Shown here: in pieces, positions 1 through 64,000 of the stretch
How positions within the stretch are numbered: position 1 is the stretch's first letter
How the letters are laid out: every line of letters begins with the position of its first letter
From: Methanothrix harundinacea 6Ac
GTDB lineage: Archaea > Halobacteriota > Methanosarcinia > Methanotrichales > Methanotrichaceae
Reading direction: 5' to 3'
Assembly: GCF_000235565.1 (NCBI RefSeq)
Contig: NC_017527.1
Location: forward strand, 1,178,001-1,242,000
Length of the DNA: 64,000 nucleotides
Notes under the pieces: model-generated
Database searches by the model: none
Seen by the model: only the letters and a program-made list of their open reading frames with translations
Told to the model about the DNA's origin: nothing
Translations under genes and position numbers: made by a program

Positions 1-1
1 C

Positions 2-325
2 AGATGCGACATCTTCATCCTCCCGTCCACCTCCCGGTCCCAGGAGGGGTTCGGGATGGTCGCCCTGGAGGCGTTGGCCTGCGGAAGACCGGTGATCTGC
101 ACCAGGATCGTCGGGGTCGCGGAGGACGTCGAGCGGGTCGGGGCAGGCCTCGTCGTCGAGCCGAATGACCCTGAAGGGCTGGCCAGGGCGATAGCCCGCC
201 TCCTCCAGAGCGGGCCGGAGGCCCGGAGGATGGGGGCGGCGGGAAGGAGGCTTGCCGAGGAGAGGTACGGCTGGAGGAAGGTGGCGGAGAGGTTCGAGGG
301 GCTGTACCAGGATCTGGTTGGATAG
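2..325 (+). CDS. Glycosyltransferase family 4, C-terminal part (truncated by window edge)
   Basis: Only the last ~107 residues are in the window; the reading frame is open from base 2. The visible part is the nucleotide-sugar-binding C-terminal Rossmann half of a GT-B glycosyltransferase. It has the EX7E signature (SRSQEGFGMVALEALA, E at each end), then GRPVICTRIVG, and a closing helix typical of GT4 enzymes. It ends 59 bases before the dehydratase gene and shares its strand and GC-rich composition, so it is probably the last gene of a preceding polysaccharide operon. Donor and acceptor cannot be deduced from this fragment. Confidence 0.85.
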   Translation, partial: RCDIFILPSTSRSQEGFGMVALEALACGRPVICTRIVGVAEDVERVGAGLVVEPNDPEGLARAIARLLQSGPEARRMGAAGRRLAEERYGWRKVAERFEGLYQDLVG

Positions 326-342
326 GTGGCACCGGATCGATA

Positions 343-354
343 GATATAAAAAAA
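343..354 (+). promoter_or_regulatory. TATA-box promoter of the sugar-dehydratase/rhamnose operon
   Basis: An AT-rich block (ATATAAAAAAAA) sits in otherwise GC-rich sequence about 35 bases before the ATG at 385. The purine-rich GGAGG at 372-376 would serve as ribosome binding site. Position and composition fit an archaeal TATA box; no BRE was tested. Confidence 0.5.
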
Positions 355-384
355 AGTCATCGATGAGAATCCAGGAGGCGTCAA

Positions 385-1623
385 ATGGACCTGAAAGATA
401 AGAGAGTCCTCGTCACCGGTATCAGCGGCTTTGTCGGCTCGAAGCTCGGAAAGCGGCTGGTGGACGAGGGGGCGGAGGTCTTCGGACTTTTGAGGAGGAG
501 GGCCGACGGGATCCTCCCCCACAACCTGAAGAGGGAGGGGGTGGGACCCCAGGTGAGGCTTCTGGAGGGGGACCTGGCCGAGATCTCCAGCCTGGGGGCG
601 GCGCTGACGGCCAGCGATCCGGACCTGGTCTTCCACCTCGCGGCCCAGTCCTTCGTCCCCCGCTCCTTTGCCAGCCCCCTGGAGACGGCGGAGGCGAACT
701 GCCTGGGGACCGCAAACCTCCTGGAGGCGATCAGGATCAAGGAGGTCGATCCCGTATTCGTCTTCGCCGGGTCGAGCGAGGAGTACGGCCTCGTCATCTC
801 CTCCGAGGAGCAGCTCCAGAGGGCGCGGGATAAGTATGGGACGGTCTTCCCCGAGCCCGCAGAGGTCCCGGAGCTCCCCATTAAGGAGACGAACCCGCTG
901 CGGCCCATGTCCCCCTACGCCGCGAGCAAGGTCTACGGGGACTTTTTGACGAGGAACTACTGCCACTCCTACGGCCTCAAAACCGTAGTATCGAGGGCCT
1001 TCAACCACGAGGGGGCAGGTCGAGGCGGGATCTTCGTCACCTCCGTCGTCACGAGCCAGGTGATGAGCCTCGTGATGGGGGAGGCGGATAAGATCCGAAT
1101 AGGAAACGTCAACGCCTTCCGGGACTGGTCCCACGTCGACGACGTCATCGACGGCTACCTCCTCCTCGCCGATAAGGGGCGGTTCGGGGACGTCTACAAC
1201 CAGGGGTCGATGAGGACGAACTCCGTCCTCAGCTACCTCCTCCTCAGCCTGGAGAGGGCGGGCTACCCCATCGACGGGATCGAGACCTTCCGGGGTGAGA
1301 AGGCGGTGGCCAGCCCCACGGAGCAGGACCCCTCGGAGATCTTCGGATCGAAGTTTGAGAAGACGAAGGTCGACGGGATGCTCCTCCGGGGGGAGGTGGA
1401 GTTCGGGGCCGAGGACGGCGGGGTCGTCGCCCTCTCAGGGGCGGATAGGGTCCCGATCGAGTTTGATCCCGAGAGGTTCAGGCCCGCCGAGGTCCCGATC
1501 CTCTTCTCGGAGACCGCCAAGATATCCGGCCTCGGGTTCGTCGCGAGGAGGAGCCTCGGGGATATCATCGAGGACCAGCTGAACCACTACCTCTCCGAGG
1601 CCGAGAGGAAGGGGTGGGGTTGA
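385..1623 (+). CDS. NAD(P)-dependent sugar-nucleotide dehydratase/epimerase, GDP-mannose 4,6-dehydratase-like
   Basis: Extended short-chain dehydrogenase of 412 residues. The N-terminal Rossmann motif is TGISGFVG, the catalytic Ser-Glu pair lies in AGSSEEYG, and the Tyr-Lys pair in SPYAASK. NHEGAGRGGIFVTSVV resembles the NHES-RRG-FVT segment that marks GDP-mannose 4,6-dehydratases, so GDP-mannose is the likeliest substrate and GDP-4-keto-6-deoxymannose the product. It is longer than the usual ~340-370 residues because of extra sequence between about residues 290 and 375. It opens a run of same-strand nucleotide-sugar genes. A related GDP-sugar dehydratase or epimerase is possible; the SDR fold is certain, the exact substrate is not. 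Confidence 0.8.
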   Translation: MDLKDKRVLVTGISGFVGSKLGKRLVDEGAEVFGLLRRRADGILPHNLKREGVGPQVRLLEGDLAEISSLGAALTASDPDLVFHLAAQSFVPRSFASPLETAEANCLGTANLLEAIRIKEVDPVFVFAGSSEEYGLVISSEEQLQRARDKYGTVFPEPAEVPELPIKETNPLRPMSPYAASKVYGDFLTRNYCHSYGLKTVVSRAFNHEGAGRGGIFVTSVVTSQVMSLVMGEADKIRIGNVNAFRDWSHVDDVIDGYLLLADKGRFGDVYNQGSMRTNSVLSYLLLSLERAGYPIDGIETFRGEKAVASPTEQDPSEIFGSKFEKTKVDGMLLRGEVEFGAEDGGVVALSGADRVPIEFDPERFRPAEVPILFSETAKISGLGFVARRSLGDIIEDQLNHYLSEAERKGWG

Positions 1624-1737
1624 AGGTGAGGGGAACCTTCTGCCGGATCGGGGCCGCTCCTGGGGGCGAGGCGGTCGCCTTCGCCTCACACCGGCGGCAG
1701 CGGCTCTCTCTTGAGAAGAGGTCTTACAGGTGGTCCC

Positions 1738-2295
1738 ATGCCGTTTGAGTTCGAAGAGCTGGGCCTTCCGGGCGTTCTTCTGATAAAGCCGAGGATCTTT
1801 CGGGACGACCGGGGGTACTTCCTTGAGACGTACAAGAAGGAGGATCTTGCGAGGGCCGGGATCGAGGGCGAGTTCGTCCAGGACAACTGCTCCAGGTCCG
1901 CGTACGGGGTCCTGAGGGGGATGCACTTCCAGCGAGAGCCCTGCGCCCAGGCGAAGATCGTCCAGTGCGTCAGGGGCGTCGTCTACGACGTCGCCGTCGA
2001 CCTTCGGCGGGGGTCCCCGACCTTTGGGGCTTATGCCGCCTGCATCCTCTCCGAGGGCAACCGACGGCAGCTCTACGTCCCCCGGGGGCTCGCCCACGGT
2101 TTTCTGGTGCTGAGCGACGTCGGAGAGGTTATGTACAAGGTCGACAGCCCATACTCCCCGGAATGCGAGGGGGGGCTGATCTGGGACGATCCCGATGTGG
2201 ACGTCCCCTGGCCGGTCGACGATCCGATCCTCGCCGAGAGGGATCGGAGGTGGCCTGACCTGAAGAGCCTTAAACGAGATGGGGATCTGTTCTGA
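1738..2295 (+). CDS. rfbC: dTDP-4-dehydrorhamnose 3,5-epimerase
   Basis: RmlC family cupin of 185 residues from ATG 1738, the usual length. It epimerises C3 and C5 of dTDP-4-keto-6-deoxyglucose, the third step of dTDP-L-rhamnose synthesis. Signature segments are the start MPFEFEELGLPGVLLIKP, the catalytic His in GVLRGMHFQ, the cupin strand with VYDVAVDLRRGSPTFG, and YVPRGLAHGFLVL. A TTG start at 1711 is in frame, but ATG 1738 is preferred because AGGTGG lies just before it and the protein then begins as the family does. It overlaps the weak upstream extension of the next open frame and belongs to the rhamnose operon. Confidence 0.93.
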   Translation: MPFEFEELGLPGVLLIKPRIFRDDRGYFLETYKKEDLARAGIEGEFVQDNCSRSAYGVLRGMHFQREPCAQAKIVQCVRGVVYDVAVDLRRGSPTFGAYAACILSEGNRRQLYVPRGLAHGFLVLSDVGEVMYKVDSPYSPECEGGLIWDDPDVDVPWPVDDPILAERDRRWPDLKSLKRDGDLF

Positions 2296-2323
2296 AAGAG
2301 GAGATGGTGATGCGGAGGGGAAT

Positions 2324-3379
2324 ATGAAGGCCCTGATCTTATCCGGAGGGCGGGGGACGAGGCTACGGCCGATAACCCACTCTCAACAGAAGCAGCTTAT
2401 ACCGATCGCTAACAAGCCCGTCCTCTTCTACGCCATCGAGGACGTCATCGAGGCGGGGGCCGAGGAGGTGGGGATCATCGTCGGCCCGAATAAGGAGCAG
2501 GTCATCGAGACGGTCAGGTCGAAGGCCTGGGGTGCGGAGGTGGAGTTCATATTCCAGGGGGAGCCGAAGGGGCTGGCCCATACGATCCTCGTCGCCGAGG
2601 AGTTCCTCGGAGACGACGACTTCATCATGTACCTCGGCGACAACGTCATAAAGGGCGGGATCCTCAAACATTCTGAGAAGTTCCGGGAGTCGGGCCCCGA
2701 CTCCCTCGTCCTCCTGACGGAGGTGGAGGACCCCCAGAGGTTCGGGGTCGCCGACCTGGATGAGGAGGGGCGGGTGAGGCGGCTGGTGGAGAAGCCGAAG
2801 GTGCCGCCGTCCAACTACGCCCTGGTGGGGATATACTTCTTCAGGCCCTCGATCGTCGAGGCGTGCAAGAGGATAAAGCCCTCGTGGCGGAACGAGCTCG
2901 AGATCACCGACGCCATCCAGTGGCTCCTGGACAGCGGCCGGCGGGTGGAGGCGTCCATCGTCGACGGCTGGTGGAAGGACACGGGGAAGGCCGAGGACAT
3001 CCTGGAGGCGAACCGGCTGATCCTCGACGAGATGAGGCCGAAGAACGAGGGGGTTCTGAGATCCTCCAGGATATTCGGGAGGGCGGTCGTCGGCAAAGGG
3101 TGCGTCATCGAGAACTCCGAGATCAAGGGGCCCTGCATCCTCGGCGCAAACTGCGCGATCCGGGACTCCTACATCGGCCCTTACACCTCGATAAACGACG
3201 GCTGCACCATCGAGGGGACGGAGGTGGAGGACAGCGTCATCATGGAGGGGTGCACCATATCGAGGGCCGGAAGGATCGTGGAGAGCCTGATAGGAAAGAA
3301 CGTCGTCATCCGGGAGAACGGCCGAAGGCCTGCGGGCCACAGGTTTATAGCCGGGGACAGCTCGGAGATCCTGTTGTGA
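2324..3379 (+). CDS. rfbA: Glucose-1-phosphate thymidylyltransferase, long archaeal type
   Basis: RmlA-type nucleotidyltransferase of 351 residues that makes dTDP-glucose from dTTP and glucose 1-phosphate. The N-terminal GGRGTRLRPITHSQQKQLIP is the nucleotide-binding and pyrophosphorylase signature; MYLGDN holds the metal-binding Asp; VEKPKVPPS is also conserved. The last ~100 residues form a left-handed beta-helix-like hexapeptide region (GKGCVIENSEIKGPCILGAN), which marks the longer archaeal and actinobacterial type. ATG 2324 follows GGAGGGG with good spacing; the upstream in-frame ATG 2279 lies inside rfbC and is unlikely. It precedes rfbB by four bases. Confidence 0.93.
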   Translation: MKALILSGGRGTRLRPITHSQQKQLIPIANKPVLFYAIEDVIEAGAEEVGIIVGPNKEQVIETVRSKAWGAEVEFIFQGEPKGLAHTILVAEEFLGDDDFIMYLGDNVIKGGILKHSEKFRESGPDSLVLLTEVEDPQRFGVADLDEEGRVRRLVEKPKVPPSNYALVGIYFFRPSIVEACKRIKPSWRNELEITDAIQWLLDSGRRVEASIVDGWWKDTGKAEDILEANRLILDEMRPKNEGVLRSSRIFGRAVVGKGCVIENSEIKGPCILGANCAIRDSYIGPYTSINDGCTIEGTEVEDSVIMEGCTISRAGRIVESLIGKNVVIRENGRRPAGHRFIAGDSSEILL

Positions 3380-3383
3380 TGCT

Positions 3384-4382
3384 ATGAGGCTTCTCGTAAC
3401 AGGCGGGATGGGGTTCATCGGGAGCAACTTCATCCGCCACTATCTGGAGAGGCACCAAGAGGCCCGGATCGTCAACGTCGACGCCCTGAAGGCGGGCTCC
3501 AACCCCGAGAGCCTGAGGGGGATCGACGAGGAGAGGTACACCTTCGTCGAGGGGGATATCTCCGACCGCCTTCTGATGGCGGATCTTGTAGAGAAAGCCG
3601 ATGCGGTGGTGAACTTCGCCGCCGAGACCCACGTCGACCGGAGCATCTCCGGCCCCGAGCCGTTCCTCGCAAGCAACGTCGCGGGGACCTTCTCGATCCT
3701 CGAGGCCCTGAGGACGAGAAACCCCGGGGCGAGGCTCGTCCACATATCGACGGACGAGGTCTACGGAGACGTCCTCTCGGGCTCCTTTCGGGAGACCGAC
3801 GCCTTGAGGCCGTCCTCCCCCTACTCCGCGAGCAAGGCCGCCTCCGACGTCTTCGTCTCCGCCTACGCCAGGACCTACGGTTTATCCGCCATGATCACCC
3901 GGTGCACCAACAACTACGGCCCCCGCCAGTTCCCCGAGAAGCTGATCCCCAAGGCGATCATCCGGGCCAACACCTCCCTGAAGGTGCCCATCTACGGGAC
4001 GGGGGAGAACGTCCGGGACTGGATTTTCGTCCTCGACCACTGCCGGGCGGTGGAGATGGTCCTGGAGGCGGGGGAGGCGGGGGAGGTCTATAACGTCTCC
4101 TCCGGGGAGGAGAGGACGAACCTCGCGGTGGTGAGGGCCCTCCTCGAGATCCTCGGGAAGGGCGAGGAGGCGATCGAGTTCGTCGAGGACCGCCCCGGCC
4201 ATGACCTCAGGTACAGCCTCGACTCCTCGAAGATCCGAAGGGAGCTAGGCTGGCGGCCGGACTGGGGCTTCCGCGAAGGCATGGAGGAGACGGTCCGGTG
4301 GTACGTCGAGAACGAAAGCTGGTGGCGGCCCCTCATCGACGATCGGGTCCTCCACCCGACGCCGTGGAAGCTGGAGTGGTGA
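3384..4382 (+). CDS. rfbB: dTDP-glucose 4,6-dehydratase
   Basis: RmlB family extended SDR of 332 residues; it converts dTDP-glucose to dTDP-4-keto-6-deoxyglucose. Visible motifs are the NAD loop GGMGFIGSN, the catalytic Thr-Asp-Glu in HISTDEVYGD, the Tyr-Lys pair in SPYSASKAASD, and TRCTNNYGPRQFPEKLIPK, which is diagnostic for RmlB. The gene starts immediately after rfbA and its stop abuts rfbD, so it should be translated from the same message. Confidence 0.95.
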   Translation: MRLLVTGGMGFIGSNFIRHYLERHQEARIVNVDALKAGSNPESLRGIDEERYTFVEGDISDRLLMADLVEKADAVVNFAAETHVDRSISGPEPFLASNVAGTFSILEALRTRNPGARLVHISTDEVYGDVLSGSFRETDALRPSSPYSASKAASDVFVSAYARTYGLSAMITRCTNNYGPRQFPEKLIPKAIIRANTSLKVPIYGTGENVRDWIFVLDHCRAVEMVLEAGEAGEVYNVSSGEERTNLAVVRALLEILGKGEEAIEFVEDRPGHDLRYSLDSSKIRRELGWRPDWGFREGMEETVRWYVENESWWRPLIDDRVLHPTPWKLEW

Positions 4383-4384
4383 GG

Positions 4385-5317
4385 ATGCGGCTTCTCATAA
4401 CCGGGGGGAGCGGCCTCTTGGGCTCCAGCCTCGCCGAGGTCGCCGTCGCGGAGGGGCACCAGGTCTTCTCCGGATACTGCCGCCATTCCCCAGAGTTTGG
4501 GGTGGCGGTGAAGCTCGACCTGCTGGAGGGGGCGGAGGTCGAGAGGTCGATCTCGGAGGTTGCGCCCCAGGTCATATTCCACACCGCCGCCCTGACCGAC
4601 GTCGACAGGTGCGAGGATGATCCGGATCTAGCCTGGAGGACGAACGTCCTGGGGACGGAGCGGGTCGCGAGGGCGGCGGCCGAGGTGGGGGCCCACCTCG
4701 TCTACGTCTCCACCGATTACGTCTTCGATGGCGAGGGGGGGATGTACCGGGAGGAGGATCGGACCGACCCCGTCAACTGCTACGCCCGGACGAAGCTTTC
4801 GGCGGAAGGGTTCTGCGACCTTGTCGCCAGGACCTCTGTCATCTACGGGGCGAGGCCCGCCAGCGGCAAGGTCAACTTCGCCCTCTGGCTGATCGAGAGG
4901 CTCGCCGCCGGCGAGGAGGTCCGGATCGTCACCGACCAGTTCATAACCCCCACCCTCAACACCAACCTCGCAAGGATGCTCCTAGAGGCCGGGGAGAGGA
5001 GGCTATCGGGGGTCTATCACATGGCGGGGGCGACGAGGGTATCAAGATACGACTTTGCCGTCGAGATCGCGAGGGCCTTCGGCCTCGACGAGGGGCTGAT
5101 CGCCCCCTCCAGGATCTCGGATATGAGGTGGAGGGCGAAGAGGCCGAGGGACTCCTCCCTGGACACCTCCAAGGCGGCCCGGCTCCTGGCGGAGGGCCCC
5201 TCGCCCCTCCGGGAGTCGCTGAGGGCCTTGAGGGAGGAGATCGGCTGGAGGGCAAGGTCGTCTCATCCCGAATTGTGTCATGAAGGGCGGAACGAGAAAG
5301 ATCGAAGGCCGATATGA
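4385..5317 (+). CDS. rfbD: dTDP-4-dehydrorhamnose reductase
   Basis: RmlD family reductase of 310 residues, the last step of dTDP-L-rhamnose synthesis. It has the dinucleotide loop GGSGLLGSS, the conserved TALTDVDRCEDDPDLA segment, the catalytic STDYVFDG, and the YARTK Tyr-Lys pair. The frame is open from 4298, but that would overlap rfbB by 85 bases; ATG 4385 follows the rfbB stop and gives the family N-terminus. The final ~20 residues are charged and poorly conserved. With the three preceding genes it completes the rhamnose pathway, so L-rhamnose is expected in the exported glycan. Confidence 0.93.
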   Translation: MRLLITGGSGLLGSSLAEVAVAEGHQVFSGYCRHSPEFGVAVKLDLLEGAEVERSISEVAPQVIFHTAALTDVDRCEDDPDLAWRTNVLGTERVARAAAEVGAHLVYVSTDYVFDGEGGMYREEDRTDPVNCYARTKLSAEGFCDLVARTSVIYGARPASGKVNFALWLIERLAAGEEVRIVTDQFITPTLNTNLARMLLEAGERRLSGVYHMAGATRVSRYDFAVEIARAFGLDEGLIAPSRISDMRWRAKRPRDSSLDTSKAARLLAEGPSPLRESLRALREEIGWRARSSHPELCHEGRNEKDRRPI

Positions 5318-5371
5318 AATGATAATCAAGAAGATAAAAGGTGGATTTTAAGCAGGGCGAACGGGATTATT

Positions 5372-6469
5372 TTGAAGGTGGCGATATTTTACGACTTCAT
5401 CGGTGCCGTCGGCGGCGGGGAGAGGGTCGCCCTCGCCCTCGCCCGAGGCCTGGGGGGGGACTTGATCACCACGGACGTCGACCCCGACTCGGTGAAGAGG
5501 CTCGGATTTGATGACGTCACCATCATCAGCCTCGGTAAGACGATCCCCGTCCCTCCTCTCAAGCAGATCTCGGCTTCGGCCATCTTCAGAAGGTGCGACC
5601 TCTCGGACGATTACGACTTTTTCATCTTCACCGGCAACTGGTGCCACTACGCTGCGAAGAGGCACAAGCCGAACCTCTGGTACTGCTATTCCCCGGTGAG
5701 GGCCTTTTATGATCTCAGAGCCTCTGTGGTATCCCGCCAACCAAACCCGATCCTGAAGAGCCTGGCGGCCCTCTGGATTAACCTCCACAGACGGTTCGAT
5801 CAGCGATCGGTGCGATCCGTGGAGAGGATCGTCGCCATCAGCTCCAATGTCCAGAGGAGGATTGAGGAGGCTTACGGCCGGAGATCGGCCGTCGTTTATC
5901 CGCCCGTCGACGTTGAGAGGTTCAGGTTCGAGGGGTGCGGGGACTTCTGGCTATCGGTGAACCGGATATACCCCGAGAAGAGGATCGAGCTGCAGTTCCA
6001 GGCCTTCAGAGCCCTTCCCGAGGAGAGGCTGGTGGTGGTGGGAGGCTACTCCAAGGGCGACTTCGCCGCCAGGTACTACAAAAAACTGGCGGAGAATATC
6101 CCCGATAATGTGACTATGCTGGGAGAGGTCTCCGACGAGGAGCTTTTCGCCCTCTACTCTCGGTGCAAAGGTTTAATATGCACCGCCATGGATGAGGACT
6201 TCGGCCTCACTCCCGTCGAGGCTATGGCAAGTGGAAAGCCCGTCATCGCGGTCAAGGAGGGGGGTTTTCTCGAATCGGTGATCGACGGCGTCACTGGCAG
6301 ATTGGTCGAGCCGGAGGCGGAGTCGATAGCCGAGGCGGTGAGGGAGGCGTCTGAGAGAGGATGCCTTAGCTACAGGGTAGCCTGCAGGGAGAGGGCGTTG
6401 GCTTTCAGCGGCGAGAGGTTCATAAGGTTGATGAGGGATGAGATGGCCGCCGTTATCGAAGGAAATTGA
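5372..6469 (+). CDS. Glycosyltransferase family 4
   Basis: GT-B enzyme of 365 residues. The N-terminal acceptor half opens with [19 protein letters not shown], the glycine-rich loop of GT4 mannosyl- and rhamnosyltransferase-like proteins. The C-terminal half carries [15 protein letters not shown], the EX7E motif in [18 protein letters not shown], and a final helical segment. The start is TTG 5372, with GTG 5378 as alternative; an AT-rich tract (5325-5350) could hold its own promoter. It probably adds one sugar of the repeat unit on the cytoplasmic face of the membrane, with rhamnose or mannose as candidate donors. Confidence 0.88.
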
Positions 6470-6491
6470 GGATGATTGTGGAGGAGATCTG

Positions 6492-7406
6492 TTGAGGGTT
6501 CTTGTCACTGGAGGGGCCGGGTTCATCGGCTCAAACCTCGTGGAGGATCTGCTGGCCTCTGGCATGGATGTGGTGGTTCTGGACAATTTCACCACCGGAA
6601 GCCGCGAAAACCTGGAGGGGTTATCCGGGAACCTGAGGATCATAGAGGGGAGTTGCCTCGAACTGCAAAACCTCGATCTCAGCCCCCAAGCGATATACCA
6701 CCTCGGAATACCGTCATCTTCGCCGATGTACAAGAGGAAACCCCTTCTGGTGGGCGAGGCGATCAGCGGGATGATCGCCGTCCTGGAGCTGGCAAAAAAG
6801 ACCGGCGCGAGGGTCGTTTACGCCTCCACCTCCTCCCTATACAGCGGCCAGACCCCGCCCCACCGGGAGGAGATGGAGGTCTTCGTCACCGACTACTACA
6901 CCGAGGCCCGGTTTGCCATGGAGAGGATGGCGGAATTGTACGGGAAGCTCTTCGGCGTCAGGGCCTTAGGGATGAGGTTCTTCTCCGTCTACGGCCCCCA
7001 TGAGGCGGCCAAAAAGGAGTATGCGAACATCGTCACCCAGTTCCTCTGGGAGATGATGGCGGGGAGGGTCCCCGTGATCTACGGGGACGGCTCTCAAACC
7101 CGCGACTTCGTCTACGTCAGGGACGTCGTCTCCGCCCTCCGGCTGGCCATGGCCTCGAACTGCACCGGGGCGCTGAACGTCGGCACCGGGAGAAGCTACA
7201 GCTTCAACGCCGTCGTCGAGATCCTGGCAGGGGAGATGGGGCTTGATATCAGGGCTGAACATGTCGATAACCCCATCAAAAACTACGTCCGGGACACCCT
7301 GGCCGATACCACAAAGGCAGAAGAGGTTCTGGGATTTCGGGCCAGGCACACCCTGGAAGAGGGGATAAGAGAGATCATCGATTACTATGGCGGAGGAAGC
7401 CGTTAG
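6492..7406 (+). CDS. NAD-dependent sugar-nucleotide epimerase/dehydratase
   Basis: Extended SDR of 304 residues resembling UDP-glucose 4-epimerases and related enzymes. It has the NAD loop TGGAGFIGSN, NFTTGSREN after strand 2, YASTSSLYSG at the Ser/Thr position, and RFFSVYGPHE plus YGDGSQTRDFVYVRDV in the substrate region. The usual YxxxK is not canonical: the Tyr lies in VTDYYTEARFAMERM, so the expected Lys position is Arg-like and the chemistry may differ. TTG 6492 follows GGAGGAG (6480-6486) and gives the normal N-terminus. The last 20 bases overlap the exporter permease gene, which indicates translational coupling. Confidence 0.8.
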   Translation: MRVLVTGGAGFIGSNLVEDLLASGMDVVVLDNFTTGSRENLEGLSGNLRIIEGSCLELQNLDLSPQAIYHLGIPSSSPMYKRKPLLVGEAISGMIAVLELAKKTGARVVYASTSSLYSGQTPPHREEMEVFVTDYYTEARFAMERMAELYGKLFGVRALGMRFFSVYGPHEAAKKEYANIVTQFLWEMMAGRVPVIYGDGSQTRDFVYVRDVVSALRLAMASNCTGALNVGTGRSYSFNAVVEILAGEMGLDIRAEHVDNPIKNYVRDTLADTTKAEEVLGFRARHTLEEGIREIIDYYGGGSR

Positions 7407-8247
7407 ACGAGGAGCATCCCGGTCTTTGCGCCACAGGGCAATAGACTTGGTTCGAGGTCAAAAATTGATCACGCCGACCCACCTTCGAGATATATATGGA
7501 TACCGAGATCTCATCCTGAGGCTTGCCTGGAGCGACTTCAAGCTCCGATACAAGAACTCGATCCTCGGGTTCTTCTGGTCGCTTCTGGAGCCCCTTCTGA
7601 TGCTCCTCGTCCTGTATGTAGTATTCAGCCATCTGATGAAGATCCAGGTGGAGCACTACCAGCTCTTCCTCCTCCTGGGGATCATCCTCTGGAACTTCCT
7701 CGACCGGGGGACTTCGATGGGGATATTCGGGATCGTCGGAAAGCCGGGCCTCGTCCAGAAGGTCTACTTCCCTCGGGACGTTCTGATCATCTCAGCCTGC
7801 GCCACGGCGCTGATGATGACCGCCCTCGAGTTCGTCGTCTTCGTCGCCTTCATGGCCGTCTTCGGGGTGGCGCCGACGGCGGCGGTCCTCTACTTCCCCC
7901 CAATATTCGCCCTCCTCTTCGTCCTCGTCTTCGGCCTCTCCCTCGCCCTCTCGGCCCTGAACGTCTACTTCCGGGACGTCCAGTTCATCTGGAGGGTGAT
8001 CCTCCAGGCGGGGTTCTTCGCGACCCCCATACTTTACCCGATAACTATATTTCCCGCAGATCTTCAGAGGCTGGTGATGGCAAACCCCATGGCCCGGATC
8101 ATCACCACCTCCCGGGACTCGGTCCTCTACGGGGCCGCTCCCGCCGCCGGCGACCTCGCCTACGTCGCCCTCGCGGCAGTAGTCATCCTCCTGGCAGGCT
8201 ACCTCGTCTTCGATCATTTCGAGCCGGGATTTGCGGAGGAGATCTAG
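7387..8247 (+). CDS. wzm: ABC-2 type polysaccharide exporter permease
   Basis: Integral membrane protein of 286 residues with an amphipathic N-terminus (HLRDIYGYRDLILRLAWSDF) followed by about six membrane segments. The segment RYKNSILGFFWSLLEPL is the signature of Wzm/TagG-type permeases. It should form a homodimeric channel that works with the ATPase encoded three bases downstream and moves lipid-linked polysaccharide out of the cytoplasm. It overlaps the preceding epimerase gene by 20 bases. Confidence 0.93.
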   Translation: MAEEAVRRGASRSLRHRAIDLVRGQKLITPTHLRDIYGYRDLILRLAWSDFKLRYKNSILGFFWSLLEPLLMLLVLYVVFSHLMKIQVEHYQLFLLLGIILWNFLDRGTSMGIFGIVGKPGLVQKVYFPRDVLIISACATALMMTALEFVVFVAFMAVFGVAPTAAVLYFPPIFALLFVLVFGLSLALSALNVYFRDVQFIWRVILQAGFFATPILYPITIFPADLQRLVMANPMARIITTSRDSVLYGAAPAAGDLAYVALAAVVILLAGYLVFDHFEPGFAEEI

Positions 8248-8249
8248 AG

Positions 8250-9542
8250 ATGGCGTCGGATCGGGCGGTGGAGGTGGAGGGGGTCTCGAAGACCTTCAGG
8301 ATACCCCACGAGAAGAGGGCTACGGTCTTTGAGACCCTGGCGGGGGCTCTGCGGAAGAACGAGTACGAGGTCTTCAACGTCCTGGAGGACGTCACCTTCT
8401 CGGTGACGGAAGGCGAGTGCGTCGGGATCATCGGCGACAACGGCTCCGGCAAGTCCACCCTCCTGAAGGTGATCGCCAACATCCTCCGCCCCACCAAAGG
8501 CAGGGTCGCGGTCCGGGGGAGGATGACCCCCTTCCTCGAGCTGGGGGTCGGCTTCCAGCCGGACCTCACCGTCCGGGAGAACGTCGGGATGTACGCCACC
8601 ATCATGGGCCTCTCCAACGGGATGATCCGCGATCGGATCGAAGACGTCATCAGCTTCGCGGGCCTGGGGAGGTTTGAGGACGCGAAGTTGAAGAACCTCT
8701 CCTCGGGGATGCAGGTCCGCCTCGCCTTCTCGACGGCGATCCAGACCGATCCCGACGTCCTCCTCGTCGATGAGGTCCTGGCCGTCGGGGACATGGAGTT
8801 TCAGCAGAAGTGCTTTGAGGTCTTCAAGAGGTACAGGAGGGAGGGGGTCACCATCCTCTTCGTCTCCCACGACCTCGGCTCCGTCCGGCGGTTCTGCGAC
8901 AAGGCCCTCCTCCTCAGCCACGGCAGGCAGGTCGCCTTCGGGGAGACGGGGGATATCATCGACCGGTACGTCTACGGCGGCGAGGGGCGCGGAGGAGCGG
9001 GAGAAGATGGGGCAGAGGAGGGTTTGGAGGAAAAAAGCAAAGTCGGGTCTGAGGAGTCAGAAGGTCCTCAAACGAAGCCTCGGAAGGTTCTCTTAGAGTG
9101 TTCTCAAGATAGTGGGCCTAGAAGGTGGGGAAACCACAAAATAGCGATAAAAGACGTCGCATTTTTTAATAAGTTTGGCTCAGTATCTTCCAGATTCAAT
9201 TCGTTCGATCCTATGAAGGTGAGAATATATTATGAAGTGAATGAGGCGGTAAGCGATCCAGTATTCGGGATAGGTCTTTATACTGCAGAGGGTCTCCATC
9301 TCTATGGGACAAATACCGCTCTTAAAGATCTCAAGTTTGATCGAATAGAGCGGGATGGATACATTGATCTTGAGATCGATAAGATACCGATGCTGGCGGG
9401 AAAATTTCTGCTGAGCCCAGCCATACAGAATCGAGATTATTCTATAACTTATGACTGGATCGACAAGTATTATTCCTTTGAGGTCATATCAACAGGAAGG
9501 GATGATGGGCTCTTTGAAGTGCCTTGTAAGTGGTTTGTTTAG
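8250..9542 (+). CDS. wzt: ABC polysaccharide exporter ATPase with C-terminal glycan-binding domain
   Basis: Protein of 430 residues. The ATPase domain has Walker A GDNGSGKST (~62-70), the signature NLSSGMQVRLAFS and Walker B LLVDEV. After a charged linker (~245-285), the C-terminal ~145 residues form a Wzt_C-like beta-sandwich. In bacterial O9a-type systems this domain recognises the finished, end-modified glycan. The DNA for the ATPase is GC-rich like the genes before it. From about 9000-9110, in the linker, the composition becomes AT-rich and stays so through the following genes. The gene is therefore a mosaic of a resident ATPase and an acquired recognition domain. It starts directly after wzm. 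Confidence 0.92.
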   Translation: MASDRAVEVEGVSKTFRIPHEKRATVFETLAGALRKNEYEVFNVLEDVTFSVTEGECVGIIGDNGSGKSTLLKVIANILRPTKGRVAVRGRMTPFLELGVGFQPDLTVRENVGMYATIMGLSNGMIRDRIEDVISFAGLGRFEDAKLKNLSSGMQVRLAFSTAIQTDPDVLLVDEVLAVGDMEFQQKCFEVFKRYRREGVTILFVSHDLGSVRRFCDKALLLSHGRQVAFGETGDIIDRYVYGGEGRGGAGEDGAEEGLEEKSKVGSEESEGPQTKPRKVLLECSQDSGPRRWGNHKIAIKDVAFFNKFGSVSSRFNSFDPMKVRIYYEVNEAVSDPVFGIGLYTAEGLHLYGTNTALKDLKFDRIERDGYIDLEIDKIPMLAGKFLLSPAIQNRDYSITYDWIDKYYSFEVISTGRDDGLFEVPCKWFV

Positions 9543-9569
9543 AATTCGTTGGCGAAGGGGTTGATAATA

Positions 9570-10955
9570 TTGAGCTATCCTGAAATAAAAAACGAGGATA
9601 TTGATGTTGCAGAGCTGATGCATAAGATACGAGATAGAGTACGAAAAAGGCGCGGAATAGATTCCTCGGCGGTAGGTATAGCTCAGATAAATTCAAGTTC
9701 GTCCGAAGCTCAATCCTTAGAAGACGAAATTCGAAGCGATCTTGATTACATAAATTCTAATCAGAATATACATAATGAAAACTATATTATCAGCTCTCAC
9801 AGAAGAATTATCGGTAAATTCCTTGTTGAGGGAAGAAGGCTTGTAAACGGAGAGGTACATAGATACGTCGATTCTGTTATTTCGAAACAAATTGAGCTAA
9901 ATTCCAGCTCAGCAAGAATTTTGAATCGACTCGTTGCGAGAATCGATAAAAATACACTTTCTAATATAGAAATAAAAAATAATTTATCACGCATTAGAGA
10001 AGATATTGGTCAAGATATATCGAGGCAGCAACATGAGATCAGAGCCGAGCTCGACGGCCAACTGGGACAGGTCAGGTCCGAATTTCGCGATGAGATCTCG
10101 AGGCAGCAACATGAGATCAGAGCCGAGCTCGACGGCCAGCTGGGACAGGTCAGGTTCGAATTTCGCGATGAGATCTCGAGGCAGCAACATGAGATCAGAG
10201 CCGAGCTCGACGGCCAGCTGGGACAGGTCAGGTCCGAATTTCGCGACGAGATCTCGAGGCAGCAACAGGAGATCAGAGCCGAGCTTGACGGCCAGCTGGG
10301 ACAGGTCAGGTCCGAATTTCGCGAAGAATTAAACCGAATATTGAATATGCTAGATTCTAAAGACAGTTCCTTATCAGCATGGTCAAAATTTTATAATAAT
10401 GAAATAACTGAAGATCTCTTAACATTGAATATAGATTATCATGAGAGGTTCATCTCCCTTATAAAGGAAATCGCTCAAAAGGCCGCAAACGGGATGGTTC
10501 CCAAGTTGCTTGAAGTAGGAGTCGGGACGGCCACAATGTCCATATATTTTTCGCGATATTCATTTGAGGTGGTTGGATTAGATAATGACCCAAATGTAGT
10601 TCGTAACGCTATAAAGGTCAATAAGGATTTGGGAGGGTATGCTAAGTTTATCCTGATGGACGCCTTTGATCTGAACATGTTTAAAGGGGATTATTTCGAT
10701 GTCGCCTTTTCTCAAGGGACTATGGAACATTTTAATGATGCAGAAATTATAGAAATGATCTCAAAGCAGCTTGAGGCTGCAAAATTTGTAATTTTTTCTG
10801 TCCCTTCAATATATTATCCGCACAAGGAGTTCGGAAATGAGCGGAAGATGAGCAAAGAGGATTGGGAGATGATCCTGAAGAAGGGTGATTTCAATATCAT
10901 AGGCCTCGATTATTATAAAGATAGTCAGCATATTGTGTGCGTTATTGGATCATAA
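9570..10955 (+). CDS. Coiled-coil protein with C-terminal SAM-dependent methyltransferase domain (possible chain-length ruler)
   Basis: About 461 residues from TTG 9570, which follows GGCGAAGGGG; TTG 9549 is an in-frame alternative. Residues ~1-130 are polar and helical. Residues ~150-253 are four near-identical 26-residue units of the type ISRQQHEIRAELDGQLGQ with the tail VRSEFRDE, predicted long coiled coil. The C-terminal ~190 residues are a class I methyltransferase with motif I LEVGVGTATM and a later FSQGTMEHFND. It lies directly behind wzm/wzt. In E. coli O9a the polymer-capping methyltransferase WbdD carries a coiled coil that sets glycan length, and the Wzt C-terminal domain reads the cap. 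A similar role is inferred here from context and architecture, not from sequence identity; the domain order is reversed compared with WbdD. Confidence 0.75.
   Translation: MSYPEIKNEDIDVAELMHKIRDRVRKRRGIDSSAVGIAQINSSSSEAQSLEDEIRSDLDYINSNQNIHNENYIISSHRRIIGKFLVEGRRLVNGEVHRYVDSVISKQIELNSSSARILNRLVARIDKNTLSNIEIKNNLSRIREDIGQDISRQQHEIRAELDGQLGQVRSEFRDEISRQQHEIRAELDGQLGQVRFEFRDEISRQQHEIRAELDGQLGQVRSEFRDEISRQQQEIRAELDGQLGQVRSEFREELNRILNMLDSKDSSLSAWSKFYNNEITEDLLTLNIDYHERFISLIKEIAQKAANGMVPKLLEVGVGTATMSIYFSRYSFEVVGLDNDPNVVRNAIKVNKDLGGYAKFILMDAFDLNMFKGDYFDVAFSQGTMEHFNDAEIIEMISKQLEAAKFVIFSVPSIYYPHKEFGNERKMSKEDWEMILKKGDFNIIGLDYYKDSQHIVCVIGS
10017..10328 (+). repeat. Four tandem 78-bp in-frame repeats inside the coiled-coil methyltransferase gene
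   Basis: Copies start at 10017, 10095, 10173 and 10251, each 78 bases (26 codons) with only a few base differences. Examples are CAA/CAG for the second Gln, TCC/TTC at the Ser position and a diverged last copy ending FREEL. The high DNA identity, not just protein identity, points to recent slippage or unequal exchange. Copy-number change keeps the frame and would alter coiled-coil length by about 26 residues per unit. Confidence 0.97.
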
Positions 10956-10969
10956 TGGGGGGTGAAAGA

Positions 10970-13351
10970 TTGAAAATAGGTGTAGACATGTTACCGCTCA
11001 AGACGGGTTCTTACACAAGAGGAATTGGTAAGTATACATTCAATTTATTTAGTGAAATAATTAGTATTGATACATATAATGACTATCATTTCTACAACGT
11101 TCCTGAAAAATTATGTGCTTATTTTAGAAGAGAGAATACAACAATTTTAGAGCGGGGTCCCACTGTGGATGATACTAAAATGCTAGACGTATTTATTATT
11201 ACAAGTTTAATGGAATTGGGAATAAAGAACGTCTTAAGACCATCTAATTTATTTTGTAAAACAGCAATTATGTTTTATGATTTGATACCAGTTATATTTT
11301 TTGAAGAATATCTCGACTCGGTATTAGAAGAGTTTCGTATCGAATATATTAGGAGATTATCTTTTATAAAAGAATTCGACATGATCTATGCGATCTCAGA
11401 AACTACAAAAAGAGATTTAATGGATTTACTGGAGATTCCTGAGGAAAAAATACGAGTAATATATGCAGGTTTAGATAAGAATTATTTAATTAGTCAATCT
11501 AGTACTGAAAAAGTACTAGATATCAAACACAAATATCGGATCAAAGATAGATTCGTTATGTCAACCGTGGGCTTAGATTTTAGGAAAAATATTTCCGGCA
11601 TCTTCAAAGCCTTTACAAAAATTCATTATGATTTAAGCTTAGTAGTTGTTTGTAAGCTAATGCCAGAAGAAGAAAGATCTTTAAGAGATATATGGTCCAA
11701 TTTAGAATTGCCACCAAATAAACTCATTTTGACTAATTATGTCCCAGTAGACGATTTGATTACACTATATGATGCAGCAGAAGTATTTTTATTTCCTTCG
11801 TTATATGAAGGGTTTGGACTTCCCGTTCTCGAGGCTATGTCAAGAGGATGTCCTGTTATCACCTCGAATATATCATCAATTCCTGAGGTTTGTGAGAATG
11901 CAGCTATCTATGTCGATCCTTATAAACCAGATGAGATCGCCAAAGCAATCGAATTAATATTAAATAAAAATAAACTTAAAACTAAATTAATAGTATTGGG
12001 TTCAAAACAATCAACGAAATTTGCCTGGAGTCGCGTGGCTTTAGAAGTACTTGAAGGGTTCGAAGCACTCAGTTGTAAGCCGCTACATTGTAGAAAACAT
12101 CCAAGATATAAATTGGCATATTTTACACCTCTAAACCCTCTTCGATCAGGAATATCTGATTATTCAGAAGATCTGCTTCCACGTTTGGGTAATTTTGTAG
12201 ATATAGATATATTTGTAGATACAGATTATCTGCCAGATAATAAAAATATTAAACAATTATTTAATATATATCCTTTCAATAAATTCGATGAAATGAATAA
12301 CGTCAGTCCATACGACTTATGTGTGTATCAAATTGGTAATTCAATATATCATAATTATATGTTGGATTATCTTAATAAATATCCCGGCATTTCCGTCCTT
12401 CACGATGTGACACTTTGTGGACTTATTTTGCCTGCATGTAGCAATAAAGGCGTTTTTGATAAAAATAAGTTTTTAGAATATGTATTTACTAGTTACGGAT
12501 ACAATAGATATTCTAAAATTAAAAACGATTTCGTAACAAACAATTCGTTAGATCCATACGAGAGGTATCCGCATGATCTCTCACTCAATTTTTCAAAGAT
12601 TATATTAGATCGGAGTATTTTAACACTTGTCCATAATAGCTTCGCTAAAGATTTCCTAAGTTCTCAATCAAGTTTTTCTAAAGTCTGGAAGATCAATATG
12701 GGATTCCATCTCGACGATTATGATGACGAATTTCGAAAAAGCATCAAACTAAAATTTAATCTAATTGATAAAGTAATAATATCTGCATTCGGTAGAATTA
12801 TTTTTACAAAAAGGATTCATGTATTATTATATGCAATATCAAGATTGATCAAAGATAAAAAAATATATGGCATCCATCTATATCTCGTGGGAGAACTATA
12901 TGATAACGTTAAGAGTCAAATAGAAACTATAATTAATGATGAAAATCTTGGAGATTTTGTGACGATTACAGGATATGTAGATGAAGAAGAATTTAATAAA
13001 TATTTAAAAATTACCGATATTTGTGTGAATCTGAGGTATCCATCGTCTGGTGAGACTTCGGCCACCTTGATAAAAACGCTTCGTTACGGTATCCCCGTAA
13101 TAACCACGAATTACGCTCAATATAAGGAGTACCCCGATAACTGCTGTTGGAAGGTAGACTTGGGCGATTATGAAGTTGAACTGCTATCTGAGTATCTCCT
13201 AGAGCTGGTTACCAATGAGGAAGCTAGAAAAATAATGAGCAAAAATGCGTATGAGTATGCCCGGGAAAATAATTCGATGGACCGGGTTGTTGGCCAATAT
13301 CTGAAGGCAATTGACTATGCAATAAAATATAAAAATATAATAGAGCGTTAG
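10970..13351 (+). CDS. Bifunctional protein with two GT4 glycosyltransferase domains
   Basis: About 793 residues holding two complete GT-B enzymes in series. Domain 1 (~1-375) starts KIGVDMLPLKTGSYTRGIGKY and has the EX7E motif in YEGFGLPVLEAMSRGCPVI. Domain 2 (~385-793) starts KLAYFTPLNPLRSGISDYSE and has SAFGRIIFTKRIHVLL plus a terminal donor-site region NLRYPSSGETSATLIKTL. Such fusions are common in polysaccharide clusters, where the two domains add consecutive sugars. TTG 10970 follows GGTGA; ATG 10955, which overlaps the preceding stop codon, is an alternative. The gene is strongly AT-rich with many ATA and AAA codons, unlike the rhamnose genes. Confidence 0.85.
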   Translation: MKIGVDMLPLKTGSYTRGIGKYTFNLFSEIISIDTYNDYHFYNVPEKLCAYFRRENTTILERGPTVDDTKMLDVFIITSLMELGIKNVLRPSNLFCKTAIMFYDLIPVIFFEEYLDSVLEEFRIEYIRRLSFIKEFDMIYAISETTKRDLMDLLEIPEEKIRVIYAGLDKNYLISQSSTEKVLDIKHKYRIKDRFVMSTVGLDFRKNISGIFKAFTKIHYDLSLVVVCKLMPEEERSLRDIWSNLELPPNKLILTNYVPVDDLITLYDAAEVFLFPSLYEGFGLPVLEAMSRGCPVITSNISSIPEVCENAAIYVDPYKPDEIAKAIELILNKNKLKTKLIVLGSKQSTKFAWSRVALEVLEGFEALSCKPLHCRKHPRYKLAYFTPLNPLRSGISDYSEDLLPRLGNFVDIDIFVDTDYLPDNKNIKQLFNIYPFNKFDEMNNVSPYDLCVYQIGNSIYHNYMLDYLNKYPGISVLHDVTLCGLILPACSNKGVFDKNKFLEYVFTSYGYNRYSKIKNDFVTNNSLDPYERYPHDLSLNFSKIILDRSILTLVHNSFAKDFLSSQSSFSKVWKINMGFHLDDYDDEFRKSIKLKFNLIDKVIISAFGRIIFTKRIHVLLYAISRLIKDKKIYGIHLYLVGELYDNVKSQIETIINDENLGDFVTITGYVDEEEFNKYLKITDICVNLRYPSSGETSATLIKTLRYGIPVITTNYAQYKEYPDNCCWKVDLGDYEVELLSEYLLELVTNEEARKIMSKNAYEYARENNSMDRVVGQYLKAIDYAIKYKNIIER

Positions 13352-13484
13352 AAATTTATTATCTCCTAGCAATGTTGAATGGTGTATGCCCCGAAGAGTC
13401 ATATCCAAAAGCTTCAAATTCCAAGATATGGATGAAATAATTGGCTTAAAATTGAGTCGAATGGTTTAAGAATTTGGTGAAACA

Positions 13485-13871
13485 ATGTTGGAGAAGAGAG
13501 TCATGTTTGCCATTACGTTGTTGGCGATTTGTATATTTATGGGGGCCAGTGGCCAGATCTGCTGGAAGTACGGCATGTCGAATATGGATCGGATTAATGA
13601 TGTCAATAGTCTTTTGCAGCCCGAGACCATCCAAAATATTCTCACTAACAAATATATATTACTGGGCTTGGTATTATATGCTTGCACTTTCTTCTTGTGG
13701 CTCAGTGCCATGTCAACTCTAGATGTCAGCTTTATGTATCCAATGTTGAGCTTGGCTTATATTTTAACTGCTTTGCTAGCCTTTTATTTCCTAGGCGAAC
13801 AAATTAGTACACTGCGATGGTCTGGTATCATTCTGGTTGTTTTGGGATGCATATTGATCATGAAGAGTTGA
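13485..13871 (+). CDS. Small four-helix SMR/EamA-like membrane protein (ArnE-type carrier candidate)
   Basis: Hydrophobic protein of 128 residues with about four membrane helices: ~8-26, 58-77, 85-104 and 109-126. It includes GQICWKYGM near the first helix and the conserved MYPMLSLAYILTALLAFYF stretch followed by GE, typical of small multidrug-resistance/EamA half-size transporters. Next to genes for a dolichyl-phosphate sugar transferase and a large membrane protein, the best parallel is ArnE/ArnF. Those proteins move undecaprenyl-phosphate-linked sugars across the membrane, and here the carrier would be dolichyl phosphate. A drug-efflux role is the alternative. Confidence 0.75.
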   Translation: MLEKRVMFAITLLAICIFMGASGQICWKYGMSNMDRINDVNSLLQPETIQNILTNKYILLGLVLYACTFFLWLSAMSTLDVSFMYPMLSLAYILTALLAFYFLGEQISTLRWSGIILVVLGCILIMKS

Positions 13872-13915
13872 GTTTCGATTTCAGTGCACGTAGGTGGCTG
13901 GGTAGGAGAAATTAA

Positions 13916-14656
13916 ATGAATTTGGATTTATATGAAAGAATGTTTTCTTATGAGGAAGGTAATTGGTGGTACAAAGGCAGAAGAGAGCTTATAACCGACA
14001 TGATCCGCAGAGTTCATCCAGCTTCTTCGAAGGCAGCTTTAAGAATATTGGACGTGGGATGTGGTACAGGATTGAACTCCAAATCTTTTGAGCGATTTGG
14101 CCATGTAAGCGGCCTTGACATGTCGGAGGAGGCCCTTAAATTCTGCAAATTAAGGGGCAGGACCGACCTCATTAGAGGATCTGCTGACAGCCTTCCCGTT
14201 AAGGATGGTACTATTGATATCGTATGCGCCCTTGACGTTCTTGAGCATATCGAAGATGATTTTTCTGCCATGCAGGAACTTAATCGGGTTTTGAAGCCGG
14301 GTGGATTCTTGGTTCTGACAGTTCCTGCTTTTATGTTCCTTTGGAGCAGCCATGACGAGGTTTTGCATCATAAGAGGAGATATACTAGGAAAAATCTGTT
14401 ACAAAACCTGAAAATTTCTGGATTCACCATAAATAAAAGCACATATTGGAACTTCTTTCTCTTCCCGGCGGTGGCTTCTATAAGATTAATCAGGAAAAAA
14501 AAGTCCGCATCGGTGGTAAGAGACGATATTGCGGATCTCCATAATATTATAAATATATTTTTAATCATTATTTTAGCATTAGAGAATAAGCTCATTAGAC
14601 TAGGTATTTCGTTCCCTGTTGGAGTGAGCATTTTTTGTATATGCAAAAAAGCGTGA
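13916..14656 (+). CDS. Class I SAM-dependent methyltransferase
   Basis: Protein of 246 residues. Motif I is ILDVGCGTGLNS (~44-55), followed by the acidic strand-2 end SGLDMSEEAL, IDIVCALDVLEHIEDD at motif II/post-I, and the ELNRVLKPGGFLVLTVPA segment of UbiE-type enzymes. The opening MNLDLYERMFSYEEGNWWYKGRRE is typical of methyltransferases found in glycan clusters. The C-terminal ~60 residues are hydrophobic and could sit at the membrane. It may methylate a sugar or lipid intermediate; the substrate is unknown. Confidence 0.85.
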   Translation: MNLDLYERMFSYEEGNWWYKGRRELITDMIRRVHPASSKAALRILDVGCGTGLNSKSFERFGHVSGLDMSEEALKFCKLRGRTDLIRGSADSLPVKDGTIDIVCALDVLEHIEDDFSAMQELNRVLKPGGFLVLTVPAFMFLWSSHDEVLHHKRRYTRKNLLQNLKISGFTINKSTYWNFFLFPAVASIRLIRKKKSASVVRDDIADLHNIINIFLIIILALENKLIRLGISFPVGVSIFCICKKA

Positions 14657-14707
14657 ACTAATTTAGGGAACTCTGTTTATCTGGGCATTTTGGCTTGATA
14701 GGGAAAT

Positions 14708-14717
14708 CTATTTAAAT
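14708..14717 (+). promoter_or_regulatory. TATA-box promoter before the large membrane protein gene
   Basis: CTATTTAAAT lies about 28-37 bases before ATG 14745. At normal archaeal TATA-to-start spacing, transcription would begin almost at the ATG, so the message may be leaderless. Confidence 0.5.
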
Positions 14718-14744
14718 GTTATGTGAAGGGCCTTTATATCGTGC

Positions 14745-16763
14745 ATGCAGGTTATGTCCTTAATAGATAGGATGTGCGGAGGCCAGAAGGCCACGTGGAG
14801 TTCAGCTTGGACGCCGCTGTTATGTGTAATCTTGTCCTGCTTTATTGTATATGGATTAGTCTGTAAGTTTTTGATATCATTACGTATACAATTTAATAGC
14901 GATACTGTATCTCCTGGTATTATGAGTTTAGAGATATGGAGACATAATAATTATTTGCTGAGAGACTTTTACCTTCCTATCAACACTCCATATCTATTTT
15001 CAGATTTATTGCCATTTCATCTATTCCCGCAGATCATATTTGATTTCAACCCCCGGTGTCTTAATATTATGTGTTATGTCATATTCATACTAATAATAAT
15101 TATATTTACATATATTATTTATAAGATAACATCTTCTTATGTCAATGCACTGTTTTTTGCTGCATTAATGTCTAACATGGCACCTTTATCTTTTGGGTAC
15201 TACGTTCATCCAGTATCTCATAATGGTACAATTTTATTTATAGGATTGTTTATATTATTGTTTCTTAGAATCGATGAATCCTATGTTGAATTAAAAACTA
15301 CTCCGGTTCTAATACCAGCCTTCATTCTGTTGAATGCTATCATATTTTCTGATTCCATCATTATTGCGTGGTTTGTAGTACCAATAACGATTTATTATAT
15401 TCTAATGTATAAAAACAAAAATTCTACATTAAACATCATAATAATTTTAATGAATGTTTCAATTATTTTGTCGTATTATCTAAAGAAATATTTTATGTTA
15501 CATTACATTTCGATGCCTGTTCAGATTAGAGATCTAAATACAATTCTATATGTAAATATACCTTTATACGTGGAAGGAATGGCACAACTATTAGGTTTGA
15601 GCACTGATTTCAATATATTAAATATAATAAATATTTTAGTCATTTTATATATAATTCTCCATTCCAGCAAATTTTTATTAATGAACTCGCAAAAACCACC
15701 TGTGTTTTTCATGAGTATATATCTCATTGTATCTTCCGCAATTGTTTTTTTCGCATATGTTAGTTCCACGCTCTGTGTTGATATATTCACTACAAGATAC
15801 TTAATATTTACTCCAATATCTATTTTTCTGCTTATATCTTTAGCATATGATAAACTAGAATATCTGCATACAGTAGGATTATTAATACTAATAATGTTTT
15901 CAGCTTTAGCCAATTATGCTGCTCTGGAGACTAACTCAGATCCAAATATTCATAATTATGATCTAATAAATTATTTTAAAGAAAACAATTTGACTTACGG
16001 GTTAGGTGGATATTGGGATGCAAATATTATTTCTTATCTGTCCAGCGAATCAGTAATTATAAGGCCTGTAACAGCTCTCAACGGTGACATCGTCCCTTTT
16101 AGATGGGTCGCATCCGAACGCTGGTTTAAGAAGGAACCAGAAAATATAGATAGATATTTTATAATAGTAAAAGAAAACAAAACACTTTTATTAAATAATA
16201 ATGACGTAGAGAAGTCATTTAGAAAATATAAGCCTCCATCTGAAACACATATGTTCGGAGGATATATAATATATGTTTTTAATAATCAAATTCCATATAA
16301 GGGATTTTTAGATAATAATTTAAATTATATTAATTATAAAGACTCGTTGCTAATTCAAGATGGTGTCGGTTCTTCAGTGGACATAAAACAGCTTAACTCA
16401 ACGATATTTTATAGTAATAAAACTCTAAATAATCCCGGTTATTTGGTTTATGGTCCATATATCAGCTTGCCCCCCGGTAATTATACGATAGAATACATAG
16501 TCAAGGCAGAAAACATTTCTGATTCAGAAAAAAAGATAGCTACAATAGATATATTTAGTACATATATTAATGAAGATTCAAGAGTGGCAGTTGATGCAGA
16601 AAGGGATATTTATTTATATGACTTAAATAATAGTGATTTTCAATCTATTAACCTCGGATTTAGTATAGAGGACTACAATGAATTTCGCCTCATCGAATTT
16701 AGAGTATTTCAACATGGCATCGCAGATCTATATGTTCATAGTATTAATATAAATAAAACTTAA
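14745..16763 (+). CDS. Large polytopic membrane protein, probable GT-C-type glycosyltransferase
   Basis: Protein of 672 residues. The first ~410 hold roughly ten membrane helices starting near residue 27; the last ~250 are soluble and lie on the extracellular side if topology is like PMT/ArnT. There is no clear family motif, but an acidic segment after the first helix (IQFNSDTVSPGIMSLEIWRH) sits where GT-C enzymes carry their catalytic Asp/Glu. Its neighbours are a possible dolichyl-phosphate-sugar flippase and a dolichyl-phosphate sugar synthase. I infer that it transfers a lipid-phosphate-linked sugar to the glycan or a protein outside the cell. Very AT-rich. Confidence 0.65.
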   Translation: MQVMSLIDRMCGGQKATWSSAWTPLLCVILSCFIVYGLVCKFLISLRIQFNSDTVSPGIMSLEIWRHNNYLLRDFYLPINTPYLFSDLLPFHLFPQIIFDFNPRCLNIMCYVIFILIIIIFTYIIYKITSSYVNALFFAALMSNMAPLSFGYYVHPVSHNGTILFIGLFILLFLRIDESYVELKTTPVLIPAFILLNAIIFSDSIIIAWFVVPITIYYILMYKNKNSTLNIIIILMNVSIILSYYLKKYFMLHYISMPVQIRDLNTILYVNIPLYVEGMAQLLGLSTDFNILNIINILVILYIILHSSKFLLMNSQKPPVFFMSIYLIVSSAIVFFAYVSSTLCVDIFTTRYLIFTPISIFLLISLAYDKLEYLHTVGLLILIMFSALANYAALETNSDPNIHNYDLINYFKENNLTYGLGGYWDANIISYLSSESVIIRPVTALNGDIVPFRWVASERWFKKEPENIDRYFIIVKENKTLLLNNNDVEKSFRKYKPPSETHMFGGYIIYVFNNQIPYKGFLDNNLNYINYKDSLLIQDGVGSSVDIKQLNSTIFYSNKTLNNPGYLVYGPYISLPPGNYTIEYIVKAENISDSEKKIATIDIFSTYINEDSRVAVDAERDIYLYDLNNSDFQSINLGFSIEDYNEFRLIEFRVFQHGIADLYVHSININKT

Positions 16764-16805
16764 GGTAAAACAAAATCCATTTACAAAAAGCGTTTATAGC
16801 ATAAT

Positions 16806-17525
16806 ATGAGTACAACCAAAATATGCGATGAAACCTCAGTCGGAATCCATATGAATTCGATAATCATACCCGCCTATAACGAGGAATCCCGAATTACGGC
16901 AGTCCTTCTTCACTTGTCTGAAGAATTTCCCGGACAAGAGATTATAGTAGTTTGCGATGGGGTAGATGGTACAAAGGATATTGTTGAGAACCTATCAATA
17001 AAGAATCCAAATATTCAAATCCTAAATTTTAAAGAAAAGCTTGGGAAAGGCGGAGCAATAATCGAGGGGTTTAGAGCTGCGAACGGCGAAAAAATCGGAT
17101 TTATCGATGCGGACGAATCTGTAAATGCAGACGAATTTAAGCTTATGTTTGACTTTGATGCGGAAATCGACGGAGTAATTGCGTCGAGGAGGCTAAAAAC
17201 TTCAAAAATATTAGTTAAACAACCGATTAAGAGGAGAATAGCAAGTAAATGCTTCAATATTTTTGTTAGAATTCTCTTTGGGCTGCCTTTCAAAGATACT
17301 CAGTGTGGAGCCAAGGTTTTCAAACGTGAGGCCATCTTAGATATAATAAACGATTTGGAAACCGGGGGGTTCGAGATAGATGTTGAGATTCTATGGAGGC
17401 TGAAAAATAATGGATATATAATAATAGAATATCCGATAACATGGAAGCACTCGGAAGGGTCAAAATTCAATTTAAATCAATCAACGAGCATGTTAACTTC
17501 TCTATTAAAAATGAGATTTAAATAA
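16806..17525 (+). CDS. Glycosyltransferase family 2, dolichyl-phosphate hexose synthase type
   Basis: GT-A fold protein, 239 residues from ATG 16806 or 224 from ATG 16851. The later start begins SIIIPAYNEESRI as the family does, and a TATA-like TTTATA at 16792-16797 would place transcription start after 16806. Motifs are the nucleotide-binding VVCDGVDGTKDI, the metal-binding FIDADES, and KDTQCGAKVFKREA, characteristic of DPM1/ALG5-like enzymes. There is no C-terminal membrane anchor. The product should be a dolichyl-phosphate-linked hexose used by the membrane protein encoded upstream. It ends just before a bidirectional terminator. Confidence 0.85.
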   Translation: MSTTKICDETSVGIHMNSIIIPAYNEESRITAVLLHLSEEFPGQEIIVVCDGVDGTKDIVENLSIKNPNIQILNFKEKLGKGGAIIEGFRAANGEKIGFIDADESVNADEFKLMFDFDAEIDGVIASRRLKTSKILVKQPIKRRIASKCFNIFVRILFGLPFKDTQCGAKVFKREAILDIINDLETGGFEIDVEILWRLKNNGYIIIEYPITWKHSEGSKFNLNQSTSMLTSLLKMRFK

Positions 17526-17534
17526 ATGTATGTA

Positions 17535-17568
17535 AAATCTTATGAGCATAGGGTAGCTCATAAGATTT
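17535..17568. terminator. Perfect 13-bp inverted repeat between convergent genes
   Basis: AAATCTTATGAGC (17535-17547) and GCTCATAAGATTT (17556-17568) form a perfect 13-bp stem with an 8-base loop. It sits in the 50-base gap between the ends of the plus-strand GT2 gene and the minus-strand protease gene, so it can act on both strands. It also marks the end of the AT-rich polysaccharide segment. Confidence 0.75.
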
Positions 17569-17575
17569 CGCACCA

Positions 17576-18268
17576 TTAAGAATATTTTTTGTACCAATCG
17601 CCCGAAACCGGCAAATCACCACCAAGCCCATAGATAATTATCTTATCAGGAACAGCATCGTTGTTATAGTCCAAATACCACCCCTGATTAGAAGGCCTGA
17701 ACACCCCGATAGTGTCTTTACCATTTCCGTTCCAATCGCCCACCACAGGCAAATCGCCGGAGATTCCATAGGTGATTATCTGGTCAGGAATGGCATCGTT
17801 GTTGTGATCCAGATACCACTGCTGATTGGACGGCCTGAAAACACCAATAGTGTCCTTACCATCTCCATTCCAATCGCCCGCAACTGCCTGATCACCATTA
17901 AGGCCGTAGGTAATTGTGGCGTCTGGAATCGCGTCATTGTTATAGTCCAGATACCACCACTGATTGGACGGCCTGAATACACCAATTGTGTCCTTACCAT
18001 CTCCATTCCAATCGCCCGCAACTGCCTGATCACCAGTAAGTCCGTAGGTGATTACCTTGTCAGGAATAGCATCGTTGTTGTAGTCCAGATACCATCCACG
18101 ATTGGACGGCCTGAAAACACCAATTGTGTCCTTACCATCTCCATTCCAATCGCCTGCAAGTGGCTTATCCCCATTGAGACCGTAGCTGATAATCGCGTCA
18201 GGAACAGCATCGTTGTTGTAATCCAGATACCATCCCTGATTAGAGGGTCTGAAGACCCCAATGGTGTC
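17576..18268 (-). repeat. Five 138-bp tandem repeats encoding FG-GAP-like units
   Basis: Counting from the stop codon, units occupy 17576-17716 (with stop), 17717-17854, 17855-17992, 17993-18130 and 18131-18268. Each encodes 46 residues beginning DTIGVFRPSN and ending GDWNGDGK; the last ends in GDWYKKYS. DNA identity between units is high, as expected for active expansion or conversion. Confidence 0.95.
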
Positions 18269-20197
18269 CTCCCCCTTCCTCCCAAAGTCAACGGCAGCGA
18301 TGCCGATGGGCCCGGTGAAGGATAGGCCTGCGCCACCTGGAGACCCTTCTCCAGCCGCAGCTCCAAGTTCGAGGTCCTCAGGTGGCATTGGGTCGTCCGA
18401 ATGATCATCCATGGTTCCTGGGTTCAGCTCCTCAGGGGTCACGTTGCTTTCTCCTCCGATATAGGCGTCGTTGTCGCTGCCAGACCAGTCCCAGGACGGC
18501 ATAGATACGGATGCGTAACCTGACGAGGTTGCCCTGGCCAAAATAGATGCATCCTTAGAGATATCGAGGCTGCAGGAGGCAAGGACTTCGACGTCGTCGT
18601 TCGGCCCCAGAATTGGCCAGTAGGTTTCGGTATCGTAGCGCTTCGGATCGTAGATTATATCGTAGTTGAACTTCAGGCCGAAAAGGTTCGCCACCTGGTT
18701 TGCTACAGTGTTCGAAAGCTGACGTTCTCCTAAGACGAAAAGTCCGCCCCCTTCTCCTGAGGCGAGCCAGTCGATGTACCCGATCGCCATCCTCTCATTA
18801 TCTTGCAGATAAATCGCATCATCTGAGGGCCAGCTACCGTCCCCAGAACCAATAACACGCCCGCGACCGACGAACTCTTTTATAGCGGCAAGCTCGGAGG
18901 TGCTGAAGGAGTTCGTGGGGTTAGAGATTATAACCACATCGTAGCAGTTCAGCATATTCGAGGTTACCGGGGTTTCCGTGGTGCTCTGGACGAAGTACCC
19001 ATTGCCTGCGAGGATGTTTCCCCACTCGTCATAGCCACTGGAGAGCTGGAAGTCATACATCGGAACGTGTCCCTCGTAGAAGAGGACACTCGCCGCCCTA
19101 CTGGGCTGGTGAGCGATCGTCTCGTCTTCAATGCGCACTTCATTCCATTTTATCCTGAACCAGCCGCTCTCTCCCCAACCAGTTCCCCAGGAGTTCTTGC
19201 ATATCAAATACCAGCCATTTGTGGCATCATAGCCCCAGCCAACTATGACTACAAAATGTCCACCTTCGAAGGTGGCGCCTGTGGTCTTTTTGTATATTCC
19301 ACCGCTATATCCCCAGAAGTCGCTGTATACTTCCATGTAAGTTGCGACCGGACCGCAGCACGTTATCTCCTCTTTCAACGCGTCGAGGGGGGCGTCATTG
19401 ATAGTGCCTCCAGGGCCGTCACCGACCCAGCACCAGTCCGTGATGTAGTACCTCCTTGACTCTCGATCTGGGCAGCTGCCGCGGCACGGCGCGGTGTCGC
19501 TGGCCAGATAGGGGTAGCAACTCTCGTCGACCGTCCCCTCACATAACATCCAGTCGGAGGTGCTGCTCAAATACCAGCCGCTGCAATCGCCCGGAGAGCA
19601 GGAGAGGATCTCTTGTTCTGAGAGGTCGGGCTGGAGGTTGGGGTTGCCCGCAGCGATCTTCATTCGGGACTCCAAAGCGCCGCAGACGGCAAAGGCCCAG
19701 CAAGACCCGCATGGGTTCTGGTTTCTGATCGGGGTCGTCCAGTCAAAGCCTCCTGCATTTCTCCAATCGAAGGAATTCGGGAAGGTCCCTCCCGGCGATT
19801 CTAGGTCTACCTCCGATCTTGGTGTGGTCTCATTTTGTGCGGTCTCATTTCCGTCGGTCTCAGAAAGGCCTCCCAAGAGCCTCCGTCTATCTTCAGGCGG
19901 CAGCAAAAATATGGGGTTCAAACCGGCGGTCCAATTGGCACCACTCTCTTCAATCGATCTTTGAATATCCTCCACCTCTGCAATTCGCTCGGGATAGCTC
20001 TCGATCACCTTCTCCCTCTCCTCTGGGGAGAGGCTCAAGAGAAACTCCTCGATGGCAGCCCAGTCACCCCCGGCCGCCTCCACTGCCTCTCGCATTCCCG
20101 ACATCTCCGAACCATCGGCAGCCGATCCGGCCGGCAAGAGAAACGCCGATAGCAGAAGCATGATCAATGCCGTCATTCCATTTCGATTCATCCTCAT
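17576..20197 (-). CDS. Secreted papain-family (C1A) cysteine protease with C-terminal FG-GAP/VCBS-like repeats
   Basis: Protein of 873 residues. A signal peptide (~1-26) is followed by a propeptide-like helical region with GGDWAAIEEF and SYPERIAEVE. The papain domain (~140-355) has oxyanion Gln160, catalytic Cys166 in NPCGSCWAF, His314 in GGHFVVIVGWG and Asn335 in CKNSWG, so it should be active. Next is a ~200-residue domain (VLFYEGH, VVIISNP, GRGRVIGSGDG) resembling a glutamine-amidotransferase-like DUF4350/GIFT fold. The end is five 46-residue repeats of the DTIGVFRPSN / GDWNGDGK type, FG-GAP-like with possible calcium loops. It is exported and probably attached to or retained at the cell surface. 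A paralogue with the same layout lies directly upstream. Confidence 0.9.
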   Translation of the reverse strand: MRMNRNGMTALIMLLLSAFLLPAGSAADGSEMSGMREAVEAAGGDWAAIEEFLLSLSPEEREKVIESYPERIAEVEDIQRSIEESGANWTAGLNPIFLLPPEDRRRLLGGLSETDGNETAQNETTPRSEVDLESPGGTFPNSFDWRNAGGFDWTTPIRNQNPCGSCWAFAVCGALESRMKIAAGNPNLQPDLSEQEILSCSPGDCSGWYLSSTSDWMLCEGTVDESCYPYLASDTAPCRGSCPDRESRRYYITDWCWVGDGPGGTINDAPLDALKEEITCCGPVATYMEVYSDFWGYSGGIYKKTTGATFEGGHFVVIVGWGYDATNGWYLICKNSWGTGWGESGWFRIKWNEVRIEDETIAHQPSRAASVLFYEGHVPMYDFQLSSGYDEWGNILAGNGYFVQSTTETPVTSNMLNCYDVVIISNPTNSFSTSELAAIKEFVGRGRVIGSGDGSWPSDDAIYLQDNERMAIGYIDWLASGEGGGLFVLGERQLSNTVANQVANLFGLKFNYDIIYDPKRYDTETYWPILGPNDDVEVLASCSLDISKDASILARATSSGYASVSMPSWDWSGSDNDAYIGGESNVTPEELNPGTMDDHSDDPMPPEDLELGAAAGEGSPGGAGLSFTGPIGIAAVDFGRKGEDTIGVFRPSNQGWYLDYNNDAVPDAIISYGLNGDKPLAGDWNGDGKDTIGVFRPSNRGWYLDYNNDAIPDKVITYGLTGDQAVAGDWNGDGKDTIGVFRPSNQWWYLDYNNDAIPDATITYGLNGDQAVAGDWNGDGKDTIGVFRPSNQQWYLDHNNDAIPDQIITYGISGDLPVVGDWNGNGKDTIGVFRPSNQGWYLDYNNDAVPDKIIIYGLGGDLPVSGDWYKKYS

Positions 20198-20405
20198 AAC
20201 TACTCCTCTACAGATATTCTATATTTGCTGTCTTATCAGGTTATAAATTTTGCTACAAAAAACTATCTGTAAAAATCCTAAACATATATTCAAGATATAG
20301 ATTATTATAACTGCATATATACATATACTTGAAAATTGGTTATGAGTACCAAAAAAATTTGAAAAAATATTGAATCCGAACTCTAATCGAACTCAATTTT
20401 TTTGA

Positions 20406-21092
20406 CTATCTCTTGTACCAATCGCCCACAATAGCTTGATCACCTGTTAGCCCATAGAATATGATCAGGTCCGGAATCGCATCGTTGTTGTAGTCCAGAT
20501 ACCATCCCCGGTTGGAGGGCCTAAAAACACCTATCGTGTCCTTGCCATCTCCATTCCAGTCGCCTACAACTGGCACGTCTCCAGTCAGTCCGTAGACGAT
20601 TATCTGGTCAGGAACAGCATCGTTGTTGTAGTCCAGATACCATCCCCGATTGGAAGGCCTGAACACACCTATTGTGTCCTTACCATCACCGTTCCAATCG
20701 CCGGCAACTGCCAAATCACCGTTCAGTCCATATACGATCATTTGATCGGGAACAGCATCGTTGTTGTAATCCAGATACCAACCCTGATTAGAGGGCCTGA
20801 AAACGCCTATTGTGTCCTTACCATCACCGTTCCAATCGCCTGCAACTGCTTGGTCACCGTTCAAGCCGTACGGAATGAAAAAGTCAGGAATCGCATCGTT
20901 GTTGTAATCCAGATACCAACCCTGATTAGAAGGCCTGAACACACCTATTGTGTCCTTACCGTCTCCATCCCAGTCCCCAGCAATTGCTTGGTCACCATTC
21001 AAGCCGTACGGAATGATAAAGTCAGGAACAGCATCGTTGTCGTAGTCCAGATACCACCACTGATTAGAGGGTCTGAATACTCCTATCGTGTC
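20406..21092 (-). repeat. Five 138-bp tandem repeats, second copy of the FG-GAP-like array
   Basis: Units run 20406-20540 (short last unit plus stop), 20541-20678, 20679-20816, 20817-20954 and 20955-21092. They share the DTIGVFRPSN / LDYNNDA / GDWNGDGK scheme with the array at 17576-18268. The two arrays look more alike than the protease domains do. Confidence 0.95.
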
Positions 21093-23072
21093 CTCCCCCT
21101 TCCTCCCGAAGTCGATCGCCGCAATCACGATCGGCCCGGTGAAGGAGAGCCCCGCCATGGGGACAGGCTCGCTGGAGGCATCCAGCTCTTCATCCTCGTC
21201 AGGGGTGACGGCCGGATCGGCCAGCTCCCCTCCGGGCGGGACCTCGCCGTCGGCGGGCATGGGGACTACATCGGGCGGCAGGACCTCGTCGGCCATCACC
21301 GAGAGGGGCGTCTCTTCGGGGTTGAGGGCGGCCTCGACATCGGCCTCCTGGGGCCGAACCTCTGGATCAGCGCCGCCGGCCGCGGTGACGTACCCCGATG
21401 GGGTCGTCCTCGCCAGGGCGAAGGCGTCCTTGGAGATTCTGAGGCTGGAGGCCTCTATCACCAGGATGTCCTCCTTCGGCCCCAGGATGGCGTTGGTCAC
21501 CGCCCCGTCGTAGCGGAGGGGGTCAGATACCGTGTCCGCATTGAAGTGGAGGCCGAAGAGGTCTCCGACCTGGTTGATGACGTCGTTCTCGGCCAGGGGC
21601 GCGGGGCCATCGGCCGGGCCCATCGGCGCGATCGGCGGGAGCCAGTCGACGCCGTCGCCGCCCAGGAGGAGGAGGCCGCCTCCGTTGCCGCTGGCGAGCC
21701 AGTCGACGTACTGGACCGCCGCCTTGACGTTATCCTGCTGGTATATGACCGCGTTCTCGAAGAGGTCGCCGTCCCCGGCGGCTATCACGCGGCCGCGGCC
21801 GACGAACTCCTTGATCGCCGCCAGCTCATCGGCGGTGAAGGCGGCCCCGGGGTTAGCTATCACCACGACGTCGTAGCACTCGAGGAGCTCCGCCGTCAGG
21901 TTCGCCTCGTCGCTGCTGTGGACGAGGTAGCCGTTCCCGGCGAGCCTGTTGCCCCACTCCGAGTAGTTTCCCAGGAGGGCGTATACGGGTCCGTGCCCCT
22001 CGTAGAAGAGGACCTTCCCGTCGATCCTCGGCTGGTAGGCGACCGCCTCGTAGCCGATGAGCGAGTCGCCCATCTTTATCCTGAACCAGCCGGAGTCGCC
22101 CCAGGCGGCGCCCCAGGAGTTCTTGCAGATCCAGTAGTCGGTGCTGTTATTCGTCCCCCAGCCGAGGATGTCCACCCACTGGCTCCCGACCAGGGCTCCC
22201 GCAGCGTGCTCGTAGATATCGTCGTCGTAGAGGTAGAAGTCCTCGTAGACCGCCATCTTAGACGAGACGGGGCCGCCGAAGAGGACCTCCTGCTGGATCC
22301 TGGGGACGTCGATCACATCCGGCTCCCCGGAGACCCAACACCACCCCTCGATCTTGTACTTCCGGGCGTCCCGGTCAAAGCAGCTCTCGGTGCAGGGGAC
22401 GGTGTCAAGCCCCCGGTACCGGAAGCAGGCGTCGTCGACGGTCCCCTGGCAGAGGAGCCAGTCGGCGGTTAGGTTGCTCGACCCGCTGCTGCAGTTCCCC
22501 GGTCCGCAGGAGAGGAGGTACTGCTCCGAGAGGTCGGGGCGGAGGTTGGGGTTGTTGGCCGCAAGCTTCATCCGCGCCTCCACCGCCCCCAGGGCGGCAA
22601 AGGCCCACCCCGACCCGCAGTTCCCCTGATCCTTTATCGGGGTCATCCAGCTGTCCCCGCTGACGTTCCTCCAGTCCCATTCTCCAGGGACGGCGTCCGT
22701 CGATGGCCCGCCTCCGGGGAGGATCGTCAGAACCTCCACCGGGAAGTCGGCCGCGCCCAGACCGGGCCGCAGCTCCGGCGGCAGGATCGATACCGGGTTC
22801 AGCCCCGCCTCCCAGCTCGCGCCTGCCTCCTCGATCGCCTGCCTCACCCTCACCAGCTCGGCGATCCGCTCCGGATACGTCGCGATGACCAGGGCTCTAT
22901 CCTCCGGCGAGAGGGTCGCCAGCATCTCCTCGATGGCGGCCCAGTCCCCGCCGGCCGCCAGTACCGCACCTTTCATCTCTTCGAGTTCCGGCTCCTCGGC
23001 CGCCGCGGCGGCTGGAGAAAAGGCCAGAAACGAGATGAAGATGGCAACAGCCAATACAGCTATCTCTCTCAT
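20406..23072 (-). CDS. Secreted papain-like paralogue lacking catalytic Cys and His (pseudoenzyme) with FG-GAP-like repeats
   Basis: Protein of 888 residues with the same order as its neighbour: signal peptide (~1-25), propeptide with GGDWAAIEEM, papain fold, GATase-like domain, Pro/Glu-rich linker (~600-660) and five 46-residue repeats. The active-site loop reads DQGNCGSGWAF: the catalytic Cys is Gly155 (codon GGG). The His position aligns with Gln298 (VGSQWVDILGWG), while Asn318 in CKNSWG and the disulfide cysteines remain. The reading frame is intact, so the fold seems kept while proteolysis is lost. It may bind peptides, inhibit or chaperone the active paralogue, or serve as an adhesin. 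It is GC-richer than the active copy in the catalytic domain. Confidence 0.88.
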   Translation of the reverse strand: MREIAVLAVAIFISFLAFSPAAAAAEEPELEEMKGAVLAAGGDWAAIEEMLATLSPEDRALVIATYPERIAELVRVRQAIEEAGASWEAGLNPVSILPPELRPGLGAADFPVEVLTILPGGGPSTDAVPGEWDWRNVSGDSWMTPIKDQGNCGSGWAFAALGAVEARMKLAANNPNLRPDLSEQYLLSCGPGNCSSGSSNLTADWLLCQGTVDDACFRYRGLDTVPCTESCFDRDARKYKIEGWCWVSGEPDVIDVPRIQQEVLFGGPVSSKMAVYEDFYLYDDDIYEHAAGALVGSQWVDILGWGTNNSTDYWICKNSWGAAWGDSGWFRIKMGDSLIGYEAVAYQPRIDGKVLFYEGHGPVYALLGNYSEWGNRLAGNGYLVHSSDEANLTAELLECYDVVVIANPGAAFTADELAAIKEFVGRGRVIAAGDGDLFENAVIYQQDNVKAAVQYVDWLASGNGGGLLLLGGDGVDWLPPIAPMGPADGPAPLAENDVINQVGDLFGLHFNADTVSDPLRYDGAVTNAILGPKEDILVIEASSLRISKDAFALARTTPSGYVTAAGGADPEVRPQEADVEAALNPEETPLSVMADEVLPPDVVPMPADGEVPPGGELADPAVTPDEDEELDASSEPVPMAGLSFTGPIVIAAIDFGRKGEDTIGVFRPSNQWWYLDYDNDAVPDFIIPYGLNGDQAIAGDWDGDGKDTIGVFRPSNQGWYLDYNNDAIPDFFIPYGLNGDQAVAGDWNGDGKDTIGVFRPSNQGWYLDYNNDAVPDQMIVYGLNGDLAVAGDWNGDGKDTIGVFRPSNRGWYLDYNNDAVPDQIIVYGLTGDVPVVGDWNGDGKDTIGVFRPSNRGWYLDYNNDAIPDLIIFYGLTGDQAIVGDWYKR

Positions 23073-23208
23073 CTCACCACTACTCCCTACTTTGAGATCT
23101 GATAGGTGATCTTACATTTACTGATTATAAATTATGCGCTCCCCCCGGAGCCCCCCCTGCACCAAGTCCCCTTCTCGATATTAAATCGGATATATTTGGG
23201 ATGGGGCT

Positions 23209-25470
23209 TCAAAAATCCGGGGATCTCCAGACCCCCGATCCCCTCCTCGTCCCCGGAGAGACGGTCACCTCCAGGGGTTCCGACCACCCCGAGGCTGCCT
23301 CGAGATCCTCGGCCTTCACCCTGACGGCGCGGGTCCCCGCCGCCTCCCAGCGGTGAGCGAGGCTGACGGTCGCCCCCGAATCGAAGAACTCCGTCTCCGA
23401 GAAGGTGCCGTCCCCCCAGTCGTAGGTGTACTTCACCCGGTCGCCGTCGGGGTCCGACGAGGAGGTCGAGTAGCTGTAGGCCGTCCCCGTCCGGCCGCTG
23501 GCGGGGCCCGCAGGCCTTCCGGGCGTCTCCGGGGGGGCGTTCGGCGACGGGGGCCCGACCCCGAGGGCGGGGTCCCCCAGGAGGAGGAACATCTTGACGT
23601 TGTCCGCCGCATAGGAGGTGGCGCCGTACTTCGCCATCACCTTGACCTTGGCGTCGTTGACCACCCAGCCGAGGTCGGATATACCCCCGTTCCCCATGGC
23701 GTTGAAGAGGTATCGGTCGAAGTCGTGGTTCGGCTCCGTCCAGGAGGGCCTCGATGCCCCCAGAAAGGCGGCGGCAGACCCGTCGTCCTTGACGAAGGCC
23801 TCGGCGAGGCAATCCCCCGCCTGGTCGAGGGCGGCGTTGTAGCAGGCGATGCTGAGGACCGCAGGAAAGGCGACCCCAGCCATGGCGTGGGCCTCGCTGG
23901 TCCCGAACTCCTCCCCGGCATAGTTCCACCCCGGCCCCCAGCTGGTGTAGCTCCCGTGCCCCCGGTAGTTGACGATCCCGACCCCGGAGGCGGCGGCGAG
24001 AACGTCGGCGTTGGTGGCTCCGTCCCCGCCTTGGGAGGGCGGCGATCCGTAGGCGGTCGCAAAGGAGAAGGGGCTCGCGTAAGGGGCAGTCCTGATCGAC
24101 TCCTTGCACCCCTGATACTTCCCCGGCGCCTCCTGGGCGTGGGCGATGAGGAGGACCTTCGAGGCCCAGTCTCCTGTCCTGGCGCCGGTCTCATAGGCGA
24201 GGATCTTCGCCACCTGCTGGCCGACCTCGGCGTCGTTCTTCGCCGTTATCCTGCCGACGGCCACCTCGGGGTAGAGGTCGACCCCCGCGACGCAAGCATA
24301 CCAGTAGTCGCTGGGGATCGTCATCCCCGGAAAGTAGGAGCTGAAGGAGGAGGAGGGGTCCCAGTTCGGCCTCCAGGGGAGCCTTCCGATATCGCCGACC
24401 AGGAGGAGGTACTCCAGCTCGGGATGGGCGGCGTAGACGCTCGCCACCACCTCCTTCACCGCCTCCGCCGACGGCGTGCTGGAGGACGGAAAGTAGCAGG
24501 AGAGGACGGGAACCCCCGCCGCCTCCCGCCGCTCCAGGAGGGGGCGTATGCTCTCATAGCTGCTCTGGCCCTCATGCCTGATCGAGAGGTACTTCACCAT
24601 CTCGGGACTCTCCGCCCCGTCGATCCCCACCCCCGGGGGGAGGTCCGCCTCCCCCCCAGCGGGCTCGGGGCCCCTCGCCTCGAGGTCCAGAAGGTGGTAG
24701 TTGGATATCACCTCCCGGTAGATCCTCGCAAACTTCGGCTCCGCCGTCTCTTTTGCCAGGACCCCCCCCTCGTAGTCGAGCCGGACGAGAATCCTGTCGT
24801 AGACCCTCAGCTCTCCCGTCGCCGGGTTGAAGGCCACGGGGTTTGCCTGGAGCTCCACCACCACCAGGTCCCGCCAGATCCCGGGGGGCCCCACCTCCAC
24901 CAGCTCCTCGGGGTAGAACCCGTCCCGGGAGTAGAACTCCTCGTCGATCAGGAGCCCTCGATATCCTGAGAGGCCGTCCACCTCCGGCGGCTGGAAGGGA
25001 CGGACCCTGAACCCCGGGTATGTCGAGGAGGAGGCCTCGAGGACGGTGGCGCGGACCGCCGCCCCCGCCGGGACCGCCACCATCGCCCTTACGACGGGAA
25101 GCTCGGGCCGTCCCACTTCGGTCGTCGTTCCCCTCTCCGGGATCGAGAGGACCGAGAAGGCCTCGCTCCCGGCAGCCCTCTCCTCTGCCCTCACCCCCCG
25201 GAGGAGGAACTCGACGACCGTCCCGGAGGCGTCCGAGCTGGAGACGAGGACCTCGGCCCCCACCTCTGGGCCGTTGAGGATCCGGCCGCCCCCACCTTCC
25301 TCCTCTCCGGCCCCGCCTCCAGCTTCTGAAAGGCCGGGCGCCGACGCCATGAGGTCCGGGGGAAGCTCCGCATCCCCTCGAAGAAGATGGGGCCCCTCCG
25401 GGGAGGCCAATGCTGCGGCCCAGAGCGGCATAGACGCCACAGCGATAATAACTGGGATCAACTCCTTCAC
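23209..25470 (-). CDS. Secreted gingipain-like C25 peptidase with C-terminal PKD domain
   Basis: Protein of 753 residues with a signal peptide (~1-22). The N-terminal ~270 residues are a propeptide-like beta domain (ELPVVRAMVAVPAGAAV, then NPVAFNPATGELRVYD) typical of C25 proteins. The caspase-like catalytic domain (~290-630) contains LLVGDIGRLPW, the PEVAVGRI substrate region, catalytic His in VNYRGHGS and catalytic Cys in LSIACYNA, followed by GSAAAFLGASR and LLGDPALGVG. A PKD-like domain closes the protein (SSDPDGDRVKYTYDWGDG). Both catalytic residues are present. It is the third secreted protease-like gene on this strand, suggesting a surface or extracellular proteolysis region. No type IX secretion sorting domain is visible, unlike bacterial gingipains. 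Confidence 0.88.
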   Translation of the reverse strand: MKELIPVIIAVASMPLWAAALASPEGPHLLRGDAELPPDLMASAPGLSEAGGGAGEEEGGGGRILNGPEVGAEVLVSSSDASGTVVEFLLRGVRAEERAAGSEAFSVLSIPERGTTTEVGRPELPVVRAMVAVPAGAAVRATVLEASSSTYPGFRVRPFQPPEVDGLSGYRGLLIDEEFYSRDGFYPEELVEVGPPGIWRDLVVVELQANPVAFNPATGELRVYDRILVRLDYEGGVLAKETAEPKFARIYREVISNYHLLDLEARGPEPAGGEADLPPGVGIDGAESPEMVKYLSIRHEGQSSYESIRPLLERREAAGVPVLSCYFPSSSTPSAEAVKEVVASVYAAHPELEYLLLVGDIGRLPWRPNWDPSSSFSSYFPGMTIPSDYWYACVAGVDLYPEVAVGRITAKNDAEVGQQVAKILAYETGARTGDWASKVLLIAHAQEAPGKYQGCKESIRTAPYASPFSFATAYGSPPSQGGDGATNADVLAAASGVGIVNYRGHGSYTSWGPGWNYAGEEFGTSEAHAMAGVAFPAVLSIACYNAALDQAGDCLAEAFVKDDGSAAAFLGASRPSWTEPNHDFDRYLFNAMGNGGISDLGWVVNDAKVKVMAKYGATSYAADNVKMFLLLGDPALGVGPPSPNAPPETPGRPAGPASGRTGTAYSYSTSSSDPDGDRVKYTYDWGDGTFSETEFFDSGATVSLAHRWEAAGTRAVRVKAEDLEAASGWSEPLEVTVSPGTRRGSGVWRSPDF

Positions 25471-25674
25471 CTGCTACCCCTCCATCGAAGGTATAATCAG
25501 CCATCTGGTAAGATAAATAACCCACCCACCCGGGCCGGCTCTGGGGCCTCTTCTCCCTGTAGCCCGGCTTTTACATCCTCATAGTACAGATAGATTTATT
25601 ATAATTTCACATTAAGGTCAAAATATTGGACAAAACAGAAAAAGCTATATCCCCGGCTCTCCCGAGATGATCTC

Positions 25675-26943
25675 ATGGGCGAATATCTGCTCAGGTGCCC
25701 CCGCTGCGGAAGACCGCAGCCCCCTAGCGCCCTCGACTGCGCAAATGACGACTCCCTCCTCCGAACCGAGTACGTCGCAAAGAGGCTCACCCTCCGGGAG
25801 GACCTGCCGGGGCTCTGGAAGTTCATCGACTGGCTCCCCGTAAAGGGGCCCCTCCGGGGGTCGGGAGAGAAGCCCGTCACCTTCAGGAGCCAGGTCCTCG
25901 CCCGGGAGCTGGGCCTCTCGCGCCTCTACATCAGCTTCAGCGGCTACTGGCCCGAGCGCGAAGCGAGGATGGCCACCTGCAGCTTCAAGGACCTGGAAGC
26001 TCCGCCGACGGTGGAGAGGCTGATGGAGCGAAAAGAAGGTCAGGCCCTCGTCGTCGCCTCGGCGGGGAACACCGCCCGGGCCTTCGCCCAGGCCGCCTCG
26101 GCCGCCGGCCTCCCCCTCGTCCTCGTCGTCCCCACCTCGGGGGAGAGCCGCCTCTGGACGACGGTCCCTCCTTCGGAGTCGATATGCGTCGTATCGGTGA
26201 AGGGGGACTACACCGAGGCGATCGACCTCGCCGCAAGGCTGGCCGGAGAGGCCGGGTTCGTCGGCGAGGGGGGGGCTAGGAACGTCGCCCGGAGGGACGG
26301 GATGGGGGTCGTCGTCCTCGACGCCGCCCTCGCCATGGGCGCCCTTCCGGACCACTACTTCCAGGCGGTCGGGAGCGGGACTGGGGGGATCGCCGCCTGG
26401 GAGGCCTCCTTGCGGCTGATCGGGGACGGCCGCTTCGGCTCCTCCCTCCCTCGGCTCCACCTCGCCCAGAACTCCCCCTGCGCCCCCCTCTACGCCGCCT
26501 GGACCGGCTCGGCAGCGCCCCAGGGCTCCTGCCCCGGCGGGATGTACGACGACGTCCTCTACAACCGAAAGCCCCCCTACGCCGTCCCCGGGGGGGTCAG
26601 AGACGCCCTGGAGGGGACGGCTGGCACCGTCTGCGCCATCTCCAACGGGGAGGCTTCCCTCGCCCGGCAGCTCTTCGAGGAGGGGGAGGGGATCGACATC
26701 CTGCCGGCGGCGGCCGTCGCCGTCGCCGCCCTCCAGCGGGCCGCAGCCTCCGGTTCAGTGAAAAAGGATGACCTCATCCTCCTCAACATCACCGGGGGTG
26801 GAGTCTCCCGGGTCCGGGAGGAGCTGGAGATCTTCACGCTCAAATCCGATATCGAGGCCGATCCCTCGGCCCTCTCATCCGCATCCGATAAAAGCCTCGT
26901 CGCCGAGATCGAGGAGATCCTGGGAAGGAGGGCACCTCGATGA
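25675..26943 (+). CDS. Cysteate synthase (coenzyme M biosynthesis)
   Basis: PLP enzyme of 422 residues in the threonine-synthase fold. It opens with a rubredoxin-like Cys pair ([10 protein letters not shown]) and has the PLP lysine at Lys105 in [10 protein letters not shown], the phosphate/substrate loop [10 protein letters not shown], and glycine-rich AVGSGTGG. In Methanosarcinales this branch converts O-phosphoserine and sulfite to L-cysteate, which then becomes sulfopyruvate for ComDE. True threonine synthase is the alternative. The assignment rests on the sequence character ([25 protein letters not shown] region) and on comD and comE a few kilobases downstream. The stop overlaps the start of the ABC ATPase gene (ATGA), so the two are coupled. 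Confidence 0.88.
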
Positions 26944-27710
26944 CCTTCGACCGGGCCTGCAGCCTCACCATCCTCGGCGGCCTCGACAAGGAGAGAAGGC
27001 CCGACCGAGTGGAGAGGCTCGAGATGCGCCGGGGCGAGATCATCGGGATCGTCGGGCCGACGGGCTCGGGAAAGAGCTCCCTCATCGCCGACATCGAGCA
27101 GTTCGCCAAAGGAGACACCCCCTCGGGGAGGAGGATCCTCATCGATGGGTGCGAGCCGAAGGCCGAGATGAGGTCCGACCCCCGAAGGAAGCTGATAGCC
27201 CAGCTCTCCCAGAACATGCACTTCCTCGCCGACATGACCGTGGGGGATTTTCTGAGGATGCACGCCAAGAGCCGGGGGAGGCCCCCGCAGGTGGCAGGTC
27301 GGGTGATAGAGCTCGCCAACACCCTCACCGGGGAGCCGGTCCATCCGGACCAGCATCTGACGATCTTGAGCGGGGGGCAGTCGAGGGCGCTGATGGCCGC
27401 CGACATCGCCGTCATCAGCGATTCGCCGATCGTCCTCATCGACGAGATCGAGAACGCCGGGATCAAGAAGAGGGAGGCGCTGGAGCTCCTCTCCGGGGAG
27501 GGGAAGATCGTCGTCGTCGTCACCCACGACCCGATGCTCGCCCTCATGACCTCCCGGCGGGTCGTGATGAAGAACGGCGGGATGGTGAGGGTGATCGAGA
27601 CGACGGCCGGAGAGCAGAAGGTCTGCGAGGACCTGGCGAAGGTCGACGACTGGCTGATGGACCTGCGGGAATCGATCCGGCGGGGCGAGGTGGTGGGGGC
27701 CGCCCTTTGA
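26940..27710 (+). CDS. Soluble ABC-type ATPase, methanogen-specific, next to CoM genes
   Basis: Single ABC nucleotide-binding domain of 256 residues: Walker [10 protein letters not shown] (39-47), signature ILSGGQSRA (142-150), Walker [12 protein letters not shown] (~164-174) and switch His in VVVVTHDP. There is no membrane domain and no permease gene nearby. Its Walker B Glu lies in DEIENAG, so it should hydrolyse ATP. Among methanogen proteins the closest functional idea is component A2 (AtwA), a two-domain ABC ATPase needed to activate methyl-CoM reductase, but this protein is single-domain and distinct. The coupling to cysteate synthase before it and to a HypB-like GTPase after it suggests a cofactor or metallocentre assembly role. 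This is inference. Confidence 0.8.
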
Positions 27711-27712
27711 AG

Positions 27713-28405
27713 ATGGTGGTGGTGGCCGGAACCCCCGGCTCGGGGAAGACCTCCGTCCTCATCCACGCCGCGAGGTCCCTCCAGCAGATGGGGGTGAGGC
27801 CGGCGGTAGTCAAGATCGACTGCCTCTGGACCGAGGACGACGCGAGGTTTCGCCGCCTCGGCGTCCCCGTCGCCGTCGGCCTCGCCAAGGACATGTGCCC
27901 CGACCACTACTCGATCTACAACGTCGACGAGATGCTGGACTGGGCGAAGGAAGAGGGGGCCGACGTCCTCCTCAACGAGACGGCGGGCCTCTGCCTCCGG
28001 TGCGCCCCCTACCCCGACTCCGCCCTGGCGGTCTGCGTCCTCGACGTCACCTCTGGCCCCAACGCCCCCCTGAAGGTGGGGCCTCTCCTGACGACGGCGG
28101 ACGTCGTAGTGGCGACGAAGGGGGACATGGTATCCCAGGCCGAGAGGGAGGTCTTCCGGGAGAGGGTCCTGGAGGCGAACCCCGCTTGCAGGATCGTCGA
28201 GGCGAACGGCCTCTCCGGCAAGGGGGCGGCGGAGCTGGCGGAGCTGATCAGGGAAGGCCCCGAGGTCGGCGAGAAGATGCTACTGCGGCACAACCCGCCC
28301 CTGGCCATCTGTACCCTCTGCACCGGGGAGCTCCGGGTATCGAAGGAGCATCACCGGGGTGTCCTCCGCCACCTGGACGGGTTCATGGAGTACTCAGGGG
28401 AGTAG
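27713..28405 (+). CDS. HypB/UreG-like SIMIBI GTPase with extra cysteine motifs
   Basis: Protein of 230 residues from ATG 27713. It has P-loop GTPGSGKT (6-13), a switch Asp in [11 protein letters not shown], a second DVTSG and the base-specificity motif TKGD (135-138), as in HypB, UreG and CooC-type nickel-insertion NTPases. Three cysteine sites are unusual: Cys62 in KDMCPDHYS, the pair Cys94/Cys97 in GLCLRCAPY, and Cys200/Cys203 in [11 protein letters not shown] followed by EHHRG. These could bind metal or an Fe-S cluster between subunits. It starts two bases after the ABC ATPase gene and precedes an Fe-S protein. A role in metal delivery to a methanogenesis enzyme is plausible but unproven. 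Confidence 0.82.
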
Positions 28406-28477
28406 AGGTCTGGTGAGTAGAGGGCTGAAATTCCCGGCTGACGATCATCGACGAGTCAAGCGGATGGAGCAAGCGAG

Positions 28478-29158
28478 ATGAAGGAGATCGAACGGCTTCT
28501 GCCCGGCTACAACTGCGGAGAGTGCGGGTTCAAGAGCTGCCGGGAGTTCGCAAGAGCCCTGCTGAAGGGCACCGATCGGGGACGGGAGATCGAGATCGAA
28601 CTCTGCCCTCACCTCGGCCTGGAGAAGCACCGGGAAAAGAGGGCCGAAATAGAGGAGACCCTTCCCCGGCTCCGAAGGCTGCTGGCCGAGGGGCGAGGAG
28701 GCGAAGAGGGAGAGGCCGAGATCCGGGGGGTGATCGACGGCCTCGCCGCGGACTTCTCCCTGGCGCCGCTCCCCGGCGAGCCCTCCTGTCGCGAGGACGT
28801 CCACCCCTTCGACCGGGATCTGGAGTTCGAGGTCGGCGACGTCCTCCGCTACCGCCCCCTCGGCTGCCCCGTCACCCATTTCGGAAAGGTCGTTAAGATC
28901 GATCACGGCCTCGTCACCGTCCACGTGGTGGGGCCCCGCCACCTCCTCGGAGACCGAGACTTCGCCCCCCTGGACGTCGGGGTCTCTCTCGTCGCCGCCT
29001 TTGAGGGGGTCGTCCTCCGGGGCCGGGTCCCCGGGGTCGGAGAGACGGTCAGGTTCCTCCCCGACCACTGCATGATGCAGAAGGTCCACTCGGGGGTGAT
29101 CGTCCACTCCGAGGGGAGGATGGTCAGGATCGAGGGGATCGATCTGAAGGTCTGGTGA
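28478..29158 (+). CDS. CODH-gamma-type [4Fe-4S] domain protein of unknown function
   Basis: Protein of 226 residues. The N-terminal 45 residues match the FeS domain of corrinoid Fe-S protein, RnfB and related proteins: LPGYNCGECGFKSCREFA with Cys13, Cys16, Cys21 and a fourth ligand at Cys43 (IELCPHLG). The rest is a helical linker (~50-100) and a beta-rich C-terminal half (FEVGDVLRYRPLGCPVTHFGKV, then VHVVGPRHLLGDRDFAPLDVG) that I do not recognise. In the corrinoid protein this cluster passes single low-potential electrons to cobalt. With the neighbouring ATPase and GTPase it could form a reductive activation or metal-insertion complex. It is separated from the GTPase gene by 72 bases. Confidence 0.78.
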   Translation: MKEIERLLPGYNCGECGFKSCREFARALLKGTDRGREIEIELCPHLGLEKHREKRAEIEETLPRLRRLLAEGRGGEEGEAEIRGVIDGLAADFSLAPLPGEPSCREDVHPFDRDLEFEVGDVLRYRPLGCPVTHFGKVVKIDHGLVTVHVVGPRHLLGDRDFAPLDVGVSLVAAFEGVVLRGRVPGVGETVRFLPDHCMMQKVHSGVIVHSEGRMVRIEGIDLKVW

Positions 29159-29454
29159 GGTGGCCTGGGTCCATCGCCGGGAGCGCCGGCGGGGGAGGAC
29201 GCCGGCCCTGGGGCGATCCCGTCCCAGGGCCGTCAGATATAATACCATGATCTGCAGAGACAAAAATATATACAGAAATTCCGGGTGCCTTTGGATGCCA
29301 CCGATGGCGCTCCTTCCTTCCCTCAAGCCGGAGTGGTCCTGCGGAACCTCCGAAGAGACCGTCCTCCTGACCTTTGGGGGGAGGAGGGAGGCGGAGTCGG
29401 CGGAGCCTGGATCGAGGTCGAAGCCAGTACGGCTGAGATGAAGATGGTTATGAG
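29159..29454. other. Intergenic stretch with no confident gene
   Basis: About 296 bases after the Fe-S protein gene. A GC-rich potential stem (GGCGGGGGAGGACGCCGGCC region, 29188-29207) is followed by an AT-rich patch (AAAAATATATACAGAAATT, 29263-29281) that could be a promoter for the secreted protein gene. A short open frame from ATG 29296 ends at 29441 but has no recognisable features and shadow-like composition. Confidence 0.4.
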
Positions 29455-30306
29455 GTGAATTGGATGGAGCTCTCCGTTATCCCCAGCATGTCGGCCCGCA
29501 GCGGGCTGAAGATCTTAATTGGATGCCTTCTGTTGTCGTCTCTTGCCTGGACTCCGGCGGGAGCCCAGGCGATAAGCCTGACCCCCTTCGTCGCGCCTTT
29601 GAACGATTTCGCGGAGCTGGGATTCATCGTCCCAACGGATGTGGCGGTGGAGGCTGAATCTTTGAACGACAAGAACTACACCGAGGGGCGTTACCTGGTG
29701 GCCTCCCTCCTCCTCAACGAGAGCAGGGTATTTTTATACCTCCTATACCCCTGCCAGCCCCCCGAGGTCCAGCTGGATGCCGAGGGGCTGAAAGATCTGA
29801 TCGAGGTCTTCGACCCCACCCTCAATGAGACCATATACAGCCCCGCGCCCCTGAACATCACCGACCGGTCCGCCATCTGGGGACAGATCGGAAACTACGT
29901 CCTCGTCGCCCATCAGCCGTCGAATCAGACCGTATCGATCGTATTCATCGACGAGAACGTCACCGAGACGGTGGTGGAGTACCTCCTCGGTTCCCTGGAG
30001 ATCACCGTAAATGAGAACGCTACCCTCCTCTCTCCCGGGTACTGCGAATCCGCTTTAGGGGCCGGATCGGCCGTCCCTGAGGCGGCAGCCGAGACCCCCG
30101 CCCCTGAAGTGGCCACCAACGAGACCGCCGCACCGAGCGAGACGGTGGCGACTACGGAGCCGGAGGTGGCTCCAAGCGATGCCGTCGGTGCGACGGCGCC
30201 GGTGGAGCCCGTCCAGAACGCCTCCGGGACGAGCGTGGAGAAGACCCAGGCGGACCTCGCCGCCATCAAGGATCAGTTCCAGCAGAAGTTTGGCCTAAAG
30301 GTCTGA
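29455..30306 (+). CDS. Secreted protein with acidic, Ala/Thr-rich C-terminal half
   Basis: Protein of 283 residues (GTG 29455; ATG 29464 is an alternative). The signal peptide is LKILIGCLLLSSLAWTPAGAQA (~18-39), with cleavage likely after AQA. The mature N-terminal ~160 residues are a compact domain of unknown family (LTPFVAPLNDFAELGFIVPTD at its start) carrying many N-glycosylation sequons (NYT, NES, NET, NIT, NQT, NVT, NAT). Residues ~205-262 are a low-complexity linker of Ala, Pro, Thr and Glu, ending in a short helix DLAAIKDQFQQKFGLKV. It is probably a surface glycoprotein. Function is unknown and no clear link to the CoM genes on either side is visible. Confidence 0.75.
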   Translation: MNWMELSVIPSMSARSGLKILIGCLLLSSLAWTPAGAQAISLTPFVAPLNDFAELGFIVPTDVAVEAESLNDKNYTEGRYLVASLLLNESRVFLYLLYPCQPPEVQLDAEGLKDLIEVFDPTLNETIYSPAPLNITDRSAIWGQIGNYVLVAHQPSNQTVSIVFIDENVTETVVEYLLGSLEITVNENATLLSPGYCESALGAGSAVPEAAAETPAPEVATNETAAPSETVATTEPEVAPSDAVGATAPVEPVQNASGTSVEKTQADLAAIKDQFQQKFGLKV

Positions 30307-30390
30307 GGGCCCCTCGAGGCCTGAAGGCCGCCCTTTTTTCCCCGGGGGGAGCCGGCCGCCGCGAGGACCTGATCCCCCCCGGACGGATCA

Positions 30391-30400
30391 ACCTTTAAAT
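30391..30400 (+). promoter_or_regulatory. TATA-box promoter of comD
   Basis: ACCTTTAAAT stands out in GC-rich sequence and is centred ~30 bases before ATG 30427, so transcription should begin within a few bases of the start codon (leaderless or nearly so). Confidence 0.55.
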
Positions 30401-30426
30401 CCCATCGAAGCCCCGTATATCCTCCG

Positions 30427-30936
30427 ATGAGATACCTCCAACCCTCGGAGGCGGTCTACCGGGGGATGAAGGGGGCCGGGATCGACTTCGTCGCCAGCGT
30501 CCCTTGCGTCCATCTCCAGGGGCTCCTCGCCCTCGTGGACACCGACCCCGAGATCAGGCACGTCCCCGTCACCCGGGAGGAGGAGGGGGTCGGGATCGCT
30601 GCCGGTGCATACATGGGCGGTAAAACGCCAGCCCTCCTGATGCAGAACTCGGGGCTTGGAAACAGCATCAACGCCCTCGCCTCCCTCAACGGCCTTTACG
30701 GGATCCCGCTCCTCCTGATCGTCAGCCACAGGGGCGGAGTGGGGGAGACGATATCCGGTCAGGTCCCCATGGGACGGCTGACGCCGAAGCTCCTCGACGC
30801 CATGGCTATCCCGAGGTTCATCCCCACCCTCACCGAGGCCGAGGAGAAAGTTGCCCTCGCCTGGGAGATCGCTCTTGCGAGGAGGACCCCGTCGGCGGTG
30901 CTGCTGGAGATCGGGTTCTGGAAGCCGATCCCCTGA
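30427..30936 (+). CDS. comD: Sulfopyruvate decarboxylase, alpha subunit
   Basis: Protein of 169 residues, the PYR-type half of a thiamine-diphosphate enzyme. It contains the conserved Glu of the TPP-activating site in VTREEEGVGIAAGAYMGG, followed by MQNSGLGNSINALASL and IVSHRGGVGE, typical of ComD and phosphonopyruvate decarboxylase alpha halves. With ComE it decarboxylates sulfopyruvate to sulfoacetaldehyde on the path to coenzyme M. In some Methanosarcina the two halves are fused; here they are separate and ~620 bases apart, with a broken acylphosphatase gene between them. Confidence 0.92.
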   Translation: MRYLQPSEAVYRGMKGAGIDFVASVPCVHLQGLLALVDTDPEIRHVPVTREEEGVGIAAGAYMGGKTPALLMQNSGLGNSINALASLNGLYGIPLLLIVSHRGGVGETISGQVPMGRLTPKLLDAMAIPRFIPTLTEAEEKVALAWEIALARRTPSAVLLEIGFWKPIP

Positions 30937-31000
30937 ACCCCGGAGACGACGGATGCCTCCGACGAAGGACTATATATTTCAGGAGGGAATATTTCTACTG

Positions 31001-31494
31001 ATGATCAGATTGACGGCGCGGGTCTCCGGCAGGGTCCAGATGGTGCTCGGTCCTCGGGCCTCGTCGGCTTCGTCCAGAACCTCCCCGACGGCCGGGTCGA
31101 GGTGGTCGCCGAAGGTGAGAGGTCCGACCTCGGGAGGTTTGCATCGGCGTTGAAGATGGGGAACTCTCTCATCCGGGTCGACGATGTGGAGACGGCTTAC
31201 TCCGAGGCGACGGGTTCTTTTCCCGGATTTCGAAAGGTGATCGACCCCGAAGAGCTGGGAGATCGCCTCGATGAGGGGGTCGGGATCCTGAAGGAGATCC
31301 TGGTCACCGTGAAAGAGGGCTTCGGCGATCTGGGGGAGAAGATGGACACGATGCTGGAGAAGCAGGATTCGACCCTCGGCGAGATTCAGGGGCACAGGTT
31401 CGACATGAAGGGTTACATCAACCAGAGGTTTGAACGGATAGAGACCGACCTAGCGGAGCTGAAAGCCGCGATGAGAGAGCGAGGCATCATCTGA
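31001..31494 (+). pseudogene. Acylphosphatase with C-terminal extension, catalytic loop deleted and frame broken
   Basis: ATG 31001, preceded by TATATATTTC and AGGAGGGA, starts MIRLTARVSGRVQ, the first strand of acylphosphatase. The phosphate loop that should follow (GVGFR, with the catalytic Arg) and the next helix are missing. Only 17 bases (31040-31056) separate the GRVQ codons from the GLVGFVQNLPDGRVEVVAEG codons, about 28 fewer than normal, so the frame changes. Downstream sequence stays open to 31494 with a coiled tail (GDLGEKMDTMLEKQD). A protein could still start inside the second part (GTG 31099 or ATG 31102) but would lack the active site. Confidence 0.8.
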
Positions 31495-31558
31495 AACGAT
31501 CGCCTTCGATGAAGGCCAGCATTCAGAAGTCCTTTTAAGCCATCGGGAGCCGATCAAT

Positions 31559-32110
31559 CTGAGAAGGATCGAAGCGATCTCCATCATCGCCCGGGAGGCC
31601 GAATCCCAGGGCGCCCTTCTGGTGGGAAATATAGGTTATCCGTCCAGGGAGCTATACGCCGTCGGCGACCGCCCCTCCAACTTCTACATGCTGGGGTCGA
31701 TGGGCCTCGCCTCCTCCATCGGCCTCGGCCTCGCCCTAGCCCTCCCGGACCGGAGGGTAGTCGCCATCGACGGCGACGGCTCCGTCCTGATGAACCTGGG
31801 GAGCCTCGTCACCATCGCCGACCAGGAGCCTGAGAACTACCTCCTCGTCATCCTCGACAACGGCTGCTACGGGTCGACGGGGTCCCAGCCGACCTGCACC
31901 GCCCGAAAGGCAGACCTGGCCCGGATCGCCGAGGGGGCCGGGGTCACCGAGGTCCGCCTCGCCGCCAGCCCCGAAGAGCTCCGGGCTGGCCTCACCGGGA
32001 GGGGCGTCCTGGTCGTCAAGGTCGAGGCGGGAAACGCCGAGGTTGCCGTGATCCCTCTATCCCCGGAGGAGATCATCGAGAGGTTCATGGGGATCTCCGC
32101 TCCGCTATAG
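31559..32110 (+). CDS. comE: Sulfopyruvate decarboxylase, beta subunit (probable CTG start)
   Basis: The TPP-binding half of sulfopyruvate decarboxylase, ~183 residues. The TPP/Mg motif is seen in DGDGSVLMNLGSL, ending in LVILDNGCYGSTGSQ; GSMGLASSIGLGLALA is also typical. The first ATG/GTG/TTG in frame is GTG 31622, which would remove the N-terminal helix RRIEAISIIAREAESQGALL that ComE proteins have. CTG 31559 begins that helix and lies ~25 bases after the TATA-like CTTTTAAG (31532-31539), as in a leaderless message. I therefore place the start at CTG, with GTG 31622 as fallback. It works with ComD upstream. Confidence 0.85.
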   Translation: MRRIEAISIIAREAESQGALLVGNIGYPSRELYAVGDRPSNFYMLGSMGLASSIGLGLALALPDRRVVAIDGDGSVLMNLGSLVTIADQEPENYLLVILDNGCYGSTGSQPTCTARKADLARIAEGAGVTEVRLAASPEELRAGLTGRGVLVVKVEAGNAEVAVIPLSPEEIIERFMGISAPL

Positions 32111-32183
32111 ACTCAATTCTGATGGGCTCAGTCACGACAGAAGACGCGTCCGAAAGCGGCTGAAGGTGACATATCCGAAAAAC

Positions 32184-32192
32184 CTTTTATAG
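32184..32192 (+). promoter_or_regulatory. TATA-box promoter of the NosD-like giant gene
   Basis: CTTTTATAG is centred ~26 bases before ATG 32214, so the transcript would be leaderless. Confidence 0.5.
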
Positions 32193-32213
32193 GTTCAGCA
32201 CAAGTAATGAAAA

Positions 32214-35200
32214 ATGACAATGCCCTCGAATATTGGTTATATTTATATATGTTTATCTGTTGGATTTGTCTTGGGTATCCTTCTGGGATCAGCTCAAGGA
32301 GCCACGACAACCGTTGATGCTGGGCAAAGCCTCCAGGAAGCCATCGAAGATGCCAGCCCCGGGGACGTCTTGGAAGTCAAGAGCGGCGTCTACAGGGAGA
32401 ACCTGAACATAACAAAGCAGCTCATATTGCTGGGAGTGGATACCGGAGGTGGGATGCCGGTGGTGGATGCTGGCGGTGCCGGAGATTCGATAATCCTATA
32501 TGCCGACGGCATAATCCTTCAGGGCTTCGTGGCGACCAACTCCGGCCACAATTTGGAGGCGGGGATTAAGATAATCTCGGACAACAACGTGGTTATGAAC
32601 AATGAAGTCCGTTTAAACAATGGAACCGGAATTTTTGTATCAATCTCCAGCAAAAATAATTCCATCATAAATAACAATGTCAGCTATAATAACAAAAGCG
32701 GGATCTTTCTCTGGAGTTCTAACGAGAGCGTAATATCCGAAAACATCGTCAGCGGCAATAGATGGATTGGAATCCGACTTATGGATTCGAGCAGCGGCAA
32801 CATCATAGACAATAACGTAGTCCATCATAACGAGATGCACGGAATATCCATTGAAAGTTCTGTCAACAACAGCATCATTGAAAACGACGCGGGCTACAAC
32901 GAACTTGATGGGATCCTGATAGATGGCTCCCCTTCCAACTCCCTCGAGGGCAACGACGCCTCCTATAACGCAGAAAACGGCTTTCGCATCCAGAATTCTT
33001 CCCATAGCCTCACCCTCCAAGATAACTACGCCAAAGAGAACCGATATGGTATCTCGGTTCAGGGGTCAAACGACATCTACCTCAAGGATAACAAAGCCAT
33101 AGGAAATGGCTACGGGATCTACCTATCCGGTTCCGTCAGAAGCATTATGGATAGTAACCTCATGGTGGAGAACCGCTACAACTTCCGTGCCGATGGTGAG
33201 AATTACATCGACACCACCAACCTGGTGGACGGCAGGCCTATATACTACAGGGTAGGGGTCTCTGACGAGGTGATAGACGATTCGTCAGGTGCTGGGGCCG
33301 TTTACTGCATCAACTGCGATAATGTCACAATAAAAGGTCTGAACCTCACCAACGGCTTCTTTGGGGTTTACCTCTCCAACACCATCAATTCGGCGGTGGA
33401 AGACAATCGTATAAGTCTCAGCTGGAACGGGATTTATGTTGAGAATTCTTCCTCGAACAGGCTTACAGCCAACAGCGTCATCGAGAACGAAAACGGGATA
33501 TTTCTGAACTCTTCCAGCGAAAACGCCGTCGACGGCAACATCGTCGTAAGCAACTCTTACGGCATAGTCCTCGAATCTTCTTATGAGAACAGAGTCGATT
33601 CGAACAACGCCAGCTTAAACTTCGTCGGGATCGATCTTTACAAATCTAGCGATTACAACATCGTCCAGGAGAACGTCGCAACCAAAAACGGAGTCGGGAT
33701 ACATCTAAACTCTTCGGGAAAAAACAGCATCCTTGGCAACGACGTCAGCAATAGCGAGTACATCTGCATATACCTCGTCGATAATTCGATCAGTAACAAC
33801 ATAAAAAAGAATAACGCCAGCAACGCATGGTTCGGCATATATCTCACAGAGAACTCTATCGAGAACATCATATTGTACAACGATGCCAACGACGACCTCA
33901 TAGGTATATTCATCAGAGATTCGCCTCGCAACCTCCTCGAAGGAAACAGGGCAAAGACCAACGAATTTGAGGGGATACGGATTCAGAACTCTGCAGGATG
34001 CAGCCTATCTGGCAACAACGCCAGCCAGGGCCAGTGGGGGATCTACATAAATTCCTCTGGTATGTGCGTCCTGAGAGACAACCTGATGGAGAATAACCTG
34101 TACAACTTCCATGCTGAGGGCGAAATCGACGTCGATCGATCGAATAGTGTCGATGGTAAGCCCATCATCTACCTGATGCGGGCTGAAGATCTGGTGATAG
34201 ACTCCTCCGACGGTGCAGGAGTCGTCTACTGTATCGACTGCACCAACATAACCGTTAAAGATCTCATCCTCGCCAACAACACTTATGGCATATACTTGCT
34301 GAACACCACCGGCTCTCGGGTGGAGATGAACCGCATCTTCGACAACGAGTTCGGCATCCTCCTGAATCATTGCGGCGAGAACGAGATCATCGGCAACGAA
34401 GTCGATCGGAGTGGAGCAAGTGGTATCCGCCTCCACCGCTCAGAGAGAAATTTGGTCAGCGAAAATGAGGCCTGCCAAAACGGCCGCGGCATCGACCTCT
34501 TCGAGTCCGTCAACAACACCATATCGAGGAACCTTGTATACGATAACGGCAAGGGTATCTATCTCGATGGCTCTTCCCAAAACTTGATCCTTTCAAACGA
34601 TGCCGTCCAAAACGACTTCGGTCTCTTTCTCGAAGGCTCGGATCATAACAAGCTCACTTCCAACGATCTCAGGGAGAATGAGGGGGGTTTGAGCCTAAAC
34701 CGATCCGGAAAGAACGTCCTCGGAAACAACCTGATCATCGATAACGGATACAACTTCCTCGTTGATGGATTGAACCGTTCTCATTTCGACAATCAAGTCG
34801 ACGTAACAAACCTGATAAACGGCAGGCCGATCCGTTACCTGGTGGACTCCAGCAACACCATCGTGGATTCGTCCTCCGGAGCGAGTTCTGTCGTCTGCAT
34901 CAACTGCACCAACGTCACTGTGAAAGATCTGGACCTGCGGGGGAACCGCGAAGGTATCAAGTTCTTCGAGACGAGGGATTCGACGATAAAAAATAACATC
35001 CTCAGCGATAACCTCTACGGCATAAGCCTCGAGAGATCCACCAAAAATAGCGTCGAAGCAAACTACCTCCGAAACAATACTTACGGCATATTTCTTAACG
35101 ACTCCTTCGATAACCTTCTCGAAGGAAACCGCGCCGGAGAAATGAACACCTACGGCATCTATCTCGCGTTCTGCCGGCATAACATATTGAGAGATAACCT

Positions 35201-37640
35201 CATGGCAGGAAATCGCTATAACTTCTATGCAAGGGGTGATAACGATATCGATTTGTCAAATCGGGTCGACGGAAAGCCGATCTTTTATCTGGTGAACGTT
35301 TCAAGTGCCGTTATAAGCGCCTCATCCGATGCCGGAGTCGTATACTGCCTAGACTGCGAAGATGTTATGGCGGAAGGTCTCATCCTCCAAGGTAACGTTT
35401 ATGGGATCTGTTTTGAGAATACTACCAGATCTAGGGCAGACAATAACAGCATCATCAAGAACATAGACGGAATTTTCCTCGATAACTCTGACGGAAACGT
35501 CATCATCGGGAACCATATATCAGAAAACAACGGCAGTGGCCTTCTCATCCTTAGGTCGTCGGCCAACACCATAACGAAGAACACGGCGAAGGACAACTTC
35601 GGAGACGGGATCCGTCTCTCTGCCTCCAGCAACAACATCATCTCGGAGAATGTAGCCTCCGCCAACGATAAGACAGGGATAATCCTGGAGCGATCCCCCC
35701 TAAACGTGGTGGCTGCCAACTCAGCCCAAGAGAACGAATGCGGGATATCTCTGAACTTCTCTGGCGGGAACCTTTTAAAGGAAAACCAGTTCGCTGAGAA
35801 CGTCCGCGACTTCTCCGCTGAGGGTTCCCAAGTAAAGGATCTGGATAACGACGTAGATTTATCCAACATCGTCGGAGGAGAGAGGATCATCTACATGGTG
35901 GGGGCCTCGGATCGGATCGTGAACTCGACCTCGGACGCAGGGACCGTTTACTGCATCGACTGCTTCAACATAACCCTCGAGGGGCTGAAGATCGAAAACA
36001 ACAGCAACGGGATATATCTCTTCCACACCGCAGAATCGGCGATAAGGAACTGCACCATCTCGAAAAACCTGGTCGGGATAAAGCTTGTGACCTCCTCACG
36101 AAACGAGATCGTCGCCAACTCCGTCAAAGAAAATGGCCTGGGAGTTCTGGTATCTAACTCCGAATATAACAAGATATCCCGAAACGAGTTTCTCAAAAAT
36201 CGGGCCGACGGGATCATGCTCATCGATTCCGACCGCAACCGGATCTTTGATAATGACGCAAGCCTCAACGGGGAGAGCGGGATCCTCCTCGACCCATCCA
36301 ACAAGAACGACGTCATCGGCAACCGGCTGGCGGAGAACGGAGCTTATAGAATAAAGTTCGACGCCGGAAGCAACGACAATCACCTGAGGGGGAACGGCCC
36401 GGATATCTCGCCCATCGGCGCCGCCGAAGAGGCCGACATCCCTGTAGCGCCATCGTCTCCCTCATCGGGATCGTCTTCTGGAGGCGGAGGGCACGTCTTC
36501 TTCCCGCCGAGAGTGGAGGTGGCCGAGCCGTCCCTCCCCGACTACGCCGCCCTGGTGGAGGAGGCGAAGAGGAGCCTGACGAGGGGGATGATCGCCTTCG
36601 ACCCCGTCCGGGAGATGCTGGTGGGCGAGACCTACCGGGTCGAGGCGAGGATATCGATCTCCGAGACCGTCGAGAACCTGACGGCGGGGTTCGAAGAGGG
36701 GGAGGTCCCCCTGGTGGAGGGGATCCCCGTCAGCACCTTCATGAAGGTGCGGCTCTCGGGGACGGCCTTTGAGATCACCCCCATGACCGACGAGCGGCAG
36801 CTCGTAACCCGGGATGGCCACAGGACCTGGCTCTGGGACGTCATCCCCAGGAGGAGCGGTGTCCACGAGCTGACCCTTTCCGCCTTCGCCGAGGTTGTCC
36901 TCCCCGGCCAGGAGCCGATGCCGGTGGACGCCCAGGTCTTCTCCAGCCCCATCACGGTGACGGCGAGAAAGGTCCCCCTGAAGGAGAAGGCGAGAAACTT
37001 CCTGGCTGCGGACTGGAAGTTCATCGTCGGAACCCTAATCCTCGGCTCGGGCCTCTCCAAGTGGCTCATCGGTCGGATCAGGGCCCGGTCCCAGAAGAGA
37101 GAGGCGAAGCCACCCGGAGGCGGAGAGGAAGGGGTGGCGAAGGGGGCCGATTTCGGGGAGATCGACTTTGCGGCCCTCGAAGAGGCGGTGATCGGTCGGC
37201 GGGATCAAGAGGGATCGGGGGAAGGCCGAAAGGATGCCGGCAGAGAGGAGGAGATCGACTTTGCCGCCCTCGAAGAGGCGGTGATCGGCCGGACGGATCC
37301 ATACGCCGGGGGGATGAAAGGGGACCGGCTCGGAGATGATCGTATCGGGGAAGGTCGCCTCGAAGAAGCCGGATCCAGGATGGAGAGCCCCAGGAAGGCC
37401 GCGGGTCCGAAAGTGGCTGAGAGGGAGGGGGTGCCGGTTTCTGAAAGAGAGGCCGGGGGACCTCGCCCCGAGAGAAGACGGAAGATGAGCTGGACGGTCA
37501 TAAAGGCGGATAAGACGGGGAAGGGGGAGCCGGGGGGGGCGAAGGGAGGAGATGGAGTGATAGGAGGGGAGATGCCCGGCAAACCTCCCGAAGATCGGCT
37601 GCCGACCGAGGGGGATCGGACCGGACGGGGAGGATTTTAG
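32214..37640 (+). CDS. Giant NosD-like (CASH/PbH1) surface protein with membrane anchor and cytoplasmic tail
   Basis: Protein of 1808 residues. A signal peptide (~5-29, IYICLSVGFVLGILLGSAQG) precedes a long right-handed parallel beta-helix (~35-1400) made of NGIxLxxSxxNxIxxN-type rungs. The helix is broken by five modules of the form NLVDGRPIYY / IDSS / VYCIDCxNIT, at about residues 331, 642, 864, 1015 and 1216; each carries a CxxC pair. A Ser/Gly linker and a beta-sandwich-like domain (~1440-1590) follow, then one membrane helix (FIVGTLILGSGLSKWLIG, ~1605-1622). The cytoplasmic tail of ~185 charged residues contains the 14-residue motif EIDFAALEEAVIGR twice. NosD-like domains often bind carbohydrate or metal; function here is unknown. 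Confidence 0.85.
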   Translation: MTMPSNIGYIYICLSVGFVLGILLGSAQGATTTVDAGQSLQEAIEDASPGDVLEVKSGVYRENLNITKQLILLGVDTGGGMPVVDAGGAGDSIILYADGIILQGFVATNSGHNLEAGIKIISDNNVVMNNEVRLNNGTGIFVSISSKNNSIINNNVSYNNKSGIFLWSSNESVISENIVSGNRWIGIRLMDSSSGNIIDNNVVHHNEMHGISIESSVNNSIIENDAGYNELDGILIDGSPSNSLEGNDASYNAENGFRIQNSSHSLTLQDNYAKENRYGISVQGSNDIYLKDNKAIGNGYGIYLSGSVRSIMDSNLMVENRYNFRADGENYIDTTNLVDGRPIYYRVGVSDEVIDDSSGAGAVYCINCDNVTIKGLNLTNGFFGVYLSNTINSAVEDNRISLSWNGIYVENSSSNRLTANSVIENENGIFLNSSSENAVDGNIVVSNSYGIVLESSYENRVDSNNASLNFVGIDLYKSSDYNIVQENVATKNGVGIHLNSSGKNSILGNDVSNSEYICIYLVDNSISNNIKKNNASNAWFGIYLTENSIENIILYNDANDDLIGIFIRDSPRNLLEGNRAKTNEFEGIRIQNSAGCSLSGNNASQGQWGIYINSSGMCVLRDNLMENNLYNFHAEGEIDVDRSNSVDGKPIIYLMRAEDLVIDSSDGAGVVYCIDCTNITVKDLILANNTYGIYLLNTTGSRVEMNRIFDNEFGILLNHCGENEIIGNEVDRSGASGIRLHRSERNLVSENEACQNGRGIDLFESVNNTISRNLVYDNGKGIYLDGSSQNLILSNDAVQNDFGLFLEGSDHNKLTSNDLRENEGGLSLNRSGKNVLGNNLIIDNGYNFLVDGLNRSHFDNQVDVTNLINGRPIRYLVDSSNTIVDSSSGASSVVCINCTNVTVKDLDLRGNREGIKFFETRDSTIKNNILSDNLYGISLERSTKNSVEANYLRNNTYGIFLNDSFDNLLEGNRAGEMNTYGIYLAFCRHNILRDNLMAGNRYNFYARGDNDIDLSNRVDGKPIFYLVNVSSAVISASSDAGVVYCLDCEDVMAEGLILQGNVYGICFENTTRSRADNNSIIKNIDGIFLDNSDGNVIIGNHISENNGSGLLILRSSANTITKNTAKDNFGDGIRLSASSNNIISENVASANDKTGIILERSPLNVVAANSAQENECGISLNFSGGNLLKENQFAENVRDFSAEGSQVKDLDNDVDLSNIVGGERIIYMVGASDRIVNSTSDAGTVYCIDCFNITLEGLKIENNSNGIYLFHTAESAIRNCTISKNLVGIKLVTSSRNEIVANSVKENGLGVLVSNSEYNKISRNEFLKNRADGIMLIDSDRNRIFDNDASLNGESGILLDPSNKNDVIGNRLAENGAYRIKFDAGSNDNHLRGNGPDISPIGAAEEADIPVAPSSPSSGSSSGGGGHVFFPPRVEVAEPSLPDYAALVEEAKRSLTRGMIAFDPVREMLVGETYRVEARISISETVENLTAGFEEGEVPLVEGIPVSTFMKVRLSGTAFEITPMTDERQLVTRDGHRTWLWDVIPRRSGVHELTLSAFAEVVLPGQEPMPVDAQVFSSPITVTARKVPLKEKARNFLAADWKFIVGTLILGSGLSKWLIGRIRARSQKREAKPPGGGEEGVAKGADFGEIDFAALEEAVIGRRDQEGSGEGRKDAGREEEIDFAALEEAVIGRTDPYAGGMKGDRLGDDRIGEGRLEEAGSRMESPRKAAGPKVAEREGVPVSEREAGGPRPERRRKMSWTVIKADKTGKGEPGGAKGGDGVIGGEMPGKPPEDRLPTEGDRTGRGGF

Positions 37641-37648
37641 AACGAGGA

Positions 37649-37673
37649 GGGGAGGGGAGGGGCGAGGAGGGGG
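37649..37673 (+). other. G-quadruplex-capable G-run cluster after the NosD-like gene
   Basis: Four G-runs (GGGG, GGGG, GGGG, GGGGG) are separated by loops of 1, 1 and 6 bases, directly after the stop codon on the coding strand. This fits the canonical quadruplex pattern. It could act in termination. The rest of the 250-base gap (to 37891) is purine-rich with no gene visible. Confidence 0.6.
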
Positions 37674-37891
37674 AGAGGCAGGCGCCTTTCGGGGTTAAGA
37701 CGGATAAGAAGGCCCGAAGAAGGGGAGAAGGAAGAGGACGGGCGAACTTAAAGAGGAGAGGAGGGGGAGGAGGAGGCCGGAGAGGTAGGCGGATCCTCCC
37801 GATCCTGGAGGGGGCTGGTTCCTGAGGGGCAAGACGGAAAAGAAGAGGCGCCCTCCTGAGGAGGGGAGGGCGAAAGGACGAAGGAGATGGT

Positions 37892-39202
37892 TCAGTCTTC
37901 CATGGACCTCACCAGCTCTCGAATCTCTTCGGTCGCCCTCCGGATTTCAAGAGCCCCGTCGATCCCGCATCCGTGCGCTTCTTCCAGATCATCCAACCTC
38001 TCCTTCAGATCCGCGATGAACACTTCCGTTGAGATCTCCGCCGTCCTCAACAGCAACCTGAGGGCGACTTTTAAATCGGATTTCTCATCCTCCGACGGCC
38101 CTCTCTTCATGGCGTCCAGCGCGAACGGGTAAAGGATTTCCTGGGCGCACTGACCGACTTTATTCAAAAGTATCTCCACCGACGTATCGGAATCCCCGAC
38201 GGTCGCAGGACCATCCCAATTTTCGTTAGTATTGGAGCATGCGTGAACATACATGTGATAATCACCCGGTCCGACATCCGCCTTCAAGTAATCTAAGTTT
38301 AGACTTCTCCCTTCGGGAGGGGATAACCTTAGACCCCAATACCATTTTTTTCTAGGATAACAATATTCCAGCTCATAGTCAGGATTATCCTCGTGGAATC
38401 TGGACACGTGGGTTGGATCTAACTCTGCCAATGGAACACGGTTATCACCAATTTTCTTTCTGATCTCCAGAAGGGCTTTCCACCAGTTGGTGATGGATGT
38501 AGGCGGAGTAGAATTGTGCTTAATCGATATGGTTAGTCTCTGGAGCAATATCGCATATAAGTTTCCAGAACGTTTCCGAATCATATCATCGGCGTTTATC
38601 TCTCTGTAGCCACCATTGGCGCCGGATATCTTACATGTACCATCAAGATTCCAGGTCGATTCGTCGTTGGGGTACGGGACACCATTATTAAGAGGCCAGC
38701 TATCTTTGCAGATCCAATTACCAGCGTCTGTATAGCCAACTATCGCAAGGCAGTGGCTCCCGATTACAGCATCGTTATACACTGCAATTATGGGGCCGTT
38801 GGTCATGATATACTTCTTCGCCGCTTCAATAATGCCTTGGATGTCGTCCTTTTTTAAAGAAGCATTTATATCAACGTATCCTCCGATTTTATAAGCGGCG
38901 GTTCTGCCGGGTATGATGATACCGTTACCTTTCAGTATCGTGCAAGCATTACCTACGCTGACATTGGTCCCCATTTCTTGTAGCAGGTTGTTATAAGTGT
39001 TATCGATCTTTGCGTCAAATAAATTGAAATCCGCTTTTCCTGCATCGTTGTAGTAGTGTATCTTCAGCATCGACTCCAGGGCCGCGAGGGTGCCGTAAGC
39101 CACACATTCATTCTGTCTTTGGATCCTTACCTCCGTCATCCAGTTGCGGGGTGGGGTCGAAGCCGTCAGGCATCCGTCATACGCACTCCAATCATGTCCC
39201 AT
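37892..39202 (-). CDS. Papain-like cysteine protease homologue without signal peptide, copy A
   Basis: Protein of 436 residues starting MGHDWSAYDGCL; no signal peptide or membrane segment, so it is predicted cytoplasmic. The papain core is recognisable by spacing: Cys33 in RQNECVAYGTLAALES (Cys to Glu spacing as in papain CWAFSAVVTIE), His150 in IGSHCLAIVGYTDAG and CKDSWP, where the usual active-site Asn is Asp167. The classical CGSC disulfide cysteine is missing. The C-terminal ~110 residues are a helical bundle (ILYPFALDAMK, then IADLKERLDDLEEAHGCGIDG). Copy B next door has the same residues, so the Asn-to-Asp change is fixed. Substrate and role are unknown. No motif here matches a described C1 subfamily that I can name. 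Confidence 0.75.
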   Translation of the reverse strand: MGHDWSAYDGCLTASTPPRNWMTEVRIQRQNECVAYGTLAALESMLKIHYYNDAGKADFNLFDAKIDNTYNNLLQEMGTNVSVGNACTILKGNGIIIPGRTAAYKIGGYVDINASLKKDDIQGIIEAAKKYIMTNGPIIAVYNDAVIGSHCLAIVGYTDAGNWICKDSWPLNNGVPYPNDESTWNLDGTCKISGANGGYREINADDMIRKRSGNLYAILLQRLTISIKHNSTPPTSITNWWKALLEIRKKIGDNRVPLAELDPTHVSRFHEDNPDYELEYCYPRKKWYWGLRLSPPEGRSLNLDYLKADVGPGDYHMYVHACSNTNENWDGPATVGDSDTSVEILLNKVGQCAQEILYPFALDAMKRGPSEDEKSDLKVALRLLLRTAEISTEVFIADLKERLDDLEEAHGCGIDGALEIRRATEEIRELVRSMED

Positions 39203-39251
39203 CTTACATCCCTCTTCCTAAAATCCTTTGTTAATACATACAGAACTGGCG

Positions 39252-39475
39252 TCACAACTCCGCCAGATCACATTCATTCCAGCATCCTATGCAAGCCGTG
39301 TCGTTGAGCCCCCTCTCCGGGGGCCTCCAGCCCGGCGCCTCTCTCCCGTCGAACTCTCCAACGGTGACGAAGGCCCCGATGGCGAGGGGCCCGGCGGCGG
39401 AGGTACCGTCGAGAGAGAGGACCTCGCCCCTGTTCCCGAAGGTCTCCGTTCTATCGGCCTTCGACCTCGCGAGAG
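39252..39475 (-). pseudogene. Remnant of the C-terminal end of the NosD-like gene
   Basis: On the minus strand this encodes about 70 residues matching the end of the 40864-45045 protein. GEVLSLDGTSAAGPLAIGAF corresponds to EVLSFNGTSLDQPLSVEAF, EFDGREAPGWRPPERGLN to EFDGEREAPGWRPPAWGLN, and CWNECDLAEL to CWDECDLTPL before the stop. There is no start region. It was copied along with the papain-like gene in the tandem duplication and has since drifted, although the frame is still open. Confidence 0.85.
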
Positions 39476-39541
39476 GGCGGGGAGAATTAAAGAAGATGCA
39501 CCCTCCCGAGGAGGGGAGGGCGAAAGGACGAAGGAGATGGT

Positions 39542-40813
39542 TCAGTCTTCCATGGACCTCACCAGCTTTCGAATCTCTTCTGTCGCCCGCCGGATTTCAA
39601 GAGCCCCGTCGATCCCGCATCCATGCGCTTTATCAAGATCAACCAACCTCCGCTCCAGATCCGCGATGAACTCCTCCTTCGAGATCTCCGCCGTCCTCAA
39701 TAGCAACCTGAGGGCCACATTTATATCGGTTTTCGCATCGTCCGATGGATTTTTCTCCATGGCATCCAGAGCGAACGGGTACAGGATCTCCCTGGCGCAC
39801 TGTTGGATCGTATTCAAAAGAATCTCAACTTCCAGAGAAGAATCTCCCACAGTACCACCAGCGTGAGCATAATAGTTGCTCCCATTTACGCATATATGTA
39901 CATCTATATCATATTCACCCGGAGCCGCATCTACCACCAAATTGTCCAAGTTTGTAGGTGGTGATATAAAAAAACTCATATTATCAGGATTAGGATCTGG
40001 TATTGATACATTGCACCCTGGATTTTTCGCTACGAACCTGGCTCTGGAAGTTGGATCTCTGAGTTCCAAATTAGTATACGTATCGCCAAATTTTTTACGA
40101 ATCCTCAAAAGACCTCCCGTCCAGTTGTTGATAGATGTATGGCCACTATCGTTATTCTTAATCGGGAACCTCAGTTCCTGGATCAAGATGGCATATAACT
40201 CTCCAGAAAGATTCCCAATCATATAATCGGCGTTTATCTCTCTGTAGCCACCATTGGCGTCGTGTATCTTACATGTACCATCAGTATTCCAGGTGCTGCT
40301 ACTGTTGTGATACGGGACACCATTATTAAGAGGCCAGCTATCTTTGCAGATCCAATTACCAGCGTCCGTATAGCCAACTATCGCAAGGCAGTGGCTCCCG
40401 ATTACATCATCGTTATACTTTGCAATTATGGGGCCGTTGGTTTCAAGATAAACCTTCGCCTTCGCAATAATCGTTTCGACGGAATTCATTCCTTCGGAAT
40501 TTATATAACTACTACCTGCAATTTTGTAAGCTGCGCTTCTGTCGGGTATGGTGATACCATTATTCTTCAGTATATTGCAGGCGTTTTCCACGCTGCGAAT
40601 GTCACCCATAGCGGCCAGCAAGTCGTCTTCGGATAGATCGAACTCTTTAGCCGCATCGTTGTAGTAGTGTATCTTCAACATCGACTCCAGGGCGGCGAGG
40701 GTTCCGTAAGCTACACATTCATCCGCGCGTTGCGTCCTGAGCCCCGTCATCCAGTTGCGGTGTGGGGTCGAAGGCGTCAGGCATCCGTCATAAGATCTCC
40801 AATCATGTCCCAT
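39542..40813 (-). CDS. Papain-like cysteine protease homologue without signal peptide, copy B
   Basis: Protein of 423 residues, paralogue of the copy at 37892-39202. It starts MGHDWRSYDGCL and has Cys33 in RADECVAYGTLAALES, His141 in IGSHCLAIVGYTDAG and Asp158 in CKDSWP. The N-terminal ~50 residues, the His region and the C-terminal helical bundle are highly similar to copy A; the middle (~210-330) has diverged strongly. The divergence concentrates in the segment that could contact substrates, which suggests the copies now differ in specificity. The gene lies 50 bases downstream of the NosD-like gene's stop and is transcribed in the same direction, so the two may share a message. Confidence 0.75.
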   Translation of the reverse strand: MGHDWRSYDGCLTPSTPHRNWMTGLRTQRADECVAYGTLAALESMLKIHYYNDAAKEFDLSEDDLLAAMGDIRSVENACNILKNNGITIPDRSAAYKIAGSSYINSEGMNSVETIIAKAKVYLETNGPIIAKYNDDVIGSHCLAIVGYTDAGNWICKDSWPLNNGVPYHNSSSTWNTDGTCKIHDANGGYREINADYMIGNLSGELYAILIQELRFPIKNNDSGHTSINNWTGGLLRIRKKFGDTYTNLELRDPTSRARFVAKNPGCNVSIPDPNPDNMSFFISPPTNLDNLVVDAAPGEYDIDVHICVNGSNYYAHAGGTVGDSSLEVEILLNTIQQCAREILYPFALDAMEKNPSDDAKTDINVALRLLLRTAEISKEEFIADLERRLVDLDKAHGCGIDGALEIRRATEEIRKLVRSMED

Positions 40814-40863
40814 CTTGCATCCCTCTTCCTAAAATTCCTTTCCTTATACATACAGAACTGACG

Positions 40864-43800
40864 TCACAGCGGCGTCAGATCACATTCATCCCAGCATCCC
40901 ATTTCAGACGCGATGCGGTTTAGCCCCCAGGCCGGGGGCCGCCAGCCCGGAGCCTCTCTCTCCCCGTCGAACTCTTCGACGGCGACAAAAGCCTCGACGC
41001 TGAGAGGCTGATCGAGAGAGGTCCCGTTGAAAGACAGAACCTCGATCTCGGCCCTGCTGGCGAAGGTCCCGTTCATGGAGGCCTCGACCTCGAAGAGGAT
41101 CGTCTTTGACCCGAAGGGGAGGAGGTCGATCAGGTTCCAGGTTACCACGCCTGAATCGTACGACGAGAAGGGAACGCTTGAGTCGAGGAGCCTCATCCCC
41201 TCGGGGAGCTGGCAGGTCGCGGCGACGACCCTCGGGTCGTCCGCCTCGTTTCTGATCGTCAGGTTGTAGACGACACGCCTGGGGTTCTCGCCTTCGGGCT
41301 TTGCGGTCATCGCTGCCGAGACCTCTCCCGCGGGGCAGCACCAGAGCCTGCCCCTCTCGATGGCGGAGAAGTTGGTGGCGTTCGCCCATCCGCCGTCGTA
41401 GCCCCCCGAGGCCTCGACCCGGTTGACGATGTCCTGGTCGCAGAGATCGGTGACCTCCAGCCTCAGGAGGATCTCGGCGCGGCCTCCAACGGCCAGATGA
41501 GTCAGGACCCATTCGGCGCTCCCGGCCGTCAGACGATAGGGCCTCAGCGACGAGCTCCTGTAGGCCGCCCCCGGCGGGAAGAGGTCCTTCACGCGGACCG
41601 GGGCGAGGGACCTGTTCCCGTCGTTCTCGAGGGTGATGGTGTACTCCGCGACGGTGATCCTCCTCTCGGCACCATCCTCGACGACCGTCTCCTCGCGAAC
41701 CACCCCCGTCTTGGTCAGGTTGATATGCGGCCGATCGTACTTCGAGACCCCCTCCAGGAGGACCTTTCGCCGGATCGAGTAGTCGCCGGCGTATAGCTCG
41801 TCCAGGTCGACCCTGTCTATGAAGACGGTCCTGTACCTCCCCTGGCCGGAGAAGCTCGCCTCCGTCTCCATCTCGTTCAAGCACCGGGCCACCGTCTCCT
41901 TATCGAGCCTGGTGATGGAGGTGTACTCCTCGCCGATTAGGCTCTCGTTTCTGACCCGGGACCACATCCCCTCCTTCCACCTCATGGACCGGTTTATAGA
42001 GAGATCGTCGATTAGGGTCTGGTTTTCTGGGCTGTAGACGAGGCTCAGGTCCTTGGCCACGTAGTTGGTGTAGGTTCTGATCGTCTCCTCCGACTCGTAA
42101 AAGCCAGTACCAGACTCGTAGGACCTCTGGCTCTCTCCGATCCGCTTGTCCACCACCACAAACCCGGTCCCTGAAGCCGACCGGTCGGAGGAGACTCCGG
42201 AGCCGTACTCGTCGATCCTCTGGAGGACCCGGAAGCTTCCGGCGTAATCCTCCCTCATCTCGAAGATCGGGGTCGACCGGGGGCCCGAGCCGCCAGAAGG
42301 CATCTTGAGGAACCCCATGTGACCCATACCGTCAAACTGGGATTCTACCTCCATCACCGACTCGTTCCGGTCGAGGAAGAACCTCGATTCCCGGTCTATG
42401 GAGGTGGCGTACCGGTAGGCCTCGGCCATCGATGCCCCGGTAGCCCGGTTCTTCGCCTCCGCCTCCTCGGTCCACCGGGAAGAGTAGGCGAGGGTCCTGT
42501 TCCGATAGAGGGTCAGCGTCGAAGGACCGTGATCCGCCGAGACTGCCTTATTCATCTCTATGGACCTGTTATCCGAACGAAGGGTGATCGTCTCATCGCT
42601 CTTGTAGAGGCCGCTGCCGTGCTCCTGGGTGGAGAGCTCGGCGCCGGGGTCGTCGATGAGGACGGCGGCGCAGCCTCTCTCTCTTCCCAGGATGAAGCCG
42701 TTCAGATAGAAGACGGCCGTGGCGCAGTTTTTGAGGATGTAAGAAGGCGGAGCCGTTGAGTAATCGCTCGCCACCCTGACAAACCCTGTGCCAGCGACCT
42801 CCGATCCCATCTGGAACTCGAACTCCTGCCTCTTCGGCGCCTTCACCACCAGGACGATCTCCCGGCACTCGCCGAGGCCGATCTCATAGAAACGCCAGAG
42901 GCCGTCCCCGTCGGGGGCTGGGGAGACGGATACGAGCTCCACCGGCCCATCGAAGATGTCCTCGACGACGGCGTCTACGGGGACGGTGCTGTTTCTGTTG
43001 CATACGGTGATGGTGTAGGTGATCTCCTCGCCGGGCCTGGCGGTCTTGCGGTCAGCGACCTTGGAGAGGGCTTTATTGTCACAGCTCAGATCGTAGAATT
43101 CTATGGGAGACATCAGGGGATAGAAATCCCGGTCAGATCCTCCAGGAATGTCGTAAGGTGTGTCGCCGATGCCGTCGCCGTCGGCATCGACCCCCGAATA
43201 GTCGGACCAGTAATTGCCGAGACGGCTGGTGAAGGTGGTGCCGTTGTACCGGTAGGTCATAGCCGCCGGCGAGTTCCAGGTATTATTCGAGTCCGACCAG
43301 CCGACCGGGCTAGATCCATTGATGAAATTGTTGAGATAAATTATGTTGCCGTTGGAGGATTCCAGGCGGATGGCACCCTGACGATTCTCTTCTGCCGTGT
43401 TACCTGTGATGACGTTGCCGCTGGAACTTCTGAGGAGGTACCCTACTCCTCTATTATTTTTGGCAATATTGTCCTTGATGACGTTGTTGTTTGAAAGGAC
43501 TTTAATCCCAGCCTCGGATAGATCCGAATTTATCGCCACCAGGCCCTCTATGAAGCACCTCTCTCCGCTGACGGTGATGGCGGTTGTGACAAATCTTCCT
43601 GTAAAGGTGGGCGGTCCGTAAGAGGCGTCCATGACCACGCCCCGCAAGTATAGAGACTTGTTTACGTCAATCTCAGTCTGTTTCGGGTCCTGTCCGTACG
43701 GAGAACTAGGGTCAAAGCCCCGCACCTCCAGCGAATCTCCGTTCTGGGCCCTGGCGATAACATTACGGATGGCGTACATATCCTCAATAGATCTATCAGG

Positions 43801-45045
43801 CCCCCCAGCAGAGAGGGGTATGGTGATGAAGGTCTTCCCCCCTACTTCACCCGAGAGCGCCGAAGGTGGCGGGACGACATAGATCACCTCCCGGGAGAAC
43901 TCCGCCCCCCTCGCTAGGATCACCCTCTCGATCAGCGCCTCCAGGATCTCGTGATCCTCGTCGGTGAGGCTGTACTCCGTCGAGAGGATTCCGGCGGCCT
44001 CGGCGTGGTTTGTGATGTTGCCGAGGGTGGTGCCGCTTATCCTGGCCAAAAGCTCCACCCTCATAGACTCGCCGACGGGGAGGCGGCCCAGCTCCCAGGT
44101 TACTTTCCTTCCAGCAACGGTCCCGTTCCGGTCGTCTCCCAGGTACTCCAGGCCGTCGGGGAGGATGTCCGCCACCACGACTCGGTCGAACTCCATCTCC
44201 CCGAGGTTCGCCACATCGATGGTGAACTTGACGACGGATCCCGGCTCCCCCGAGGTGACATTTCCGGCCTTGTCGAGATCGATCTCGGGCTGCAGTCCCG
44301 CCATGATCAGGGGGGCCTCATCCCTCTCGGCCCCGAAGACGTGGGGGAGGTCGCCGATCCCGTCGCCGTCGGTGTCGGGGCCGGAGTACTCCGACCAGTG
44401 GTTTCCAAGGATAGCGGTGAAGGTCTCGTCCCTGTACCTGTAGCTGATGGGGTCGGAGGAGTTCCAGCGGCTGGTGGAGTTCGAAGATGAGGCGTCTATT
44501 CCGTTATCCTTGAAGACGTTGAGGAAGAGGACGTTCTCGGAGGAGTTCAAAAGGCCTGCTCCGCAGGGGTTATCGCTAAATTCGTTGTGGGTGACGATGT
44601 TGCGGCTTGAGCTCTCGAAGAGGATGCCGCATCCTGCGTTCTCCTTCGCGACGTTGTTTCGGATGACGTTCCTCTCCGACGTCACCCGGACCCCGGCGTC
44701 AACGTCCGTCTTGCTCCCGGAGTTTGTGACGACAAACCCCTCCAGGACGGCCCCCGAGCCGCTGAGGGTGATGGCGCTTCCCCTCCCCCCGGCGTCCACC
44801 ACTGGCCTTCCCCCGCCTGTATCGACTCCGAAGAGGATCAGCGGCCTGTCCACGTTGACGTTCTCGCGATAAGTCCCGCTGGAGACCTCGACGATATCGC
44901 CGGGGTCGGCTCCTTCGATGGCGGCCTGGATGCTCTCGGAAGGTCCCAGGACTATCGTCCTTCCTTGGACGGTGCATCCTGAGCTGATGATCATGATCGC
45001 CATCCAAAGCCAGAAATACTTCATCCAAAGGCTGTTATTGAGCAC
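40864..45045 (-). CDS. Large secreted NosD-like protein with DUF11-type repeats
   Basis: Protein of 1393 residues. A signal peptide (~8-30, FWLWMAIMIISSGCTVQG, possibly a lipobox-like Cys24) is followed by a beta-helix block (~35-250) with IQAAIEGADPGDIVEV and GVDTGGGRPVVDAGG. A DUF11-like conserved repeat comes next (~255-350, LGEMEFDRVVVADILPDGLE), then a second NosD block (~430-640) with calcium-loop-like DADGDGIGDTPYD. Another DUF11-like repeat (~650-740), a long beta domain of unknown type (~745-1110) and two more DUF11-like units complete it. The end is Cys-containing (CWDECDLTPL); no membrane anchor is visible. It is probably a cell-surface or sheath-associated protein. Confidence 0.82.
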   Translation of the reverse strand: MLNNSLWMKYFWLWMAIMIISSGCTVQGRTIVLGPSESIQAAIEGADPGDIVEVSSGTYRENVNVDRPLILFGVDTGGGRPVVDAGGRGSAITLSGSGAVLEGFVVTNSGSKTDVDAGVRVTSERNVIRNNVAKENAGCGILFESSSRNIVTHNEFSDNPCGAGLLNSSENVLFLNVFKDNGIDASSSNSTSRWNSSDPISYRYRDETFTAILGNHWSEYSGPDTDGDGIGDLPHVFGAERDEAPLIMAGLQPEIDLDKAGNVTSGEPGSVVKFTIDVANLGEMEFDRVVVADILPDGLEYLGDDRNGTVAGRKVTWELGRLPVGESMRVELLARISGTTLGNITNHAEAAGILSTEYSLTDEDHEILEALIERVILARGAEFSREVIYVVPPPSALSGEVGGKTFITIPLSAGGPDRSIEDMYAIRNVIARAQNGDSLEVRGFDPSSPYGQDPKQTEIDVNKSLYLRGVVMDASYGPPTFTGRFVTTAITVSGERCFIEGLVAINSDLSEAGIKVLSNNNVIKDNIAKNNRGVGYLLRSSSGNVITGNTAEENRQGAIRLESSNGNIIYLNNFINGSSPVGWSDSNNTWNSPAAMTYRYNGTTFTSRLGNYWSDYSGVDADGDGIGDTPYDIPGGSDRDFYPLMSPIEFYDLSCDNKALSKVADRKTARPGEEITYTITVCNRNSTVPVDAVVEDIFDGPVELVSVSPAPDGDGLWRFYEIGLGECREIVLVVKAPKRQEFEFQMGSEVAGTGFVRVASDYSTAPPSYILKNCATAVFYLNGFILGRERGCAAVLIDDPGAELSTQEHGSGLYKSDETITLRSDNRSIEMNKAVSADHGPSTLTLYRNRTLAYSSRWTEEAEAKNRATGASMAEAYRYATSIDRESRFFLDRNESVMEVESQFDGMGHMGFLKMPSGGSGPRSTPIFEMREDYAGSFRVLQRIDEYGSGVSSDRSASGTGFVVVDKRIGESQRSYESGTGFYESEETIRTYTNYVAKDLSLVYSPENQTLIDDLSINRSMRWKEGMWSRVRNESLIGEEYTSITRLDKETVARCLNEMETEASFSGQGRYRTVFIDRVDLDELYAGDYSIRRKVLLEGVSKYDRPHINLTKTGVVREETVVEDGAERRITVAEYTITLENDGNRSLAPVRVKDLFPPGAAYRSSSLRPYRLTAGSAEWVLTHLAVGGRAEILLRLEVTDLCDQDIVNRVEASGGYDGGWANATNFSAIERGRLWCCPAGEVSAAMTAKPEGENPRRVVYNLTIRNEADDPRVVAATCQLPEGMRLLDSSVPFSSYDSGVVTWNLIDLLPFGSKTILFEVEASMNGTFASRAEIEVLSFNGTSLDQPLSVEAFVAVEEFDGEREAPGWRPPAWGLNRIASEMGCWDECDLTPL

Positions 45046-45463
45046 CCTCTACCACCAGGACATCTTAGGCTGTTATCTACAATCGTGATATTAGATAAAC
45101 TTTTTTATAACTTTCCCGTTCTTTCAATTAATATGAAAATATTCAATAACATATCTTTGTGATGCAGCCTCCTGCTTGAAGGATGAAGTGTGAATCAATC
45201 TGTTTATATCCGAGCAAAATTCACCGGCTAAAAGAACAGATCGCTCCCCAATTACCAATTATATCCAACTTAATAATGAAAAAAATTTTTAACTATATAT
45301 AATATTTCGGGATACATTAATGAACAATATATTAGAAGTATTGCTAGACATATAATAATATATCACGGTATATACTAATGTTAAATAATGTTGGAGTTCT
45401 CTCTATCATCCCTTTTAGGCTTCTGTCTGGGTCACGCCCTGCCAACGATCATCGGCTTTAATA
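45046..45463. other. AT-rich intergenic region with promoter for the NosD-like gene
   Basis: About 418 bases. A minus-strand TATA-like TTATAAAAAA (45101-45110 region) lies ~55-65 bases upstream of the NosD-like start. The rest (45150-45420) is AT-rich with short palindromic stretches such as ATATAATAATATAT but no open frame, RNA or repeat that I can support. Confidence 0.5.
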
Positions 45464-46734
45464 TCATGGCGATATCCGCTCCGCCATCTCCGTCATCCTG
45501 AAGCTGCCGTCGAGGATCCGCCCCTTCAGCTCCTCGGCGAGCCTCTCGGCCCGCAGCCGGTCGGACTGCCGCACGACGATTGGAACCTCCCGCCCGGCGA
45601 AGCGGAGGGATCCGAGGCGGGCTCTGAAGACGTCTCCGGAGCAGGAGGTGGCGCAGAGGCCGCAGTTGAAGCACCTCCTCCGGTCGAGGGTGGGAAGAAA
45701 GTTTCGAAAGGCTATAGCCCCCGTCGGGCAGATCGCCTCGGGGCGGCAGGCGGTGCACCTCTTGCAGGCCCCGGGGTCGAAGCTGACCTCCAGGTCTACC
45801 CCCTCCCAGACGTCGGCGTAGGTTGCCCGGCCGAGCTCCTGGCGGCTCGCGACGTCCACCACCGGTAGCGGTATAGACCCTTCAGGGCTGGCCATCCTCT
45901 CCAGGATCCCCTCCCTCAAGACCGGGATCGGGACCGCCCACGACGATATGCACTCGGGGCCTGCGGATGTTCCGAAGCCTCCCATGTACTCGGGGTCCAT
46001 CCCGTGCATATCCGCATACCCCGAGAGGTTAGGCCTCTCGGGGGAGGACCTCGTCCCCCTGCCCAGGACGAACCCCTCGGCACCGTTGATCAGGACCCTC
46101 GTCCCGACCCCGATCGTCTCCAGGAGGGGGTCGTTCTCCAGGGGGTTCATGCGGCCGCACCCCGAGACGGAGGCGCCGTTCCAGCAGGGGTCGAAGGTGG
46201 TGGCGTGGAAGATGGTGGCGACCCTCTCCTCCCCGGGGTTGACGAAGGCCGAGTAGTTCTTGAAAGAGTGGCGGGTCCCAAAGAGCCTCGCCGTCGGCAT
46301 ATCGGCGAGCTTCAGGTCCACCTCGAAGCCGGAGCCCGTGTCCGTCTCCACCTCGACCCGGACCACCTCCCCCTCCACCAGGTCCCGGAGGAGGTGGCCT
46401 CCGCCGTACCTCGGCTCCTCCCGGCTCGCCGCCGTCCCGAAGACGATCAGGTCGACGATCCCCAGCCGCTCGTTGGGGCAGGGCCCGACGATTCCCGGGA
46501 CGCCGTTGAGCGTGACCCCGATCGCCCGCCGGAAGGAGCCGGGGGCGCCGCCGGAAAGGAGAGGACGGCGTAGGTGCCGCTCATCACCGCCCGGGTGGCG
46601 CAGGTGACGACGTCCACCTCCTCTAAAGAGACCCTCCCCCCGTCGGCGAGGACCTCCCCCACCTCCCGGGCGGTGAGGACGACGGCCTCCCCCCGGTCCA
46701 CCTTGGCTCTGATCTCGGAGAATGAACGCTCCAT
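45464..46734 (-). pseudogene. Methanogenesis marker 16-type protein (L-aspartate-semialdehyde sulfurtransferase family) with ferredoxin domain, frameshifted
   Basis: The first part (46734 to ~46545) encodes MERSFSEIRAKVDRGEAVVL and then TRAVMSGTYAVLSFPAAPP. The rest, in another frame to 45464, encodes GSFRRAIGVTLNGVPGIVGP, PCPNERLGIVDL, FDPCWNGASVSGCGRMNPLEND and two [4Fe-4S] sites (CKRCTACRPEAICPTGAI, CFNCGLCATSCSGD). One extra base in the five-G run at 46541-46545 (plus strand) restores a single ~423-residue protein across the join. The family (COG1900/DUF39) inserts sulfur into aspartate semialdehyde during homocysteine synthesis in methanogens, using low-potential electrons. The break is either a real mutation, programmed slippage or a sequencing error at the homopolymer; error is the simplest reading because everything else looks intact. 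Confidence 0.82.
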
Positions 46735-46743
46735 GATGCCTCC

Positions 46744-47508
46744 TCAGCCCTCTTCCTTAATGAACTCCGCCTCCACCTCCGACCGGAGATGGTCCCGCCC
46801 CATGATCCGGGTGACCCTTCTATCGGTCAAGATATAGACAGGCCGGAGCATATCGAAGAGCTCCAGGCCTTCGGCTTCGGTGAAGTAGTGGGTGATGACC
46901 CCCCCGCCCCGGCGGAAGGTCATCTCCTCCACCTCCACCCCCTCTCCCGCCCTCATATCCTCGACCCCGAACTCGATAAAGAAGAGGCGACCTTTGGCCT
47001 TGAGGACCCGGGCCGCCTCCCGCGCCGCCTTGATCCGGTCGCCCTCCCGGAGGTGGCCTAGGACGTGGAAGGCGAAGACCGCATCGAAGGACGAGTCCCT
47101 GAAGGGGAGGTGGACCGCGTCCGCGGAGACGAGTTCGAGCCGATTGGCCAGAGGGACCCGGTCCGCCGGAGGTGCTGGCGGGGGCCGGACGCCGGAGGAG
47201 GTCGAAGGCTCCGGCCGGAGGAGGCCTCTTCGCCGGCCCGTCTCCTCCGCCAGCCCCCTCCCCAGCCTCAGGGCCTGAGGAGATACGTCCACCGCCGCCA
47301 CCCTCCAGGGTCGGCCCAGCATCCCCTGGAGGGTCTTGCCGTTGCCGCAGCCGAGCTCCAGGACCCGGGCTCCTTCGGGGAGGGGGGGGAGCCTCCGCGG
47401 AGCCCCCCGCCAGATCCTCCCCTTATCTCGATACTCCCGGCCCCAGGCTAGGAGCTCCTCCCTCCGGCCCCCCTCATCACCGGATCTGGCCCTCGGTCCC
47501 TGTGGCAT
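46744..47508 (-). CDS. Class I SAM-dependent methyltransferase
   Basis: About 254 residues from ATG 47508; the open frame extends to 47601, but that part overlaps the divergent gene's start. Motif I is VLELGCGNGKTLQG, with AAVDVSPQALRLGR at strand 2, FDAVFAFHVLGHLREGD at post-II and ARVLKAKGRLFFIEFG. These are typical of small-molecule methyltransferases of the UbiE/COG2226 type. It lies nine bases upstream of the marker-16 gene on the same strand and is probably co-transcribed with it. The substrate is not apparent. Confidence 0.82.
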   Translation of the reverse strand: MPQGPRARSGDEGGRREELLAWGREYRDKGRIWRGAPRRLPPLPEGARVLELGCGNGKTLQGMLGRPWRVAAVDVSPQALRLGRGLAEETGRRRGLLRPEPSTSSGVRPPPAPPADRVPLANRLELVSADAVHLPFRDSSFDAVFAFHVLGHLREGDRIKAAREAARVLKAKGRLFFIEFGVEDMRAGEGVEVEEMTFRRGGGVITHYFTEAEGLELFDMLRPVYILTDRRVTRIMGRDHLRSEVEAEFIKEEG

Positions 47509-47570
47509 GAGGTCGGAACGGCGCTCCACCACCAAAATCTTTACTATCCACCCGGTCGTCCCCCTCCCAG

Positions 47571-48587
47571 GTGTTTCGAATGAGACTTTGGAGTGGGGCA
47601 ATTCTGATCATTGCCATATTCGCCCCCCTGGGATCGGCCCAGGCCATGGGCGAGAACTACGAAGATTATTTTGGGGTTTCATCCCCTGGCGAAGACTATC
47701 TGAACTATGCAGGGCAGCTGTACGGAGCCTCCGGCTCCTCGGAGAGCTACAGCTTCAGCTCAAGCTCGAGCTTCACCTACTCGCGGTACCTCCAGTACTT
47801 CTTCACCGAGGAGGATATCTTCTCCCGGGACCGGGTTCCCGTCAGCTTCATGATAGCAGGAAACGAGCCCTCCATCCTCGACCTGGGGTGGCAGACGGTC
47901 CCCTATTCGGAGTACGCCTCCTCGGAGATGTACGCCGGGTCCAATGAGCTCTGGATCGAGGGGGAGACGGCCTGGTCGAGGTACGCCGCCTGTCCCATCG
48001 GTACATGGCTGCAGCTCGTCACCACCACCCCCGGGGGAGGGGCCGCCGACTTCTATGAGATATCGCCTTCAGGGATCGTGGGGATAACCCCCTACAGCCT
48101 GGGAACCTACGACAGGACGAGCTTCCAGGCCGCTGAGATGGGGAGGTACGCCCTCTTCTTCGTCGCCAACGGCCAGCCGAGCAACGTCGTCATCATCGAC
48201 GTCGGAGAGGATCTGACCCCGGACATGATCGCCGGCTCCGCCGCCGCTGCCGCTTCCACTGCGACCCCCGGCCCTGCCCCCGCCATCCCGGCGCCAGCGC
48301 CGAGGCCCGTCACCACCACCGGTGACGTCGTCGTCACCCTGGAGTCCGATAGGATGAGGGGGTACGACGTCTACGTCGACGACCAGTACGTCGGGACCGA
48401 CGGGCAGGGGGGCGACCCCCTCGACGGGAGATACAGGGTCAACGTCGCCGGAGGGATGTGGCACACCATCAAGGTCTGGGACGGGGAGTGGTTCTACGGC
48501 AAGCCCCGGTTCTACCAGAGGAGCACCCCCGTCGTCCTGAAGTTCGAGCCCGCCTCCACCGTCTACCTCTACGGCGGCATCTGGTAG
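47571..48587 (+). CDS. Secreted protein of unknown family with Ser-rich and PEGA-like regions
   Basis: Protein of 338 residues (GTG 47571; ATG 47580 is an equally good start). A signal peptide (~5-25, AILIIAIFAPLGSAQA) is followed by a Tyr/Ser-rich segment (SSESYSFSSSSSFTYS). A globular domain (~95-225) contains RVPVSFMIAGNEPSILDLGW and MGRYALFFVANGQPSNVVIID. An Ala/Pro linker (APAIPAPAPRP) precedes a C-terminal ~85-residue beta domain (VYVDDQYVGTDGQGGD, then GMWHTIKVWDG) resembling PEGA-type surface modules. It is transcribed divergently from the methyltransferase gene. Probably extracellular; function unknown. Confidence 0.72.
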   Translation: MFRMRLWSGAILIIAIFAPLGSAQAMGENYEDYFGVSSPGEDYLNYAGQLYGASGSSESYSFSSSSSFTYSRYLQYFFTEEDIFSRDRVPVSFMIAGNEPSILDLGWQTVPYSEYASSEMYAGSNELWIEGETAWSRYAACPIGTWLQLVTTTPGGGAADFYEISPSGIVGITPYSLGTYDRTSFQAAEMGRYALFFVANGQPSNVVIIDVGEDLTPDMIAGSAAAAASTATPGPAPAIPAPAPRPVTTTGDVVVTLESDRMRGYDVYVDDQYVGTDGQGGDPLDGRYRVNVAGGMWHTIKVWDGEWFYGKPRFYQRSTPVVLKFEPASTVYLYGGIW

Positions 48588-48669
48588 CGGGATAGGGCTC
48601 CAGATCCTTTATTTTTTTCTCTCGCCCTCACCGCCACCATCTTAAGGGATTGGTGACGGAATACCTAAC

Positions 48670-49797
48670 ATGAAGGGATGGGGGCTCGTCTTGTTGTTGG
48701 GAGTGAGCATCCTCGCCGGATCCGGCCCTGCCGGGGGTTGGGTGAGCGGAACGGGAGAGATCGACATCAGTAGATCCGTCGTCCACCGGATGGCAGATTA
48801 CGAGCGCCACAGCTCCATGGCAGGAGACGGGAGCCTCCGGATTGGGGGCAGCTCCGCCGGGGCCTCAAGCCTCTCCTACTCCGGGGACGTCCCCCTGGTG
48901 GGGTTCAAGCGGATCGAGACCGGCTCGCCCTTCCGTGGAACGAAGACCTCCTTTCAGGAGGCCTTCAGCGCCACGGATATAAAGCGGGAGGTGACGACCT
49001 CGGCGAGCTCTCACCTCGTGGCCACCGATATGAATCTGGCCTTCAACGGGACCTACGTCACCAGCTCCAATATGCATCAGGCCTTCGTCCGGGATGTCAG
49101 CTCCCATCAGAGGTACACCGGAAACTTCGAGATACAGAATACGATCCAGTTCGGGAGCCTCGCCGACCGGAGGCCGGCCCTCTCCGTCACCGTCCTCCCC
49201 CAGGACTGCTCCGCCCGGGTCGGAGGGCCGATTAGAAGAGTGTACGCCGTCTCCAACGTCGGGACCGTCCCCGTCCGGGACCTCTACCTCGTCGATTCGA
49301 GGGTCGGACCCGTCCCCCTCAGCAGGACGGAGCTGAGCCCCGGGGAGGTCGCCTCCGGCTCCTCGAGCTTCGCCCTCGGCGAAGAGGACGCCCCCGGCCT
49401 CCATAAGGACTCGATCGTGGCGACCGCCGTCGACTATGCTGGAAATGGGGCGGAGGCCTCCGCCTCCGCCACGGTGGACCTGATCGGGTGGCAGGGGCTG
49501 AACCTGACGGTGGAGTCCAGCGGTGGATGCATCCATCCCGGCGGCGGCCTCGCCTCCGTTTATACCATCGAGAACACCGGCGACCTTCCGATCAATAACC
49601 TCACCGTCACCGACTCCATCGCCCCCGGCCCCGTCGCCGCAAACCTCACCCTCATGCCCGGAGAGGCCGTCAACCTGACCGCCGACCTCGCGGTGCTGGG
49701 GCCTTCTCCCCCGACCCGCCTCATCTCCGCCTCGGGGAACCGATCCGATGGGGAGATGGTGGCAAGGTCGATAGAGGTCGTCCTTCAGCCCTGCTGA
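48670..49797 (+). CDS. Secreted protein with C-terminal DUF11-like repeats
   Basis: Protein of 375 residues with a signal peptide (GLVLLLGVSILAGSGPAGG, ~5-23). The N-terminal ~165 residues are Ser/Thr/His-rich without a known family (SGTGEIDISRSVVHRMADYE). The wording, with repeated SGTG and a Tyr-Glu-Arg pattern, resembles the middle beta domain of the NosD-like protein at 40864-45045. The C-terminal half holds two DUF11-like repeats (VYAVSNVGTVPVRDLYLVDS and VYTIENTGDLPINNLTVTDS), each with one preceding Cys. Likely a surface protein related to the larger neighbour. Confidence 0.72.
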   Translation: MKGWGLVLLLGVSILAGSGPAGGWVSGTGEIDISRSVVHRMADYERHSSMAGDGSLRIGGSSAGASSLSYSGDVPLVGFKRIETGSPFRGTKTSFQEAFSATDIKREVTTSASSHLVATDMNLAFNGTYVTSSNMHQAFVRDVSSHQRYTGNFEIQNTIQFGSLADRRPALSVTVLPQDCSARVGGPIRRVYAVSNVGTVPVRDLYLVDSRVGPVPLSRTELSPGEVASGSSSFALGEEDAPGLHKDSIVATAVDYAGNGAEASASATVDLIGWQGLNLTVESSGGCIHPGGGLASVYTIENTGDLPINNLTVTDSIAPGPVAANLTLMPGEAVNLTADLAVLGPSPPTRLISASGNRSDGEMVARSIEVVLQPC

Positions 49798-49832
49798 AGG
49801 CCTTCCGGCACCGTCTCCCTCTCCCCCCCTCT

Positions 49833-51179
49833 TCAGTCCAGCGATTCGATCCGTTCGATGTAAGATCCGACGTCGAACTTCGACCTCGCCCCCCGGAGGC
49901 TCATGTACCTCACCTTCCCGAAGATCTCCCTCTCTTTCCAGGCCCGGTCGTGGACCCCGCCGATGGACCAGGCTATGCCGACGTAGCCGCTCGGGTCCCT
50001 CCCGTCCAGCTCGTAGCGGTCGTTCAGATATATGGCGATCTTCAGGGCCTCCTCCGGAGAGTCCGTCCACTCCAGGATCTTCTTCGCCCAGTACATCCTC
50101 AGGTAGCCGTGCATCTTCCCCCGGACGACCATCTCCCTCTGGGCGGCGTTCCAGAGGGGGTCGTGGGTCTTCGCCCCTTCGAGCTCCTCCTGATCGTAGA
50201 GGTACTCTCGCGGGTCGTTCCGATGTTCGTCCAGGGTCTTCCTCGCCCAGGCGGGGAAGGCATCGAAGGTGTCGTAACCGCGGTTGTAGAAGCAGAAGTT
50301 GTCGGAGAGCTCCCTCCTCACCACCAGCTCCTCCAGGAAGGCGGCCTTGGATCTGGGATCCGCCTCCCATTTGGCCGCCTCCAGGGCGACCCTCTGAGCC
50401 GAGATCTGGCCGAAGTGAAGGTAGGGCGAGAGGTTCGACTGGCCGTCGAGGGTCGGATCGTTTCTATCTCCATCGTACCGAGAGAGCTTCTCGCCGAGAA
50501 ACCGACGTAGCGCCCTTCGAGCGGCAGCGGCTCCGGGCTTTATCCACTCCACCTCGGGGACGGAGCGATCGACCCGGAGGTCCCTCCGGAGCCGGTCCCA
50601 GCTCACCCCGGCATCGAGGTCCCAGGGGTGGGGGTGGACCTGGACAGCCGGAGGATCCTCACAGAAGATCGGCAAAAGTCGCCTCACCTTCGGCCGGAAG
50701 GTCCGGGCCGCATACTCCTGCTTCGGCGACGCCACCCAGCAGGGGACGACGTTGTGGGCGTCCACCTCGCGGAGGGGGAGGTCAAGCCCCTCTTCCGCCT
50801 TCTCCATCCAGGCCCTCTTAGTCGCCAGGGGGGAGAAGTCGGTGACCAGGGCGCTCGCAGAATGCTCTCTTACGAAGTCGGGGACGGTCTCTCCCGGGTC
50901 TCCCTGAAGGAGGACGAAGGGTATCTCCTTATCTCTGAGGGTCCTCTCCACCTCTTCGAGCCCCCGGAGCATGAACCCGTACTGCCGCATGGCAGCGCCG
51001 AGGAACTCCTCTTTCAGGGCGAAGACGACGGCCAGGGGCGCCCTCCTCTCCAATGCCAGCTCCTGGGCGAAGGCTAGGGCCCAGTTCTCCTCCGCCCTCT
51101 GGTCTCTGGTCATCCAGTAGATGACCGGGCCCTTCCCCTCCCGCCCCTCCTTCCATATCCGCGCCCTCTCCGGGATCAT
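49833..51179 (-). CDS. phr: Class II CPD photolyase
   Basis: Protein of 448 residues with the class II organisation known from Methanosarcina mazei: N-terminal antenna domain (VIYWMTRDQRAEENWALAFA) and helical FAD domain. Conserved segments include LDGQSNLSPYLHFGQISAQR, LVVRRELSDNFCFYN, ALWNAAQ-type PLWNAAQREMVVRGKMHGYLR and MYWAKKILEW, then GRDPSGYVGIAWSIGGVHDR. It repairs UV-induced cyclobutane pyrimidine dimers using light and reduced FAD. The gene stands alone on the minus strand and ends just after the plus-strand surface-protein gene. Confidence 0.93.
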   Translation of the reverse strand: MIPERARIWKEGREGKGPVIYWMTRDQRAEENWALAFAQELALERRAPLAVVFALKEEFLGAAMRQYGFMLRGLEEVERTLRDKEIPFVLLQGDPGETVPDFVREHSASALVTDFSPLATKRAWMEKAEEGLDLPLREVDAHNVVPCWVASPKQEYAARTFRPKVRRLLPIFCEDPPAVQVHPHPWDLDAGVSWDRLRRDLRVDRSVPEVEWIKPGAAAARRALRRFLGEKLSRYDGDRNDPTLDGQSNLSPYLHFGQISAQRVALEAAKWEADPRSKAAFLEELVVRRELSDNFCFYNRGYDTFDAFPAWARKTLDEHRNDPREYLYDQEELEGAKTHDPLWNAAQREMVVRGKMHGYLRMYWAKKILEWTDSPEEALKIAIYLNDRYELDGRDPSGYVGIAWSIGGVHDRAWKEREIFGKVRYMSLRGARSKFDVGSYIERIESLD

Positions 51180-51232
51180 GCCTCATCCACCTGGCGAAGT
51201 TGATTCGATGGTATCTCGCAGAGAATATTGGT

Positions 51233-52455
51233 CAACTACCCCTCCCTGAAGGGAGGGGCTTGTAGTTCCGGTTAAACTGGACTACATTGGGCTGGTTGAC
51301 AAGGCAGCCTACTCAGACAAGATATACCCGCCTGAGCAATGTTTCGAGACGCGTTAAGGTCCGCATGGAGTTCAAAACCACATTTCCGACACCGGAACGA
51401 GGAACCGTTACGGTTCCCCTTGTAGATGTGACCGCATTCAGAGCACTTCTGCGAGGTGTACCTGGCGTCTACGAGAAGCGTATGCTTCTCAATAGCTTCC
51501 GCTTTGTACCTGATAAACTGTTCCAATTGGTAAAACGACCAATTGTTGAGCTTGTGGTTGAACTGCTTACCTCTTCGCTTCTGGACTCGGATCTTGCTCA
51601 AGTCTTCAAGAGCAAATACCGTATAATCCGAGTTCACGATCTGTTTCGATATACAGTGGTTCACGTCAGTCACAAACCGTCTTTCCTTACCGGCGAGACG
51701 CTTGAGCTTGCGTTTTGCCGACTTGGTGCCTTTAGACTGCAACTCTTTCTGAAGGTGAGCATACTTAGCTCTGGTATTTTTAACCTTCTTCGAGTTGTAA
51801 AACGTGTTATCGGAACAGACTGCAATATTCACGATACCTCGATCGATCCCAAGCACCTTGAACTCAGTTATGGGTTGGGGGTCGTCGTGTTCAAGAGACA
51901 CGTGCAGATAGAATGTATCGGATCGTCGATCATAGGATATCGTGGACGATTTGATCTTCCAAGTGAGATAATCTCGGTAGTTCTGGGGTATAAAGAACGT
52001 TGCCTTGATTCGCCCCTTGATGGACGCAATCGTAGCTATGCCGTGAACGAGGTTCACTGTAACAACTCGTTGGTTGTACCTCATCGCAGCGAGCGGTCTT
52101 CGCTCTGGAAGAGATCTGCACTTGCACGCTTTCAGAGCTTCACACGCGCAATCTCTTGCACCCTGTACCAAAGACGAAGGAAGATCAGGAATGCTTAAAC
52201 GGACAAGCTTATAGGTGGCATGATGGTTATCGACTTTGTTCCAAGACTTGTTCTCAAATCCCCATTTAGCGGATTCGGAAAAAGCCTTGGTATAAGCTCT
52301 CATCGTTTCAGCGAGAGTAACTCGGTCTCGGTCGCCCATCCTAAGCTTGAAGGTAACCGTTCTAAGCACATTCATATGTCAGGTTGTTAGATAATATATG
52401 CTTTTCGGAGGTGTAGGCACGCGCTCCTCCCCGGCCTAAAGACCGGGGTCTCCGC
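51233..52455 (-). mobile_element. IS200/IS605-type element carrying only tnpB (element 1)
   Basis: The element is bounded by imperfect-palindrome hairpins: right end CCCCTCCCTGAAGGGAGGGG (51239-51258) and left end CCCCGGCCTAAAGACCGGGG (52429-52448). No tnpA is present, so it must be mobilised in trans or be immobile. The left-end hairpin has the same sequence as that of the second element at 54553-54572 (reverse orientation). Exact ends are uncertain by ~10 bases. Confidence 0.75.
51272..52375 (-). CDS. tnpB: TnpB RNA-guided nuclease, IS605 family (element 1)
   Basis: Protein of 367 residues with all expected catalytic parts: RuvC Asp178 in VLGIDRGIVNIAV, Glu257 in FALEDLSKIRV, zinc finger CSECGHIYKG / CRKCGFELH, and Asp339 in HADLNASRNIA. 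TnpB proteins are RNA-guided DNA nucleases. Their guide RNA comes from the 3' end of the gene and the right end of the element, which here would be 51233-51400 with the guide read from the flank below 51233. It is AT-richer than its surroundings, a sign of transfer. There is no interruption of the reading frame. Confidence 0.92.
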   Translation of the reverse strand: MNVLRTVTFKLRMGDRDRVTLAETMRAYTKAFSESAKWGFENKSWNKVDNHHATYKLVRLSIPDLPSSLVQGARDCACEALKACKCRSLPERRPLAAMRYNQRVVTVNLVHGIATIASIKGRIKATFFIPQNYRDYLTWKIKSSTISYDRRSDTFYLHVSLEHDDPQPITEFKVLGIDRGIVNIAVCSDNTFYNSKKVKNTRAKYAHLQKELQSKGTKSAKRKLKRLAGKERRFVTDVNHCISKQIVNSDYTVFALEDLSKIRVQKRRGKQFNHKLNNWSFYQLEQFIRYKAEAIEKHTLLVDARYTSQKCSECGHIYKGNRNGSSFRCRKCGFELHADLNASRNIAQAGISCLSRLPCQPAQCSPV

Positions 52456-52541
52456 GCTGCTACGAAGATGAATCTGATGCTCCAAGCCACCTCTTTTAAA
52501 TAAGAGCCATTGGAAATAGTATGGATGGAGGTGAAAGCCCC

Positions 52542-52697
52542 ATGTGTACCGTTGGAGGCGGACCAGAGATAGGCGACGTCGAGTCGATAGCGTCGAAGGG
52601 CTACGTATGCCAGGACTGCGGAAACAAGTTCAAGGGGATGGGCAGGAGGGTCAGATGCCCCTCGTGCCAGTCGAGGAACGTGAAGCCTGCTGAGTGA
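52542..52697 (+). CDS. Small zinc-ribbon protein (51 residues)
   Basis: ATG 52542 follows GGAGGTG (52526-52532), and a TATA-like TTTTAAATAA (52494-52503) lies ~40-50 bases before it. The protein has two CxxC knuckles: Cys23/Cys26 in YVCQDCGNKFKGMG and Cys39/Cys42 in VRCPSCQSRN, a typical zinc ribbon. It leads a run of methanogen-specific genes with spacing of 4-14 bases. It could bind nucleic acid or act as a small protein adaptor. Missed by length cut-offs, but codon use, RBS and position all support it. Confidence 0.8.
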   Translation: MCTVGGGPEIGDVESIASKGYVCQDCGNKFKGMGRRVRCPSCQSRNVKPAE

Positions 52698-52701
52698 TGG
52701 A

Positions 52702-53157
52702 ATGAAGATCCCCCTGGAAGACGACGAGATCGCCTACCTCACCGGGCGGACCGGGACCCTGGCCGTGGCCAGGACCCTCGGCGGCTTTTTTTATCTCGAG
52801 ACCGATGATGAGGAGATCGTCATCTTCACCGAGGATGACGACCTCCTCGTCGCCTCGACCTCCGGGGTCGGGGACCGGGCGAAGAGGGGCCTCCTCTGCA
52901 CCCTATTTCTGATCCGGGAGATGAACTCTCCCCTGATAGTCCTCCCCAGAGGCCATCCCGCCTCCCCGAGGCTGAAGACCGTCGTCTCAGTGGGGGAGAG
53001 GACGAGGATAAGGTGCGATATCGAGGCGGGCACCCACCCCGAGCAGGACGTCCTCTGCGGGACCGACGAGCTTCACGGGGTCGAGGTCCTCTCCGTCCCC
53101 GGGGGGGCAGAGGTTAAGAACTTCGCGGGCGAGGTGGTGAAGGAGAAGCTTCTGTGA
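52702..53157 (+). CDS. Conserved methanogen protein of unknown function
   Basis: Protein of 151 residues, starting four bases after the zinc-ribbon gene. It has an acidic alpha/beta character with repeats of Asp/Glu strands (LETDDEEIVIFTEDDDLLVA), a hydrophobic helix GLLCTLFLIREMNSPLIVLP and a C-terminal NFAGEVVKEKLL. There are two cysteines near residues 94 and 107 and no recognised catalytic motif. I cannot assign a family with confidence. Cluster position with DUF2098- and DUF2117-type genes suggests a methanogen-restricted function. Confidence 0.7.
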   Translation: MKIPLEDDEIAYLTGRTGTLAVARTLGGFFYLETDDEEIVIFTEDDDLLVASTSGVGDRAKRGLLCTLFLIREMNSPLIVLPRGHPASPRLKTVVSVGERTRIRCDIEAGTHPEQDVLCGTDELHGVEVLSVPGGAEVKNFAGEVVKEKLL

Positions 53158-53171
53158 GGTGATGCAGGATC

Positions 53172-53456
53172 ATGGCAGAGGAGATCAGCGAGGGGAGCAT
53201 CGTCAGGTACGCGGGGACCGGGACGGTGGGGATCGTGAAGGTCCTGAAGACCGAAGAGGACGGCGAAAGGTGGGCGCTCCTCGATTCTACGGGGCTCTAC
53301 TACCACCTGAGCACCCTCCAGCCGATCGATAAGATGCCCGAGAGGAGGGGTATCGGCGGCCGGACGATGGCGGAGATGGAGGAGAGGATGAAGGCGGAAG
53401 AGGAGAGGATGAGGTCGGTGAAGATGGAGGATGAGAGCGTCGAGAGCGGCGGATGA
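53172..53456 (+). CDS. DUF2098-type small protein
   Basis: Protein of 94 residues. The first ~60 form a small beta domain ([19 protein letters not shown], then [19 protein letters not shown]) that looks like DUF2098, a family found mainly in methanogens. The last ~35 residues are a charged helix ([20 protein letters not shown]). It starts 14 bases after the preceding gene and its 3' end overlaps the next gene by 26 bases. Function unknown. Confidence 0.75.
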
Positions 53457-54525
53457 GATTGGGGTCGTCGTCCACGGCCCCGAGGTCGTCGACTCCGGCC
53501 GGGCCAGGGAGGCCCTGGACCGGCTCGAGAGGATAGGATCGGTCACCGCCGTCCTCGGGGGGACGATGGGGAGGGTCGCCGTCATCGACGCCGCCCTGGA
53601 GGATAGGATCGACATATCGAGGCGGGAGACCCCGAGCCGGTCGGTCCAGCGGCTTATGCCCTCCGTCGACGTCGTAGTCCTCTTGAACTATGCCAAGACC
53701 GCGGAGACGGGCCTCGCCTTCGGGGCGATGGTGGCTGAGAGGGCGAAGCCCCATAAGCCCCTAATCCTGGCGGAGTATAGCGGCCCCTTCGCCTCCGTCC
53801 TGGCCGGCGGGGCGGGGGGGATCGCCGAGAGGATCGCTGGGGCCCTGGGGTTCCCGATGGTGGCGGCCCCTCAACCTCCGGGGATGACGGCATCCTCGGG
53901 CCGGACCGTCACCAGGACGATCTTCGGGGCCGTCCCCGGCGAGAACGTCTCCGTCAACGGGATCGTCATCGGCAGGGCCGAAGAGGAGAGGGTGACGATA
54001 TCCGCGACCGACGGCAGGATCGTTCAGGTCCTGGGGGCTGAGGTGAAGGAGCACGGCCTCGAGAAGATCCCATCCGTCGACCTGGAGGCCGCCATCCTCA
54101 GGACTGGGGATGTGAGGCGGACGGAGGCTTCTGCGAGGAGGGTCCGCGAACCCGGCCGCGACGCCGTCCTCATCGATCACGCCGCCGAAGGCACCTTCGA
54201 GGCGGCCCGGGGGGCGGGGGTGGCGGTGACCGTCGGCGACGACACCACCGCCATCGCCGGGGAGGTCCTCGCCCGCCTCGGAATACCCCTGGTGGGGATC
54301 GTCGACGGCGACCTCGACATGCTCTGCCCCAGGACGGTGGCGCCGAAAGGGAGCTATATCCTCAGGGTCCGTCCCGGCTCCGACGACCTGGTGGGCCGAC
54401 GGGTGCGGGAGGAGGTCTTCGGCGGAGGAGATCGGATCTCGATGGAGGGGCTGGACAACGAGGATCTGGTCGACCTCGTGAAGAGGGCGGCCGGCGAGGA
54501 TCTCCGGTCCCTCCGCCGGTTATAA
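53431..54525 (+). CDS. DUF2117-type methanogen protein
   Basis: Protein of 364 residues. The N-terminus ([20 protein letters not shown], then [17 protein letters not shown]) and the later [35 protein letters not shown] and [18 protein letters not shown] are what I recognise as the DUF2117 family of euryarchaeal proteins. The fold looks like a nucleotide-binding alpha/beta domain followed by a beta domain, but no known catalytic motif is clear. ATG 53431 lies inside the preceding gene; no better start exists before the conserved region. It closes the four-gene cluster; a TnpB element follows within 25 bases. Confidence 0.75.
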
Positions 54526-54544
54526 AAAAGGGGAGTGGAGAGGG

Positions 54545-55768
54545 GCGTTAAACCCCGGTCTTTAGGCCGGGGATGTAGAGCCCCTCGCCATTTATTCGAA
54601 CCTATAAATAATATTAAGCAGTATAAACTGATATGCGCAAGTCGTTCAAGTACCCGATCTATCCTACCAAATCTCAGCAATCGAGGATGGAGCGGACGCT
54701 AGACTTGTGTAGATGGGTCTACAATCAAACCCTAGCATACCGGAAAGACGCTTGGGAGAAGGAAGGTAGATCAACCTCGAAATACGAGACCCATAACCTC
54801 CTCCCGGAATGGAAGGTGGAAAAGCCCGAACTGATCGAAGTCCACTCACAAGTTCTCCAGAATGTCCAGGAAAGGGTTGAACTGGCTTTTAAAGCGTTCT
54901 TCCGAAGGGTCAAATCGGGCGAGAAACCCGGCTATCCCCGGTTCCGAGGGCTCGGGTGGTATGATTCGTTCACCTATCCTCAGTCGGGATTCAAACTGTC
55001 TTTCGGGAAGCTTCGCCTCTCTAAAGTCGGAGATGTCAAGATCAAGCTCCACCGACCCATAGAAGGTAAGATCAAGAGGCTGACTATCCGCCGAACCTCG
55101 ACCGGAAAGTGGTTTGCCTGCTTCTCAGTGGAGATCGACGATCCTCCTAAGCCTCCATGGAAAGATGGGTCGATGGTGGGCATTGACGTGGGGCTGGAGA
55201 GTTTCGCTACACTGTCCAACGGAGAGAAGATCGATAATCCCCGGTTCTTCCGATCTGAGGAGAAGGCATTAGCCAAAGCTCAGAGACGACTATCTAAATG
55301 CGAGAAGGGGACACCCGATAGGATGAAAGCCCTCAAGGTCGTCCAACGGATTCATGAGCGGATAGCTAACAAGAGATACTATTTTGCTCATCAGGTCAGT
55401 CACAACCTGGTCGAAAGGTTCGGGCTGATTGCTTTCGAGGATCTGAGCATCACGAAAATGCTTAATAATCACTGCCTGGCTAAAAGCATATCAGACGCTG
55501 CCTGGAGGATGCTAGTCACTATCATATCGTACAAGGCTGAAAGCGCCGGTTCGATAGTGGTTCTAGTAGATCCCAGGAACACAAGTCAGCTATGTTCCAG
55601 GTGCGGTCTTAAAGTCACGAAGTCGCTATCGGATCGGGTCCATGAATGTCCTCAATGCGGACTAATCATGGACCGTGACGAGAATGCGGCGATAAACATT
55701 TTGAGACTGGGGCTACAGTCTCTGCCAAAAGCTAGAAGCCCCGCCCTTCAGGGCGGGGAGTAGTCACG
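54545..55768 (+). mobile_element. IS200/IS605-type element carrying only tnpB (element 2)
   Basis: Left-end hairpin CCCCGGTCTTTAGGCCGGGG (54553-54572) and right-end hairpin CCCCGCCCTTCAGGGCGGGG (55739-55758) enclose a single tnpB. A TATA box (CTATAAATAA, 54602-54611) drives it. The left hairpin matches that of element 1 base for base (in reverse), and the right hairpins share the CCCTTCAGGG core. Both tnpB proteins are quite different, so the ends match better than the genes. Confidence 0.75.
54633..55763 (+). CDS. tnpB: TnpB RNA-guided nuclease, IS1341/IS605 type (element 2)
   Basis: Protein of 376 residues. It has an N-terminal helix-turn-helix-like part (YPIYPTKSQQSRMERTLDLC, RWVYNQTLAYR), RuvC Asp185 in MVGIDVGLESFATLSNG, Glu269 in LIAFEDLSITKML, the zinc finger CSRCGLKVTK / CPQCGLIMD, and Asp349 in DRDENAAINILRLG. 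All catalytic and zinc-binding residues are present. The reading frame continues through the right-end hairpin, so the predicted guide RNA scaffold overlaps the last ~150 bases, with its guide taken from sequence after ~55768. It belongs to a different TnpB branch from element 1. Confidence 0.93.
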   Translation: MRKSFKYPIYPTKSQQSRMERTLDLCRWVYNQTLAYRKDAWEKEGRSTSKYETHNLLPEWKVEKPELIEVHSQVLQNVQERVELAFKAFFRRVKSGEKPGYPRFRGLGWYDSFTYPQSGFKLSFGKLRLSKVGDVKIKLHRPIEGKIKRLTIRRTSTGKWFACFSVEIDDPPKPPWKDGSMVGIDVGLESFATLSNGEKIDNPRFFRSEEKALAKAQRRLSKCEKGTPDRMKALKVVQRIHERIANKRYYFAHQVSHNLVERFGLIAFEDLSITKMLNNHCLAKSISDAAWRMLVTIISYKAESAGSIVVLVDPRNTSQLCSRCGLKVTKSLSDRVHECPQCGLIMDRDENAAINILRLGLQSLPKARSPALQGGE

Positions 55769-55797
55769 AACCGATCGATCCAGGAGTCCGGGGCGGC

Positions 55798-57795
55798 TCA
55801 TCCGGACCTCTTAACTATCACGGCGACGGCATCGGGCCTCCCTCTGACGCCACCCATGTGATCCTCGATCCTCCTCTCCAGGTCCTTTGCTATCTGCTGA
55901 GCCGGCTTCTCCCGGTTCTCCTTCACCAGGGTTATCAGGCTCTCGGTCCCGAACCTCTCCCCGTCCCCGTCCTCCACCTCGATGAGGCCGTCGTTGTAGA
56001 TGACGAGGACGTCCCCGGGGTCTATCATCCAACCCTCCATCTCCAGGTCGATGTGGTCGAGGGCTCCCATGGCTATCGCGCCGCCGACGAGGGTGTCGAC
56101 GAAGCCGTCGGAGCTGACGATGAAGGGGGGGACGTGGCCGGCGTTGGCGTAGCTCAGGGCGTGGCTGGATAGGTCGAGGATCCCGCAGAAGCAGGATACC
56201 ACCATCCCGTTTCTGACGTTCCCGACCAGGTTCTGGTTCGTCTCTCTGAGGGCCTTCGCCGGATCTCCAAGCCTCCGGGCAGCCGCCCTGATGTGGCTTC
56301 TGGTGACGGCCGCCGCCATGGCAGCGGAGAGCCCCTTCCCCGAGACCTCGGCCAGAACTACCATCGCCTTCCCTCCCTCCATCTCGAAGCCGTCGTAGAA
56401 GTGGCAGCACTCCCTACCTTCGGCCAGGGCCAGGATCGCCACCTCGAACCCCTCGATCTGGGGAACCCTCTCCGGGATGAGCAACCTCTGGACCTCGGCG
56501 ATCACCTCCCCCGCCTTCTCAGACCTTCCCGCCGCGAGGGACCTCTCCTCCGACTCCGCTATCCGATCTTTGAGGCCGAGGGCCATCTCATCGAAGGCCT
56601 CCGCAAGCCTCCTAGCCCCCCTTGATCCGTCCCCCGCGATCCTCGCCTCCAGGTCCCCCCTCCCGACCTCCTCAAGCCCCCTCGCCACGGCCTCCAAGAC
56701 CGGATCCGAGGCCCTCCGCCCCGCCCACCATCCTATGATCGCCCCCAGCAGGAGGGAGATGGCGGCTGCTCCTAGGGCCATCGGCCTGGATGGGCCGGGA
56801 CCCCCTTCCCGCAGGGAGATCCCCATCCCGAAGCTCTCCCCTCGGAGGGCCTCGCCGGTCTCCAGGGCCAGGATCTCCGTATGCCCCGATATGCAGCGGA
56901 AGAGCTGATCGTAAGCGGAGGCCTTGGCTGCCGCTAGCTCCTGGTCTCCGGAGGCGACCCCCAGGCTCCAGCCGACGGAGGGGAGGGGGGCGTAGACGAT
57001 CCTAGCGCTCCCCTTATCCAGCCGGACGAAGGCTGTCCCCTCCTCTCCCCGGACCATCGCCTCCGCCAGCTCTGCCAGCTCCGGGTTCTTCGAGTCGAGG
57101 AGGCTTCCTGGCTCCAGGATCTCGTCCCAGAGGAACCCCTCCGGGGTAGGCGGCTTCATCACCACCGCCCCCTGGCCGTCCAGAAGGAAGGGGTAACCAG
57201 AGGAGAAGTTCGCGAGGTCGAGGTCCATCTCCGCCAGGGATACGTCCATCCCCACCACCCCGCTCAGGTTCCCCTCCGCCGATATGGGGGTGGCGCAGGT
57301 GATGGAGATATCCCCCGTGGTCTGGCTCTGGTAGGGCTTCGTCCAGATCGTATCCCCGGCCCTCGCCGCCTCCAGGTACCAGGGACGTTCCCGGAAATCG
57401 AAGGGGGCGATCAGCTGGAGGGTCTCGGTGACGTCGGGCCAGAGGACCAGGACCCCATCGGAGGTTCCGATGTACCCTTGTTCGATCAGATCCTCCTCCT
57501 CCTGGACCATGATCCTCAGAACCCGGGAGGGGCCAGCGAGGGACTGGAGGGTCTCCTTCATATCCTCGGTGACCTTCTCCCAGTCGCCATCGGGAGCGAT
57601 CCATATCCCGGCTGCCACAGCCTCTCCCGGGGCCTTCACCGCCGAGCTGCCGTTGACGTCGGTGCCTCCGACCCGAGCCCCGTCCCCGGCGATGGTGGAG
57701 GCGGCGCCCATCGCCGCAGGCACTACCAGCTGGGCTAGGAGGATCAGGGTCAGGAGCTGCCAGCTCAGCCTCGCCATCCCAGAAATCCCTCTCAT
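55798..57795 (-). CDS. Membrane sensor with dCache, HAMP and SpoIIE-like phosphatase domain (altered metal ligands)
   Basis: Protein of 665 residues. An N-terminal membrane segment (~8-30) precedes an extracellular double-Cache-type domain (~55-300) with FDFRERPWYLEAARAGDTIW and GVVGMDVSLAEMDLDLANF. A second membrane helix (MALGAAAISLLLGAIIGWWA, ~340-360) leads to HAMP (~365-415), a coiled coil and a SpoIIE/PP2C domain (~440-662). Two hallmark metal-binding acids are replaced: the GGDFYD motif reads RECCHFYD and GDVSGKG reads LAEVSGKG; YNDGLIEVEDGDGERFG is kept. It may be a phosphatase with changed metal use or a non-catalytic receiver. Sensing of a small molecule outside the cell is inferred from the Cache domain. 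Confidence 0.85.
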   Translation of the reverse strand: MRGISGMARLSWQLLTLILLAQLVVPAAMGAASTIAGDGARVGGTDVNGSSAVKAPGEAVAAGIWIAPDGDWEKVTEDMKETLQSLAGPSRVLRIMVQEEEDLIEQGYIGTSDGVLVLWPDVTETLQLIAPFDFRERPWYLEAARAGDTIWTKPYQSQTTGDISITCATPISAEGNLSGVVGMDVSLAEMDLDLANFSSGYPFLLDGQGAVVMKPPTPEGFLWDEILEPGSLLDSKNPELAELAEAMVRGEEGTAFVRLDKGSARIVYAPLPSVGWSLGVASGDQELAAAKASAYDQLFRCISGHTEILALETGEALRGESFGMGISLREGGPGPSRPMALGAAAISLLLGAIIGWWAGRRASDPVLEAVARGLEEVGRGDLEARIAGDGSRGARRLAEAFDEMALGLKDRIAESEERSLAAGRSEKAGEVIAEVQRLLIPERVPQIEGFEVAILALAEGRECCHFYDGFEMEGGKAMVVLAEVSGKGLSAAMAAAVTRSHIRAAARRLGDPAKALRETNQNLVGNVRNGMVVSCFCGILDLSSHALSYANAGHVPPFIVSSDGFVDTLVGGAIAMGALDHIDLEMEGWMIDPGDVLVIYNDGLIEVEDGDGERFGTESLITLVKENREKPAQQIAKDLERRIEDHMGGVRGRPDAVAVIVKRSG

Positions 57796-58170
57796 CTCTC
57801 TCAGATATCCAGCGGGAGTCGCTTCCGGCTGGATCCGCGCCCTGAGTCGATCGTCAATTTATCCCCCACCTTTCTGGAGCTCTTCCTCCGGCCATCAGGC
57901 CGAAGGTTCACGGATAGGTCTTGTTCTTCAAAGGCTATAAACCTAATTCGACCGGCGTCAATCACCGGCCTCCAGGGACTGCAAGATCTACGAGATCACC
58001 ACCCGGGACTTCCGGCTCTGGAGGGTCCTGGAGGGTCCGCTCCTAAGGACTAGCTGGGTCTACACCTTCTCCCCTCCCCGAAAGGGAGCATATCGTTATG
58101 CATACCTCCGGCTCCTAAGGCGATCCCCCTGAGGAAACTACTTATTACTAAGGGCTCTGAAGGGATCTCC
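57796..58170. other. Intergenic region between divergent genes
   Basis: 375 bases. A TATA-like element for the minus-strand sensor (ATAAATTGA, ~57855-57863 on the minus strand) and TATAAACCT at 57939 on the plus strand are visible. Bases 57975-58131 contain a short open stretch encoding DCKIYEITTRDFRLWRVLEG without a start codon; it may be a gene remnant. Nothing else is supported. Confidence 0.4.
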
Positions 58171-59034
58171 GTGGACGGATCGTACGAGTTTCTGGAGGAT
58201 CTGAGACGGCTATCTGCGGCCTACAGGCGGCTTGAGGGGGGGCTCTACCTCCTCAACTCCGGAATGATCGCCACCCTGATCTACATCGTCGCCCTGTACC
58301 TGGGGATACCCACCTTCTTCGGGTTCTACTGGCAGGGCTCCATCCTCGCCGCCGCCCCCGCCTTCGTCTCCCTAATCCTGGGGCTTCTGGGGGGAAAGGT
58401 CATCGACCGGAGGTCGAGGTACGACCTCTTCTCCCACCTCGACGAGGCGATCTCGGAGAAGACGAAGGCGGCCTACGACAACCGGGGCTCCGACTCGGTG
58501 GTGATGCAAAGCCTGGCCGAGGATGTCAAGAGGTGCCTCTCCACCGTCGGGGCCGCGGACCTGATGAACAGCCGCCGCCTCTACCTCGGGACGAGGAGCG
58601 TCCCCGCCTTCCAGGCGAAGGCCGGGGCCCTCCTCCTCCTCCTCGCTTCAGCGGCCGTCTTCGCTCATAGCCCGGGAGACGGTGCGCCGCCCCAGCCCTT
58701 CTCCTCCCTCTCCGACCTCCGGGATAGGGCGATGGCCCTCTTCGCCGATGAGGTGCTGCCGGAGGAGGCCGGGTCCAGCGCGGGGATCTCGGGGGAGATC
58801 TACGGTAAACCGTCCCTCGCCGTCCTGGAGGAGGTGAACCTGGAGCTGGTCTTGTATCCCGGCTCGACCGCGGGCTTCCGGTCTAGGGAGACCGACCCCG
58901 TAGACCGGTTCTTCACCATCTCGGAGCCCGGGGAGGGGGTGGCGGTGCCGACGGACCAGTACATCGAGAGCCTCCCGCCCCAGCACCGGGAGATCATCAA
59001 GAGGTACTTCGAGAACCTGGCGACGATCTCGTGA
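58171..59034 (+). CDS. Membrane protein of unknown function upstream of MoxR
   Basis: Protein of 287 residues starting at GTG 58171, ~25 bases after TATA-like CTTATTAC. Two helices (~28-50 and ~55-75, with GLLGGKVIDRRSRYDL after them) and a third at ~150-165 (AGALLLLLASAAVFA) suggest three membrane segments. A cytoplasmic helical segment between them contains SHLDEAISEKTKAAYDNRG. The C-terminal ~110 residues are outside if the topology holds and end in LPPQHREIIKRYFENLATIS, reminiscent of the C-terminal part of proteins found beside MoxR/DUF58 genes. No family assigned. Confidence 0.7.
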   Translation: MDGSYEFLEDLRRLSAAYRRLEGGLYLLNSGMIATLIYIVALYLGIPTFFGFYWQGSILAAAPAFVSLILGLLGGKVIDRRSRYDLFSHLDEAISEKTKAAYDNRGSDSVVMQSLAEDVKRCLSTVGAADLMNSRRLYLGTRSVPAFQAKAGALLLLLASAAVFAHSPGDGAPPQPFSSLSDLRDRAMALFADEVLPEEAGSSAGISGEIYGKPSLAVLEEVNLELVLYPGSTAGFRSRETDPVDRFFTISEPGEGVAVPTDQYIESLPPQHREIIKRYFENLATIS

Positions 59035-59111
59035 GGTGCATAGGGGGAAACGAGAAATAATAAATGAAAATATACAAAAAAGGATCTTTATACCTCACCG
59101 AGGGCGGAGAG

Positions 59112-60062
59112 ATGAGAGACGATCTGATCAACATCTATAAGGACGCGCCAGCCATCTTCGAGACGATCAGAGAAGAGATCGGCAAAGTGGTGGTGGGCCA
59201 GAAGGCGGTGGTGGAGCAGATTCTGGTGGGTATCCTGGCCGGGGGGCACATCCTCCTGGAGAGCAACCCCGGCCTAGGAAAGACCCTCCTCGTCAAGACG
59301 ATAGCCAGCACCACCGGCCTCCACTTCAGCAGGATCCAGTGCACCCCGGACCTGATGCCCGCAGACATCACCGGCACCACCCTGATCGAGGAGGTGGAGG
59401 GGAGCAAGCACTTCAGGTTCGAGGAGGGGCCGATCTTCGCCAACATCGTCCTCGCCGACGAGATCAACCGGGCCTCCCCCAGGACCCAGAGCGCCATGCT
59501 GGAGGCGATGCAGGAGAAGCAGGTGACCGTGGGAAAGAACACATACCGGCTTGAGGAGCCCTTCTTCGTCCTCGCTACCCAAAACCCCATCGAGATGGAG
59601 GGGACGTTCCCGCTCCCCGAGGCCCAGCTCGACCGGTTCCTCCTGAAGGTATTCATCGACTACCCGAGCCCGGAGGAGGAGTACCAGATCATGGAGAGGT
59701 ACACCGGCCACGCCGAGCCGAAGGTGGAGAGGGTGATCACCCGCAGGGAGCTTCTATCCCTCCAGCAGCTTGTAAGGGACGTCCCCATCTCCGACGACCT
59801 GAAGAGGGCGGCGATAAAGGCCGTCGTCTCCTCCCGGAGCTGGGAGGGGGTCGAGTACGGCGCAAGCCCTCGGGCCTCCATCGGCCTCATCCTCGCCTCC
59901 AAGGCCCGGGCCCTCCTCTCCGGGAGGGACTACGTCGATCGGGCCGACCTGGAGGTGATGGCCCGCCCCATCTTCCGGCACAGGATCATCCTCACCTTCG
60001 ACTCCGAGAGGAGGGGAGTCACGACCGACCAGGTGATCTCGGAGATCATGAAGGCGATCTGA
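59112..60062 (+). CDS. MoxR-type AAA+ ATPase
   Basis: About 316 residues from ATG 59112, preceded by GGCGGAG; an in-frame ATG at 59064 would add 16 residues. Walker A is ESNPGLGKT, Walker B NIVLADEINRASPRTQSAML, followed by MQEKQVTVGKNTYRLEEPF, sensor 1 VLATQNPIEMEGTFPLPEAQLDRF, and sensor-2/lid region SPRASIGLILASKA. MoxR ATPases are chaperone-like and work with von Willebrand A-domain partners. Here the partner is the DUF58 protein encoded nine bases downstream. Confidence 0.93.
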   Translation: MRDDLINIYKDAPAIFETIREEIGKVVVGQKAVVEQILVGILAGGHILLESNPGLGKTLLVKTIASTTGLHFSRIQCTPDLMPADITGTTLIEEVEGSKHFRFEEGPIFANIVLADEINRASPRTQSAMLEAMQEKQVTVGKNTYRLEEPFFVLATQNPIEMEGTFPLPEAQLDRFLLKVFIDYPSPEEEYQIMERYTGHAEPKVERVITRRELLSLQQLVRDVPISDDLKRAAIKAVVSSRSWEGVEYGASPRASIGLILASKARALLSGRDYVDRADLEVMARPIFRHRIILTFDSERRGVTTDQVISEIMKAI

Positions 60063-60071
60063 GGGCCGCCG

Positions 60072-60929
60072 ATGGATACGGAGTTTCTCGCTGAGCTGGA
60101 CCGGTTCACCCTCCTCGTCCGAAAGAGGGTGTCGACCGCCTACACCGGGGCCCGGAGGTCGGTGAAGGTCGGCCGGGGGATCAGCCCCGTCGGCTACCGG
60201 GAGTATCGGAAGGGGGACGACTTCAAGTTCGTCGACTGGAAGGTCTACGCCAGGACTGAGAAGCTCTACGTCCGGGAGCACGAGGAGGAGAGGAGCCTCG
60301 CCGTCCACATCCTCCTGGACGCGAGCAGCAGCATGGCCTTCGGCGAGAAGTTCGCCTTCGCATCGAAGCTGGCGGTGGGGTTCGCCTACCTGGCTATAAA
60401 AGAGAACGAGAAGTTCTCCATCTCCAAGTTCGGGGAGATGCTGGAGCCTGGCGAGACGAAAGGTGGGCGGAGGAACCTCTTTTCTGCCATGGAGGACCTG
60501 GACAGGACCGCGCCCTCAGGGGGGACGGACTTTCGGAGGATGGCGGAGCAGTTCGACCTCACCATCAGGTCGACGAGCCTGGTGGTGGTGGTCTCCGACC
60601 TCCTCGAAGAGATCGAGAGCCTCGTCGCCGGGATCTACAAGCTCTCGGCCCACGACCTGATCCTGATCCAGGTTCTCGACCCGGCGGAGGCGGCCCTCGA
60701 CTTCGAGGGGGACCTCCGGTTCGTCGATATGGAGTCGAAGGAGGCGGTGATGACCAGGGTGACGCCCAAGGTGAGAGAGGAGTACGCGGCGAGGATGGCG
60801 GCCCACGAAGCCCGGATCCGGGAGGCCTGCCATGCCGTCGGGGCCGACTTCTTCACCTATACCACCGCGAGGCCCATATTCGAGGCCTTCTCCGACGTTC
60901 ATACCCGGGCCAAGGTCTGGAGGGCCTGA
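60072..60929 (+). CDS. DUF58 protein with von Willebrand A-like domain
   Basis: Protein of 285 residues. GRGISPVGYREYRKGDDFKF and VDWKVYARTEKLYVRE are the DUF58 signature. A vWA fold follows with a MIDAS-like metal site LLDASSSMAFGEK and a later SGGTDFRRM. No membrane helices, unlike longer DUF58 proteins. It forms the usual MoxR-DUF58 pair, thought to assist folding or metal insertion of target proteins. Its stop codon is followed directly by the LarA-like start, which makes the racemase-like protein a possible client; this is inference. Confidence 0.9.
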   Translation: MDTEFLAELDRFTLLVRKRVSTAYTGARRSVKVGRGISPVGYREYRKGDDFKFVDWKVYARTEKLYVREHEEERSLAVHILLDASSSMAFGEKFAFASKLAVGFAYLAIKENEKFSISKFGEMLEPGETKGGRRNLFSAMEDLDRTAPSGGTDFRRMAEQFDLTIRSTSLVVVVSDLLEEIESLVAGIYKLSAHDLILIQVLDPAEAALDFEGDLRFVDMESKEAVMTRVTPKVREEYAARMAAHEARIREACHAVGADFFTYTTARPIFEAFSDVHTRAKVWRA

Positions 60930-62147
60930 ATGGACCTCGGGTACGGCTCCGGCCGGATCCGCCTCCCGGTGGACGGTGCCGAGGGTTTTGAGGTCGTCCT
61001 CCCGGAGGAGCGGCCCGGAGCCCCCGATGAGACGGGAGAGATCGAGAGGGCCCTCAACGTGCCGATCGGACCCGGCCTGGAGGATCTGGCCGGCTCCAGG
61101 AGGGCCGCCATCATGGCGAGCGACATAACGAGGCCCGCTCCGACCTCAAAGATCCTGCCTCCCCTGGTGCGGAGGCTTGAGGCCCTCGGCATATCCGAGA
61201 TCGTCGTCGTCTTCGGCCTGGGGACCCATCGGAGGATGACCGTCGAGGAGATGGACAGGCTCCTGGGCAGCTCCGCCAGCCTCCCCTCCATCCAGCACGA
61301 CAAGGACCGATGCATCCACCTTGGCGAGACGAGCCGGGGTACCCCGGTCGAGATCCTGGAGGAGGTGGCGGCATCCGACATCAAGATCGGGACGGGAAAT
61401 ATCGAGTACCACTACTATGCCGGCTACAGCGGCGGAGCGAAGGCCCTCCTCCCCGGCGTCAGCTCCGAGAGGTCGATCAACAAGAACCACGCCATGATGG
61501 CCGACCCCCGGGCGAAGTCCGGCCGCCTCGACAACCCCGTCCGCCTCGACATGGAGGAGGCGGCAAAAATTGGAGGCCTCGACCTGATCCTCAACGTCGT
61601 CCTCAACAGCAAGAAGGAGATCGTCCGGGCCGTCGGCGGCGACTTCGTAAAAGCCCACCGCGCGGGGGCCAAAGTCGTCGACGAGATGTACCAGAGGGCC
61701 GTCCGCCCCGCCGAGATCGTCGTCGCCTGCGCCGGCGGCCGTCCCAAGGACATAAACCTCTTCCAGGCCCAGAAGGCGATGGAGAACGCGAGGGAGGCGG
61801 TCCTCCCCGGAGGCTCCCTCATCCTCGTCGCCGAGTGCGCTGAAGGCCTCGGCCACCCCGTCTTCGAGCGGTGGGCGATGGAGGCAAAGTGCGCCGAGGA
61901 CTGCGTCGAAAGGTTCGGCCGGGAGTACGAGTTCGGCGGCCACAAGGCCGCCCTCATCGCGAGGGACTCCCTGGAGATGGACCTGATCCTCGTCTCCTCC
62001 CTGAGGCCAAAGCTCGCGGAGATGGTCTTCTTCCGGCACGCGAACAGCCTCGAAGAGGCTCTGGCGATGGCCCGGGAGAGGCAGGGGCGGGATGCGAGGA
62101 CGATCGTCATGCCCCACGGGGATCTGACGCTGGCTAAGCGAAAGTAG
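60930..62147 (+). CDS. larA: LarA-family nickel-pincer racemase-like enzyme
   Basis: Protein of 405 residues in the lactate racemase family. Expected functional residues are present: His100 in FGLGTHRRM, His161 in IEYHYYAGYSGG and Lys171 in GGAKALLPGVSSE. The 10-residue gap from His161 to Lys171 equals that between His174 and the cofactor-bearing Lys184 in Lactobacillus LarA. It therefore probably uses the nickel-pincer nucleotide. The substrate could be lactate or another alpha-hydroxy acid. LarB, LarC and LarE, which make the cofactor, are not in this window. ATG 60930 abuts the DUF58 stop codon, so the two are translationally coupled. Confidence 0.88.
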   Translation: MDLGYGSGRIRLPVDGAEGFEVVLPEERPGAPDETGEIERALNVPIGPGLEDLAGSRRAAIMASDITRPAPTSKILPPLVRRLEALGISEIVVVFGLGTHRRMTVEEMDRLLGSSASLPSIQHDKDRCIHLGETSRGTPVEILEEVAASDIKIGTGNIEYHYYAGYSGGAKALLPGVSSERSINKNHAMMADPRAKSGRLDNPVRLDMEEAAKIGGLDLILNVVLNSKKEIVRAVGGDFVKAHRAGAKVVDEMYQRAVRPAEIVVACAGGRPKDINLFQAQKAMENAREAVLPGGSLILVAECAEGLGHPVFERWAMEAKCAEDCVERFGREYEFGGHKAALIARDSLEMDLILVSSLRPKLAEMVFFRHANSLEEALAMARERQGRDARTIVMPHGDLTLAKRK

Positions 62148-62335
62148 TAAAAATCAATCGAGGATTTTGATCAACCCCTGGCGGGTTGCCTCTCTTTAAA
62201 TGCTCTTTAAATTGAGGTGACGGATTAGAGGGGCTTTTTAAAGTACTCAATCATATCAGGATTTATAAAATTTGTTTATGTCTTTTTAGTCTCTTCTAAT
62301 ATGGCTGATTTTCGACGCCAGGATTTCCACCATCC

Positions 62336-62494
62336 TTATGTTGAATTAAGCCATTTTGAATCCCTTAGTTTAGTTAATTCTTTCAGTAATTCGTCTCGTC
62401 TTTCAAGAACTTGTTTTACTTGAAGATACGAGAAATGATGGCCGCCATCTAGATCTTTATTTAACGTCTCCCAAAGGTGACCAGCATATTTCAT
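62336..62494 (-). CDS. Possible small protein of 52 residues
   Basis: ATG at 62494 (minus strand) opens a frame encoding MKYAGHLWETLNKDLDGGHH, then a helical charged region (QVKQVLERRDELLKELTKLR), stopping at 62336. Composition and amphipathic helix look protein-like, but there is no clear ribosome binding site, and the candidate left end of the adjacent insertion sequence lies ~40 bases upstream of the start. It could be a small gene cut off from its promoter or a gene remnant. Bases 62148-62335 before it hold a hairpin-like CAACCCCTGGCGGGTTG (62173-62189) and two TTTAAA tracts, nothing more. Confidence 0.35.
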   Translation of the reverse strand: MKYAGHLWETLNKDLDGGHHFSYLQVKQVLERRDELLKELTKLRDSKWLNST

Positions 62495-62536
62495 CGATAT
62501 ATTATTATAATTTTTGATTTTATAATAATTTATGCT

Positions 62537-63670
62537 CGAGTATTCCTATTTACCATTGCCCATTCTTTAATTATCTCGGATCCGTCTCTTATTTTAGCTC
62601 GTTCTCCGCTCTTAATCGATTCTCGATCCTTTTCCTCGTTTTTCGTCGATAGCTACCGCTATTTTGAGACGATTTCAGCATTTTTAAGTGTACATAGCTG
62701 GTATAAGTCGAAAGCAAAGGCAGTGAATACCATTTTAACGTGAACTCTCGGGATCGTCGTTACCATTACATGCGCGCTTCGGAACACTCTTTTAATAACA
62801 GCAAACTGACGTTCGCCCGGAAATCTCAGTTTGCTAATCAAGCGGTTTCGCAGCTTATCGAGATCGCTTAGAGGATGACCCGCTGCTGCACGTTTCATTG
62901 TGAAGTCGTTTCCCTTAGCCTTCACACCGAAATATCCTTTGTCCCTGAGGACCACCTCTCCTTCAACCGATAGATCAACCCGACTATCGTGCACCGAAGC
63001 AGTTGTCGATTCGATGCTCCTTATCAGGCCGTAATCGATATCGACTTTAGAATGAAGTTTATAACCAAAATGGAGTTCCTCACCCTTCTTAGCCCAAGTT
63101 CCATCCCTGCTCCGACGAGTCCTAGCGGTCTCTCTTCTTGGTTTCTTTGAACCTCCTGGGTCGGCCTCTATAAACGTTGCATCCTGAATGGTTCCTCTTT
63201 TTACCTGAAGCCCTTTAAAATCGAGCTGTCTCTGGAGCTCTTCCCAAACGGACTCATCCTTTCCCGTCTGGGCCATCCGCTCGCGAAAAAGCCATATCGT
63301 CCTGGAATCGGGTATAGAATCAGGAAATCCTAAGAATTTCATAAAAGATATTCGATCCGAAATCTGCTTTTCAGTCTCGAGGTCGCTCAACCCGTACCAC
63401 TGCTGGAGCAAAAGCACCTTGAGCATCAGGATAACATCAAAGTTCGGCCTTCCGCCTCGTTCGGTTTTATTATGATACATCTCTTCAAGAATTGGTCGAA
63501 ATGGTTCCCACTCGATCAAGTTCGTTATCTTTGAAAGCCTATCGCCCAGCTTCTCTACGTTCTTGTAAGCTTCTCGAAGGCCCCAGGCAGTAAAAGAACT
63601 CATACACTATTCATGTATATATTAGTATATAATGTTTTCCATAGACATGCTAGGTTTTTAGGAATCCTCG
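62537..63670 (-). mobile_element. IS5-type insertion sequence, ends tentative
   Basis: The transposase gene at 62659-63603 is flanked by imperfect inverted repeats: CGAGTATTCCTATTTACC at 62537-62554 and, in reverse, CGAGGATTCCTAAAAACC from 63653-63670, agreeing at about 14 of 18 positions. The resulting 1.13-kb length suits IS5 elements. I saw no convincing target-site duplication, so the ends are provisional. Confidence 0.4.
62659..63603 (-). CDS. IS5-family DDE transposase
   Basis: Protein of 314 residues, apparently complete. The N-terminal DUF772-type region has GGRPNFDVILMLKVLLLQQW, then LSDLETEKQISDRISFMKFL and SRTIWLFRERM. The DDE catalytic domain has Asp in TIQDATFIEADPG, Asp in VLRDKGYFG, and Glu in RFPGERQFAVIKRVF with the DDE-type basic spacing. 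The order and spacing match IS5 transposases. It starts at ATG 63603 with AT-rich promoter-like sequence upstream. The element sits between the larA-like operon and a DUF1699 gene. Confidence 0.92.
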   Translation of the reverse strand: MSSFTAWGLREAYKNVEKLGDRLSKITNLIEWEPFRPILEEMYHNKTERGGRPNFDVILMLKVLLLQQWYGLSDLETEKQISDRISFMKFLGFPDSIPDSRTIWLFRERMAQTGKDESVWEELQRQLDFKGLQVKRGTIQDATFIEADPGGSKKPRRETARTRRSRDGTWAKKGEELHFGYKLHSKVDIDYGLIRSIESTTASVHDSRVDLSVEGEVVLRDKGYFGVKAKGNDFTMKRAAAGHPLSDLDKLRNRLISKLRFPGERQFAVIKRVFRSAHVMVTTIPRVHVKMVFTAFAFDLYQLCTLKNAEIVSK

Positions 63671-63743
63671 TGTACATTAGCATATACTACAAATGTCTAT
63701 TAATATCCAGTCCACATCTCGGCAATTGTAAAGGTGAAATCGC

Positions 63744-64000
63744 ATGAAGATCAGAGTAGTGAGTCAAAGAAGTGAGATAGCCGATTTGAGCCCCAACGAG
63801 AGGATGGTCCACATAGCCTTCAGACCTTCCAACGTCGATCTTTTGGACCTCATCAAGGCGTGTCCCAGGCTGAGGGCGATCCAGGTACCTCCATCCTACA
63901 ACAAGACCCTCTCCAAGGCCATCAGGCTATTCCTCCAGATGCAGGGGATCGACCTGCTCGAAGGAGATGTCTGGGGACACAGAAAGGACATCGACGAGTA
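63744..64000 (+). CDS. DUF1699 family protein, N-terminal part (truncated by window edge)
   Basis: ATG 63744 follows AGGTGA. The 85 residues visible, from MKIRVVSQRSEIADLSPNER through MVHIAFRPSNVDLLDLIK to LLEGDVWGHRKDIDEY, match what I recall of DUF1699, small proteins of Methanosarcinales. It has an alternating strand/helix layout and SYNKTLSKAIRLFLQMQGID in the middle. No catalytic motif is visible. The family is of unknown function; a candidate promoter (TATTAATATC, ~63699-63708) precedes it. Confidence 0.82.
   Translation, partial: MKIRVVSQRSEIADLSPNERMVHIAFRPSNVDLLDLIKACPRLRAIQVPPSYNKTLSKAIRLFLQMQGIDLLEGDVWGHRKDIDE

Follow-up and report, generated by a model that had tools for sequence, protein, structure and literature searches.

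In the open-licence papers found, rulers that set the length of surface glycans are characterised only in bacteria. In WbdD of Escherichia coli, a methyltransferase in O8 and a methyltransferase-kinase in O9a, the enzymatic part is followed by a long, trimeric coiled coil and by a C-terminal region that binds the membrane and the polymerase. The cap added by WbdD stops growth of the glycan and licenses its export (PMC3482155, PMC5082667), and insertions into the coil or truncations of it shift the modal O-antigen length, as described in the portion of a review that deals with this system (PMC5082667). In Klebsiella, the coiled-coil proteins WbbB (O12), ORF7 (O4) and ORF6 (O7) likewise separate the terminator from the polymerase in ABC-transporter pathways; here the terminating enzyme is N-terminal, the O12 and O7 proteins also contain glycosyltransferases, the caps are Kdo or methyl-phosphate, and the sections of the paper on these proteins mention no tandem DNA repeats (PMC11231755). 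A coiled-coil methyltransferase of E. coli O101/O162 has been proposed as a WbdD-like ruler, with the methyltransferase at the N-terminus and the coil at the C-terminus, and its loss affects a second repeat-unit type (PMC13168486). Geobacillus WsaE, which works with Wzm/Wzt on an S-layer glycan, provides an example of a methyl-capped surface glycan in a cell without outer membrane; its methyltransferase is fused to two glycosyltransferase domains, and no coil is described in the relevant part of the source (PMC2943079). An archaeal glycan ruler was not found in the open-licence literature, in agreement with an earlier note on the DNA studied here, which knew of none.

We analysed a stretch of 64,000 nucleotides from Methanothrix harundinacea 6Ac (the window), in which the earlier note had proposed an analogue of WbdD with an expandable coil. 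The features of the locus are collected in Table 1.

Table 1. Features of the glycan export locus and of the coiled-coil methyltransferase gene (positions in the window)
Feature	Positions	Strand	Evidence
wzm, membrane subunit of the ABC transporter for glycan export	7387..8247	+	Pfam ABC2_membrane 6e-17
wzt, nucleotide-binding domain	8250..8981	+	Pfam ABC_tran 3.7e-24; 97.5% identity to sister genome G012; GC3 0.94
wzt, C-terminal glycan-reading domain (Wzt_C)	9105..9542	+	PF14524 1.2e-30; 52% identity to G012; GC3 0.41
Coiled-coil methyltransferase protein, proposed chain terminator and ruler	9570..10955	+	Open frame, 461 aa
Conserved N-terminal domain, residues 1-111, proposed docking end	9570..9902	+	Alignments of 8 and 28 homologues
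Single long predicted helix, residues 81-257	9810..10340	+	AlphaFold model; hydrophobic period 3.69
78-bp repeat unit 1	10017..10094	+	TRF; unit comparison
78-bp repeat unit 2	10095..10172	+	TRF; unit comparison
78-bp repeat unit 3	10173..10250	+	TRF; unit comparison
78-bp repeat unit 4, most diverged of the four	10251..10328	+	TRF; unit comparison
Class I SAM-dependent methyltransferase domain, residues 281-461	10410..10955	+	Pfam Methyltransf_25; motifs; fold
Twin-domain GT4 glycosyltransferase, proposed polymerase partner	10937..13351	+	Pfam Glycos_transf_1 5e-44, two stretches

The frame of the coil gene begins with TTG at 9570, and an alternative in-frame TTG start lies at 9549. The methyltransferase that the earlier note saw fused to the coil is recognised by Pfam (Methyltransf_25 at residues 314-399, E 1.2e-10), and in a structure search its fold resembled many class I methyltransferases, including that of WbdD (4azt). 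No kinase domain was present among the Pfam and NCBIfam matches of the protein, as in O8 WbdD and in contrast to the O9a protein. The N-terminal domain is without Pfam match; in the alignments its invariant positions are Y, SHR, GE, RY, D, Q and N. A moderate hydrophobic moment was computed for this domain and, together with the adjoining GT4 gene, whose start (10937) overlaps the end of the coil gene (10955), gives a hint, only suggestive, of a dock at the membrane or the polymerase. With the methyltransferase at the C-terminus (residues 281-461), the order of putative dock, coil and enzyme is the reverse of that in WbdD, as had been claimed; moreover, the N-terminal dock is unlike the C-terminal one of WbdD, and the archaeal coil is built of repeats.

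Homology to WbdD was not found: phmmer returned no WbdD chain among PDB sequence matches at E up to 1, and 4azt, which came thirteenth of over 1,000 methyltransferase-like structure matches, shares only the generic class I fold. The archaeal protein is best read as an analogue of chain terminators that carry a coiled coil, for example WbdD of E. coli O8. Common to both are a methyltransferase on a long coil, adjoining genes for Wzm and a glycan-reading Wzt, and a separate multi-domain polymerase of GT4 type, the archaeal one being putative. Both in the window and in the family described below, the gene lies in a wzm/wzt locus in which Wzt ends in a glycan-reading domain, and a terminator-type enzyme domain, from which we infer chain termination, is placed at the far end of a helix of 177 residues in the window protein.

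The AlphaFold model consists of a poorly defined N-terminal part with helices, one unbroken helix over residues 81-257 (pLDDT about 90 over 131-230, lower after 240) and a class I methyltransferase fold; as a monomer built from 28 sequences with a pTM of 0.42, it bears on helix and domain fold and not on assembly. The hydrophobic residues of the coil recur with a period of 3.69 residues (power 22, compared to a maximum of 9.9 in 500 shuffles). Coiled-coil periodicity was also detected in 48 of 60 homologues, and the long helix was predicted, in monomer models, for two members with differing repeats, one of them the window protein. Within the repeat unit, 23% of the residues are large hydrophobic and 42% charged, and I1, I8, L12, L16, V19 and F23 lie within 35 degrees of one face. 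Thus, both the predicted helix and the hydrophobic period speak for the helical coiled coil on which the ruler idea was built.

TRF detected a single array in the gene (10020-10324, period 78, 3.9 copies, 97% matches). In codon register, four in-frame units fill positions 10017-10328, inside the predicted helix, and encode ISRQQHEIRAELDGQLGQVRSEFRDE. Any two units differ at 2-6 of 78 bases and at three residues at most, which confirms the four near-identical repeats reported before. A chance or low-complexity repeat is ruled out by the reading frame, the 97% identity and the location of all 47 arrays of the family between two conserved domains. Copying from elsewhere in the genome was rejected as well: the 2.57-Mb genome contains no second copy of the unit, and of 50 family genomes searched for its source only one gave a match, which was weak and 34 bases long. 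With a GC3 of 0.71, the repeats stand out as richer in GC than the surrounding low-GC gene (0.28-0.41). Simple short slippage, in the single steps that the earlier note had envisaged, is a less likely cause of change in units of 78 bp than unequal recombination or misalignment during replication.

The coil gene is located directly downstream of wzm and wzt (8250-9542 as a whole), where the domain matches in Table 1 support the position originally described; wzm also matches a galactan permease model of NCBIfam (1.2e-22), below the cut-off of that model. The order wzm, wzt with Wzt_C, coil-methyltransferase gene and GT4 gene is a recurring one. A wzm gene was found in the flank of 39 of 44 loci; of the other five, four are truncated at a contig end and one has wzt. 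In 32 of 43 cases the gene immediately upstream encodes Wzt_C, and in 39 the domain is encoded no more than 5 kb away; the next gene downstream matches Glycos_transf_1 (GT4-type) in 29 of 37 loci. At the genome level, 39 of the 41 genomes that have the family also encode Wzt_C, versus 27 of the 352 that lack it (Fisher p 1.6e-33, a value that overstates independence because the genomes are related, yet twenty genera carry the family). One member with about six 15-residue coil repeats (L018:9979-11451, genome G015) has neither wzm nor wzt in the 20 kb around it, its genome yielded no Wzt_C at the threshold used, and it was possibly displaced.

Using the N-terminal domain as query, the family was found in 41 of 393 sampled Halobacteriota genomes, with 44 loci on genome contigs. 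The members belong to Methanothrix, Methanosarcina, Methanoculleus, Methanoregula, Methanoperedens, Methanohalophilus and other genera. The distribution is patchy (4 of 35 genomes in the Methanoculleus genus, 2 of 9 in Methanothrix, the genus of the window), as is usual for surface-glycan loci. An existing name for the family was not found. A scan of contigs from 84,980 species, which used a single motif and could therefore miss distant bacterial relatives, returned archaeal records and one labelled Nanosynbacter that is probably misbinned. The N-terminal domain was absent from three bacterial relatives of the commoner methyltransferase, and it was not found on plasmids with either the window protein or an approximate consensus as query.

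The N-terminal domain is common to all members and the C-terminal methyltransferase is of three kinds, which would be expected were a single dock to serve several cap chemistries. The solved methyltransferase 3dli is a sequence relative (1.3e-91) of the commoner type; it comprises a methyltransferase domain only and is described only as such, and the methyltransferase of the window is of another type. This latter type recurs in four closest relatives (L045, L074, L062, L103), all with intact SAM-binding motifs, so that the enzyme residues whose loss would have weakened the proposal are kept. Methyltransferase decay was not seen in the closest relatives; degenerate copies are found only in L057 and L008/L064, which have no clear coil and a short Wzt away from the gene. 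In L057 and L064 this Wzt has no glycan-reading domain, a coincidence that is only suggestive. A group of Methanosarcina members (L051, L055, L093, L095, L104, L107-L110) is much longer, at about 1100 aa, with extra N-terminal sequence, which in L051 includes another methyltransferase domain; several of them have 10-residue Gly/Ser/Asn-rich linker repeats between coil and methyltransferase.

Compared between species (the collections contain one genome per species), the coil segment has between 36 and 215 residues (SD 37), whereas the methyltransferase part has 223 (SD 9). Forty pairs, overlapping in membership, had 80% identity or more at both ends; coil length differs in 33 of them and methyltransferase length in one. 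Alignments revealed whole-unit steps of 22 residues from L048 to L089, 33 from L070 to L023 and 38 from L053 to L091, and the variable repeat number that the earlier note had looked for in relatives is thereby established. Arrays are found in 35 of 63 members versus 8 of 344 neighbouring ORFs; all 47 lie between the N-terminal domain and the methyltransferase, none in the flanking domains, and the period is divisible by three in 46. Relatives have units of 7, 11 (Methanosarcina and Methanohalophilus), 15 (G015, L030 and Methanoperedens) or 19 residues (L091), and 26-residue units occur in the window protein and, with another sequence, in G004. Three members (L024, L031, L034) stop inside the coil at a contig end, which fits repeats that break assemblies. 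Relatives in other methanogens have thus gained and lost repeats many times. In L062, which has the same methyltransferase type as the window, only 36 residues separate the domains, and in one Methanosarcina group the arrays are found outside the coil, in a Gly/Ser/Asn-rich linker. The unit lengths favour near-integral helix turns when all are counted, and with distinct lengths only the result is borderline (p 0.054). Indels between close pairs did not significantly preserve helix phase and had no clear length preference.

In the sister genome G012, the sugar genes, wzm and the nucleotide-binding domain of Wzt are 88-98% identical to the window, whereas Wzt_C is only 52% identical and the coil protein carries the other methyltransferase kind. 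Within wzt, GC3 is 0.94 over the nucleotide-binding domain and only 0.41 over Wzt_C, with a sharp drop at 8982-9105, and from there through a GT2 gene ending at 17525 it remains within 0.26-0.52, the repeats (0.71) excepted. The interval 8982-9105 is likely a recombination breakpoint of a serotype-like cassette that would reach to about 17500. Considering the GC3 break and the identity pattern in G012, glycan reader, coil protein and glycosyltransferases were most likely swapped together, and such a joint exchange is expected if the reader must recognise the cap added by the coil protein. Between wzt and the coil gene, G012 encodes a protein of 695 aa (L019:7900-9987) that matches a rhamnosidase-like glycoside hydrolase (Bac_rhamnosid6H 2e-8). 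The low-GC cassette of the window also contains a 672-aa membrane-protein-like ORF (14745-16763) without any Pfam match, a candidate ligase or transferase of the finished glycan. Beyond it, on the minus strand, two adjoining papain-like protease paralogues (17576-20197 and 20406-23072) both end in 46-residue VCBS/FG-GAP-like repeats encoded by 138-bp tandem arrays (17594-18270 and 20461-21094). The first retains CGSCWAF; the second has CGSGWAF and changes around the usual active-site His and looks like a catalytically dead copy.

With moderate confidence, we propose that the coil protein acts as chain terminator and coil-length ruler of an archaeal ABC-transporter-dependent surface glycan system. 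In this scheme, drawn by analogy with WbdD and the Klebsiella terminators, the protein would attach through its N-terminal domain to the assembly machinery near the membrane, i.e. the GT4 polymerase and/or Wzm-Wzt, and a rod-like, probably oligomeric coil would keep the methyltransferase at a distance of up to about 265 A from this dock (177 residues at 1.5 A). A lipid-linked glycan would be methylated at its free end only after growing long enough to reach the enzyme, and coil length would therefore set the modal chain length. The methyl cap would halt growth and, on recognition by Wzt_C, lead to export; plain methyl is the simplest cap, as in O8 WbdD, given that the protein matched no kinase model. 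Gain or loss of tandem units could then shift chain length in steps, which here would be about 39 A per unit of 26 residues, with the four units accounting for about 156 A of the 265-A rod. Of the original ruler reading, variable length, predicted coil, intact methyltransferase and reversed order have thus stood, and simple slippage is the less likely mode of change.

Length lability is expected for a tunable ruler, but also for a neutral spacer. The protein might cap the glycan while its coil serves as a permissive spacer or scaffold, the exact length of which has little effect on the glycan; repeats would then accumulate in the coil because helical linkers tolerate in-frame duplications. Most close relatives do differ in coil length, and some coils are short. 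The 36-residue spacer of L062, the arrays in the disordered linker of one Methanosarcina group, the lack of significant phase preservation in indels and the borderline result for distinct unit lengths were all counted against a ruler, the length of which one might expect to stay constant if stabilising selection on it were strong. We nevertheless regard a pure spacer as unlikely, if still a serious alternative, because arrays are enriched in the coil segment far above neighbouring genes and, in several lineages with different units, are recent and homogeneous. Moreover, nearly all members keep a long periodic helix, and coil-length changes in WbdD alter chain length according to the corresponding part of the review (PMC5082667).

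Less probable is a methyltransferase that decorates internal residues or mainly scaffolds glycosyltransferases, without chain termination. The coiled-coil methyltransferase of E. coli O101, the loss of which removes a whole repeat-unit type (PMC13168486), would be a model for this, and the second methyltransferase gene in the cassette (13916-14656) implies that methyl groups may be common in the glycan. Such a role is difficult to reconcile with the tight linkage to Wzt_C, the reader of the chain end in bacterial prototypes, and with the replacement of Wzt_C together with the coil protein. We consider it very improbable that the long helix lies flat on the membrane like an amphipathic apolipoprotein instead of forming a stand-off rod. 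Pfam Apolipoprotein does match over the coil (E 6.3e-8), far below cut-off (33 versus 90 bits), and the 11-residue periodicity is similar to that of apolipoproteins; however, other generic coil families match about as weakly, and the composition of the unit and its six core residues on one face describe a narrow stripe typical of coiled coils.

Going beyond the chain-terminating ruler itself, it is possible, and we suggest it tentatively, that the archaeal proteins constitute a ruler family with a non-Pfam dock, reversed polarity and a rod length set by repeat copy number, in which surface glycan length would be a heritable stepwise trait, exchanged in a serotype-like cassette whose breakpoint falls within wzt. 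Should this hold, methanogens and Methanoperedens would measure by the same principle as the bacterial systems, using a protein of reversed domain order, and the natural coil-length variants among close relatives would be an experiment already at hand on how a rod gauges the length of a polymer. A genetic handle would also be gained on the surface glycans of archaea that are central to methane cycling, whose surface sugars may influence aggregation and virus attachment.
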